Below, piece by piece: positions 1 through 49,105 of a stretch of DNA of 49,105 nt. A program made the translations under genes and the position numbers. This DNA is from Geobacteraceae bacterium (GTDB taxonomy: Bacteria > Desulfobacterota > Desulfuromonadia > Desulfuromonadales > Geopsychrobacteraceae): contig SLDV01000098.1 of assembly GCA_007125165.1 (NCBI GenBank), positions 1 to 49,105 of the forward strand, in the 5' to 3' direction. The stretch's first letter is position 1, and each line of letters begins with the position of its first letter. Below the pieces are notes generated by a model. It was not told the DNA's origin. It did not search any database and saw nothing but the letters and a program-made list of their open reading frames with translations.

Positions 1-5
1 CATTA

Positions 6-1049
6 ATGCGTGCCGTGATTGTGCTGGTATTCTTCTCTCTCCTGCTGCCAGGTTGTGATGCTGCGCCACCAGAAGATTCAGTCAGCGTAAACGCCCAACG
101 AGTCAACATTATTGCTGACACACTTACACCGGTCGACCTGATTGAAACCTTCACTCTTCCGGCTCGCATTCAGGCTCGGGATGATCTTGTTCTGTCTTCA
201 GAGATTTCCGGTAAGGTTGTAGCGGCCCATGTTGGCGAAGGGATGCGCGTGACCAGGGGACAACAATTGCTGGAAATCGACTCAGCATTGGCGCGCGCCC
301 AACTGGAACGGGAAAAACAGAATGTTGCGGCACTGACACGCCGCTGGGAACGCTTCCAGCGGCTGTCAAAGGAGGGGTTGGTCAGTCGTCAGGAGTTGGA
401 TGATATTGATAACGCACTGACAGCGGCGCGAGCGGTGCTGGAACAGGCCGGAATTCAATATGACAAGAGCATAATAGAATCTCCCATTGATGGAATTGTT
501 GATCGTCGTTATGTGGATCCGGGTGAATATGTGGATCCGGGCAGACCCCTGCTGCACCTGGTAACTGTTGATCAGTTGGAAGTCATTGCTGATGTTCCAG
601 AGAAAGACGTTGTGTTTTTACACCCCGGACAAGAAGTAACTATTGTTTCTGCCGTCATCCAGGGTGATGAGGATGAGTCGATGACAGCTATTATTGAACA
701 TATCGCTTTTGTTGCCGATGAAGCCTCTCGTACCTATCGCACCAGGATGGTGATTGATCAGCCGATTTCAACACTGCGTCCAGGAATGATAGTGAGAGCG
801 ACATTTGTCAGACGGGAGCATCAGCAGGTTCTGGTTGCGCCATTGTTCACCATACTTGATCGGCGTGGTACCAAGGTTGCTTACGTTGTTGAAGATGGTT
901 ATGCCCGTGAGGTAGAAGTGACGACGGGGAGTTCTGTCGGCCGGCAACTGGTTATCAGAAGTGGTCTCGAGGCCGGACAGCGTCTGGTTGTCAAGGGGCA
1001 GCAACTATTGATTGACGGGGCAGCGGTCAGCGAAGGGGATGCCCGCTAA
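6..1049 (+). CDS. RND efflux periplasmic adaptor (membrane fusion protein), lipoprotein
   Basis: Adaptor that links an inner-membrane RND pump to an outer-membrane channel. The 347-residue protein starts with a short hydrophobic segment ending in a lipobox (LLPGC, Cys17), so it is probably lipid-anchored in the periplasm. A lipoyl-like half (about 63-95, with SEISGKV and GEGMRV) leads into a helical hairpin (about 95-150), then the second lipoyl half (ESPIDGIVDRR, DPGEYV) and C-terminal beta domains; this is the normal HlyD/AcrA-like order and length. The stop overlaps the start of the pump gene by one base, so the two are co-translated. Only five bases precede the ATG, so an upstream operon partner such as an outer-membrane channel or regulator may lie outside the window. 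Substrate cannot be told from sequence. Confidence 0.9.
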   Translation: MRAVIVLVFFSLLLPGCDAAPPEDSVSVNAQRVNIIADTLTPVDLIETFTLPARIQARDDLVLSSEISGKVVAAHVGEGMRVTRGQQLLEIDSALARAQLEREKQNVAALTRRWERFQRLSKEGLVSRQELDDIDNALTAARAVLEQAGIQYDKSIIESPIDGIVDRRYVDPGEYVDPGRPLLHLVTVDQLEVIADVPEKDVVFLHPGQEVTIVSAVIQGDEDESMTAIIEHIAFVADEASRTYRTRMVIDQPISTLRPGMIVRATFVRREHQQVLVAPLFTILDRRGTKVAYVVEDGYAREVEVTTGSSVGRQLVIRSGLEAGQRLVVKGQQLLIDGAAVSEGDAR

Positions 1050-4000
1050 TGCTGCTGACGGATGCCGCTGTCGATCGCCGCAGCACAATTTTTTCTCTGA
1101 TGCTGATAATCCTGATTGCCGGAATGTACAGTTATATAGTCCTGCCGCGCGAATCAACACCAGATGTAACGGTCCCCTATGTGCTGGTTGTGACACCTTA
1201 TGAAGGGGTAGCACCGGTAGACATCGAAAGCCTGATTACGCACCCCATCGAACGAAAACTCAAAGGACTAAAAGACGTCGAAAAAATACGTTCGGTCAGC
1301 GCTGAAGGGTCATCCATGATCATCATCGAATTTATTCCCGATGTTGATATTGATCTGGCCCTGCAATGGGTTCGCGAGAAAGTTGATCAGGCTAAAGGTG
1401 ACCTGCCGAGAAACCTTGAAAACGATCCGATGATTCAGGAGATCAATCTTTCAGAGTTCCCTATTCTTATGGTTTCAGTGTCGGGGATTGCCGATGAAAC
1501 TGTTCTGAAAAAAGTTGGCGAAGAGTTGCAGGACTGGATTCAGACCATTCCCGGTGTACTTGATGTCGTACTCAGTGGTGGCCGGGAACGACAGATCCGA
1601 GTTGAATTTGATCCCGATCGCATGTTCGCATATCAGATATCTCTGGCCGAAGTTGTCCGCGCGGTTCAGCGTGAAAATGTCAACATACCCGGCGGCAGCA
1701 TTGATATTGGTGAAGCGAAATATCTGTTGCGAATTCCCGGTGAATTTGCCGATCCGCATGAAATTGACAATCTGGTCCTCACGCGACGTGATGGCCGCAT
1801 CATCTATTTCAAAGATGTTGCAGATGTTGTCGATGCCTTTGAAGATCGCAGCAGCTATTCACGACTCAACGGCGACCAGAGCGTTACCCTGGCCATCAAA
1901 AAACGTTCCGGTGCCAATATTATCAATGTTGCCGATCGGGTTTTTGCTCTGCTCGGCGAAGCAACGTCGATGCTGCCCCCGGGGGTTGAGCTGGCAGTCA
2001 CTTTCAACCAGTCAGACGATATTCGAAAGATGGTTCGTGATCTTGAGAACAATATTATTACCGGTCTGATTCTGGTCATTAGTGTTCTGTTTTTGTTTCT
2101 GGGCCTGCGCAACTCATTTTTTGTTGCTCTTGCCATCCCCTTTACCATGCTGATTGCCTTTTCAGTGCTTTACTTGCTGAACATCACGCTGAATATGGTT
2201 GTTCTGTTCAGTTTGATTCTCGCTCTGGGGATGCTTGTCGACAATGCCATTGTTATCGTTGAGAATGTCTATCGACACATGCAGGGAGGAACTGTCGGTG
2301 AACAGGCTGCGAAGATTGCCGTCACCGAGGTGGGGTGGCCGGTAATTACTTCAACTGTAACCACTCTTTGCGCCTTTTTCCCCTTGCTCTTCTGGCCGGG
2401 CATTATGGGGGAGTTTATGGCTTTTTTGCCGAAAACCCTGATCATCACTTTACTGGCATCTTTGTTTGTTGCACTGGTTATTAACCCAACCGTCTGTGCT
2501 CACATGATGACCGTTCATCCCGACCGGCGGATTAACGACAAGAAGATCCCTCTGATTTTAAAGATTTATGCCTGGTCTCTTGAGTATGCTTTGCGGCATC
2601 GCCTTCTGGTTGTTTTATGTGCCATCGTCACACTGGTCGGCATAACAACCCTGTATATAATTTTTGATCATGGGGTTGAGCTGTTTCCAGAGACGGAGCC
2701 TAATCGGGCCTTTATTGAAATTGAGGCACCGGTTGGCACCAGTCTTGATACGACAGATATTCTTGCACAGGCTGTTGAGGCTATTTCCATGGCAGAACCC
2801 GACATCCGTTTTGTGATTACCGATGTGGGTACCACAGAAAGTGCTGATGGTGGGGGCGGCAGCATACTCTCCAATCTGAGCAAAATATCACTGGAGTTTG
2901 TCGACCGGCATGACCGTCATGAGCACGCTACTGCTGTTCTGGATCGGATTCGACAGGCTGTTGCCCCGATTCCGGGGGCCCATTTTACCGTTGAGCGACA
3001 AAAGGAAGGGCCTCCAACGGGGCCGCCGGTCAATATCGAAGTCAGTGGAGATGATATTGACGTTATTGAACGACTGGTCAGTGAAATCCGTGACAGAATC
3101 AAGACCGTCCCCGGCCTGGTTGATCTTCAGGACGATCTGACACGGGCACAGCCTGAAATCAGGATTGTTGTGGATCGCGAAAGGGCCAGTCTTTTACAAC
3201 TGTCAACATCGGAAATATCGGAAATGGCCAAGGCGGCGATCAGCGGCACCAAACTTGGAGTATTCAGGGAAGGGGAGGATGAGTACGATATTGTTGCCCG
3301 CTTTCCACCGTCACGGCGCAATAATATGGCTGATATTGAAAACCTTCTGATCCCGACCGAGAATGGTCTGCCGATTCCCCTTTCTTCGGTTGCACACATA
3401 GAAACAGGAGTTGGTTTCGGCTCGATTCGTCATCTTGATTTAAAACGTGTCGCCACCCTGTCGGCGGACACTTACGATCGCAACAGCAACGCGGTGTTGA
3501 TGGATGTTCAGGAGCGCCTCGCAGATTTGACATTGCCGGGAGGTTATCTGATTACTTATTCAGGCGAGCAGGAAGAACAGAACAAAGCTACTGCCTTTCT
3601 GACCAAAGCCTTTGTCGGCGCCGTTCTTTTGATTATGCTGGTTCTGGTAACACAGTTCAATTCGGTGCTGCAGGCATTGATCGTCATGACGACGGTTGTT
3701 TTATCTTTGACCGGAGTTTTTCTTAGCCTGTTAATCACTGCCAAACCCTTTGGGATTATCATGACTGGTATTGGTGCAATTTCTCTGGCAGGTGTTGTTG
3801 TCAACAATGCCATTGTTCTGATCGATTACACTAATCAACTTGTGCGTTCAGGAATGGATGTGTTTGCTGCGGTCATGCGTGCCGGCATGGTTCGTTTTCG
3901 GCCAGTACTGCTGACTGCAGCGACAACGATACTTGGTTTATTACCGATGGCCCTGGGCGTCAGTTTCGATTTTCATACTTTTGGCTGGGAGATAGGTGGC

Positions 4001-4147
4001 GAATCATCGGAATGGTGGGGGCCGATGGCAGCCGCGGTTATTTTCGGTCTGGCTTTTGCGACCCTGTTGACCCTGATTGTGGTACCGGTTCTGTATTCTC
4101 TGGCCGATTCCCTGCGTAATCGCTTCTGGTCAACGAAAAATGTTTAA
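1049..4147 (+). CDS. RND family efflux transporter permease (AcrB-like)
   Basis: Proton-driven inner-membrane efflux pump of 1032 residues, the usual length for the HAE/AcrB class. There is a TM segment near residues 12-32, a large periplasmic loop (PRESTPDV, HPIERKLKG), a TM bundle around residues 335-500, a second periplasmic loop and a second TM bundle after about 855. The TM4 relay motif reads LVDNAIVIVENV: the first Asp is kept and the second is Asn, a common variant outside the AcrB subgroup. The TM10 counterpart is VVNNAIVLIDY. It starts on the last base of the adaptor gene. No TolC-like gene follows; the next features are a repeat element and a tRNA. The substrate (drug, metal, solvent) is unknown. 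Confidence 0.92.
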   Translation: MLLTDAAVDRRSTIFSLMLIILIAGMYSYIVLPRESTPDVTVPYVLVVTPYEGVAPVDIESLITHPIERKLKGLKDVEKIRSVSAEGSSMIIIEFIPDVDIDLALQWVREKVDQAKGDLPRNLENDPMIQEINLSEFPILMVSVSGIADETVLKKVGEELQDWIQTIPGVLDVVLSGGRERQIRVEFDPDRMFAYQISLAEVVRAVQRENVNIPGGSIDIGEAKYLLRIPGEFADPHEIDNLVLTRRDGRIIYFKDVADVVDAFEDRSSYSRLNGDQSVTLAIKKRSGANIINVADRVFALLGEATSMLPPGVELAVTFNQSDDIRKMVRDLENNIITGLILVISVLFLFLGLRNSFFVALAIPFTMLIAFSVLYLLNITLNMVVLFSLILALGMLVDNAIVIVENVYRHMQGGTVGEQAAKIAVTEVGWPVITSTVTTLCAFFPLLFWPGIMGEFMAFLPKTLIITLLASLFVALVINPTVCAHMMTVHPDRRINDKKIPLILKIYAWSLEYALRHRLLVVLCAIVTLVGITTLYIIFDHGVELFPETEPNRAFIEIEAPVGTSLDTTDILAQAVEAISMAEPDIRFVITDVGTTESADGGGGSILSNLSKISLEFVDRHDRHEHATAVLDRIRQAVAPIPGAHFTVERQKEGPPTGPPVNIEVSGDDIDVIERLVSEIRDRIKTVPGLVDLQDDLTRAQPEIRIVVDRERASLLQLSTSEISEMAKAAISGTKLGVFREGEDEYDIVARFPPSRRNNMADIENLLIPTENGLPIPLSSVAHIETGVGFGSIRHLDLKRVATLSADTYDRNSNAVLMDVQERLADLTLPGGYLITYSGEQEEQNKATAFLTKAFVGAVLLIMLVLVTQFNSVLQALIVMTTVVLSLTGVFLSLLITAKPFGIIMTGIGAISLAGVVVNNAIVLIDYTNQLVRSGMDVFAAVMRAGMVRFRPVLLTAATTILGLLPMALGVSFDFHTFGWEIGGESSEWWGPMAAAVIFGLAFATLLTLIVVPVLYSLADSLRNRFWSTKNV

Positions 4148-4165
4148 ATCCACTAAAAACCTTCT

Positions 4166-4261
4166 AGCCACCAGACACCAAGAACTCCAAGAAGATCAGG
4201 TAAACTGTTTTCCTCTATCCGTTTTTTTGTCTCTCGTGGTGCCCTTGGAGCCTTGGTGGCT
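4166..4261. repeat. Intergenic palindromic repeat, divergent member (A)
   Basis: Imperfect inverted repeat between the pump gene and tRNA-Gln. The left arm begins AGCCACCAGACACCAAG and the right arm ends CCTTGGTGGCT, separated by an AT-rich middle. It has the same layout (CCACC arm, ACACnnAGAA middle, GGTGG arm) as elements at 14304, 15523 and 34868, but is more diverged and lacks their shared left flank. It may also act as a terminator-like hairpin for the efflux operon. Confidence 0.5.
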
Positions 4262-4291
4262 GATTGATTTTGCCGTTTAAAGGTTTTTCCC

Positions 4292-4320
4292 TTGACGCTC
4301 TAAATGATCTTTGCTAGAAA
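4292..4320 (+). promoter_or_regulatory. Sigma-70 promoter of tRNA-Gln
   Basis: TTGACG (4292-4297), a 17-base spacer and TAGAAA (4315-4320) place a start about 10 bases before the tRNA. Seen directly; strength is inferred. Confidence 0.6.
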
Positions 4321-4336
4321 ATCGTTCTTCCTGCGA

Positions 4337-4411
4337 TGGGGCGTCGCCAAGCGGTAAGGCACCGGATTTTGATTCCGGCATTCCCAGGTTCGAATCCTGG
4401 CGCCCCAGCCA
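4337..4411 (+). tRNA. tRNA-Gln (anticodon TTG)
   Basis: Complete cloverleaf. The acceptor TGGGGCG pairs with CGCCCCA, the anticodon stem is CCGGA/TCCGG with loop TTTTGAT (anticodon TTG at 4369-4371), and the T arm is CCAGG-TTCGAAT-CCTGG. The mature tRNA body ends at 4408 and the CCA tail is encoded at 4409-4411. Confidence 0.97.
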
Positions 4412-4438
4412 TTTTCTCAATTCAAAACAATTTCATCA

Positions 4439-4451
4439 GCCAGGATTCGAA
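4439..4451 (-). repeat. Inverted 13-base copy of the tRNA-Gln T arm
   Basis: GCCAGGATTCGAA is the exact reverse complement of tRNA-Gln bases 4389-4401. The stretch 4412-4548 otherwise holds no gene that I can support. It may be a tRNA remnant or chance. Confidence 0.4.
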
Positions 4452-4548
4452 ACGCAGCGAACGCTGACTTAATGTCAGAAGAGCGGCCGGTTGATTAATC
4501 TTTGCTTTTGCAGTAAATTTTCGGGGCTAACTTGTTTCCGATTAAATA

Positions 4549-4593
4549 ACTGTATAGTGTCCGTGCGGAGTTGCCGAATGGACACTATACAGT
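4549..4593. promoter_or_regulatory. Perfect 14-bp inverted repeat over promoter and leader of the TPR gene
   Basis: ACTGTATAGTGTCC (4549-4562) and its exact reverse complement (4580-4593) are centred 31 bp apart, about three DNA turns. Each arm holds a nearly symmetric ACTRTAYAGT core. The left arm covers a likely -10 (TATAGT, 4552-4557) and the right arm ends beside the ribosome site GTGAGG. This fits a two-site operator or a hairpin masking the ribosome site. Confidence 0.6.
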
Positions 4594-4606
4594 GAGGTAT
4601 TTACTG

Positions 4607-5578
4607 ATGGCCGATGCACTGTCACGCCCTGTCACTGAATCTTTTGTGTTCTGGAATCCACTCGCCGATACGGTTCTTTCCATTAATGATGATGAACAGT
4701 ACGTTCTACCGGACATCCCTCTGCCTATACGCTCAACAGATGCGCCACAAAATCCATCTGATAAGCCCTCTGAACGCATTATAGGTGAAGGAATCTATGA
4801 TTATCTTTGTGCGCATCCGGACACAGAGATGGCTCCGCTGTATGCCGACATTTTACGCCACGCCTACCCGTTTTTAATTTCCGATATCGGTTCACAGCTG
4901 TTGCTGCTTGATCTGCGCCCTGATGACCTGAAGGCACTGCAGGGCAAGATAGCGCTGTTAAAAATACTTCTGTATCTGGACAGCGACAATTTCGGTCTGC
5001 AGCACAAGCTGGGAGTTGCCTGTTTCAATCTGGCAGTACATCCGCAATCTACGGTAGACATACCCGATCAATTGCGCTCAGCACGAGAGTGGCTTGAAAG
5101 GGCCCGCCGATCTTGCCCGGAAGACACAGGCAATCTTAATTACATCGGCCAGGTCTGTTATCTGGCCGGCAGTTATCATCAGGCTAAACTTTACTGGCAA
5201 AACGCTCTAAGTAAGATGAGCAGTCAGGACGATCAAAGTCAATTGCAACAACGGCTGGAATTATTGAAACAGGGGGTTGTTCCGGTTGAACCCCTGCAAA
5301 ACCAGCTCAAACAGATGGCGCAGGCACGCAGGTTCTTTTTCTCCGGTGAAGTTGAGCGGGCTTATCATATCGTGGAGAATCTGGTTCGTCAGGGTGAGTT
5401 AATGCGTGAATTGCCCAGTGCTGATCTTTGTTACTTCATCGGTATTTGTCGTGAAAAAATGAATGATAAAGCTGGTGCCTATGAAGCTTTGATGATGGCA
5501 GTAGGTCTTGATGACAACCACGACCAGGCGCTGGCCGCACTGAAACGCGTCACGGTTGCGCCGCAAGAGAGGACATAA
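4607..5578 (+). CDS. TPR-repeat protein of unknown function
   Basis: A 323-residue protein, probably cytoplasmic, with no signal peptide. The N-terminal 135 residues match nothing I recognise. The middle and C-terminal parts are helical with TPR-like pairs: LERARRSCPEDTGNLNYIG followed by YLAGSYHQAKLYWQNAL, and near the end GICREKMNDKAGAYEALMMA. Such repeats usually bind other proteins. The ATG at 4607 is chosen because GTGAGG (4592-4597) lies nine bases upstream; an in-frame TTG at 4571 would fall inside the inverted repeat. The stop overlaps the ATG of a 51-residue membrane peptide by one base, so the pair probably work together. Regulation by the palindrome at 4549-4593 is likely. Confidence 0.8.
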   Translation: MADALSRPVTESFVFWNPLADTVLSINDDEQYVLPDIPLPIRSTDAPQNPSDKPSERIIGEGIYDYLCAHPDTEMAPLYADILRHAYPFLISDIGSQLLLLDLRPDDLKALQGKIALLKILLYLDSDNFGLQHKLGVACFNLAVHPQSTVDIPDQLRSAREWLERARRSCPEDTGNLNYIGQVCYLAGSYHQAKLYWQNALSKMSSQDDQSQLQQRLELLKQGVVPVEPLQNQLKQMAQARRFFFSGEVERAYHIVENLVRQGELMRELPSADLCYFIGICREKMNDKAGAYEALMMAVGLDDNHDQALAALKRVTVAPQERT

Positions 5579-5733
5579 TGGGTTCGTTCACTTTCGCTGA
5601 TACTCTGTTGACATTGGTTGTTCTGTTGATAACATTTGCCATTCTGTATATGGTTGAACGAACACGAAAAAAAACACGCCGAAAAAAAGAACAAATGGAT
5701 ATTCCGGCGGGGAAAAAACACTCCGACAATTAA
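5578..5733 (+). CDS. Small single-pass membrane protein (51 aa), coupled to the TPR gene
   Basis: A small gene with ATG overlapping the TAA of the TPR gene by one base, preceded by AGAGG. It encodes 51 residues: a short N-terminus (MGSFTFADT), one hydrophobic span (about residues 9-25, LLTLVVLLITFAILYMV), then a strongly basic tail (ERTRKKTRRKKEQ). By the positive-inside rule the tail is cytoplasmic. It may anchor the TPR protein at the inner membrane; that role is inference. No family is recognised. Confidence 0.7.
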   Translation: MGSFTFADTLLTLVVLLITFAILYMVERTRKKTRRKKEQMDIPAGKKHSDN

Positions 5734-5778
5734 CAACGTGGCCTCATGCCACATGAATTCCTGACGGGAGGAACAACG

Positions 5779-7083
5779 ATGAACCCACTTGCGGTGGAAC
5801 TGAACGAGCTGATTCAAAAGAATAACCCCCATACCCTGGAGATGCTGTCGGACCTTGGAAAGAACCTGTTCTTTCCCAAGGGCATCTTAAGCCAGTCGGC
5901 CGAAGCCAAGGATAAAGCGCACAAATTCAACGCGACCATTGGTACTGCAACGGAAAAAGGCGGACCCATGTATCTGCAGTGCTTTCAGGATAAATTGAAA
6001 GATTTTGATCCAAAAGATATTTATCCCTACGCTCCACCAGCGGGTAAGCCGGAACTGCGTAAACTTTGGCGGGAAAAGATGTTACGAGAAAATCCCAGTC
6101 AGCAGGACAAAGAATTCAGCCTGCCGATTGTCACCAACGCCCTGACTCATGGCCTCTCTATTGTTGCGGATATGTTCATGGATGCCGGTGACCACGTGGT
6201 TCTTCCTGATATGATGTGGGGGAACTATAATCTGACCTTTGTCACGCGCCGTGGCGCCGTGGTAAAAAAGTACAAAACATTCACCGATGAGGGCGGCTTC
6301 AACATTGATGCATTCAAAACCTGTCTGCAGCAATCAGCAGCAGAAAAGGGCAAGGCCATTGTTCTGCTGAACTTTCCCAATAACCCGAGCGGCTATACAC
6401 CCACTGTTGCAGAAGGAGATGCCCTGGTTGCTGCCATTATGGACGTTGCCGAATCCGGTTGTAACCTTGTTGTGGTAACAGATGATGCCTACTTTGGTCT
6501 TTTTTACGAAGACTCCCTGAAAGAATCTTTGTTCGGCAAACTGGCCAACCAGCATCCACGTCTACTCAGCATCAAACTTGATGGTGCAACCAAAGAAGAG
6601 TTTGTCTGGGGTTTTCGTACCGGTTTTATTACCTATGCAGACGGCAAGTCCAAGGAGACCAGCGACGTCCTGACAGCCCTTGAGAAAAAGACCCTTGGAA
6701 TTATTCGCGCGACGATTTCCAATTGTCCCCATCCGTCTCAGACTTTTGTTATCAGTGCCTTACAGTCTCCTGACTTTGATAAGCAGAAGCAGGAAAAGTT
6801 TGAGATCATGCAGGGACGGGCGCTTAAGGTGAAGGAGGTACTTGCAAGCCAGAAATATACTCAATCCTGGAATTTCTATCCGTTCAATTCCGGCTACTTC
6901 ATGTGCCTTGAGCTTAAAAGAGTTGATGCAGAAAAACTGCGACTGCATCTGCTCGATAAATACGGCGTCGGAACGATATCGATCGGGAGCAAAGATCTTC
7001 GGATCGCTTTTTCCTGTATTGAAGAAGAAGACATGCAGGAGTTGTTTGATCTGATCCATCAGGCGGAGCAGGATCTGGCTTAA
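5779..7083 (+). CDS. PLP-dependent class I/II aminotransferase
   Basis: Fold-type I aminotransferase of 434 residues. Family signs are NFPNNPSG (substrate/PLP loop), TDDAYFGL (Asp and Tyr contacting PLP), and the Schiff-base lysine, most likely Lys272 in DGATKEEFVWG followed by the Arg of GFRTGF. The start at 5779 has GGGAGGA seven bases upstream; an earlier in-frame ATG at 5746 lacks one. It is a divergent member in which the lysine sits in GATKEEF rather than a plain SxSK motif. The amino donor is not clear from the sequence; alanine, aspartate or aromatic amino acids are possible. It follows the small membrane gene by 45 bases and ends at a terminator. Confidence 0.85.
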   Translation: MNPLAVELNELIQKNNPHTLEMLSDLGKNLFFPKGILSQSAEAKDKAHKFNATIGTATEKGGPMYLQCFQDKLKDFDPKDIYPYAPPAGKPELRKLWREKMLRENPSQQDKEFSLPIVTNALTHGLSIVADMFMDAGDHVVLPDMMWGNYNLTFVTRRGAVVKKYKTFTDEGGFNIDAFKTCLQQSAAEKGKAIVLLNFPNNPSGYTPTVAEGDALVAAIMDVAESGCNLVVVTDDAYFGLFYEDSLKESLFGKLANQHPRLLSIKLDGATKEEFVWGFRTGFITYADGKSKETSDVLTALEKKTLGIIRATISNCPHPSQTFVISALQSPDFDKQKQEKFEIMQGRALKVKEVLASQKYTQSWNFYPFNSGYFMCLELKRVDAEKLRLHLLDKYGVGTISIGSKDLRIAFSCIEEEDMQELFDLIHQAEQDLA

Positions 7084-7129
7084 CAACTGAGTTTCGGCGT
7101 TTTCATTTCTGTGATGATCTTCATATAAC

Positions 7130-7164
7130 AAAAGGGCTGCAACTGATTGCGGCCTTTTTGTTTT
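7130..7164 (+). terminator. Intrinsic terminator after the aminotransferase
   Basis: AAAAGGGCTGCAA and TTGCGGCCTTTTT form a stem with two G-U pairs and a short loop, followed by a T-rich run. Confidence 0.75.
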
Positions 7165-7399
7165 ACGGTAACTGTTCGGCACCTTATGGCGGGGACTGAT
7201 TTATCCGAATCTGGATAATTGCTTCACTTAAACTCTTGACTCGGGCTTATAAGATATTACCATTCCGGCATGATATTGACCAGAAACCCGCTTTTTTTCT
7301 GGATGCTCGCTAAAACCACTCGGGGATGACGTCTTTTAATAACATAGTGAATAGTTGCACTTTACGACTTGTGATTGCAGTCTGTTCAATGGAATCGCT
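7165..7399. other. Intergenic stretch with no recognised gene
   Basis: About 235 bases upstream of the CCA-adding-type gene. A TTGACT at 7236-7241 could be a -35 box but no good -10 sits at the right distance. No RNA gene or long ORF is supported. Confidence 0.4.
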
Positions 7400-8668
7400 A
7401 TGGAGATCACCCAGCTGATAGATAAACTGCATCAACAGATTCCGGTATTTTCGGAGTTAATGAAAGCTTTGCGGGCCAGCGAGGTGACTGCCTGGCTGGT
7501 TGGCGGCTGTGTGCGTGATCTATTGCTGGGGAGACAATGCAGCGATATTGATGTTGTCAGTGTGGAAGACCCGAGTGATTGGGCCCGTTCCTGGGCAAAG
7601 GGCAGGGGGCACTGGTTCTGGCTTGATCAACAGCGGCGCCAGAGCAGGATACTTTTGCCGCAAGGGATTTCCTTTGATTTTGCCCCATTGCGCGCATCTG
7701 TTATTGAAGCAGACCTGTCGGCCCGTGACTTCACCATCAATGCTATGGCTGTGCCGACAGGGGAACCCGGCAAACTGCTTGACCCTTTAAATGGCATCAC
7801 TGATCTGCACAATTGCTGTTTGAAGGTCTGCTCTGATGATACTTTTTCAGATGACCCGTTGCGAATCCTCAAAGGCGCAAGGCATGCTGCTGTTTTGAAC
7901 TTCACTTTTGAAAAAAACAGCCTTAATGCCATGGCCGATCATGCCTCTTTGATAACTGTCGTTGCGGCAGAACGTGTGCGAGATGAGCTTTTTTTGATGT
8001 TGAATGTCAGGGATAGTTATAATGCGTTGCAACCTTTGTTCCAGACCGGTGTACTTAGCGCTCTTTTCGGCTCACCTGCTCAGGAATGGGTGCCTCAGCG
8101 CCACAGAAAATATCATCAATACATTTATGATCGGAGTGAAGATTTATGCCAACGCCATCAAACACCGGTTACTGCTGCCTTGCTGAAACACCAAAAACTT
8201 TTTCTGCTTGCAGTACTGTTGTGGGCTTATGCACCGGCTCGCTATCAGTCAAATTATCGTAAATTGCGCTTGAGCAGGGAACAGCAACGAGTATTAAGGG
8301 CTTTACGGTGTGAAATTGCCGAAGAATGGTTTGCAAAAACCGATCAATTGACAACAGAGCGACTTCTGGCCCTGGCGGTTGAGCAATTAAATCCCTGCGG
8401 CCTTCAGCGATTGTTTTACTGGGGATGGTGTGCAGGGAGAATCTCGGAGGAGCAGATTATTGCCTTGCTGGAAGCCTACTGGTCACTGGAAAAAGAGGGC
8501 CGCATACCACATCTGCTTGATGGCCACGTGATGGCGCAGTTTGTCGACAAGCACAAAATCGCAACATACCAGCATCAGATCAAATTAGAAGAACTCGAGG
8601 GAAAGATTGATGGCCCGAAAGGGGCTTTGAACTGGATGAAAACGCATTTACCAATTGACAAAATCTAA
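7400..8668 (+). CDS. cca: CCA tRNA nucleotidyltransferase / poly(A) polymerase family protein
   Basis: Class II nucleotidyltransferase of 422 residues that adds or repairs the 3' CCA of tRNA, or tails RNA. The head has LVGGCVRD (33-40), a DID metal pair (Asp49, Asp51), and ARDFTINAMAV. The neck has DDPLRILKGARHA and ERVRDELFLML. The lysine in RILKGAR replaces the arginine usual at this place. The tail is helical and no HD phosphohydrolase motif is seen. The ATG at 7400 gives MEITQLIDKL; the ribosome site is weak. The tRNA-Gly promoter overlaps its 3' end. CCA-adding, A-adding and poly(A) polymerase cannot be separated by eye, and every tRNA here already has an encoded CCA. Confidence 0.85.
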   Translation: MEITQLIDKLHQQIPVFSELMKALRASEVTAWLVGGCVRDLLLGRQCSDIDVVSVEDPSDWARSWAKGRGHWFWLDQQRRQSRILLPQGISFDFAPLRASVIEADLSARDFTINAMAVPTGEPGKLLDPLNGITDLHNCCLKVCSDDTFSDDPLRILKGARHAAVLNFTFEKNSLNAMADHASLITVVAAERVRDELFLMLNVRDSYNALQPLFQTGVLSALFGSPAQEWVPQRHRKYHQYIYDRSEDLCQRHQTPVTAALLKHQKLFLLAVLLWAYAPARYQSNYRKLRLSREQQRVLRALRCEIAEEWFAKTDQLTTERLLALAVEQLNPCGLQRLFYWGWCAGRISEEQIIALLEAYWSLEKEGRIPHLLDGHVMAQFVDKHKIATYQHQIKLEELEGKIDGPKGALNWMKTHLPIDKI

Positions 8669-8684
8669 AGTGAATCTCTATAGT
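8655..8684 (+). promoter_or_regulatory. Sigma-70 promoter of tRNA-Gly
   Basis: TTGACA (8655-8660), 18-base spacer, TATAGT (8679-8684). It overlaps the last codons of the upstream gene and predicts a start just before the tRNA. Confidence 0.7.
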
Positions 8685-8695
8685 TGCTATGTTAT

Positions 8696-8771
8696 GCGGG
8701 AATAACTCAGTTGGTAGAGTATCAGCTTCCCAAGCTGAGAGTCGCGGGTTCGAATCCCGTTTCCCGCTCCA
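8696..8771 (+). tRNA. tRNA-Gly (anticodon CCC)
   Basis: Acceptor GCGGGAA pairs with TTCCCGC. The anticodon stem is TCAGC/GCTGA with loop TTCCCAA (anticodon CCC), and the T arm is CGGG-TTCGAAT-CCCG. The body ends at 8768 and CCA is encoded at 8769-8771. Confidence 0.97.
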
Positions 8772-8779
8772 ATAAAAAC

Positions 8780-8810
8780 AAGGGCTTAGGCTGATCCGGC
8801 TTAGGCCCTT
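8780..8810 (+). terminator. Hairpin after tRNA-Gly
   Basis: AAGGGCTTAGGC and GCTTAGGCCCTT pair through 12 positions with three G-U pairs around a seven-base loop. The T-run is poor, so it may be a processing or weak termination site; the next gene starts 24 bases later. Confidence 0.5.
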
Positions 8811-8833
8811 GCGTCTTAATGAAGGAACTTCCC

Positions 8834-9316
8834 ATGGGTGTTTGCCGTGAACCTGTTGACGGTGCCAGTGTTGATCTTGACGGCGAGCTAGACTGGTCAC
8901 CTTTTGCTGCTCCTGCCCTCGTGGGGACTTCACTGCGTTTTGTGTCCGGAGATCCTCAAGGTAATCGTTATCGGGTTCGTTACTATCGTGACCAGGAACA
9001 GCACCTTAAGGCCCGAGTCTGGTTTGGGCCGGAAACTGAAGGGCCCCCTGGTTATGCCCATGGCGGCGCGGTAGCTGCGGTACTTGATGAAGTGTTAGGG
9101 CTTTCGGCATGGGCCGCCGGATATCCGATTGTGGTCGCCAACCTCAATGTAAGTTTTCGCAACCTCTTGCCATTAAAGACAGTTGTTACAGCTCACAGCG
9201 AAATTGTTTCGGTTGATGGCAGAAAAGTGACGGTGAAGGGTTGCGTGCGCAGCGGTACAATAATTTATGCCGAGGCGGAATGCCTGTGCATTGTTATCCG
9301 TAATCAAAAAAAATAA
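8834..9316 (+). CDS. PaaI-family hotdog-fold thioesterase
   Basis: A 160-residue hotdog protein predicted to hydrolyse an acyl-CoA thioester. The core motif is GYAHGGAVAAVLDEVLG, the HGGxxAAVLDE signature of the PaaI/4HBT group, followed by the strand-rich half (VVANLNVSFRNLLPL, RSGTIIYAEAEC). The start at 8834 has AAGGA eight bases upstream; the ATG at 8819 would precede that site. The acyl group is unknown. A phenylacetate-CoA pathway is suggested elsewhere in the window, but distance gives no link. No partner gene is adjacent. Confidence 0.85.
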   Translation: MGVCREPVDGASVDLDGELDWSPFAAPALVGTSLRFVSGDPQGNRYRVRYYRDQEQHLKARVWFGPETEGPPGYAHGGAVAAVLDEVLGLSAWAAGYPIVVANLNVSFRNLLPLKTVVTAHSEIVSVDGRKVTVKGCVRSGTIIYAEAECLCIVIRNQKK

Positions 9317-9336
9317 CGTCGGCGCTGAGATAATTG

Positions 9337-9367
9337 GGCGCAGGAGACAGCCCGACCTCCCTGCGCC
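9337..9367. terminator. Hairpin between convergent genes
   Basis: GGCGCAGG and CCTGCGCC form an 8-bp GC stem between the thioesterase and the convergent small CxxC gene. There is no strong T-run on either strand. Confidence 0.4.
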
Positions 9368-9403
9368 GGGGGGATTCAACTGTTCGAATAAAGGTCCCAA
9401 TAG

Positions 9404-9619
9404 TCACGACGCGGGCTGTGCATGCTGACAGCTCACACAAACAAACGCCGACTTTTCAGAAGATTCGGCTACCGCCTCTGTGAAGCGATCTTTTACCTGG
9501 CTGGATGTTTTGTCGCCTTTACTCTCTGTACTGATAATATTGTTATGACCACAACTGACACAAACAAAGGCGGATTTTCCAGCTGATTCTTTAAAGGCTT
9601 TATCAATGTGATTGGTCAT
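9404..9619 (-). CDS. Small protein with two near-identical CxxC repeats (71 aa)
   Basis: Function not recognised. The 71-residue protein is an internal duplication. KSAFVCVSCGH at 15-25 (Cys20, Cys23) recurs as KSAFVCVSCQH at 56-66 (Cys61, Cys64), each preceded by a similar helix (AFKESAG and FTEAVAESSE). Four cysteines plus the histidine after each pair could bind one Zn or Fe, or act as redox pairs. The start is firm: a long AGGAGAAAGGA site lies just upstream. No signal peptide. It is divergent from the LUD-domain gene across a 169-bp region with an inverted repeat, so the two may share control. Confidence 0.75.
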   Translation of the reverse strand: MTNHIDKAFKESAGKSAFVCVSCGHNNIISTESKGDKTSSQVKDRFTEAVAESSEKSAFVCVSCQHAQPAS

Positions 9620-9645
9620 ATCCTTTCTCCTTTCTTAACAGCAAG

Positions 9646-9701
9646 TTTTCAGTTTAAGCACTCAGGCGCTCACCCTGATAGGTATGCTTTTAAACTGAAA
9701 A
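9646..9701. promoter_or_regulatory. Inverted repeat in a divergent promoter region
   Basis: TTTTCAGTTTAAGCA (9646-9660) and TGCTTTTAAACTGAAAA (9685-9701) are near-perfect reverse complements differing by a two-base bulge. They lie between the divergent CxxC and LUD genes and could be operators or a leader hairpin of the CxxC mRNA. Confidence 0.5.
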
Positions 9702-9788
9702 GTCCATGTATCCATATTAACATATTTTTGTGCTTTATACAGGACAGACAGGCCCTTTAGTCTCTCCATCGATTTTAGAGGAGTACGT

Positions 9789-10421
9789 ATGTCAAATGAG
9801 ACCGAGAAGAAATGTGTCACGGCGTTAACGGCTAACGGGTTCAGAGTTTTTTGCGTTGAAAATCGTGAACAGGCGCGCGAACTTTTTTTTGAACAGATTT
9901 ATCCAGAGATTAAGGCCGATGTGGTTTCATGGGCGGATTCCATGACCATGGAAGCAACAGGAGTGCTTGACGAGTTGTTGGGGGATACTCGTATATCGCT
10001 AATAAAAACCTTTGATTCGGATGCGCCACCTGGTGACATTGTGGAGCGACGACGTCAAGCACTGCTTGTAGATCTGTTTTTGACAGGGTCCAATGCTGTG
10101 ACCCGGTGCGGCAAACTCGTGAATCTCGATATGATCGGTAACCGTATCGGAGCGATTTCTTTTGGCCCTAAGAAAGTTGTTCTTTTTATTGGGAGGAATA
10201 AGATCGTCAAGAATCTTGATGGTGCTATCAATCGCATTAAAAATCATGCGGCACCCTTGAATGCGCGGCGGCACAACCTCAAAACACCCTGTGCCGTCAG
10301 TGGTCGGTGCCATGATTGTGATTCGCCACAACGAATCTGCAATACCTGGTCCATCATTGACAAGTGTTTTCCAGCAGGACGGATCAGCATCATACTGATC
10401 AGGGAGGAACTGGGCCTTTGA
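9789..10421 (+). CDS. LUD-domain protein (LutC/YkgG-like)
   Basis: A 210-residue protein of the LUD (lactate utilisation, former DUF162) family. Visible family marks are the SWADSMTMEATGVLDEL region, GSNAVTRCGKLVNLDMIGNRIG in the middle, and a C-terminal four-cysteine block (CAVSGRCHDCDSPQRIC) usual in stand-alone members. LutC takes part in L-lactate oxidation with LutA and LutB, but neither is nearby, so a lactate role is not supported here. The start at 9789 follows GAGGAG at a normal distance. It ends before a strong hairpin. Confidence 0.85.
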   Translation: MSNETEKKCVTALTANGFRVFCVENREQARELFFEQIYPEIKADVVSWADSMTMEATGVLDELLGDTRISLIKTFDSDAPPGDIVERRRQALLVDLFLTGSNAVTRCGKLVNLDMIGNRIGAISFGPKKVVLFIGRNKIVKNLDGAINRIKNHAAPLNARRHNLKTPCAVSGRCHDCDSPQRICNTWSIIDKCFPAGRISIILIREELGL

Positions 10422-10450
10422 CCTCCTGGTGGTGCGGAGTTTATAGTGAG

Positions 10451-10493
10451 AAAAAAACCCGTCATGCCGGAGGGGGGGTGGCATGACGGGTTT
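10451..10493 (-). terminator. Strong hairpin, best read as a minus-strand terminator
   Basis: AAACCCGTCATGCC (10455-10468) pairs perfectly with GGCATGACGGGTTT (10480-10493). Seven A residues at 10451-10457 give a T-run only on the minus strand; the plus side has just TTT. It can also serve the LUD gene on the plus strand. Confidence 0.7.
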
Positions 10494-10780
10494 AGAGAAG
10501 CTTTACAGCTCCCCCTTGACTAATATTTAAACTCTTCAGCAATCCATTGGCAATAAGAATTTTGTTTTAAACTGCCAATGAGAATAGATCGCGCCTAAAC
10601 TATATAGAATGAATAACAATAGTATCAATATTGAAGGTGTCTACGTTTATCCGACCTTGTTTTTTTGTTGCGTTACGTGCTATCCAATCAGGCGCATCAT
10701 AGTTAATCAATGATGGCTCAATTCATAAAAAATCGTTTAAAGTTCCATATTCATCTTCATATATGAGCAAGGAGTTAAGT
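10494..10780. other. AT-rich intergenic region upstream of TrpB2
   Basis: No ORF is supported. It holds an 8-bp inverted repeat, CATTGGCA (10545-10552) and TGCCAATG (10573-10580), and TTGACT at 10516. No convincing -10 was placed. A minus-strand transcript ending at the 10451 hairpin would start here, but nothing proves one. Confidence 0.4.
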
Positions 10781-12133
10781 ATGCAGACAAAAATTATTCT
10801 TCCGGAAGATCGTATTCCGCGTAAGTGGTATAACATTATTCCCGATATGCCGGGACCGCTCGCGCCGGTTATCCATCCAGGCACCATGCAGCCGGTTTCT
10901 CCTGATGATTTGCTGCCACTGTTTCCTATGCCTTTGATTGAGCAGGAGGTGTCGTCGCAGCGCTGGATAGATATTCCGCAGGAGGTTCTCGATATTTATC
11001 AACTCTGGAGACCGGCACCTATGTATCGTGCCCATCGTCTGGAAAAAGCCCTCGGCACACCGGCAAAAATATATTACAAGTACGAAGGTGGGTCGCCGGC
11101 CGGCTCGCACAAACCGAACAGTGCTGTGCCACAGGCTTATTACAACATGATTTCCGGTACCAGGCGCATAGCGACTGAAACAGGTGCCGGTCAATGGGGA
11201 TCTTCCATTTCACTTGCCTGCCAGATGTTTGGTCTTGAATGTACCGTCTATATGGTTAAGGTTTCTTTTAATCAGAAGCCTTATCGCAAGAGTATGATGG
11301 AGCTTTGGGGTGCTAATGTCATTCCTTCCCCTTCGAATCAGACGAATTCCGGTCGATCAATCCTGGCGCAGAATCCGGACAGCAACGGTTCTCTGGGTAT
11401 CGCCATCAGTGAAGCAGTAGAAGATGCTGCCACTCGTGAAGACACCCGCTACGCCCTGGGAAGTGTTCTGAACCATGTATGTCTGCATCAGACAATTATC
11501 GGTTTAGAGTCTAAGGCACAGATGGAGATGGTCGGTGATTATCCGGACGTGGTCATCGGTTGTCATGGTGGTGGTTCTAATTTTGCCGGAATAGCGTTTC
11601 CCTTTATTGCCGACAAGGCAGCGGGCAAACAGGTGCGAGTGGTAGCACTGGAACCGGCAAGTTGCCCGACTCTGACCAGAGGCATCTACGCATTTGATTA
11701 TGGTGACACGGCTAAAATGGCACCAGTTTCCAAAATGTACACTCTTGGCCACGATTTCATGCCCCCGGGGATTCACGCCGGCGGTCTGCGCTATCACGGA
11801 GCATCACCATTGGTGTCACAACTGGTTAACGCTGGCATCGTTGAAGCCAAAGCGGTTCATCAATTAGCTTGTTTTGAAGCAGCAGTACAGTTTGCCCGCT
11901 GTGAAGGAATTATTCCTGCACCGGAATCAAGCCATGCTATCCGTGGCGCGATTGATGAAGCCTTGCAGGCCAAAGAGGAAGGACAAGAAAAGACCATTCT
12001 ATTTAACCTCTCCGGCCATGGCCATGTAGATATGACTGCATATGATGATTACCTCGCCGGCAAACTGAACGATTATGAATATCCGGAAGAAGAGATCAGG
12101 GAGTCATTGTCACATCTGCCCAAGGTTGGCTAG
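10781..12133 (+). CDS. trpB2: TrpB2-type tryptophan synthase beta-like enzyme
   Basis: PLP enzyme of 450 residues expected to join indole and serine to tryptophan. It belongs to the longer TrpB2 class rather than the ~400-residue TrpB1, shown by the long N-terminal part ([17 protein letters not shown]) and the [16 protein letters not shown] segment. The PLP lysine is Lys111 in GSHKPNSA; the phosphate loop is [14 protein letters not shown] 10781 has AAGGAG seven bases upstream; ATG 10763 precedes that site. No trpA or other trp gene is near, typical of TrpB2, which is thought to salvage free indole or act alone. A yacG gene follows 84 bases later. Confidence 0.92.
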
Positions 12134-12217
12134 AATGGGAGAGCGTGGTTGTCGACCGGCACAACTGGAGTGATGCAGATGACCAGATAAAGGACTATGG
12201 AAAAAAAGAGCGTTCCA

Positions 12218-12412
12218 ATGGAAAAGATCATTAAAATTAACTGCCCTTATTGCAGAGCTGAAACACATTGGCAGAACAATCCGTCGCGCCCTTTTTGCTC
12301 GGAACGCTGTCGAATGATCGATCTCGGGCGGTGGGATAATGAAGAATACACCGTGGCCGGCGAAAAGGCGCAGGAACCGACGGACGATTCGGGTGAGGCA
12401 CCTTTTTCATAA
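12218..12412 (+). CDS. yacG: YacG-like zinc-binding protein (DNA gyrase inhibitor family)
   Basis: A 64-residue protein with one zinc site: CPYC near the N-terminus (Cys9, Cys12) and CSERCRMIDLGRW (Cys27, Cys31). RPFCSERCxxIDLGxW is the family signature. E. coli YacG binds GyrB and inhibits gyrase. The tail is acidic and probably disordered. An in-frame ATG at 12197 would add seven residues (MEKKSVP), but its AGGA is only two bases away; 12218 matches the usual family N-terminus. Probably cotranscribed with queD, 14 bases downstream. Confidence 0.85.
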   Translation: MEKIIKINCPYCRAETHWQNNPSRPFCSERCRMIDLGRWDNEEYTVAGEKAQEPTDDSGEAPFS

Positions 12413-12426
12413 TTTGAGGAGAAATC

Positions 12427-12798
12427 ATGTACCATCTATCCATAATAACCAGCTTTGCTGCCGCTCATAATTTGCTGCATTATCAGGGTGACTGCGAAAA
12501 TCTCCACGGTCATAACTGGAAGGTTGAAGTAACGGTCAGTGCCGAAAGTCTTGATAAGTCGGGGCTCGGCATCGATTTCAAAATTCTGAAAAAACATACG
12601 CGTGAAGTCATGAATTATCTTGATCACAAATACCTCAATGATCTCGAGGCTTTTAAAGATATCAGCCCATCTTCGGAACAGATTGCCCGGTTTATTTTTG
12701 AGCAATTGGAAAAGTCGTTGCAGGAATATGAGGTGACCATTCAGAAGGTGACGGTGTGGGAATCGGATAACGCGTATGCCGCATATACCCTCAGCTGA
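12427..12798 (+). CDS. queD: 6-carboxy-5,6,7,8-tetrahydropterin synthase (QueD)
   Basis: Converts dihydroneopterin triphosphate to 6-carboxytetrahydropterin in the preQ0/queuosine pathway. It has 123 residues, typical of QueD. Zinc ligands are His14 (FAAAHNL) and the HGH pair (His27, His29). The catalytic Cys23 lies in GDCENLHGHNW, and Glu-containing WESDNAYAAY closes the protein. GAGGAG lies upstream of the start. The 3' end overlaps queE by 23 bases, so the two successive steps are translationally coupled. queC and queF are not in the window. Confidence 0.95.
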   Translation: MYHLSIITSFAAAHNLLHYQGDCENLHGHNWKVEVTVSAESLDKSGLGIDFKILKKHTREVMNYLDHKYLNDLEAFKDISPSSEQIARFIFEQLEKSLQEYEVTIQKVTVWESDNAYAAYTLS

Positions 12799-13525
12799 CC
12801 TGATCGAGATTTTTTCCTCGTTGCAAGGGGAGGGGGAGCTATTAGGCCGGCGCCAGGTTTTTATCCGCTTTGCCGGTTGTAACCTGGACTGTGACTATTG
12901 TGACACCAGTTTTTTAAGCAGAAGGTTGTGTCTGGTGGAGGAAAATTCAGGGTCTGGTGCGTTGGTCGAATATGAGAACCCGGTGACCTTGCATCGGGTT
13001 GTGCTTCTGCTGAAGCGCTGGTTGACAGAATATCCCAACGCTCACCACTCCATCAGTATCACCGGCGGTGAGCCGTTACTGCATGCCGAACTGCTTGAGC
13101 TCTGGCTGCCTCATCTGCGGCAGCTCCTGCCGATCTCTCTGGAAACCAATGGCACCTTACCAGCAGCACTGCGACTGATTATCGATCATCTCGATTATGT
13201 CGCCATGGATGTCAAGCTGCCATCAGTGACAGGCCAGGGAACAGACTGGCAGGCGCATGCAGATTTTCTCGCGGTTGCTACACAGGCACAGTGCTCGGTT
13301 AAAATGATTGTTGATGAAAGCACCACCGACGCCGAATTGATCAGGGCGACGAAACTGGTTAATGATGTATCCTCATCAATACCTGTCATTCTCCAACCGG
13401 TCACCCGCCACCACAAGGTGGCGGTCCCGGTTCCCCGCCTGCTGGCCTTGCAGGCGTTAGCTGCTGAGATTCATCCTGAGACACTTGTGATACCGCAAAC
13501 TCATATATTCATGGGTGTTATGTAG
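12776..13525 (+). CDS. queE: 7-carboxy-7-deazaguanine synthase (QueE), radical SAM
   Basis: Radical SAM enzyme that rearranges 6-carboxytetrahydropterin to 7-carboxy-7-deazaguanine. The 249-residue protein begins with IEIFSSLQGEGELLGRRQVFIR, as in QueE. The cluster motif is CNLDCDYC (Cys35, Cys39, Cys42), the CxxxCxxC spacing. ITGGEPLLH is the SAM-binding glycine motif and SLETNGT follows. It overlaps queD and leads into a creatininase-family gene 40 bases on, which may belong to the same operon. Confidence 0.95.
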   Translation: MPHIPSADLIEIFSSLQGEGELLGRRQVFIRFAGCNLDCDYCDTSFLSRRLCLVEENSGSGALVEYENPVTLHRVVLLLKRWLTEYPNAHHSISITGGEPLLHAELLELWLPHLRQLLPISLETNGTLPAALRLIIDHLDYVAMDVKLPSVTGQGTDWQAHADFLAVATQAQCSVKMIVDESTTDAELIRATKLVNDVSSSIPVILQPVTRHHKVAVPVPRLLALQALAAEIHPETLVIPQTHIFMGVM

Positions 13526-13565
13526 CTTATCCTCGAAAACACCTAACCTGTTTCACGGGGTCGTT

Positions 13566-14285
13566 ATGCTCATAGAAAACATGACCACGACTGAATTTTC
13601 AGCCGGACTAAAAAAGACCCGGACGGTTATTGTTCCTATTGGTTCTACTGAACAACATGGTATTCATTTGCCGCTGGATACCGATACCATTCAGGCGGTC
13701 GATATTGCCCAGGCTGCTTCTGAGCAGCGCGTACTCTTTGTCGCCCCTCCAGTTCATTACGGCGTTTGTCGATCAACAGCTCAACATCCCGGCACGATCG
13801 GTATTCGTACTTTGACGCTTAAACTGTTGATTATGGATATTGTGAGCTCACTGTACGCTCAGGGTTTTCGCCATATAGTTTTGCTCAGTGGCCACGCAGG
13901 AACCACTCACATGGCGACTCTTGTCGACGCTGGTGAAGAGTTGCTGGGTTTATACTCTGATATATTTATCGCGGTAATCAAGGAATATGACCTTGCTGTT
14001 TCTGCCGGAAAGGGTTTACTGGAAACACCTGGTGACTCGCATGCCGGCGAAATTGAAACCTCACGTCTGCTTCATTCTCACCCCGATCTGGTGAAGGGCA
14101 CTTCGCCGGCAGAATATCCATCGTTTCCGCAGGGGATTCTGGTACGCGACAAGCAGAAATACTGGCCGGGCGGGGTCTGGGGCGACCCGACCAAGGCCAG
14201 CCGCACCAAAGGGAAATTGCTGCAACAGCGCATGGCGGATAAACTCTGTGAGATGATTGCTGAACTGGAAAGAATGGAGACATAG
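13566..14285 (+). CDS. Creatininase-family amidohydrolase
   Basis: A 239-residue member of the creatininase superfamily of metal-dependent amide hydrolases. Metal ligands expected from the family are visible: Glu29 and His31 in GSTEQHG, Asp38/Asp40 in LPLDTD, His in LLSGHAGTTH and Glu in DSHAGEIETS. Family members include creatininase, MftE peptidase and a formamidopyrimidine deformylase of flavin and F420 biosynthesis, so the substrate cannot be assigned. ATG 13566 is used because it starts the conserved fold and has GGGG five bases upstream. Its position after queDE raises a possible role in deazapurine or pterin metabolism (inference). Confidence 0.85.
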   Translation: MLIENMTTTEFSAGLKKTRTVIVPIGSTEQHGIHLPLDTDTIQAVDIAQAASEQRVLFVAPPVHYGVCRSTAQHPGTIGIRTLTLKLLIMDIVSSLYAQGFRHIVLLSGHAGTTHMATLVDAGEELLGLYSDIFIAVIKEYDLAVSAGKGLLETPGDSHAGEIETSRLLHSHPDLVKGTSPAEYPSFPQGILVRDKQKYWPGGVWGDPTKASRTKGKLLQQRMADKLCEMIAELERMET

Positions 14286-14303
14286 TATCTGCCTATCTGG
14301 AAA

Positions 14304-14415
14304 GGCAGTAAATCCTTTCACCACCCGTTTACTGCGCTCACTTGAGGAACGGGGGACACAGAGAAAATCTGAATTTTAAGAATTTCTCTGTGTCTCTTGT
14401 GGCTCTGTGGTAAGG
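14304..14415. repeat. Intergenic palindromic repeat, member B
   Basis: Begins GGCAGTAAATCCTTTCACCACCCGTT, shared with members C and D, and ends in a CTCTGTGGTAA arm. Inside it is a 12-bp perfect stem, GACACAGAGAAA (14355-14366) and TTTCTCTGTGTC (14383-14394). It lies between the convergent creatininase and coaD genes and may terminate both. Confidence 0.8.
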
Positions 14416-14441
14416 TCCAGGAAATAAAACATACCTGTTAG

Positions 14442-14930
14442 TCAGCGATGGCCGAACTTCTCCATCAGCTTGTCGGCGACCAGCGTCGGTACGAATTTAC
14501 TGATATCGCCCTTGAGCCGTCCCACCTCCTTGACGATGGAGGAGCTCAGATAGGCGCACTCCGGGGAGGTCATCATGAAAAGAGTTTCAACTTGCGGGCA
14601 AACCGTACGGTTCATCTGAGCCAGTTGAAACTCAAACTCAAAGTCGGTGACGGCCCTCAACCCGCGTAAAATAACTCGGGCTTCTTTTCTGACCACATAG
14701 TCAACCAGCAACCCTGAGAAGGTTTCGACCAGAATGCGCGGGTTGCTTGCGATCAACCGGTTGATCATATCGATTCGTTCTTCAACGGAAAAAAGAGCGC
14801 TTTTTTCATTGTTGTTGGCGACAGCCACAACAACTGTATCGAAGATATCCAGTCCGCGACTGATGATATCCATATGCCCATTGGTCATTGGGTCGAATGA
14901 GCCGGGATAGATGGCAATATGTCTATTCAT
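14442..14930 (-). CDS. coaD: Phosphopantetheine adenylyltransferase (CoaD)
   Basis: Transfers AMP from ATP to 4'-phosphopantetheine, the penultimate CoA step. It has 162 residues, standard for CoaD. The nucleotidyl-transfer motif is GSFDP with TNGH (residues 16-19). The second motif, SSSIVKEV, aligns with ISSTxxKE. The start at 14930 has AGAGGAAA upstream; a longer reading from 14981 only adds rsmD sequence in another frame. The ATGA overlap with rsmD makes the usual rsmD-coaD pair. Confidence 0.96.
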   Translation of the reverse strand: MNRHIAIYPGSFDPMTNGHMDIISRGLDIFDTVVVAVANNNEKSALFSVEERIDMINRLIASNPRILVETFSGLLVDYVVRKEARVILRGLRAVTDFEFEFQLAQMNRTVCPQVETLFMMTSPECAYLSSSIVKEVGRLKGDISKFVPTLVADKLMEKFGHR

Positions 14931-15493
14931 GAAGTTTCCTCTGACAACCCTAGTAGATGAACTGCCGTTGAACCATAACAACGACTGGCAAGCAAGGTTA
15001 TCATGCCTTGCAATTGTGGTTTGACACCCTTTACCGTTTCGGCGCAGATTATTCCACCATCGGCTAAAAGATTCAAGGATTCGATCCTGGTAATGACTTG
15101 ATCGATCAACCCGGCGTGGTATGGTGGGTCAAGCAGGATCAGGTCAAAAGGTGCATACCGGCACGCTTTGCTCAGACAGGCGGGAAGCTCGCCCGGGATT
15201 AATATCGCCCGCTCGTCAAACCCGCATGCTGAGATGTTTTCCTTTATCAATTTGATGGCATAGGGGTTTTGTTCTATCATCACTGCTGTTGCCGCGCCAC
15301 GGCTTAGGGCTTCGAGGGACTGGGCACCCGTGCCGGCAAAGAGCTCAAGCACGTTAAGACCACCAAGGCCGCCAAAGCGACTGACCAGCATACTGAACAG
15401 GGCTTCACGGACGCGATCAGGGGTCGGTCGAATCTGTGTGCCGTCGAAGCTGGCCAGTTTTTTACCCCGGACTGACCCGGCGATAATACGCAT
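14927..15493 (-). CDS. rsmD: 16S rRNA (guanine966-N2)-methyltransferase (RsmD)
   Basis: SAM-dependent methylation of G966 in 16S rRNA. The 188-residue protein opens with MRIIAGSVRGKKL and RPTPDRVREALFSML, the family N-terminus. The SAM loop is VLELFAGTGAQSLEAL and the catalytic motif is DPPY (ILLDPPYHAG). Starts at 15517 or 15529 are possible in frame, but 15493 matches the family and has AGGAG 12 bases upstream. The stop overlaps coaD's ATG. Confidence 0.94.
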   Translation of the reverse strand: MRIIAGSVRGKKLASFDGTQIRPTPDRVREALFSMLVSRFGGLGGLNVLELFAGTGAQSLEALSRGAATAVMIEQNPYAIKLIKENISACGFDERAILIPGELPACLSKACRYAPFDLILLDPPYHAGLIDQVITRIESLNLLADGGIICAETVKGVKPQLQGMITLLASRCYGSTAVHLLGLSEETS

Positions 15494-15522
15494 GGCTGTT
15501 GATAACTCCTGATCCATGAGAA

Positions 15523-15594
15523 CGGGCAATAAATCTTTTCACCACCCGTTCATGTATTTCTCTGTGACCCTGTGGTGAATGTTTCTTAAGCCCG
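15523..15594. repeat. Intergenic palindromic repeat, member C
   Basis: CGGGC-AATAAATCTTTTCACCAC pairs with GTGGTGAATGTTTCTTAA-GCCCG: CGGGC/GCCCG outside, TTCACCAC/GTGGTGAA inside. It has the same left flank as members B and D but a shorter middle. It sits in the divergent region between rsmD and dgt. Confidence 0.8.
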
Positions 15595-15758
15595 AATACA
15601 TAGTGTGAGAAAATAATATCCGATTGACTTTTACCAATCGCACCGGCTTAGGGCAAGGTGAAACTTTTTTTCATTTTTAATCTCTGCTGTTGTGACTTAA
15701 ATTGTCTCACTTGTTTTGTATCCTGCAGATGACTATTCATTTCCAGGGGAGAATCCTT

Positions 15759-16892
15759 ATGCACGAACAGTATTTAGCTGAGTATGCCGCCACAAGTGAA
15801 ACCAGCCGGGGGCGCAAATATGCAGAAGCCTACAAGGATGATCGCTTGCCCTTTGAGCGTGACCGCGACCGGATCATCCATTGTGCGGCCTTCCGCCGGC
15901 TTGAATATAAAACCCAGGTGTTTGTTAACCACGAGGGGGACTATTACCGCACGCGCTTGACCCACTCGTTGGAAGTGGCTCAGATTGCCCGTGGAATTGC
16001 CCGCAAGCTAAGATTGAATGAAGATCTGGTAGAGGCCCTGGCTCTTTCACACGATCTTGGGCATACCCCTTTTGGCCATACCGGCGAGCATGTTCTTGAC
16101 CGATTGATGAAGGACCATGGTGGCTTTGAACACAATCAGCAGTCGTTACGCATTGTTGAGGTTCTCGAGCAACGATATCCTGATTTTGATGGTCTGAACT
16201 TAAGCTATGAAACACGAGAGGGGATTATCAAGCACACAACATCATATGACAGTGCTGGCATTGCTGCAGTACAACCTTATTGTCCAAAAGAACAACCGAC
16301 ACTAGAAGCACAGATTATCGATCTGGCCGATGAAATTGCCTATAACAATCATGATATCGATGATGGGCTCAAAGCCGGATATGTCAGTCTGAATGATCTG
16401 ACTGCCGTAGATATCTGGCAAAGGACATGGACTGATATCGGTCAGCGCTTTCCTGCTATTAGCGAAAAAAGGCAGATACTTCAGACCGTCAGTCACCTGA
16501 TTGGTGAGTTGATTCAGGATTTGGTGTCAACTACGTCGGAGAATCTGGATAAATACGCCATCAAGACCCTGGTAGATGTTCGTCGCCACGATGGGAAACT
16601 GGTGATGTTCAGCAATGACATGAATGAACGTAACAGGCAACTCAAGGCTTTTCTTTTTAAAAAACTCTATCGCCACCACAAAGTAGAGAGAATGCGTGTC
16701 AAGGCGGAGCGTTTTCTGACTATTCTGTTTGAAAATTACATCGAAAATCCAAGCTTGTTGCCGGAGAAACACCAACGCAGGTACGAGCAACATGGTAGGG
16801 AGCGGGTCATCTGCGATTATATTGCCAGTATGACAGATCGCTATGCCCAGGATGAATATAAAAAGCTTTATGAACCATTTGAGCGCGCCTGA
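15759..16892 (+). CDS. dgt: dGTPase-like HD-domain triphosphohydrolase
   Basis: Deoxynucleoside triphosphate triphosphohydrolase family, 377 residues. HD metal site: RTRLTHSLEVAQ supplies the first His, SHDLGHTPFGHTGE the His-Asp pair. Further family signs are CAAFRRLEYKTQVF and DEIAYNNHDIDDGL. Such enzymes split dNTPs into deoxynucleoside and triphosphate; this is the shorter, Dgt-like type 2 class. ATG 15759 has GGGGAG upstream and gives MHEQYLAEYAA; the in-frame 15702 start has no site. It converges on the M1 peptidase with only six bases between the stops. Confidence 0.92.
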   Translation: MHEQYLAEYAATSETSRGRKYAEAYKDDRLPFERDRDRIIHCAAFRRLEYKTQVFVNHEGDYYRTRLTHSLEVAQIARGIARKLRLNEDLVEALALSHDLGHTPFGHTGEHVLDRLMKDHGGFEHNQQSLRIVEVLEQRYPDFDGLNLSYETREGIIKHTTSYDSAGIAAVQPYCPKEQPTLEAQIIDLADEIAYNNHDIDDGLKAGYVSLNDLTAVDIWQRTWTDIGQRFPAISEKRQILQTVSHLIGELIQDLVSTTSENLDKYAIKTLVDVRRHDGKLVMFSNDMNERNRQLKAFLFKKLYRHHKVERMRVKAERFLTILFENYIENPSLLPEKHQRRYEQHGRERVICDYIASMTDRYAQDEYKKLYEPFERA

Positions 16893-16898
16893 ACCTGG

Positions 16899-18941
16899 TC
16901 ATTCGCGGTGATTAAAATCTATCTGCAGAGGTGTTTCTATCGGTAGATCGAGTGATCTGGCCTGATTGATTCCGTCTGCAAAATACAGTTGCCCGTAGCG
17001 ACCGTAGTGTTGAACTCGCCGCGCTACAGAAACTGCGTGCTCTGACCCATCGGTAATAAACCAGGCCGCGTGACGGTTTGCGTTAAAAGGATTGCGCGTA
17101 ACGATGAAGCCTGCGCTCTCAGTGGTGCTGGTTGTTTCATCCTTGTCCCTGGCGAGGAATTCTTTCAGGTGTAAATCCATTTCAACATTTGGAATCAATC
17201 TGTCATCGACGCCAAAAATCAACAGGTCATGACGGGACAGCTCATCACTGGTTGCCCGCTCGGCAGCAATGACCGGAGTTCTGTTCTGGCGCAACCCGGC
17301 CAGAAGCGTTTGCCGTGCCGCAATCGGCGGAAGCAATCTGTTGGCAACAACCGCCTTGAGGTTTTTGCTGCCGCGAATAGAAGCTACGGTGGAAGGGATT
17401 TCAGCCGGGTCCATCAGGCGGAACAGGTCAACATCGGGATCTACGGAAATACGCTCAGGCCGCCAGGGAGTAAAAATAGAAAATTCGTGTTTGTCTGAAT
17501 GCAGATCAATTGTCTCGTTATGTTGCTGTTGATCTTTGTTGAGTCGTATCTTGACGTGCAGTTGATAAGGTGGCGTCAACTGTTGCAATGTCCCCCGAGT
17601 CAGCCAGCCTGTATCTGTTTGCTGCACTGTCACAAGATCAAGACCTATTTGCGGATCGTCTGTTCTGCTGAGCCACTGCTGGAAAAAGGGCGCCATATCT
17701 CTACCGGTATTTGCGCTGAATCGCTCTGAGAAATGGTTCCAGCCAATGTGTGTAAACATATTTTCAGTGGTAATTTCACGCAAGGTTTGCCAGAAGATAT
17801 CATCTCCCACTTCACGGCGCAGCATGTGGAAAATCATCATTGCTTTTCCATAACCAATGGCCTGACCCGGTCTGTCGCTTCGATACATGAATTGCTGTAC
17901 TGCAAACCGATTGGCAGAATTGGTTAAATTGGCGTAGGTCATTAAATGGTTCAGACGATAACTGCGAGCATCATCTTCACCACTGTGTTCCTGATATAAA
18001 TGATCAGCTACATAAGTAGTTAGTCCTTCTGACCAGTTTCCCTGACGGAAATCCACCCAAACCCCGTTTCCCCACCAGGAGTGGGCAATTTCGTGACCGA
18101 GGCTGGTGGTTACTATAAAGGGCAGGCGGATAACAGTACTACCAAGCAGTGTCCATCCGGGCAAACCAAAGCCAGTCGGAAAAAAGTTTTCGACAACCGC
18201 GAAGTGAGGGAAGGGGTAAGGTCCGAACAGCCTTTCATAGAGGTCGAGATAATAACGTGATTTTTTCAGGTAGGTCAGAGCCAGTTCCGCTGAATCCTGA
18301 TAAAAGTAGGCGAAAATCGGCACTGAGCCGGTGATGTCTTCAAAGACCTGGTAGGGTCCGGCCGACAACGTCAGCCCGCGGACTGGATAATCGATCTCCC
18401 ACGCTGATATAGAATAGGTGCCATCATGGTAGCGATATAAACGTTTTCCGGAGGTAATCGCTTCTGTATGGCCGGGTGCGCTGACGCGAATGTTATAGTG
18501 AACGTTTTCTGCATTAATTTGTGGATACCAGGCGACCCCTGCTGAAAGATAGGTGCCTTCAGGACTGATGGTCGCTGAAACACCGAATCCCGGATTTTCC
18601 GTGTGCACCGGCGTTGTCGGCACAGGATCATGGAAGACGGCAGAATACTTTATCTGAATCGGATTGTTGTTTTTTAAGGATATGACTAAAAGACCATTGC
18701 TGAACTGATAATTAAGATCTGTGCTGTCCTGACGTATGGAATAAATTGTTGCTGTCGACGCCAGTCGGAGTTGCAACTGCCGGTCTTTAACTGTCTTGAG
18801 ATCGATTGAAACCGTTGCTTCAAGTTGGTGTTGAGCCGGCTGCAGTTGCAGATCGAGGTGGTATCCAATAGCGGCGTACGCAATCGATACACCAGTGTAT
18901 GAAGAAAAAAGTAAAATAAGCAGTAAAACTTTTTTTATCAT
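16899..18941 (-). CDS. Exported M1-family zinc metallopeptidase (aminopeptidase-like)
   Basis: A 680-residue secreted or membrane-attached peptidase. A signal peptide (KKVLLLILLFSSYTGVSIAYA) ends in AYA. A beta-rich N-terminal domain is followed by the gluzincin site HEIAHSWWGN and, 18 residues on, the third ligand Glu in NWSEGLTTYVADH. FRQGNWSEG is typical of M1. The last ~150 residues (after RISVDPDVDLFRLM) form an extra domain that does not look catalytic. The second of two adjacent ATGs (18941) is chosen because AGGA is five bases away from it and two from the first. I do not see a clear GxMEN exopeptidase motif, so substrate preference is open. Confidence 0.87.
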   Translation of the reverse strand: MIKKVLLLILLFSSYTGVSIAYAAIGYHLDLQLQPAQHQLEATVSIDLKTVKDRQLQLRLASTATIYSIRQDSTDLNYQFSNGLLVISLKNNNPIQIKYSAVFHDPVPTTPVHTENPGFGVSATISPEGTYLSAGVAWYPQINAENVHYNIRVSAPGHTEAITSGKRLYRYHDGTYSISAWEIDYPVRGLTLSAGPYQVFEDITGSVPIFAYFYQDSAELALTYLKKSRYYLDLYERLFGPYPFPHFAVVENFFPTGFGLPGWTLLGSTVIRLPFIVTTSLGHEIAHSWWGNGVWVDFRQGNWSEGLTTYVADHLYQEHSGEDDARSYRLNHLMTYANLTNSANRFAVQQFMYRSDRPGQAIGYGKAMMIFHMLRREVGDDIFWQTLREITTENMFTHIGWNHFSERFSANTGRDMAPFFQQWLSRTDDPQIGLDLVTVQQTDTGWLTRGTLQQLTPPYQLHVKIRLNKDQQQHNETIDLHSDKHEFSIFTPWRPERISVDPDVDLFRLMDPAEIPSTVASIRGSKNLKAVVANRLLPPIAARQTLLAGLRQNRTPVIAAERATSDELSRHDLLIFGVDDRLIPNVEMDLHLKEFLARDKDETTSTTESAGFIVTRNPFNANRHAAWFITDGSEHAVSVARRVQHYGRYGQLYFADGINQARSLDLPIETPLQIDFNHRE

Positions 18942-18987
18942 CATATTCCTTCTACTTCATAACGGACGCCAGTATTCTAACATAAAT

Positions 18988-19617
18988 TCAAGGTGGATTT
19001 TGGGATGAGTTGCGTTTGAGGTGCTGTTGATGCCATTCACGCATGGCAAAAAGTTCACCATAGGTAAGATGGGGGCGCAGATTGCGTGTGGCTTGTTCCC
19101 GGTAATAGCGCAATTCAGGATAACGCTGACAGAAAATATTCAACTCCTCAAGAGCCTGATCATCGACCGGAATCAGCTTTAACTGTTCGATGGCGAACAT
19201 GATCTTTTTCAACGCACGTCCAAGGATCGTGCCGGATGTGACAATGGTTCCGGCTATTACGCCGGCAAAAATACTGGCACCCCAAGGCTGAGCCATACCG
19301 ATAGCTAGCAGCAGAATTGTTGCTGCGGCAGTGCCAAAAATGGTGATGGCTATCGCAACCAGATCGGAAAAAAGCAGGGATTCACGAGTTGATGTTGCTA
19401 GAACGATGGCAACCACCAGACTCAAGGAAATCAGCACCAGAATAGATCGACCACTGAGAAAATCGCCGAAGTAAAGCAGTAACAGCAGCACGATATGGAT
19501 TCCGTCGGAGATACAGGAGCGGATCATCAGTCTATTACGCTGCTGCTTAAGATCGACCATAGCCGCAGCCAGGTCTTTGCTGGTTGGCGGCTCGTGGGTC
19601 AGGTCAAAGTGGTACAT
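18988..19617 (-). CDS. Membrane protein of unknown function (209 aa)
   Basis: No family recognised. The protein has a polar N-terminus (about 1-35), then about four hydrophobic segments (around 38-52, 58-75, 84-108, 116-133) and a cytoplasmic-looking C-terminal third rich in charged and aromatic residues (CQRYPELRYYREQATRNLRPHLTYGELFAMREWHQQHL). The layout suggests an integral inner-membrane protein with a helical tail. It lies downstream of the radical SAM/ATP-grasp operon on the same strand, 123 bases away and past a hairpin, so it is probably separate. The start has no strong ribosome site. Confidence 0.65.
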   Translation of the reverse strand: MYHFDLTHEPPTSKDLAAAMVDLKQQRNRLMIRSCISDGIHIVLLLLLYFGDFLSGRSILVLISLSLVVAIVLATSTRESLLFSDLVAIAITIFGTAAATILLLAIGMAQPWGASIFAGVIAGTIVTSGTILGRALKKIMFAIEQLKLIPVDDQALEELNIFCQRYPELRYYREQATRNLRPHLTYGELFAMREWHQQHLKRNSSQNPP

Positions 19618-19684
19618 GATTATAACCGGATAAAGGTTGACGGAGGCACTACGTGCTTTTCATCATTCCTGTTTCAGGGCAAGA

Positions 19685-19725
19685 ATGCAACCCCTCGCGA
19701 CATCTTTAAGGCAGAGGGGCTGCAT
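19685..19725 (-). terminator. Hairpin at the end of the KamA-like operon
   Basis: ATGCAACCCCTC (19685-19696) pairs with GAGGGGCTGCAT (19714-19725) through 12 positions with one G-U pair. The flanking T-run is weak. Confidence 0.55.
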
Positions 19726-19740
19726 TTGCGTGAATTGTTT

Positions 19741-20829
19741 TCATTGGGGAAGGTTCACTACTTTTTCAAGGTATTTGCTAATCTCAGGTTCCACGGCGTT
19801 GGCGTAGTGAAATTCTTTGCCCTGGTAATTTTTTAAAACAACATCGGCACCAAGGGATTGCAGGTAATCAGGTAGTAGAGGAATTTTGCCACCACCGCCA
19901 GGAGCGTCGATAACGTAAGCCGGTACGGCCATACCACTGGTGTGGCCGCGCAGGGCCTTGATGATGTCCAGCCCTTCTTCCACTGTGGTGCGGAAGTGAT
20001 CGGTTCCCTGTACCATGTCGGCCTGATAAATGTAGTAGGGGCGGACGCGGATCTGCAACAGTTTATGCATCAGCTGTTTCATCACCTGAGGGTCATCATT
20101 TACCCCACGCAGTAAAACACACTGGTTGCCCAAAGGGATACCAGTGTTGGCCAGGCGTTCACAGGCCTTGGCAGACTGACTGGTAATCTCATCGGGATGG
20201 TTGAAATGGGTATTCAAGTACAGGGGATGATGCTTGCGCAGCACGCGGATCAGCCCTGAGGTAATGCGCATCGGCAGCACCACCGGTACGCGGGTGCCGA
20301 TACGAATGATTTCAATATGGGGGATGGCACGTAAGCGCGTCAGGATATCATCAAGTTTCTCATCACTGAGGAGCAGGGGGTCGCCACCGGAAACGATGAC
20401 ATCACGAATTTCCGGATGGTCAGCGATGTAGTCAATGCCGGCACTGATGGTGCTGCTGTTAATCTGCATATCGGCACCACCAACCTTGCGTTTGCGGGTA
20501 CAGAAACGGCAGTACATGGCACATTCGGAACAGATCAGAAACAACACCCGGTCAGGGTAACGGTGAACCAGGTTGGGTACCGGACTCTGGTTTTCCTCTT
20601 CGAGAGGGTCATCAACACAGATACTGTCGTGACATTCGCGCTCATCCGGAACCGCCTGATTCCAAATGGGATCGCCGACGTATTTGATCAGGTCGCGGTA
20701 ATAGGGGGTTACGCGCATCGGGTACTTTGCCGCTACGGCATTGAGAGGGGCCGGATCAATGCCGTAGGCCCGGGTGAGTTTCTGTGGGTCAGTAATGCTT
20801 GCCTGTAACTGTTTTTGCCAGATTTCCAT
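19741..20829 (-). CDS. Lysine 2,3-aminomutase-like radical SAM enzyme (KamA family)
   Basis: Radical SAM, PLP-dependent aminomutase of 362 residues. The cluster motif is CAMYCRFC (Cys103, Cys107, Cys110). The PLP lysine lies in DAPGGGGKIPLLP near the C-terminus. Two aspartates that bind lysine's amino group in true lysine 2,3-aminomutase appear conserved (YIYQADM and VIDAPGGGGK); EpmB-type enzymes lack the second. This favours production of beta-lysine or a similar beta-amino acid, not EF-P modification. ATG 20829 is preferred over GTG 20838, since AGGTG is six bases upstream of it. It is the last gene of a four-gene operon, starting five bases after the GNAT stop, and no canonical ablB is adjacent. 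Confidence 0.88.
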   Translation of the reverse strand: MEIWQKQLQASITDPQKLTRAYGIDPAPLNAVAAKYPMRVTPYYRDLIKYVGDPIWNQAVPDERECHDSICVDDPLEEENQSPVPNLVHRYPDRVLFLICSECAMYCRFCTRKRKVGGADMQINSSTISAGIDYIADHPEIRDVIVSGGDPLLLSDEKLDDILTRLRAIPHIEIIRIGTRVPVVLPMRITSGLIRVLRKHHPLYLNTHFNHPDEITSQSAKACERLANTGIPLGNQCVLLRGVNDDPQVMKQLMHKLLQIRVRPYYIYQADMVQGTDHFRTTVEEGLDIIKALRGHTSGMAVPAYVIDAPGGGGKIPLLPDYLQSLGADVVLKNYQGKEFHYANAVEPEISKYLEKVVNLPQ

Positions 20830-20834
20830 ATTAT

Positions 20835-21311
20835 TCACCTAGAACCCAAGAAACGTTTGACATAGGTAATGCGGTCATCACCGGGGCGGTAAAAGTCCCG
20901 AATCCGCGCCTCTTCCTGGTAGCCACCCTGCTCGTAAAAGCGGCGGGTGCGCTGATAAAATTCCTGTGATGAAGTTTCCAGGCAGAGCATCCGCGCTCCA
21001 CGCGCCTGTAAGCGCTTTTCAGTTTCTTCCATCAGTTGTCGCCCAAATCCTTTGCCGTGGAGTTTCGGATCAGTGGCGACCCAATAAAGATCATAGTTTC
21101 CTTGCGTCAAGGGGACCGCTCCGAATAAGACATAGCCGGCAATCTGATCAGCAACTTCGGCAACAATTACTTCATAGTCTTGTTGGTCCGGGTTATTCAG
21201 AACACTGTCAAGCAGTTCCAGCGCACAATCAACTTCTGCGCTGGTAAAGGCATTGCACCCAACCAGAATCCGTTCGAGTTGCGGTCGGTCACTGTTACGT
21301 AAATCACGCAT
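20835..21311 (-). CDS. GNAT-family N-acetyltransferase
   Basis: A 158-residue acetyltransferase. The acetyl-CoA loop is VATDPKLHGKGFGRQLM (RxxGxG type), followed by RLQARGARMLCLETSS and the C-terminal FYEQGGYQEEARIRDFY. Start 21311 is used because AAGGAG lies six bases upstream; ATG 21317 abuts that site. It overlaps the upstream ATP-grasp gene by eight bases. The N-epsilon-acetyl-beta-lysine synthase AblB is about 270 residues, so this is not a standard AblB, though it could acetylate beta-lysine or a product made by the neighbouring ligases (inference). Confidence 0.85.
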   Translation of the reverse strand: MRDLRNSDRPQLERILVGCNAFTSAEVDCALELLDSVLNNPDQQDYEVIVAEVADQIAGYVLFGAVPLTQGNYDLYWVATDPKLHGKGFGRQLMEETEKRLQARGARMLCLETSSQEFYQRTRRFYEQGGYQEEARIRDFYRPGDDRITYVKRFLGSR

Positions 21312-22311
21312 GAGCATCTCCTTTGCGGACCAGAGCCATGTTGAGAATGCGCTGGATCAGGGCAGGGTAGTCATGTCCGCCGGCCTGGGCGGCACGGGCA
21401 AATCCGGCATCGGGGCAAATATCCGGGTTGGCGTTGATTTCCAGAATGTAAGGGGTGTCTCCCTCAAGGCGCACATCAACCCGAGCATAATCGCGACAGC
21501 CGAACAAGCGACAGGCCTTGATAGCGATCTGTTCAATTTTTTTACGCAGTTTCTCGTCAACAACCGCCGGACAAAGTGGTGTTGTGCCTCGGTAATCTGC
21601 TGATGCTGTTTCCCATTTACCGGCGTAGCTCACTACCGGAACCTTGAGATCTTTCGCAAAAACAATCTCGGCCAAGGGCAGAACCCCGGTGGGGGGATTG
21701 CCAAGGACAGCAATATTGAATTCTCGCCCGGAAATAAAACGCTCGACCAGGGCATCCTGACAGTAACGATCATGAATGTAGCGGATACGCTTTTTTAAGG
21801 TTGCTTCGTTATTGACAATACTGTCAGGGCCGATGCTTAAGGAGGCATCTTCACTGCAGGGCTTGACCATCAACGGATAGCTGATGGTCCGTTTCGGCAG
21901 AGGTCCATTGATTTTAGCGCAAAAATATTCAGGTGTCGGTAGACCATGCCGAACCAGAATATCCTTGGTCAGGGCCTTGTTCTGAGTCAGAGCCAGACAG
22001 AGGGCAGGGGATCCGGTGTAGGGAATGTCAAGCAGCTCGTAGAGAGCGGCAACGTGCATCTCTTTGGCGCTGTCACCCCGGTACCCTTCGCATAGATTGA
22101 AAATCACCGCCGGGCGCAACAACTGCAGTTTGCCGATAAAGGAAACGACCTCTGCTCCCAGCGGGATCAGGGCCGGCAGGTGACCTAAACGCCGCAAGGT
22201 GGCAGCAACGGCTTGGGCCTCTGTCTCGGCTCCAGCTTCAGATATACGATCCTGCTGTTCTCCGCGGATAGGTGTTGCGGCAGCAAGGTTATAGCAGACA
22301 GCGACTTTCAT
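21304..22311 (-). CDS. ATP-grasp ligase, D-Ala-D-Ala ligase-like (copy 2)
   Basis: A 335-residue ATP-grasp enzyme expected to form an amide between a carboxylate and an amine via an acyl-phosphate. The N-terminal domain has VIFNLCEGYRGDSAKEMHVAALYE and IPYTGSPAL; the middle PLMVKPCSEDASLSIG is the ATP-binding lysine loop; the metal site is ARVDVRLE with EINANPD. The family mark FNxxEGxxG is also found in D-Ala-D-Ala ligase. The start at 22311 has AGGAG nine bases upstream and gives MKVAVCYNL, matching the upstream paralogue's MNVALVFNL. The two genes overlap by 23 bases. Substrates are unknown; a peptidoglycan role is doubtful given the radical SAM and GNAT partners. Confidence 0.87.
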   Translation of the reverse strand: MKVAVCYNLAAATPIRGEQQDRISEAGAETEAQAVAATLRRLGHLPALIPLGAEVVSFIGKLQLLRPAVIFNLCEGYRGDSAKEMHVAALYELLDIPYTGSPALCLALTQNKALTKDILVRHGLPTPEYFCAKINGPLPKRTISYPLMVKPCSEDASLSIGPDSIVNNEATLKKRIRYIHDRYCQDALVERFISGREFNIAVLGNPPTGVLPLAEIVFAKDLKVPVVSYAGKWETASADYRGTTPLCPAVVDEKLRKKIEQIAIKACRLFGCRDYARVDVRLEGDTPYILEINANPDICPDAGFARAAQAGGHDYPALIQRILNMALVRKGDAHA

Positions 22312-23356
22312 CTTTGAACTCCTGAACAAGATTGTAGCGTTGTGATGCAATATCAACCACCTGCAGGATCATCTCGGTATAGGATAATCCGGCCGCTCGC
22401 GCTGCTTTGGGAAAGCAACTGTTCTGTTCGGGCCGGGGGAGAATACCCGGCAGTGGGTTCAGTTCGATAACATGGGGGCGTCCAAGGGCATCCAGACGCA
22501 CATCAACACGGCACCAGTCGCGACAACCAAGAGCATGAAAGGCCCGGCGACACAAATGTTCGATCTGTTGCTGGAGGAAAGGTTCGAGTTGTGCGGGGCA
22601 GTCAAAAATCTGCAGGGGGGTTTCTTCCGTGTCCCAAACCCATTTAGCTTCATAGGAATAGATCGGATTGCAGCCTGCCGGCAAACTGGCAAAGTTGATT
22701 TCGACAATTGGGAGAACCCTGATGTCAGTACCATTGCCCATCAGGGCGACTGTGAATTCACGACCGGGGAGGAATTCTTCAATAATCGCTTTCTGGGCAT
22801 AGGTGGTCGTGATCCATTCAAGCTGACGGACAAGTTCCTTGCGATTATGAACCAGGGCATTGTTGGTTACCCCTTTGCTTGAACCTTCCAGGCAAGGTTT
22901 GACCATCAAGGGGTAGCGCAGGTTGCGTGGAATCTCGACGGGAGTTGCCACAATCCAGAAGCGTGGGCTGGGTACCCGGTGCTGTTTCAGGATTTCTTTG
23001 GTGCGCTGTTTGTCCAGACACAAACCCAGAGTGACAGGGTCACTGCCACTATAGGGGATCTGCAGCATATCAAGAAGGGCCGGGATCTGCGCTTCACGAC
23101 TGGCACCATGCAGACCCTCGGCGATATTGAACACCAGGTCGGGCTTCAGCCGGCGCAGTTTTTCAAAAGCATCCAGATCGGCATTGATCAGGGTGACCTG
23201 ATGGCGTGTCGACATAGCAGCTTCAACTGCCGCAATGGTGTCAAAATCGTCCCATTCGGCATAGATGTCGTTGGCAGGTTCAGCGGGAGGTTGCGAGGGA
23301 GGTTCGTCGTCGTTGACGGACTCCTCGCGCAGATTAAAGACAAGCGCAACGTTCAT
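22289..23356 (-). CDS. ATP-grasp ligase, D-Ala-D-Ala ligase-like (copy 1)
   Basis: A 355-residue ATP-grasp enzyme and first gene of the operon. It has LVFNIAEGLHGASREAQIPALLD, IPYSGSDPVTLGLCLDK, the ATP loop PLMVKPCLEGSSKGV, and the metal ligands RVDVRLD with IELNPLPG. It carries an acidic, Pro-rich insert after the first strand (SVNDDEPPSQPPAEPANDI) that copy 2 lacks. The two proteins align along their length and look like old tandem duplicates with different substrates. Start 23356 has AAGGGG upstream. Cellular D-Ala-D-Ala ligase normally sits with mur genes; none is here. Confidence 0.87.
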   Translation of the reverse strand: MNVALVFNLREESVNDDEPPSQPPAEPANDIYAEWDDFDTIAAVEAAMSTRHQVTLINADLDAFEKLRRLKPDLVFNIAEGLHGASREAQIPALLDMLQIPYSGSDPVTLGLCLDKQRTKEILKQHRVPSPRFWIVATPVEIPRNLRYPLMVKPCLEGSSKGVTNNALVHNRKELVRQLEWITTTYAQKAIIEEFLPGREFTVALMGNGTDIRVLPIVEINFASLPAGCNPIYSYEAKWVWDTEETPLQIFDCPAQLEPFLQQQIEHLCRRAFHALGCRDWCRVDVRLDALGRPHVIELNPLPGILPRPEQNSCFPKAARAAGLSYTEMILQVVDIASQRYNLVQEFKDESRCLL

Positions 23357-23426
23357 TGATAACCCCTTTTAGATAGCCTGAAAAAACAGAACCAAACAAA
23401 TAAAACAACAGCTTTTGCAGTTCGGG

Positions 23427-23503
23427 TGCCTGGCGGCAATGGCTATAAAAAGGGGTCACTTTTTATGCTTGGGTCGTTACGCACTCCCGAACATGAATGC
23501 TGC
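23427..23503 (+). other. Possible degraded 5S-rRNA-like sequence in the operon leader
   Basis: The 264-base gap 23357-23620 has no ORF that I trust. TGCCTGGCGGCAATGGC (23427-23443), GGGGTCAC (23452-23459) and CGTTACGCACTCCCGAACATG (end 23494) resemble, in order, the 5' half of bacterial 5S rRNA with an insert. The closing 3' strand is missing. It may be chance. Confidence 0.2.
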
Positions 23504-23620
23504 TATATCCAGCATATACGCTCATGTACAGGATTCGTCAATAGAAAAAATACGCGCCCCTAATGAAAAAATTAACCCTTGTAATTTAGATATGTTAGGG
23601 GTCGGTATCGGGAAGGACCA

Positions 23621-23920
23621 TCATCCCTTCGGGAGAAGAATCCGCGGGTTTTCAGGGTGTTTGCGATAGAGCAGAAAGGTACGACCCAAAACCTGGGCGA
23701 CGGTGGAAGAAGTTGCCTGTGCCAGTTGAACAGCGATCTCGCGGCGATCACTTAAGCAGCCTTCCTGCAGTTTCACTTTAATCAGTTCATGACTGGCTAA
23801 CGCTTCATCGGCGGTGGCAACCACAGGATCAGTCAATTCATCTTTGCCGATCATCACAACAGCATGCAGATGGTGCCCCAATCCGCGTAAATATCTCGCT
23901 TGTTTGCCTGTCAATTTCAT
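23621..23920 (-). CDS. yhbY: YhbY/CRS1-type RNA-binding protein
   Basis: A single CRM-domain protein of 99 residues. It opens with LTGKQARYLRGLGHHL and has VVMIGKDELTD, HELIKVKL and a C-terminal VLGRTFLLYRKHPENPRILLP, all typical of YhbY. The E. coli homologue associates with pre-50S ribosomal particles. The ribosome site before the ATG is weak. It lies upstream of the ATP-grasp operon on the same strand but 264 bases away. Confidence 0.93.
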   Translation of the reverse strand: MKLTGKQARYLRGLGHHLHAVVMIGKDELTDPVVATADEALASHELIKVKLQEGCLSDRREIAVQLAQATSSTVAQVLGRTFLLYRKHPENPRILLPKG

Positions 23921-23945
23921 TCTGTAAGTCTTTCGTTGTTTATGG

Positions 23946-24269
23946 TTATAAAAATGTACCTGCCAGCCAGTAGAGGAACATCCCGACCAGCACGGTGCCG
24001 CCGAGACTACGGGTTTTTACGGCAAAGATCAATGTCGGAATAGCAACCAGAAATTCCAGCTTGCCAAATGTTACAGTCGCGCTTGCTGTGTCGATGAAAA
24101 GTATCGGTGCCAATAATGCACTGAGTACGGCCACCGGGACAAATCCAAGCCAGTCGATCAACCCTTGCGGCATCTTTTTATGGGACAGATAGAGCAAGGG
24201 TATGGCACGGGGCAGGTAAGTTACCAACCCCATGCCGATAAACAGAAATAGATAGTCATTAACGCTCAT
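23946..24269 (-). CDS. azlD: AzlD-family branched-chain amino acid exporter subunit
   Basis: A small integral membrane protein of 107 residues with about four TM segments. YLFLFIGMGLVTYLPRAIPLL at the N-terminus is the AzlD hallmark. It partners AzlC in exporting branched-chain amino acids and analogues. The start overlaps the azlC stop by four bases, so the two are coupled, as is common for this pair. Confidence 0.9.
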   Translation of the reverse strand: MSVNDYLFLFIGMGLVTYLPRAIPLLYLSHKKMPQGLIDWLGFVPVAVLSALLAPILFIDTASATVTFGKLEFLVAIPTLIFAVKTRSLGGTVLVGMFLYWLAGTFL

Positions 24270-24967
24270 CTGTTTTTAAGGCATTTGTTGTGAAGAAGAT
24301 AACCACAGGTTGCGGCACAGACTGCGGCGCCGACAATATAGGAATCTCCCGGAATAAATTTCGCCCAGAGCACTGCGCTAACCGCAGCAATGATCGCGGT
24401 GATAACATGAAGTCGATTGTGAAACTGGTACACCAGCAGGCAGATAAACATACCGATCAGCGCATAGTCGATACCATAAGCATCGGCTGGGACAAACTGG
24501 CCTGCCAGTACACCGCTGACGGTTGCTGAAATCCAGACACAGTTGGCCAGATGATTGACGATCAAAGCCTGAAAACCTGTCCATTTTCCGGCACGAAAAC
24601 GCGCCATATTGACGGCAAAGCTTTCATCGGTAATACCATAGGAAAATAACGCCAAAAAAGAGCGTCTGACACCATGAAAATAAACGGCCAGGGCGGAACT
24701 CATCAGTACGTGCCGCAAATTAACAATAAAGGTGGTGCCGATGATAGCAACCAGAGAACTTCCGGCGGTCATCATGGCAACACAGATGAATTGCGCACTG
24801 CCGGCAAAGACCAGTATCGACATCAAGGACATGGCCCACCAGGGAATACCTGCCTGTCCAGCCAGCACACCCAGAGCAAGGCCAACAGGAAAATACCCTA
24901 GACAGATCGGCCAGGCGGCAAGAACAGCGCCCCTCACATCGGATGAAACAAGAGGTTTATGATTCAT
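24266..24967 (-). CDS. azlC: AzlC-family branched-chain amino acid exporter
   Basis: A 233-residue inner-membrane protein with about seven hydrophobic segments. Family marks are CLGYFPVGLALGVLAGQAG, SILVFAGSAQFICVAMM, NLRHVLMSSALA and DESFAVNMARFR. With AzlD it exports valine-type amino acids; the E. coli counterpart is YgaZH. No Lrp-type regulator gene adjoins. The ribosome site is not obvious. Confidence 0.92.
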   Translation of the reverse strand: MNHKPLVSSDVRGAVLAAWPICLGYFPVGLALGVLAGQAGIPWWAMSLMSILVFAGSAQFICVAMMTAGSSLVAIIGTTFIVNLRHVLMSSALAVYFHGVRRSFLALFSYGITDESFAVNMARFRAGKWTGFQALIVNHLANCVWISATVSGVLAGQFVPADAYGIDYALIGMFICLLVYQFHNRLHVITAIIAAVSAVLWAKFIPGDSYIVGAAVCAATCGYLLHNKCLKNR

Positions 24968-24991
24968 GTGTAGTTGTTCTAGTCTGCCGCC

Positions 24992-26665
24992 TCAGTCCGT
25001 TGCAGCCATGGCTTCGTACAGATTGACCGTGTGATTTTTGATGCGCCGCATGGCAACAGCCATATCACTGAAGGTCAAGGCCGGCAGAGCGTTGCAGGAA
25101 CCTGCCTTCATGCGCTCGAGATGGGCTTTGCGAACTTCGTCAGCAAGGTCGTTCAAACGACTGGCCTGTGCACGAAATTCTTTTACATCAACCGCAGGTT
25201 CGTTGTGAAAAATCTTGCAGGCGAGGTTATAGAAGGCGAAGAGTTCATGATGGAAATGGTGTAGATCCTTCCAGGCGTCCGCACTGTAATCAAGATCATT
25301 TTTTTCCAGGCGGCGCATATAGGAACACAGGGAAAGAGCGTAATCGGCAATAGATTCCAACTCGTCAGCCGCACGCACGTAGGCGTAAGCCCGATCAGAT
25401 TGCTCTTTGGTGGATTTGCCCCCCTGCATCAAAGAGACGGTAAAGGTCGTGATTTCGTGCTGGATGATATCGGTTTCATCCTCAATTGCTTTCACCTTAC
25501 GGTAAAATTTTTCATGCCCCTTCAGGTCACGTTGCAGAAAACTGCCGGCATGACGCAGAGCTTTATGAACACGCCCCTGCATCTTTTTAAGTTCTTCAAA
25601 TACCATGCTGACACCAAGAGCTACAGGCATTGAACCGGGTGTACCGATATATCTGAAGGAGCCTTTGGGCCCGCCCTCCTTTTCCGGAACTATTTTGATG
25701 ACCAGTTTGGCCAGCAGCCCAAGAAAGGGTAAGACAATCAAGGTGGCAGTGATATTGAACATACTGTGTGCAAAAGCAATGTGGGCAGCAATATAAGGGC
25801 GGTCACCGACTTCATTGGCAAAATTAGCAGTACCCGGAACCAGTGTTTCAACCAGGGCAACAAAGGGCGCGAAAATCATCACGAGGATACAGACACCAAC
25901 AATATTAAAAAGACTGTGGGCCATCGCTGTACGTCGGGCCGCAACATTTCCACCAATGGCCGACAGTTGGGCGGTAATAGTGGTACCAATATTCTCTCCC
26001 ATAACCAGAGCAACAGCAGTATGAAAAGGAATAGCCCCGGTAACGGCGAGAGCAATGGTGATGCCGAGCATGGCAGAACTGCTCTGTACTGCCATCGTGA
26101 GCAGGCAGCCAATGAGAACGCATCCGAGAATACTGATCAGTGACTGGGCATCTAGTATGACCATCAGATTCATGAAGCGCTCATCACTGCGCAACGGCCT
26201 GAACGCGTCACTCATGATTTCGAGACCGAAGAAAATCAGTCCCAGCGCAACAAGAACCCTGGCAGTTGCAGTGATTCTTTCGTTCTTCGAAAACAGCATA
26301 GGGAAAATGCCGAGGCCGACCAGCAGCAATCCGTATTTTCCGATTTTAATAGCCAGGATCCAGCCGGTGATGGTGGTACCGATGTTGGCTCCCAGAATAA
26401 ATCCGATGGCCTGGGTCAACTGCATCAGTCCGGCATTAACCAGACCGACTATCATCACTGTAGATATGGTCGATGACTGGACAAATGCCGTCACTGAGAT
26501 ACCGACAAGTACAGCCAGGAATCGGTTACTGGTAAGGGATGATATAACTTTGCGAATAACACCGCCGGACAGCATCTGTAAGCTGTCCGAAAGAAACTTC
26601 ATGCCAAGGATAAAGACACCCAGACCGCCGATAGCGGTGTAGGCCATTGTGAAGGGATCAATCAT
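24992..26665 (-). CDS. Na/Pi cotransporter family protein with C-terminal PhoU-like domain
   Basis: A 557-residue transporter. The membrane half (about 1-340) has the two inverted Na/Pi repeats, each with a QSS motif: VQSSTISTVMIVGLVN and VQSSSAMLGITIALA, plus GANIGTTITG and GENIGTTITA. The soluble half (about 350-557) is helical and PhoU-like (ELESIADYALSLCSYMRRLE). Such proteins take up phosphate with sodium. No pst or pho gene is next to it. It is transcribed divergently from pfkA. The start codon lacks a clear ribosome site; Met7 (MAYTAIGG) is an alternative. Confidence 0.92.
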   Translation of the reverse strand: MIDPFTMAYTAIGGLGVFILGMKFLSDSLQMLSGGVIRKVISSLTSNRFLAVLVGISVTAFVQSSTISTVMIVGLVNAGLMQLTQAIGFILGANIGTTITGWILAIKIGKYGLLLVGLGIFPMLFSKNERITATARVLVALGLIFFGLEIMSDAFRPLRSDERFMNLMVILDAQSLISILGCVLIGCLLTMAVQSSSAMLGITIALAVTGAIPFHTAVALVMGENIGTTITAQLSAIGGNVAARRTAMAHSLFNIVGVCILVMIFAPFVALVETLVPGTANFANEVGDRPYIAAHIAFAHSMFNITATLIVLPFLGLLAKLVIKIVPEKEGGPKGSFRYIGTPGSMPVALGVSMVFEELKKMQGRVHKALRHAGSFLQRDLKGHEKFYRKVKAIEDETDIIQHEITTFTVSLMQGGKSTKEQSDRAYAYVRAADELESIADYALSLCSYMRRLEKNDLDYSADAWKDLHHFHHELFAFYNLACKIFHNEPAVDVKEFRAQASRLNDLADEVRKAHLERMKAGSCNALPALTFSDMAVAMRRIKNHTVNLYEAMAATD

Positions 26666-26728
26666 AGGTTTTGTTCAGCTCGTTATCTCTCTGGTAGAGT
26701 GTGTTCGTTGCCGGCAATTTAGATGTCT

Positions 26729-26742
26729 TTTTTTTTTTTTTT
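26729..26742 (+). repeat. Run of 14 T residues
   Basis: Homopolymer in the divergent region between the Na/Pi gene and pfkA, flanked by GTC and AAGAC so that GTCTT/AAGAC can pair. Length change by slippage is plausible but not shown. Confidence 0.6.
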
Positions 26743-26775
26743 AAGACTCAGTCACGAAGAAAATATTCTTTTTTT

Positions 26776-26805
26776 TATAAAAAATAAAAGCTTCTTAAAT
26801 ATAAT
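26776..26805 (+). promoter_or_regulatory. Tentative promoter of pfkA
   Basis: A perfect -10 TATAAT (26800-26805) lies in a very AT-rich stretch, about 100 bases before the start codon. The -35 is poor, so this is a weak call. Confidence 0.3.
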
Positions 26806-26902
26806 GGTTTATAGCATCTTCATGAACTATCGATATTGTCTCTCTGGTTAGAACATTAACACTTGTTGTAACCATCATCTTAATCGAAAGAAAGGAAATC
26901 TT

Positions 26903-27868
26903 ATGCTCAAACGTATAGCCGTATTGACCAGTGGTGGTGACTGCTCAGGAATGAATGCAACGGTGCGAGCTGTTGTCCGTAGTGCCCTGGTATCTGGAAT
27001 TGAAGTGATCGGCATACAAAAAGGTTATCAGGGGCTAATGGATGAACTTTACATAGCATTGAATACCCGTTCTGTCAGTGGGGTGGTTCAGCGCGGCGGC
27101 ACCTTTCTGCAGACTGCCCGCTGTAAAGAGATGCGGACCCCGGAAGGCTTGCAGCGTGCCTGTGATAACCTGAAAAAGCTCGATGTTGAAGGGCTTGTGG
27201 TGATCGGCGGTGATGGTTCTCTGGCAGGTGCTCACGCAATTGATCAAAAAGGCATACCGGTTGTCGGTATTCCGGCTTCAATAGACAACGATATTCCTTT
27301 TACCAGCCCTTCATTGGGAGTTGATACGGCACTGAACAATATCATCAGAGCTGTTGACAATCTGAAAGATACTGCATCATCCCACAACCGCGCCTTTGTC
27401 GTGGAGGTGATGGGGCGCAATTGCGGTTACCTCACGGTTGTTGCAACCATTGCAACCGGCGCTGAATACAGCCTGATACCTGAGGAGCCTTTTGCTCTGG
27501 AAGATATCTGTGCGGATTTGCGTCGACGTTACCATGAAGGACGCAACAACAGTATTATCATGGTGGCTGAGGGTGCCGGGCGCGCTGAAGATATCGCCGC
27601 TCAAATCAAAGAACGTATCGGTTTTGAAACTCGGGCTATTGTTCTCGGGCATTATCAGCGCGGTGGTTCCCCGACCGCGTTTGATCGACTTTTAGGCGCT
27701 CGTTTCGGGCGTGCTGCTGTTGACGGTCTGGTACAGGGCAGAAGTGGCACAATGGTTGGTCTGAAAGGAGCGTCACTTATATACTCAAAACTTGATAAAG
27801 TGACTTCAGCCGGTATCAGGCCGATTAATCCCATGTTTCACTATCTGGCCAACAGTTTATCCATTTGA
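26903..27868 (+). CDS. pfkA: ATP-dependent 6-phosphofructokinase
   Basis: Phosphorylates fructose 6-phosphate in glycolysis. It has 321 residues, the classic bacterial PfkA size. Signs: TSGGDCSGMNATVRA (ATP loop), VIGGDGSLAGAH, where Gly after GGD favours ATP over pyrophosphate, IPASIDNDI (catalytic loop; Ser stands where E. coli has Thr125), MGRNCGYLTV, and HYQRGGSPTAFDR. The ribosome site AAAGGAA precedes the ATG. It is followed after 150 bases by the selenoprotein rhodanese on the same strand; a functional link is not evident. Confidence 0.95.
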   Translation: MLKRIAVLTSGGDCSGMNATVRAVVRSALVSGIEVIGIQKGYQGLMDELYIALNTRSVSGVVQRGGTFLQTARCKEMRTPEGLQRACDNLKKLDVEGLVVIGGDGSLAGAHAIDQKGIPVVGIPASIDNDIPFTSPSLGVDTALNNIIRAVDNLKDTASSHNRAFVVEVMGRNCGYLTVVATIATGAEYSLIPEEPFALEDICADLRRRYHEGRNNSIIMVAEGAGRAEDIAAQIKERIGFETRAIVLGHYQRGGSPTAFDRLLGARFGRAAVDGLVQGRSGTMVGLKGASLIYSKLDKVTSAGIRPINPMFHYLANSLSI

Positions 27869-28018
27869 TGTGATGCAGAACTCCCAATTTGAAGTCGCAT
27901 CTGCTATAGTTAACCGCAATGGTCAACTATGTTGCTGGAGGATTCCTGCGCCGGAGTATTTTTTAAAACCGTTTTATTGATTATTTTCCACCGCAGCTAT
28001 ACAAAAGGAGTTTACAGG

Positions 28019-28441
28019 ATGTTATTGAGATTCTTCAGTTTTGGTGTGCTTTTGTGTCTGGTAATGGCTACGACCGCCATAGCAGTGGACAGTATCCCTG
28101 CTCATCCTGATCAGATTACACGGATCAATGTTGTTGACCTTCGTGCCCTGCAAAGTCAGGAACCTGTTGTGTTCGTTGATACGCGAACGGCAGGCCAGTG
28201 GCAGCAAGCTGTTGATAAAATCCCCGGAGCGATACGCGTTACATCTCAAGTGGAACTTGATAATTTGAAACGCACGGTACCGACCGAGACGGTTGTAGTC
28301 ACTTATTGTACCTGACCGAACGAGTCTTCCAGTGCCGGTCTGGCGCTGATACTTGTCAATAATGGTTATAAAAACGTCTATGCTCTCTTAGGAGGATATG
28401 CTGCCTGGAAAGCGATGGGATTGCCGGTAGAGGGAAAATAA
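28019..28441 (+). CDS. Exported rhodanese-like selenoprotein (in-frame UGA read as Sec99)
   Basis: A 140-residue protein read through TGA 28313-28315 to TAA 28439-28441; both lie in the frame of ATG 28019, which has AAAGGAG eight bases upstream. A signal peptide (about 1-22, ending TTAIA) sends it to the periplasm. The rhodanese fold follows: INVVDLRALQSQEPVVFVDTR, GAIRVTSQVELDNL, then the active loop TYCT-U-PNESSSAG, and finally GYKNVYALLGGYAAWKAMGLPV, the domain's conserved C-terminal end. In Cys homologues the loop reads YCxCPNExxSA, so UGA stands at the second Cys. Cys97 sits where rhodanese has its catalytic Cys. A SECIS-like hairpin follows the UGA. A stop-codon mutation (pseudogene) is the alternative, but the frame stays clean and conserved after it. 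Likely role: periplasmic sulfur transfer or thiol redox (inference). Confidence 0.87.
28313..28350 (+). promoter_or_regulatory. Bacterial SECIS-like hairpin after the UGA codon
   Basis: CAGTGCC (28330-28336) and GGCGCTG (28342-28348) form a 7-bp stem with one G-U pair, closing a five-base apical loop GGTCT (28337-28341). The loop starts 21 bases after the UGA. E. coli fdhF mRNA has the same GGUCU in its SelB-binding loop. GAGT/ACTT can extend the stem below. Confidence 0.8.
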
Positions 28442-28454
28442 GCGGCGGCAGGAT

Positions 28455-29189
28455 TTATAAAACCTGTTTTAAAAAATGTCTGGCTCGCTCTTCACGAGGG
28501 TTGATAAAAAAGCGTTGAGGGGTATCCTCCTCAACAAGCCTGCCGTGGTCCATAAATAATACCCGGTCGGCGACCTCCCGAGCGAATCCCATTTCATGAG
28601 TGACCACCACCATGGTCATGCCTTCACGTGCAAGTTGTTTCATGACCTCGAGAACCTCACCAACCATTTCCGGGTCAAGGGAACTGGTTGGCTCATCAAA
28701 AAGCATCACTTTAGGGTTCATTGCCAGAGCCCTGGCAATGGCGACTCTCTGCTGCTGCCCTCCTGATAGACGGATAGGGTACTCATTTTCCTTTTCCGCT
28801 ATACCGACTTTTTCTAACAGGTGTTGAGCCTTTTTTTGTGCATCATTAAATTTTCTTTTGAGTACAACTTGTTGCGCCAACACCAGATTTTCCAGTACCG
28901 TCTTGTGGGGGAACAGGTTGAATTGCTGAAAAACCATGCCCACATTACGGCGTATTTTATTCAAGTCGGTTTTGTAATCTGAAAGATCTACACCATCGAT
29001 GGAGATGTGTCCTGATGTCAGTTGTTCCAATCCGTTCAAACAGCGCAGAAACGTTGATTTTCCTGATCCGGATGGGCCAATGACAACGACAACTTCGCCG
29101 GTCTCAATATGTGTAGTGATACCGTCAAGGGCCTGAACGACCTGGCTGCGACTGATAAAGGTTTTTTTAAGGTCGATCGTTTTAATCAT
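28455..29189 (-). CDS. glnQ: Polar amino acid ABC transporter ATP-binding protein (GlnQ-like)
   Basis: ATPase of a polar amino acid importer, 244 residues. Walker [11 protein letters not shown]-loop FQQFNLFPH, signature LSGGQQQR, Walker [15 protein letters not shown], switch His in VTHEMGFA. The [13 protein letters not shown] and [12 protein letters not shown] forms are typical of GlnQ/HisP-type subunits. No permease or binding protein gene adjoins: upstream is the divergent lepA promoter region, downstream the convergent rhodanese. It is thus an orphan ATPase here and must work with subunits encoded elsewhere, or serve several permeases. Confidence 0.92.
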
Positions 29190-29274
29190 CAGGTTCAGTC
29201 CCGAAACTACATAAAATAAATGAGAGAAGCAGAGGGTCTGTAGTAGCAGACCGTGAATATCGGTGCTTTATCCC

Positions 29275-29303
29275 TTTACAACAAACGACAACCTGCTTAA
29301 CAT
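29275..29303 (+). promoter_or_regulatory. Sigma-70 promoter of lepA
   Basis: TTTACA (29275-29280), 17-base spacer, TAACAT (29298-29303), about 50 bases before the lepA ATG. Confidence 0.5.
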
Positions 29304-29353
29304 AGTGCGTTTTTACCCAACAAATCAATGCTTAGTGACCAGATAGAGTAACT

Positions 29354-31153
29354 ATGAGCCTGAATCACATCCGTAATTTCTCCATTATCGCCCATATAGA
29401 TCACGGCAAATCAACTCTTGCCGACCGCTTGCTGGAAGCAACCGGTGCCCTGACGGATCGTGAAAAATCCGACCAGTATCTGGATAAAATGGAACTGGAA
29501 AAAGAGCGCGGTATAACTATTAAAGCCCAGGCAGTGAGGCTTTCCTATAAGGCTCAGGATGGTCAGACCTATATCCTCAACCTGATTGACACTCCGGGAC
29601 ATGTTGACTTTTCCTATGAAGTCAGTCGCTCATTATCTGCCTGTGAAGGGGCTCTGCTGGTTGTTGACGCGGCCCAGGGAGTCGAAGCCCAGACCCTGGC
29701 CAACGTTTATATGGCCATCGATCAGGATCTGGAAGTTTTCCCGGTACTGAACAAAATTGACCTGCCCAGCGCTGATCCACAACGTGTATGTGAAGAGATT
29801 GAAGAGATTATCGGTATTGATACCAGCGACGCCATTTTTGCCAGTGCCAAGGAAGGGAAGGGCATCCCCGAAATTCTTGAGGCCCTGGTGAAAAAAATTC
29901 CGCCACCGAAAGGAAACCCGCAGGGGTTGCTGCAGGGATTGATCTTCGACTCCTGGTATGATTCCTATCAGGGCGTTATTATCCTGGTGCGAATCTTTGA
30001 AGGTACTGTAAAAAAGGGGGACAAGATCCGCCTGATGCAGACAGGTGGCATCTATGAAGTCAATAAGGTCGGGGCTTTCAGTCCGCATCCGGTCGAACTA
30101 CAGAATCTTGCAGCCGGCGAGGTGGGTTTCGTTATCGCCGGTATCAAGGTGGTTGAAGATGCCAAAGTCGGTGACACCCTGACCCACCATCATCAACCGG
30201 CAGCAAAAGCTCTGCCAGGTTATCAGGTGGTCAAACCGATGGTGTTTTCCGGGCTATATCCGATTGACAGTGGTGAGTATGACGCTCTTCGCGATGCTTT
30301 GGAAAAACTCCGCTTGAACGACGCCGCTTTTTCTTTTGAGCCGGAGAATTCCCTCGCTCTGGGATTCGGTTTTCGCTGTGGGTTCCTCGGACTGCTGCAC
30401 ATGGAAATCATCCAGGAGCGATTGGAACGGGAATTTGATGTCGAGCTCATCACAACAGCCCCTACGGTTGTTTATCGCGTGACAACTGTCAAGGGGGAGA
30501 TACTGAACGTCGAAAGCGCCAACATGCTTCCCGATGTTCAGATGATTCAAGAGATCGAGGAGCCTTTTGTATTAGCCTCAATCCATGTACCTAACGAGTT
30601 TGTTGGTGCCGTACTGGGGCTCTGTACTGAAAAAAGGGGGGTCCAGCGTGAGATCAAATACCTGACTGCCAATCGAGTCATGATCATTTACGAATTGCCG
30701 CTGAACGAGATTGTCCTCGACTTTTTTGACCGGCTGAAATCAATCACTCGAGGCTATGCCTCACTTGATTATGAACATCTGGATTTCCGGCCCAGTCGTC
30801 TGGTGCGCCTCAATGTTCTTATTAATGGCGACATCGTGGATGCTTTGTCGTTGATTGTTCATCATGATAAAGCACAATATCGTGGTCGCGATCTTGTCAA
30901 TAAAATGAAGGAATTTATCCCCAGACAGCAATACGAGGTTGCTATTCAGGCGGCAATCGGTAATAAGGTTATTGCGCGTTCAACAGTCAAGGCATTACGT
31001 AAAGATGTTACTGCCAAGTGTTACGGTGGTGATATAACGCGCAAGCGCAAACTTCTTGAAAAGCAAAAAGCAGGAAAAAAGCGGATGAAACAAGTAGGCA
31101 ACGTGGAGTTGCCACAAGAAGCATTTTTGGCAATCCTTAAAATCAAAGAGTAG
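29354..31153 (+). CDS. lepA: Elongation factor 4 (LepA), ribosome-associated GTPase
   Basis: Translational GTPase of 599 residues, the normal LepA length. G1 is AHIDHGKST, the effector region [13 protein letters not shown]3 [13 protein letters not shown]4 NKIDLP. The C-terminal domain shows [25 protein letters not shown] and the lysine-rich tail [18 protein letters not shown], both LepA-specific. It acts on ribosomes to aid translation or assembly under stress. lepB follows four bases after the stop, an arrangement common in bacteria. Confidence 0.98.
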
Positions 31154-31157
31154 ACTC

Positions 31158-31826
31158 ATGGCCATTTTCGGTAGGAAAAAAACGCAGGTCGAATCGAATA
31201 AGCCCTGGTATCGCGAGTGGTCTGAGGCATTGATCATCGCCGTTGTTCTGGCGTTAATTATTCGGACGTTTGTTTTTCAGGCTTTCAAGATTCCATCAGG
31301 TTCGATGCTGGATACGCTGCTGATTGGTGATCATCTGCTGGTCAATAAATTCATTTATGGTACCCAACTCCCATTCAGTGATAGTCGCTACCTTGCTTTG
31401 CGCACTCCTGAACGGGGCGATGTCATTGTTTTTGAATTTCCCGAGGATGAGGGGAAATCGTATTTTCAACGCCGCGATTTTATAAAACGACTTATCGGAC
31501 TGCCTGGAGATGTGATTGAAATCAGGGCTAAACAGGTATTCGTTAACGGGCAGCCGTACCAGGTTGAGCAGGAAGTGTACAAAGACGACAAAACCCTGCC
31601 GGCCGCTGCCGGTCCGCGCGATTACATGGCCCCGTTCAAAGTGCCTGAAAACCAGTATTTTGTTTTGGGTGATAATCGGGATTTTTCCTACGACAGCCGC
31701 TTTTGGGGTTTTGTTGATGATTCCAAGGTCAAGGGCCTTGCGTTTATCAAGTACTGGTCATGGGATGCCGAAGCTAATCTGCCTGGAAAAATACGCTTCA
31801 ACCGGATAGGCCGGCCTATTCATTAG
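31158..31826 (+). CDS. lepB: Signal peptidase I (LepB)
   Basis: Membrane serine protease that removes Sec/Tat signal peptides at the periplasmic face. The 222-residue protein has one N-terminal TM span (about 22-42). The catalytic Ser49 is in IPSGSMLDTL and the general-base Lys110 in RRDFIKRLIGLPGD. Box E is FVLGDNRDFSYDSRFWGFV. It is four bases after lepA and shares its transcript. Confidence 0.96.
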   Translation: MAIFGRKKTQVESNKPWYREWSEALIIAVVLALIIRTFVFQAFKIPSGSMLDTLLIGDHLLVNKFIYGTQLPFSDSRYLALRTPERGDVIVFEFPEDEGKSYFQRRDFIKRLIGLPGDVIEIRAKQVFVNGQPYQVEQEVYKDDKTLPAAAGPRDYMAPFKVPENQYFVLGDNRDFSYDSRFWGFVDDSKVKGLAFIKYWSWDAEANLPGKIRFNRIGRPIH

Positions 31827-31847
31827 GCAAACTTACTATTTGTGGTC

Positions 31848-31876
31848 TTGACAAAGTTTAAGTTGTCGTTGTAACG
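31848..31876 (+). promoter_or_regulatory. Promoter of the pyrimidine operon
   Basis: A perfect -35 TTGACA (31848-31853) with GTAACG or TGTAAC about 16-17 bases on as a weak -10. It would make a leader of about 150 bases that contains the PyrR attenuator. Confidence 0.5.
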
Positions 31877-31906
31877 TTCGCAACCGGAAGTCACCTATAC
31901 CCCTTT

Positions 31907-31932
31907 AAACTGATCCGAGAGGTCGGCAAGGG
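31907..31932 (+). promoter_or_regulatory. PyrR-binding loop of a pyrimidine attenuator
   Basis: The leader sequence AACTGATCCGAGAGGTCGG with AAGGG following matches the PyrR binding consensus known from Bacillus (ARUCCnGnGAGGYU). The GAGGTCG here can pair with ACCTCGAC or CGACACC just before the terminator, giving alternative folds. When UMP-bound PyrR holds this loop, the terminator downstream forms. Confidence 0.85.
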
Positions 31933-31968
31933 AGAACAAATGCATCACAATTCATACAAAATACCTCG

Positions 31969-32003
31969 ACACCTGTACACATCACCTGTGCAGGTGTTTT
32001 TTT
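31969..32003 (+). terminator. Attenuator terminator before pyrR
   Basis: ACACCTGTACA (31969-31979) pairs with TGTGCAGGTGT (31987-31997) around a seven-base loop and runs into seven Ts. It stops transcription unless the leader takes the antiterminator fold. Confidence 0.9.
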
Positions 32004-32030
32004 GTGCCCTTTTTGTTGCAGGAGGTCCAT

Positions 32031-32567
32031 GTGTCGACTGAGTCAGTGGAAATACTCGATCTTGACGGAGTGAATCGGGCGCTGACCCGCATTGCTCACG
32101 AAATTATTGAAAAAAACAAAGGAGTTGAAGATCTGGTGTTGATCGGTATCCGCACCGGGGGCGCCTATCTCGGGGAGCAGATTCAGCACCGCATCAACGA
32201 CATTGAATCGGTCGAAGTGCCTTTCGGCAGTATCGACATCACCATGTACCGCGATGATCTGGCCTCACGTGGACATCTTGCCGTTGGGCAGACTGATATC
32301 CGTTTTAATCTCGATGGCAAGCGGGTGGTGTTGGTCGATGATGTGCTCTTTACCGGTCGGACGATTCGTGCTGCCATGGACGCAGTGATGGATCTGGGGC
32401 GCCCGCAGAGTATTCAGTTGGCGATCCTGATTGATCGTGGCCATCGTGAGTTGCCGATCCGCCCTGATTACATTGGCCGCAATCTGCCAACCTCCCGCAA
32501 TGAGCAGATCAAGGTCGATTTTGACGAACAGAACATTCCCCGAGCAATCTATCTGCTCAAAAGCTAA
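32031..32567 (+). CDS. pyrR: PyrR, bifunctional pyrimidine attenuation regulator / uracil phosphoribosyltransferase
   Basis: RNA-binding regulator that responds to UMP, with residual UPRTase activity; 178 residues. The PRPP loop is VVLVDDVLFTGRTIRAAMD; other signs are GIRTGGAYLGEQI, PFGSIDITMYRDD and IDRGHRELPIRPDYIGRNLPTS. The GTG start at 32031 has AGGAGG five bases upstream; the frame extends to 32004 but those bases belong to the attenuator. It leads the pyr operon and regulates it through the leader just described. Confidence 0.96.
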   Translation: MSTESVEILDLDGVNRALTRIAHEIIEKNKGVEDLVLIGIRTGGAYLGEQIQHRINDIESVEVPFGSIDITMYRDDLASRGHLAVGQTDIRFNLDGKRVVLVDDVLFTGRTIRAAMDAVMDLGRPQSIQLAILIDRGHRELPIRPDYIGRNLPTSRNEQIKVDFDEQNIPRAIYLLKS

Positions 32568-32582
32568 CGGCGGAGGATAACC

Positions 32583-33518
32583 ATGAGTTTCAACCCGAAA
32601 CATATCCTGGGCATCAAGAATCTTGCAGCAGCGGATATCCATTTTATTCTCGACAGCGCTGCCAGCTTCAAGGAAATCAATACGCGTCAGATCAAGAAAG
32701 TGCCGACCTTGCGGGGCAAGACCATCGTCAACCTGTTTTTTGAGGCCAGTACCCGCACCCGCACTTCCTTCGAAATCGCCGGCAAACGCCTTTCCGCCGA
32801 TACCATCAACATCAGCGCTTCATCCTCATCCGTTGTCAAAGGTGAAACCCTTGAGGACACGGCAAAAAATATCGAAGCCATGCAACCCGATATTATCGTG
32901 ATGCGTCACAGCGCTTCCGGTGCCTGCGACTATCTGGCGCAGCGACTGAAGTGCTCGATCATCAACGCCGGTGACGGCACCCATGAGCATCCGAGCCAGG
33001 CCCTGCTCGACGCCTTTACCATCCGCCAGCACAAGGGGAAGATCGAGGGGTTGACCGTCACTATTGCCGGCGATATTACCCACAGCCGGGTGGTGCGTTC
33101 CAATATCTACTGTCTGACCAAGCTCGGAGCCAAAGTACGGGTGGCCGGTCCGCGTACCATGCTGCCGCCGGGACTGGAGAAGCTTGGGTGCGAGGTTTAT
33201 ACCGATCTGCGTGAGGCCATTCGTGATGTTGACTGTATTATGATGCTGCGTATTCAACGCGAACGCCAGGGGAAAACCCTGATCCCTTCATTACGTGAAT
33301 ATGCCCGCTTCTATGGTTTGAATCCGGAAAATATCAAGCTCGCCAAACCGGATGTCATTGTCCTGCATCCGGGGCCGATGAATCGCGGAGTGGAGATTTC
33401 CTCCCTGATTGCTGATGGCCCACACAATGTCATTCTTGATCAGGTGGAAAATGGCGTTGCTGTGCGCATGGCACTTTTGTATTTGGTTTCCGGTGGCGAA
33501 CAGACTCAACAAGGTTAA
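32583..33518 (+). CDS. pyrB: Aspartate carbamoyltransferase catalytic subunit
   Basis: Joins carbamoyl phosphate and aspartate to carbamoyl aspartate. It has 311 residues. The phosphate-binding motif is [13 protein letters not shown], with VKGETLEDT (Ser/Lys loop), [12 protein letters not shown] and [16 protein letters not shown] precedes the start, 15 bases after pyrR. No pyrI regulatory subunit is present, as in Bacillus-type operons controlled by PyrR. Confidence 0.97.
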
Positions 33519-33539
33519 ACCCTTACATGAGGCATTGAC

Positions 33540-34811
33540 ATGAAAATACTTGTTAAAAATGGACATTTAATTGATCCAAAAAATATTATCGACGGTCGCT
33601 TTGATGTGTTGATTGAAGATGGCAAGGTTGCGGCTGTCGGAGTTGACTTGAGCGCCACCGATGCGGAACAGATTGATGCAGAAGGGTTACTGGTAACTCC
33701 CGGACTGATCGATATTCACGTCCACCTACGTGATCCCGGCCTTGAATACAAAGAAGATATTGTCAGCGGCACCCGTGCGGCCGCTGCCGGCGGCGTCACT
33801 TCGCTGGCTTGCATGCCCAACACCAAACCGGTCATTGATACCGCCGCGGTTGTTGAGTACATCATCAACAAGGCGCGGCAGCATGGCAGTGCCAATGTTT
33901 ATCCGGTTGCGACCATAAGCCAGGCCATGCAGGGGGATGTTCTGTCAGAGATGGGCGAACTCAAGGCCGCCGGCTGTGTTGCTTTTTCCGACGATGGAGT
34001 CCCAGTGGTCAACGGTGAGTTGATGCGTCGCGCTTTTGAATATGCCGACACCTTTGGCGCCCCCATCATCTCACATGCCGAGGATTTAAGTCTGGTGGGT
34101 GAGGGGTGCATGAATGAAGGAGATGTCGCTACCGAATTAGGTCTCAAGGGGATCCCCTGGGTGGCTGAAGATGCCGCTACCGCCCGGGAAATCATGCTGG
34201 CGGAGTTTACCAGCAGCCGCCTCCACATGGCCCATGTATCAACCCGGGGGAGTGTCGAACTGATCAGGCAGGCCAAGGCGCGAGGAGTCAAGGTGACCTG
34301 CGAAGCAACACCTCACCACTTTACCCTGACCGATGAGGCGGTACGTGGTTATAACACCAACGCCAAAATGAATCCGCCTTTGCGTAGTCAGGCGGATGTC
34401 GATGCAGTACGCGCCGGTCTGGCGGACGGCACCATCGACGCCATTGCGACGGATCATGCTCCCCATCATTACGATGAAAAGAATGTCGAATTTCCCGTTG
34501 CCTTAAATGGCATCGTCGGCCTTGAAACCCTGCTCCCCTTGACTCTGAATCTGGTCAGGGACGGCATCATCAGCCGTCAGCAGGCGGTTGCCCTGATGAC
34601 CTGTCAGCCTGCGGCAATCATCGATATTAACCGGGGTTCGCTGGAAGTTGGCGCGGTTGCTGACCTGGTGCTGATTGATCCCGAGCTGGAATGGACTCTC
34701 GAGGCCAGGCTATTGAAATCAAAAAGTAAAAACACTCCCTTTGATGGCTGGACTATGCGCGGTGCGGCGATCCGGACATTGCTGGCGGGGCGGACGGTAT
34801 ATCAGCGTTAA
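33540..34811 (+). CDS. pyrC: Dihydroorotase (PyrC)
   Basis: Cyclises carbamoyl aspartate to dihydroorotate. It has 423 residues, the longer class I type found with pyrB. Metal ligands: [24 protein letters not shown] and [12 protein letters not shown], the last also holding the catalytic Asp. A fully active form is suggested by the intact HxH and Asp. pyrB lies 21 bases upstream. After it the operon is interrupted by repeat element D before carA. Confidence 0.96.
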
Positions 34812-34867
34812 GTAAGTACAGATGCAAATAAATAATTCTATCTGGTGATGCACTTGACTCCAGTAAA

Positions 34868-34984
34868 GGCAATAAATCTGTTCACCACCCGTTTTCGTTG
34901 ATCACTAGAGGCACAGAGAACACTGAGAACGCCTTGTTTTTATGAATTTCTCAGTGCCTCAGTGGTGAATGTTTTATAAGCCCG
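34868..34984. repeat. Intergenic palindromic repeat, member D
   Basis: The left flank GGCAATAAATCTGTTCACCACCCGTT is shared with B and C. Inverted pairs: TTCACCAC (34881-34888) with GTGGTGAA (34962-34969), and CACTGAGAA (34921-34929) with TTCTCAGTG (34948-34956). It ends TAAGCCCGAA like member C. It splits pyrC from carA inside the pyr cluster (gap 34812-35044). Confidence 0.8.
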
Positions 34985-35044
34985 AAACAATAAATAACTT
35001 GAGCGAAGTAAATATCCAGGCAACTCTAAACCATAGAGGCACAA

Positions 35045-36169
35045 ATGAAAGCAGTTCTGGCATTGGCCGACGGTAAGTATTTTGTCGGCACATCCCTCGG
35101 CGTCGCCGGGGAAGTGACTGGCGAGGTGGTTTTTAACACCAGTATGACCGGTTATCAGGAGATCCTTACTGACCCCTCCTACCATGGTGAAATTGTCACC
35201 ATGACCTATCCACAGATCGGCAACTGCGGCATTAATGACGAGGACGTCGAATCAGACAAGCCCCATCTGTCGGGCTTTGTCGTGCGTGAATCCTGCCCGT
35301 TTCCAAGCAACTTCCGTTCGCAGATGACCCTCGATGCCTATCTGAAACAGAATAACATTGTTGCCATCGAAGGGATTGATACCCGCGCACTGGTGCGCCA
35401 CATCCGCACCACCGGCGCGCAGAACGGGATCATTTCAACCACTGACACCGATCCGCAGAGTCTGATCAAAAAGGCGCAGGAAGCGCCCGGCCTGGTTGGA
35501 CGGGATCTGGTGCGCGAGGTAACCTGTAGTGCGCCCTACCAGTTTCACCAGGGCCTCTGGAGTTTGACCACTGGTTATCCTGAAATTGATCCAGCGCCCG
35601 CGCAATACCAGGTTGTAGCATTTGATTTTGGCATCAAGCGCAACATCCTGCGCAACCTGACCTCCCGCGGCTGCAACGTCACTATTGTGCCTGCTGCTAC
35701 CAGTGCTGCAGAGGTGTTAAAGCTCAATCCGGATGGGGTGTTTTTAAGTAACGGTCCGGGTGATCCTGAGCCCCTCCACTATGCCCAGGAAACAATTCGT
35801 GAGCTGCTGGCCAAGGTGCCGATCTTCGGTATCTGCCTGGGTCATCAACTGCTGTCCATCGCCTGCGGTGGTCAGACCTACAAGCTCAAATTCGGTCATC
35901 GTGGTGGTAACCAGCCGGTTCTCGACTATCAGCGCCAACAGGTAGAAATTACCTCGCAGAATCATGGTTTTGCCGTTGATGCCAACACCCTGGATGCTGA
36001 CAAGGTCAAGGTGACCCATAGCAATCTCAACGATCAGACCGTTGAGGGGATTGCTCACCTGGAGTATCCGGCGTTTTCTGTCCAGTACCACCCGGAGGCA
36101 TCACCTGGCCCCCATGATGCTGCCTATCTGTTCGATCGGTTCATTGCAATGATGCAAGACCACAAATAG
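35045..36169 (+). CDS. carA: Carbamoyl-phosphate synthase small subunit (glutaminase)
   Basis: Glutamine amidotransferase subunit that feeds ammonia to CarB; 374 residues. The N-terminal domain has [21 protein letters not shown]. The class I glutaminase domain has the nucleophile Cys in [10 protein letters not shown] and the partner His-Glu in [17 protein letters not shown] lies before the ATG. It is followed by two carB genes, 23 and 3267 bases away from its end; which one it partners is unknown, perhaps both. Confidence 0.97.
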
Positions 36170-36192
36170 TCATTTCCAACGAAGGAGAGACC

Positions 36193-39100
36193 ATGCCCAA
36201 ACGTGAGGATATTAAGAGCATTTTGATCATCGGCTCCGGCCCGATTATTATCGGTCAGGCCTGTGAGTTTGATTATTCCGGCACCCAGGCCTGTAAAGCC
36301 CTGCGCAAGCTTGGCTATCGCATCATTCTGGTCAATTCCAACCCGGCGACTATCATGACCGATCCGGGGATGGCCGATGCCACCTATATAGAACCCCTCA
36401 ATGTACCCACCCTTACAGAAATTATTGCCAAGGAGCTGCCTGACGCTTTACTGCCGAACCTTGGCGGCCAGACGGCCCTTAACCTGTCGATGGCTCTTTC
36501 AGAAGCAGGCGTTCTCGACAAATACAACGTTGAGGTCATTGGCGTGAATCTTGATGCCATCAAGCGTGGTGAAGATCGTGAAACCTTCAAGCAGACCATG
36601 GCCTCCCTCAATATCGAAACGGCTGCGAGTGAAATTGCCACCAACATGGATGAGGCCCGTGAGATTGTCCAGCGTACCGGTCTGCCGGTGGTCATTCGTC
36701 CTGCCTACACCATGGGCGGCACCGGTGGCGGCTTTGCCTATAACCTCGAAGAATTTGAAGAGATAGCCTCGCGCGGCTTATCGTTAAGCCCGGTCAGCCA
36801 GATCCTTATCGAAGAGTCGGTCCGGGGCTGGGAAGAGCTCGAAGTTGAAGTGGTACGTGACGCCAAAAATCAGAAGGTCACCGTCTGTTTCATAGAAAAT
36901 GTCGATGCCATGGGTGTCCATACCGGTGATTCCTTCTGTACCGCTCCTTTTCTTACAGTTCCGCCGGAACTTCAGGAACGTTTGCAGAATTACGCCCACC
37001 GCATTGTTGAAGCGATTGAGGTCATCGGCGGTACCAATGTGCAGTTCGCCCACGATCCGGTCAGCGACCGCGTCGTGGTCATTGAAATTAATCCGCGCAC
37101 ATCGCGTTCTTCAGCACTGGCGAGCAAGGCGACCGGTTTCCCGATTGCTCTGGTTTCGGCCATGCTGGCAGCCGGTCTGACCCTGGACGAAATCCCCTAC
37201 TGGCGCGACGGCACTTTGGACAAATACACGCCATCAGGAGATTATGTTGTTGTTAAATTCGCCCGCTGGGCCTTCGAAAAGTTTAAGGGAGTCCAGGATC
37301 GCCTCGGTACCCAGATGCGTGCTGTCGGCGAGGTCATGAGCATCGGTAAAAACTATAAAGAAGCTCTGCATAAGGCAATTCGTTCTCTGGAAAATGGCCG
37401 TTACGGTCTTGGTTTTGCTGCCGACTTCAACAAAAAACCCCTTGATGAGTTACTGGAGCTATTGGTTGAACCGAGCAGCGAGCGCCACTACATCATTTAT
37501 GAAGCCCTGCGCAAAGGTGCGACCATTGAGCTGTTACACCAGCGTACCCATATCAAGACATTCTTTCTTGAGCAGATGAAGGAAATGGTTGATCTTGAAG
37601 AGAAAATTCTTCTACATCGGGGCCAGTTGCCACCTGACAAATTGTTGATTCAGGCTAAAAAAGATGGCTTTGCTGACCGTTATCTGGCTCAAATTCTCGC
37701 TATTACAGAAAACACTGTACGGGAAAAACGACTTTCTCTGGGTATTCAGGAAGCCTGGGAGGCCGTACCGGTCAGCGGTGTTGAGGATGCAGCTTATTAT
37801 TATTCGAGCTATAACATTTCCGATTCGGTGCCGGTCAGCGAGCGCAAAAAAATCATGGTGTTAGGAGGCGGGCCGAACCGCATAGGGCAGGGGATTGAGT
37901 TTGATTACTGCTGCGTCCATACCGCTTTTGCGCTGAGGGATGCCGGTTATGAAACGATTATGATCAACTGTAACCCGGAAACTGTATCAACTGACTACGA
38001 TACCTCAGACAAACTTTATTTCGAGCCTCTTACTGTCGAGGATGTACTGGCGATTTACCACAAGGAAAAGCCTGAAGGGGTTGTGGTGCAGTTCGGTGGT
38101 CAGACTCCATTGAATATTGCTGCGGAATTACAAGCTGCCGGAGTCAAAATTATCGGTACCAGTCCTGAAACTATCGATATGGCCGAGGACCGTGAACAAT
38201 TCAACGCCATGATGACAAAATTGGGCATTCCACAACCGGCCTCCGGTATGGCAGCAAGTATTGATGAAGCTACCGGGATCGCTCAGCGCATCGGCTATCC
38301 GCTCATCGTCCGGCCATCTTATGTGCTCGGTGGTCGGGCGATGGAAATTGTTTATGACGAGCAGATGTTGTTGGAATATCTACAGAAAGCGGTGGATATT
38401 TCAACCGGCCGGCCCATTCTGATCGATTCATTCCTCGACAACGCGGTTGAAGCCGAAGCTGACGCTATCTGTGACGGGCATACCGCATTTGTTCCAGCGG
38501 TAATGGAGCACATCGAAATGGCAGGGGTGCATTCCGGTGATTCAGCTTGTGTTATTCCTCCGGTTAATATACCTGCCCGGCACATTGACACGATTACTGA
38601 ATATACCAGACGAATTGCTGTTGAAATGGGCGTGATCGGGCTGATGAATATCCAGTACGCCATTTATCAGGATCAGGTTTACATTCTTGAGGCGAATCCT
38701 CGTGCGAGTCGCACTGTTCCTCTGGTTTCCAAGGTGTGCGCTATCCCTATGCCGCGCCTGGCGGTCCAGGCCATGCTGGGAAAAGCGCTGGATATTCCGG
38801 CATCAATTAAACAGGATATCCCTTATTTTGGGGTCAAAGAAGCAGTTTTTCCCTTCAATATGTTTCCGGAAGTTGATCCCCTGCTTGGCCCGGAAATGCG
38901 CTCGACAGGCGAAGTACTCGGATTGGCCAGCACTTATGGACTGGCATTTTACAAGGCGCAGGAGGCTACTGGAACCAGTCTTCCGTTGGGTGGAACAGTT
39001 TTGATGACTGTTACTGAGGCAGATAAACCGATGATACTGGGCGCCGCTCGTACCTTCGAGTCCCTCGGGTTCAAATTACGTGCAACTTCCGGCACGGCCC

Positions 39101-39390
39101 TGTTTCTACAGCAGAATGGTATCGAAGCAGAATCAGTCCAGAAAATGCATGAGGGACGTCCGAATATTGCCGATCTACTTAAAAATGGGGAAATCCACTT
39201 GGTCATCAATACTCCAATTGGCAAGCAGAGTCTGCATGATGACTCCTATATTCGTAAAACTGCCATCCGCTACAAGGTGCCCTATATTACCACCGCAGCG
39301 GCGGCGCAGGCCGCGGCGCAAGGAATTGCCGCACGGATTCAGGGAAAGGAACAGATATGCTCATTGCAGGAGTATCATGTGAAATTATGA
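36193..39390 (+). CDS. carB: Carbamoyl-phosphate synthase large subunit, first copy
   Basis: Two-step ATP-grasp synthetase of 1065 residues. Both synthetase halves are present: [24 protein letters not shown] with ATP loop SYTMGGT-like AYTMGGTGGG, and [19 protein letters not shown] with [13 protein letters not shown]. The C-terminal MGS-like regulatory domain reads NTPIGKQSLHDDSYIRKTA and VPYITTAAAAQA. It differs clearly from the next gene, with NTPIGK instead of NTTSGAA in this domain and a shorter middle domain (DLEEKILLHRGQLPPDK), so it is a diverged paralogue, not a recent copy. Start has GGAGAG upstream, 23 bases after carA. Confidence 0.95.
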   Translation: MPKREDIKSILIIGSGPIIIGQACEFDYSGTQACKALRKLGYRIILVNSNPATIMTDPGMADATYIEPLNVPTLTEIIAKELPDALLPNLGGQTALNLSMALSEAGVLDKYNVEVIGVNLDAIKRGEDRETFKQTMASLNIETAASEIATNMDEAREIVQRTGLPVVIRPAYTMGGTGGGFAYNLEEFEEIASRGLSLSPVSQILIEESVRGWEELEVEVVRDAKNQKVTVCFIENVDAMGVHTGDSFCTAPFLTVPPELQERLQNYAHRIVEAIEVIGGTNVQFAHDPVSDRVVVIEINPRTSRSSALASKATGFPIALVSAMLAAGLTLDEIPYWRDGTLDKYTPSGDYVVVKFARWAFEKFKGVQDRLGTQMRAVGEVMSIGKNYKEALHKAIRSLENGRYGLGFAADFNKKPLDELLELLVEPSSERHYIIYEALRKGATIELLHQRTHIKTFFLEQMKEMVDLEEKILLHRGQLPPDKLLIQAKKDGFADRYLAQILAITENTVREKRLSLGIQEAWEAVPVSGVEDAAYYYSSYNISDSVPVSERKKIMVLGGGPNRIGQGIEFDYCCVHTAFALRDAGYETIMINCNPETVSTDYDTSDKLYFEPLTVEDVLAIYHKEKPEGVVVQFGGQTPLNIAAELQAAGVKIIGTSPETIDMAEDREQFNAMMTKLGIPQPASGMAASIDEATGIAQRIGYPLIVRPSYVLGGRAMEIVYDEQMLLEYLQKAVDISTGRPILIDSFLDNAVEAEADAICDGHTAFVPAVMEHIEMAGVHSGDSACVIPPVNIPARHIDTITEYTRRIAVEMGVIGLMNIQYAIYQDQVYILEANPRASRTVPLVSKVCAIPMPRLAVQAMLGKALDIPASIKQDIPYFGVKEAVFPFNMFPEVDPLLGPEMRSTGEVLGLASTYGLAFYKAQEATGTSLPLGGTVLMTVTEADKPMILGAARTFESLGFKLRATSGTALFLQQNGIEAESVQKMHEGRPNIADLLKNGEIHLVINTPIGKQSLHDDSYIRKTAIRYKVPYITTAAAAQAAAQGIAARIQGKEQICSLQEYHVKL

Positions 39391-39436
39391 TCCTGCTACA
39401 GACAGATATCCATAACAATTTTACCAAGGGATCAGT

Positions 39437-42694
<3,258 letters not shown>

Positions 42695-42720
42695 ATTTGT
42701 CAGTCATAAATTATTCAACC

Positions 42721-42753
42721 AGTGGGCGGTTAATCACCGCCCGCTGTTTTTTT
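42721..42753 (+). terminator. Terminator between carB and greA
   Basis: AGTGGGCGG and CCGCCCGCT form a 9-bp stem around TTAATCA, followed by G and seven Ts. It abuts the greA ribosome site, leaving no room for a promoter after it. Confidence 0.85.
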
Positions 42754-42766
42754 AGGAGCAGGCACA

Positions 42767-43243
42767 ATGAGTAATTCGGTACCAATGACTGTTGAGGGAC
42801 ATCGTAAACTTCAGGAAGAACTGAAAAACCTGATTCGTGTTGAACGACCTAAAGTTGTTCAGGATATTGCAGAAGCTCGCAGCCATGGTGATCTGTCTGA
42901 AAATGCTGAATACGACGCAGCAAAAGATCGGCAGGGCTTTGTAGAGGGCCGTATTCAGGAGTTGAGTGACAAGATCGCCAGAGCGCAGGTCATTGATCCG
43001 ACAATAATAAAAAGTGACAAAATTGTTTTTGGAGCTATCGTCACCCTTTTTGATGTCGATACAGACAAAGAGGTGACCTACCAGATTGTTGGTGAAGACG
43101 AGGCTGACATCAAGGCGGGGAAAATATCTATTACTTCACCGGTCGGCAAAGCTCTGATCGGCCACCGTATAGATGAGGAGGTAAAAATCATTGTTCCTTC
43201 AGGTGTTCGCTTCTACGAAATAACTCGTATTGAGTATCAGTGA
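42767..43243 (+). CDS. greA: Transcription elongation factor GreA
   Basis: Rescues backtracked RNA polymerase by stimulating transcript cleavage; 158 residues. The N-terminal coiled coil holds HRKLQEELKNL and SHGDLSENAEYDAAKDRQGFVEGRIQEL, whose tip carries the acidic DLSENAEY. The C-terminal FKBP-like domain has SPVGKALIGHRIDEEVKI. AGGAG is eight bases before the ATG. A terminator lies immediately upstream, so expression must depend on read-through or a promoter inside carB. Confidence 0.97.
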   Translation: MSNSVPMTVEGHRKLQEELKNLIRVERPKVVQDIAEARSHGDLSENAEYDAAKDRQGFVEGRIQELSDKIARAQVIDPTIIKSDKIVFGAIVTLFDVDTDKEVTYQIVGEDEADIKAGKISITSPVGKALIGHRIDEEVKIIVPSGVRFYEITRIEYQ

Positions 43244-43339
43244 TTATTGCCAAGCCCTTTATAAGAATGGAGCGACTTGCTTTTTTGCATAAATTCTGTG
43301 ACAATCCCAACGTTGTATGCTCATCAAAGGAGGTGCTCC

Positions 43340-43540
43340 ATGAATCAAGTTATCACCAAAGATATGACCTTTGATCAGATTCTTCAGATGTATCCCGATG
43401 CTGCAAAAGTTCTGCACAGCTTCAACCTTGGCTGTGTCGGTTGCCTTGGCGCTTCAACTGAAACTCTCGCTCAGGGTGCACGTGCCCACGGTCTGGATGT
43501 TGAAGATTTGCTGACCGCGCTGAATTCGCGCGCCCAATAA
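43340..43540 (+). CDS. DUF1858-type small protein
   Basis: A 66-residue protein of the DUF1858 family, often fused to or near hybrid-cluster and ScdA-type proteins; role unknown. It has the short fold ITKDMTFDQILQMYPDAAKVLHSF followed by the CxxC pair in NLGCVGCLGAS, which may bind metal or react with thiols or NO. ATG 43340 follows GGAGG; the frame upstream lacks a site. It lies between greA and recG, 12 bases before recG, so it may share recG's transcript. Confidence 0.85.
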   Translation: MNQVITKDMTFDQILQMYPDAAKVLHSFNLGCVGCLGASTETLAQGARAHGLDVEDLLTALNSRAQ

Positions 43541-43552
43541 TCATTCGGAGCT

Positions 43553-45700
43553 ATGCCTGATCGGAACTCGCCAGATCCGGCCAGGATCTTGTCACAATCC
43601 CTAGGTGCCCTGTCAGGTGTTGGTCCCAGAGTACAGTCCCGGCTGCAAAAACTAGGTCTTGAAACCATTGAGGATGCACTTTATCATTTGCCCCATCGCT
43701 ATGAAGACCGCCGTCAACTTAAAACAATCCGCCAATTAACCGATGGTTCTCACGAAGTTTTCAAAGGAACCGTTCTTGCCTCTGGTGAAGTTCGCACCAA
43801 ACGTACATCGCGTCGTATTTTTGAAGTCATTGTTGGTGATGATAGTGGCACTATTTCGCTGAAATGGTTCCGCTACCGGAAGTCCTGGTTGGAAAAACGC
43901 TTTTTTATTGGCCAGACGGCAATCTTCATTGGTGATGTCAAAAGGTTTGGGGTTACAAGAGAAGTCCATCATCCTGACTCAGAATTGATCGAGGGTAGCG
44001 ACAGTATTGAGCTGTTGATTCGCAAAGACCCCGTGTCTTTCGGTCGTATCGTTCCGGTTTATTCTTTGACGGAGGGGATAAGCCAGAAACAGATGCGCAC
44101 CATCTGGTTTGCCCTGATCCGCGATTATGCTGAATACCTGTCAGCGACCACACCAGAAAATATTCGCAAAAAATACAATCTGCTTGATAGGTATACCGCC
44201 ATCCGCCAAATTCATTGGCCTGACTATCATGCTGACCTCAAGGAATTGGAAGAGGGACGAAATATTGCTCGCAAGTCACTGGTTTTCGATGAGTTTTTTT
44301 ATCTCGAAGTGGGGCTTGGATTGAAAAGGGCAGGGGTGCAACTGGAGCAGGGGACGGCTATGCCTTGCGAGCATAGATACACACTGCCGTTAAGTAAAAT
44401 GCTTCCCTTTAAGCTGACAGCGGCACAGCGGCGAGTTCTCGGCGAAATCAAGGATGACATGGCGTTGCCTTCTCCCATGAATCGTCTGCTTCAGGGAGAT
44501 GTCGGCAGCGGCAAAACGATTGTGGCACTGATGGCAGCATTGATTGCGATTGAAAACAAATTTCAGGTCGCCGTTGTGGCGCCGACAGAAATCCTCGCGG
44601 AACAGCATTTTCGTACCTTTGCTCCCTGGCTGGAAAGGCTCGGCTTAACATGCTGTCTGTTGCAGGGCAGTACCAACCAGTCAGAGAAGAAAAAAATCTA
44701 TGCGCAAATCGCGGCCGGAGAAATAAATCTGGTTGCCGGAACCCATGCCATATTACAAGAAGGGGTTGAATTTCAGCGTCTTGGACTCGGTATTATCGAT
44801 GAACAGCATCGCTTTGGTGTGCGCCAGCGCAGTATTCTTAAAACCAAAGGAAGTCATCCTGATATTCTGGTCATGACGGCGACGCCAATACCGCGAACCC
44901 TGTCCATGACCCTTTACGGGGACTTGTCTGTTTCAGTAATCGATGAACTGCCTCCGGGAAGAAAACCTGTCACAACAACAATAATTCATCAGCGTAACCG
45001 GGCAAAAGCTCACGAATTGATCCTGAAACAGATGGAACTGGGGCGTCAGTCCTACGTTATCTACCCACTGGTAGAAGAATCGGAAAAAAGTGACCTGCAG
45101 GCGGCGACAAAAGCAGCAGAATATTTCAGCGCATTGTTCCCTGAGAAACAAGTGGGACTTGTCCACGGAAAAATGAAAACGACAGTCAGGGAGGCCGTTA
45201 TGAGTGACTTTCGTGACGGAAAGGTCTCTTTACTAGTGTCAACCACAGTTGTCGAAGTCGGAGTCGATGTCCCCAATGCAACCCTGATGGTGATTGAACA
45301 CGCAGATCGATTCGGGCTGGCACAATTACATCAACTACGTGGTCGCGTTGGTCGTGGCGCAGAACAAAGCTACTGCTTATTGATTCCATCAGAAAACTAT
45401 AGTGATGATGCGGCTAAAAGGCTCAATGTTATGCTCAAAACAGAAGATGGCTTCAAGATAGCCGAAGCTGATCTGGAAATTCGAGGACCGGGTGATTTTC
45501 TTGGAACCAGACAAGCGGGCTTACCAGACTTCAGAGTGGCAAACCTGACGCGTGATTTATCCATACTGGAAACTGCAAGAAAAGAAGCTTTCGATTACGT
45601 TGATCAGACAAACAGGCTTCATAGCGAAGAGGCACAAAAAGTCAGACAAGAACTGATCTGCCGGTGGGGGAGTCGATTGGAACTGGCCAGCGTCGGCTGA
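43553..45700 (+). CDS. recG: ATP-dependent DNA helicase RecG
   Basis: Branch-migrating helicase that regresses stalled forks and processes Holliday junctions. It has 715 residues. An N-terminal HhH-like stretch (GALSGVGPRVQSRLQKLG) and the wedge OB domain (FKGTVLASGEVRTKRTSRRIFEVIV) precede the SF2 core: Walker A QGDVGSGKTIV, DEQHRFGVRQR (motif II), MTATPIPRTL (III), and motifs V-VI with TTVVEVGVDVPNA and QLHQLRGRVGRG. The C-terminal DFLGTRQAGLPDFRVANL is typical. It may begin as a short operon with the DUF1858 gene. Confidence 0.97.
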   Translation: MPDRNSPDPARILSQSLGALSGVGPRVQSRLQKLGLETIEDALYHLPHRYEDRRQLKTIRQLTDGSHEVFKGTVLASGEVRTKRTSRRIFEVIVGDDSGTISLKWFRYRKSWLEKRFFIGQTAIFIGDVKRFGVTREVHHPDSELIEGSDSIELLIRKDPVSFGRIVPVYSLTEGISQKQMRTIWFALIRDYAEYLSATTPENIRKKYNLLDRYTAIRQIHWPDYHADLKELEEGRNIARKSLVFDEFFYLEVGLGLKRAGVQLEQGTAMPCEHRYTLPLSKMLPFKLTAAQRRVLGEIKDDMALPSPMNRLLQGDVGSGKTIVALMAALIAIENKFQVAVVAPTEILAEQHFRTFAPWLERLGLTCCLLQGSTNQSEKKKIYAQIAAGEINLVAGTHAILQEGVEFQRLGLGIIDEQHRFGVRQRSILKTKGSHPDILVMTATPIPRTLSMTLYGDLSVSVIDELPPGRKPVTTTIIHQRNRAKAHELILKQMELGRQSYVIYPLVEESEKSDLQAATKAAEYFSALFPEKQVGLVHGKMKTTVREAVMSDFRDGKVSLLVSTTVVEVGVDVPNATLMVIEHADRFGLAQLHQLRGRVGRGAEQSYCLLIPSENYSDDAAKRLNVMLKTEDGFKIAEADLEIRGPGDFLGTRQAGLPDFRVANLTRDLSILETARKEAFDYVDQTNRLHSEEAQKVRQELICRWGSRLELASVG

Positions 45701-45734
45701 AACGCCATAATCACCAGATCTATAGTTTAGTTTA

Positions 45735-45758
45735 CATAATATATATTATGCGACGTCG
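45735..45758. repeat. Two adjoining perfect palindromes
   Basis: CATAATATATATTATG (45735-45750) is followed directly by CGACGTCG (45751-45758). They lie in the gap after recG. AT-rich palindromes can be operators or extruded hairpins, and no function is clear. Confidence 0.5.
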
Positions 45759-45807
45759 GATATTGGTATTGTGTTGTATATAAAAATAGCAGATGCGTGA
45801 CGAAAGC

Positions 45808-45845
45808 AAAAAAGGATCACCTCGTTGATGAAGTGATCCTTTTTT
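45808..45845. terminator. Bidirectional terminator between recG and tRNA-Pro
   Basis: AAAAAAGGATCAC pairs with GTGATCCTTTTT; T-runs occur on both strands. It serves recG on the plus strand and tRNA-Pro on the minus strand. Confidence 0.9.
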
Positions 45846-45847
45846 AT

Positions 45848-45924
45848 TGGTCGGGATGACTGGATTTGAACCAGCGGCCCCTTGACCCCCAGTCAAGTGC
45901 GCTACCAGGCTGCGCCACATCCCG
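45848..45924 (-). tRNA. tRNA-Pro (anticodon GGG)
   Basis: Read on the minus strand, acceptor CGGGATG pairs with CATCCCG, and the anticodon stem CTTGA/TCAAG holds loop CTGGGGG (anticodon GGG). The T arm is CTGG-TTCAAAT-CCAG. The body is 45851-45924 and CCA is encoded at 45848-45850. Confidence 0.96.
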
Positions 45925-45942
45925 TTATTAACAGCGACGCGC

Positions 45943-45971
45943 ATTATCAGTGATTAGCGGGTGCTTGTCAA
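45943..45971 (-). promoter_or_regulatory. Sigma-70 promoter of tRNA-Pro
   Basis: On the minus strand TTGACA (45971-45966), 17-base spacer, GATAAT (45948-45943). A near-consensus promoter ending about 19 bases before the tRNA. Confidence 0.75.
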
Positions 45972-45982
45972 GGTTGTTTGAC

Positions 45983-47335
45983 TTATTGATGCCGCTTGTC
46001 AACAACGCGGCTTGCTTTTCCTTCGTGCCGCAAAATAGATGAAGGCTCCACAAGTTTAACCTTGGCACTGACTCCCAGCATTGTCGCCAGACGCTTTTCG
46101 ACTTCAGTAACAAACTGTCGCTGACGTTTCATTTCATCAAAGAAAATGTGCTCATTGACCTCTACCTGGACCTCCAGTTGGTCGGCGTTGTTAACCCGAT
46201 CAACAATCAGTTGGTAATGCGGCTCACACCCTTCGACCTGCAGCAACACCTCCTCAATCTGGGTCGGGAATACATTGACCCCTTTGATAATCAGCATATC
46301 GTCGGTGCGTCCGCTGGTTTTATCCATCCGCGCCAAGGTGCGTCTACACGCACAGGGTTCGTAATGAATGCGTGTTATGTCCCGCGTGCGATAACGGATC
46401 ATGGGAAACGCCTGTTTGGTCAGGCTGGTGATGACCAGTTCTCCTTTTGAGCCTTTTGGTAAGACCTTACCCGTGTCTGGGTCGATGATCTCAAAAACAA
46501 AGTGATCTTCCGCCAGATGCATTCCGCATTTTAACAGACAATCGCCGGCAACACCGGGCCCCATGATTTCAGACAGGCCATAATTGTCGGTTGCTATGAT
46601 TCCCAGGCGCGTTTCAAGCTCATTGCGCATCTGCTCACTCCAGGGTTCAGCGCCAAACAGACCGACGCGCAACGCCAGACTCGCCGGATCAATCCCCTTT
46701 TTCTCCAGTCGATCAGCAATGGTCAGGCCATAAGATGGCGTGCATACCAGCGCCGACGAGCGATAATCCTGCATGATCATGATCTGCTTATCGGTATTAC
46801 CACCGGAGATCGGTATTACCGACGCACCAATGGCTTCAGAACCGTAGTGCAGACCAAAGGCCCCGGTAAACAAACCATAACCAAAGGCAATGTGAACAAT
46901 ATCCTCCCGAGTGACCCCGGCTGCGGTCATGAAACGTGCCACCAGTTCTGTCCAGGTCCTGATATCCTGTTTGGTGTAGCCGACCACAGTGGGCTTGCCG
47001 GTTGTCCCGGATGACGAGTGGATTCGCACAACATCACTCATAGGAACGGCAAACATGCCGTAGGGATAATTCAGGCGCAGATCTTCCTTGCTGGTGAACG
47101 GAAGATGCCGGATATCATCCAGCGATTTGAGGTCACCAGGCTTGAAGCCGCATTCCTTGAATTTATTTTGATAACAGGGAACATTGTCACTGACCAGTTG
47201 CAGAGTTTGGCGCAAACGCTCCAATTGCAGGCGCTCAATTTGCTCGCGCGGCAGGCATTCTGCTTCGGCGTTCCAGATCAATCGGCGATCAGGCATTGCT
47301 GATAAGTCGCTTTCACTAATATTGCTTAAGTACAT
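45983..47335 (-). CDS. paaK: Phenylacetate-CoA ligase family (PaaK-like), second gene
   Basis: Adenylate-forming ligase of 450 residues that makes aryl-CoA. The AMP-binding P-loop is [16 protein letters not shown]. Further family motifs are [28 protein letters not shown], and YRTRDIT with [22 protein letters not shown]; the C-terminal lid ends near [11 protein letters not shown]. The ATG at 47335 follows the stop of the ACT gene by one base; Met at 47296 is an alternative, closer to the paralogue's N-terminus. It lies downstream of the ACT gene and the first ligase. The activated acid is unknown; phenylacetate or another arylacetate is likely. Confidence 0.93.
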
Positions 47336-47336
47336 G

Positions 47337-47768
47337 TTATAGCGTTGTAATTTTTTCGCCGTCAAGAATGTTGACGCCGTTTTTCAACAGTACCCTAATG
47401 GCCTGGTCAACATTATCAAAACGAAAAATAATCACCGCATTGGTGCCGCAACGCTCAACAAAGGCGTACATGTATTCGACATTTATCTGATTTTTGTCGA
47501 GAATTTTTAAAATTGACGACAGTCCACCCGGGCTATCAGGAACCTCGACCCCGATAACTTCAGTTTTATTAACGGTAAAATGTCTCTCGCGAAGAACGCC
47601 GAGGGCTTTTTCACTGTCATCGACAATCAGTCGCAAAATGCCGAAATCGGACGTGTCGGCCAGCGAAAGGGCGCGAATATTGACATTTGCTTCACCCAGA
47701 ACACCCGAAACCTCTGCCAGACGACCCGATTTATTTTCTATAAAAACCGAAATCTGCTCGACTTTCAT
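47337..47768 (-). CDS. Double ACT-domain regulatory protein
   Basis: A 143-residue protein of two ACT domains. The first (about 1-70) has [22 protein letters not shown] and [22 protein letters not shown]; the second (about 70-140) has [30 protein letters not shown] and [10 protein letters not shown]. Such proteins bind amino acids; in archaea and bacteria they often sit beside PaaK and indolepyruvate oxidoreductase genes. Start 47768 has AAAGGAG upstream. It is encoded between two PaaK genes in one coupled operon, so it probably senses an aromatic amino acid or its acid product (inference). Confidence 0.92.
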
Positions 47769-47782
47769 GGTTTGCTCCTTTG

Positions 47783-49093
47783 TCATGATGTAATTTTACT
47801 GCGCTTGTCGATAACCCGCTGCGCCTTGCCTTCGCTGCGTGCCAGGGTTTTGGGTTCAACCAGCCGTACCTTGCAGGTAACACCGAGCAGATCCTTGATC
47901 TGTTTTTGTATTGTTCCGGACAGTAGTTGCAGCTTGCGCACCTCATCGGAAAAGGTTTGTTCGTCAACCTCAACCAAAACTTCGAGGGTGTCCAGGGTAC
48001 CTTCGCGATCAACCAGTAACTGGTAATGGGGTTCGATCCCCTTGATGTTGAACAGCACGGATTCAATCTGACTGGGAAAGACATTTACCCCGCGAATAAT
48101 CAGCATATCATCACTGCGGCCACTCAAACGCTCGATACGTGCATGGGTTCTGCCGCAGATGCAGGGCTCACGGGTTAAGCGGGTTATATCGCGGGTGCGG
48201 TAACGGATCAGAGGTATCCCCTCTTTGGTGATGGTAGTGATCACCAGTTCACCTTTTTCACCATCCTGCAGAACCTCTTGTGTATCGGGATCAATAATTT
48301 CCAGCAGAAAATGATCTTCCCAGACATGCAGGCCGTTTTGGGCCTCAATACACTCGATGCCGACGCCAGGCCCGAGGATTTCTGATAAACCGTAAATATC
48401 GATGGCTTTTATGTTGAGTTTGCTCTCGATCTCCTGCCGCATCTTTTCACTCCAGGGTTCGGCTCCAAGGATGCCGACTTTGAGCTTGAGTTTGCGGATA
48501 TCAATCCCCTCTTCTGCTGCAACCTCAGCGAGAAAGAGGCTGTAGGATGGAGTACAGGTCAGTACCGTGGAACCGAAGTCCTGCATAATCATCAACTGTT
48601 TTTTGGTATTGCCCCCCGACATGGGGATAACCGAGGCACCAATGCGTTCGGCTCCATAGTGGGCGCCAAGACCACCGGTAAACAGCCCATAACCATAAGC
48701 GTTATGAATGACATCACCTTTATGGGCGCCAGCGGCGAAAAAAGAGCGGGCCATCAGTTCCGTCCAGGTGTCGATGTCGCGCCTGGTGTAGCCGACAACC
48801 GTGGGCTTACCGGTGGTACCCGATGAGGCATGAATGCGAACAATCTGCTCCAGGGGTACAGCAAACAACCCGTAGGGGTAGTTGTCGCGCATGTCCTTTT
48901 TCAAGGTAAAGGGCAGGCGCTGCAAGTCTCCCAGGCGTTTGATGTCTTTTGGCTTAACCCCGGCCTGATCAAATGCCTCACGATAAAAAGGAACGGTCGC
49001 GTAAACCCGTTCTACTGTTTGCTGCAGCCGGCGCAACTGTAGCGATTCGATTGCTTCTCTGGGTAGTGTTTCAAAATCGTCGTTCCAGATCAT
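47783..49093 (-). CDS. paaK: Phenylacetate-CoA ligase family (PaaK-like), first gene
   Basis: A 436-residue aryl-CoA ligase and paralogue of the gene downstream of the ACT protein. The P-loop is [16 protein letters not shown], with [47 protein letters not shown], and [14 protein letters not shown] with [26 protein letters not shown]. The likely ATG at 49093 has GGGAG seven bases upstream, 12 bases from the window edge, so the gene seems complete. Any upstream genes, such as the iorAB often found here, would lie beyond the edge. Confidence 0.93.
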
Positions 49094-49105
49094 CCAGGTA
49101 CTCCC

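Follow-up and report, generated by a model that had tools for sequence, protein, structure and literature searches.

Does the UGA that interrupts a rhodanese-like frame in an uncultured, Desulfuromonas-like Geobacteraceae bacterium end a truncated protein, or is it read as selenocysteine (Sec) within a complete enzyme, and what would such an enzyme do? The locus lies in the window analyzed here, i.e., the whole stretch of 49,105 nucleotides of contig SLDV01000098.1, and the host genome assembly comprises 2.64 Mb in 172 contigs and is 93% complete.

Gene and predicted protein

Re-reading of the sequence returned exactly the start, in-frame UGA and stop of the original prediction: the frame opens with an ATG, passes the UGA within the motif TYCT-U-PNESSSA and closes with TAA at 28439–28441 (Table 1). 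An ORF finder that does not allow read-through gave 128 aa from an ATG at position 27929; from the ATG at 28019, the truncated call is the 98 aa that had been foreseen. Ordinary annotation would cut the full selenoenzyme to one of these two lengths.

Table 1. Features of the selenoprotein locus in the window.
Feature	Position	Strand	Basis
Predicted exported-rhodanese selenoprotein gene, 140 residues, UGA as Sec99, domain ~31–140	28019..28441	+	Frame, PF00581, AlphaFold2
Shine-Dalgarno-like AAAAGGAG, ends eight bases 5' of ATG	28003..28010	+	Sequence
Probable N-terminal signal peptide (MLLRFFSFGVLLCLVMATTAIA)	28019..28084	+	Read from sequence; AlphaFold2 helix 5–18, low confidence
Cys97 codon TGT, canonical persulfide-bearing Cys of rhodaneses	28307..28309	+	Invariant column (window's clade)
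Predicted Sec99 codon, in-frame UGA of CxU motif	28313..28315	+	TGA in 100/100 CxU homologues
bSECIS hairpin CAGUGCC-GGUCU-GGCGCUG, loop G at 28338 (+23)	28330..28348	+	Folding, homologue conservation, covariance model

The 140-residue read-through constitutes one single rhodanese domain in Pfam (PF00581, residues 40–132, 50.5 bits against a gathering cut-off of 22.2), in agreement with the proposal that the part after the UGA is the conserved C-terminal half of this domain. In an AlphaFold2 model computed with 58 homologues in the input (pLDDT 92), the catalytic loop lies between a strand (residues 92–96) and a helix (residues 100–114) and contains Cys97. Within the window's clade, residues Y96, C97, U99, E102, S105, and A106 do not vary. 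The best match among solved structures is E. coli GlpE (1gmx; Z 15.4, rmsd 2.1 over 104 residues, 29% identity), a single-domain thiosulfate sulfurtransferase that shares the fold and the catalytic Cys opening the active-site loop. GlpE differs in that its loop bears neither a second Cys nor a Sec; it is a cytoplasmic, selenium-free protein. The N-terminus MLLRFFSFGVLLCLVMATTAIA-VD has, by reading, the form of a signal peptide, with a low-confidence AlphaFold2 helix over residues 5–18, and in several relatives a lipobox-like N-terminus takes its place. Judged from this N-terminus, the protein is probably exported.

Conservation and decoding of the in-frame UGA

Homologues were sought in the family, in the order and in an evenly drawn sample of the phylum, and nearly all matches carried one TGA. 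In all 100 distinct CxU homologues ([YF]-[C/U]-x-U) from genomes of the order and phylum, the TGA occupies the same codon. The codon of Sec99 is also TGA in three congeners that are 68–69% identical to the window protein overall, one of them being the isolate Pelovirga terrestris (L009, 69% identical, apparently the identical contig to L014). Since the 100 order and phylum sequences, that of P. terrestris included, share this codon, the TGA is no sequencing error, a concern of the original prediction that is dispelled by independent genomes with the identical TGA. Cys was found at the Sec site in two homologues, L158 (YCDCPNEASSA) and L160 (YCACLNEASAA), both placed in the window's half of the tree described below. 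The UGA had been said to fall where family members have a Cys, and a lack of Cys-bearing homologues would have spoken against Sec; the two CxC forms exist, with Cys replacing the lost Sec. Across the genomes sampled from order and phylum, this site thus usually holds Sec and only exceptionally Cys (100 versus 2 found). Between the window gene and those of the three congeners, dN/dS was 0.11–0.14 after the TGA and 0.16–0.23 before it, i.e., purifying selection downstream of the TGA is as strong as upstream.

The Sec machinery, whose presence had been put forward as a check, was found in the genome. The genes selA, selB, and selD are immediate neighbors on contig C13 (4806–9106, L100), each scoring over its curated cut-off, and a tRNA-Sec with anticodon UCA is located on contig C148. 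The selD gene has an in-frame UGA of its own (SSG-U-AAKI), by which SelD itself appears to be a selenoprotein.

By default, an in-frame stop codon terminates translation, and pfkA in the window does end with TGA (27866–27868), so that the UGA might be a genuine stop that leaves a pseudogene or a 98-residue half domain, the downstream frame being a relic or a sequencing error. Such an outcome is highly improbable given that the TGA is shared by 100 homologues of many genomes, that the Sec machinery and a SECIS are present and that purifying selection continues downstream; moreover, the half-domain product would be missing the strand and helices that complete the rhodanese fold at its C-terminal end in the AlphaFold2 model. 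For practical purposes, the conserved frame past the TGA rules out a pseudogene or sequencing error. The open frame through the UGA would also fit a general reassignment of this codon to Trp or another amino acid. We rejected this even less probable explanation because UGA still terminates normal genes in the window, pfkA just upstream among them, because homologues have Cys rather than Trp at the site, and because tRNA-Sec, SelA, SelB, SelD and a SECIS are present. Taken together, the UGA at 28313 is almost certainly decoded as Sec in a CxU rhodanese.

Conservation of the hairpin downstream of the UGA

A search of the window with Rfam at gathering thresholds returned three tRNAs only and no SECIS match, and the hairpin was therefore tested by means of the homologues. 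Its 7-bp stem pairs positions +15 to +21 after the UGA with +27 to +33 and encloses the loop GGUCU at +22 to +26. The stem length, the loop and the bSECIS form agree with the original prediction, in which the loop had been placed at +21 instead of its actual start at +22. The folding energy is -16.1 kcal/mol, which gives a z of -2.2 when compared with dinucleotide shuffles and of -2.6 when compared with synonymous recodings, and over 99 homologues the hairpin has a mean z of -1.07 versus -0.26 for upstream windows. Folding energy alone is weak evidence, and codon constraint and covariation are stronger tests.

The coding stretch encodes a conserved peptide, SASLA or SAGLA, and the conservation of the hairpin is therefore partly driven by the protein. 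However, the third codon positions argue against the peptide as an explanation of all of this conservation. The Ser codon at +16 to +18 is always AGY rather than TCN in the 98 sequences with Ser (98/98), Ala at +19 to +21 is encoded by GCC in 99/99, and Ala at +28 to +30 by GCR (GCA or GCG) in 94/94. Furthermore, the 100 distinct homologues with TGA at this codon all share the hairpin, which puts it far beyond chance, and base +23 of the apical loop is G in 100/100. Positions +18 and +30, which are the third positions of the Ser and last Ala codons and pair with each other, are T-A in 45 sequences, C-G in 42 and T-G in 12. For 50 aligned sequences, the covariation score was 0.213 compared to 0.112 after shuffling (0.213 was reached in 0 of 500 shuffles), and sliding the stem partner in this alignment destroyed the pairing.

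A covariance model was built from 50 homologues and found a single place in the window, at 56.1 bits, the next best scoring 7.4 bits (E 2.4). The window's score is partly a matter of construction since the window sequence sits in the model, and the informative part of the search is the absence of other matches. A search of the whole genome with the model gave two matches, each located directly at the UGA codon of a CxU rhodanese. These results identify the hairpin as a conserved bSECIS.

Relationship to known CxU rhodaneses

The original prediction had cautioned that the family may not be wholly new, and rightly so, as CxU rhodaneses are tabulated in PMC9312934 and PMC13188914. Proteins of this kind have been known since 2005 and are both published and modeled: they correspond to form 3, CxU, in Table 1 of PMC13188914, which credits it to Zhang and Gladyshev (2005), are listed as "COG0607 form 2, CxU" in PMC9312934, and are represented by the NCBIfam model NF041203 (rhodanese_LYCAU, "rhodanese-related (seleno)protein"). 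With its YCTU motif and single rhodanese domain, the window protein falls under the form-3 definition of the two reviews. It shares with NF041203 the single rhodanese domain, a signal-peptide-like N-terminus, YC with Sec two residues on, PNE-xSA after Sec, a common SECIS and alignment over the full length (17–140 on 4–126), but it differs in carrying YCTU where the model has LYCAU. It scores 97.7 bits and does not reach the equivalog cut-off of 115 bits. Another known selenoprotein, the rhodanese/DsbD fusion-like TsoB (NF045694), likewise has Sec within the rhodanese active-site loop, but with a different spacing (UxxxxU) and in a fusion of 572 positions; against this model, the window protein scores 31.6 bits versus 805.

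A tree of 100 CxU rhodanese domains separated a YCAU-rich (LYCAU) part from a YC[TS]U half. The window's half has 47 rows, mostly YCTU (support 84/98), and within it a smaller starred group comprising 32 rows (support 95/85) includes the window. Because the tree columns are few and the bootstrap unsettled, only the main split and the starred groups were used. Tested members of the YCAU-rich part (L035, L129, L152) score 166–171 bits against NF041203, whereas all 31 Sec members of the window's starred group stay below the cut-off (set at E ≤ 2.4e-33, which equals approximately 115 bits as calculated from the window's own score). With 0/31 clade members at the cut-off, we filed the protein in a sister clade (YCTU) and not in the NF041203 equivalog.

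The curated model for the CxU kind thus misses the window's clade entirely, and this branch is easily misannotated because it lies below the score demanded by NCBI's own model. As Sec is the rule at the site, lowering the cut-off or adding a second model would put many records right. What is new here is this sizeable clade missed by NF041203, the strong SECIS evidence for it and a neighborhood with Sec-MsrA, described below.

Putative function

No function is assigned to CxU rhodaneses in the reviews PMC13188914 and PMC9312934. The window protein is most likely an exported CxU persulfide/disulfide oxidoreductase on a sulfurtransferase fold, a function that we infer, and for its mechanism we consider a redox cycle rather probable. 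The UGA at 28313 would be read as Sec by means of the bSECIS 15 bases downstream, SelB and tRNA-Sec. Cys97 would then accept sulfane sulfur, or attack a disulfide, Sec99 would resolve the intermediate as a Cys97–Sec99 selenosulfide, and an external reductant would subsequently reduce the enzyme. With its reduction coming from outside, the protein would therefore act as a persulfide/thiol oxidoreductase of the cell envelope and not as a classical thiosulfate:cyanide sulfurtransferase. Glu occupies the third position after Sec in 98 of the 100 CxU homologues. In thiosulfate sulfurtransferases, the corresponding loop position is usually basic or neutral. Several sequence features favor a redox enzyme over a thiosulfate:cyanide sulfurtransferase: the second chalcogen residue, the substitution of Cys for a lost Sec, the occurrence of UxU motifs, and the loop Glu.

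It is possible, although we regard it as unlikely, that the protein is a selenoprotein and yet a true sulfurtransferase, for example of the Sud-like polysulfide type, in which Cys97 or Sec99 would carry sulfane sulfur to an acceptor while the other residue of the pair would merely tune reactivity. The complete rhodanese fold and the invariant catalytic Cys are in line with this, as are the best solved matches, which are the sulfurtransferases GlpE (1gmx) and SseA, with the Wolinella protein 1qxn among the Foldseek matches. Sud of Wolinella succinogenes (1qxn) is an exported single rhodanese domain and as such a possible functional parallel, but it is a selenium-free homodimer and a weak structural match among many rhodaneses (Foldseek TM ~0.57). 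The order Desulfuromonadales, moreover, includes sulfur- and metal-respiring anaerobes, which also suits a sulfurtransferase. One example is Pelobacter carbinolicus (PMC3543383). On the other hand, one Cys suffices in known sulfurtransferases, and a second redox-active residue, be it Sec or Cys, together with the loop Glu fits the redox role better.

Gene neighborhood

The window gene is flanked by pfkA upstream and by the ATPase gene of an amino-acid ABC transporter downstream. No redox neighbor was found at the gene itself and no conserved redox partner within the window's own genus. In six relatives (L018, L020, L022, L023, L024, L026), the rhodanese gene converges on an MsrA gene, and the neighboring MsrA has a hydrophobic N-terminus and a UGA at its catalytic site (ALG-U-FWG). 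By coordinates, Sec-MsrA likewise lies within 2 kb of a CxU rhodanese gene in G014 (C96) and G043 (C2). The link at ≤2 kb thus extends to eight relatives in four genera, the window's genus not among them, and no Sec-MsrA was found in the window's 93% complete genome.

This gene order may be taken as a further hint of a redox role, and the link to an anchored Sec-MsrA provides a first testable functional idea for CxU rhodaneses. In a more far-reaching reading, which we regard as improbable, the YC[TS]U clade would be a functionally separate selenoenzyme, not yet covered by a model, that works with the neighboring N-terminally anchored Sec-MsrA, passing electrons to it or receiving oxidizing equivalents from it, and the two would form a selenium-based pair that repairs oxidized sulfur groups in the cell envelope of Desulfuromonadales. 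A frame of ~138 residues resembling FlK-type thioesterases lies 16–40 bases downstream of the rhodanese gene, in the same orientation, in L017, L018, L024, and L026; it was set aside as a functional hint because it occurs in few genomes and is absent here.

Additional putative Sec-containing rhodaneses

A second CxU rhodanese selenoprotein is predicted in the same genome. This paralogue (L085; contig C84, 57843–58247) has the motif YCLU-PRERSSAG and its own SECIS, which scored 49.7 bits with the covariance model, and a protein of the same type is present in the congener G040 (L089). Rhodaneses in which a UGA follows the catalytic Cys at a distance of five residues (CxxxxU) were detected in the same genome, on contigs C38 (L086), C148 (L087), and C15 (L088), and in relatives (L092–L098). 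Their motifs include YCRNLSU, YCMGVRU, YCGGLAU, and YCLGRKU, several are double domains, and a hairpin follows each of them. L088 resembles a lipoprotein with multiple rhodanese domains and may be similar to ExtH of Geobacter. The review table lists UxxxxU (TsoB), and a text search of the review gave no CxxxxU. Finally, the codon of the catalytic Cys is also TGA (YUTU or YUAU) in L122, L129, L153, L154, L155, L156, L157, and L163, apparently giving double-Sec active sites; in L156, L157, and L163, the YUxU rhodanese is found within long fusion proteins of ~540 aa.
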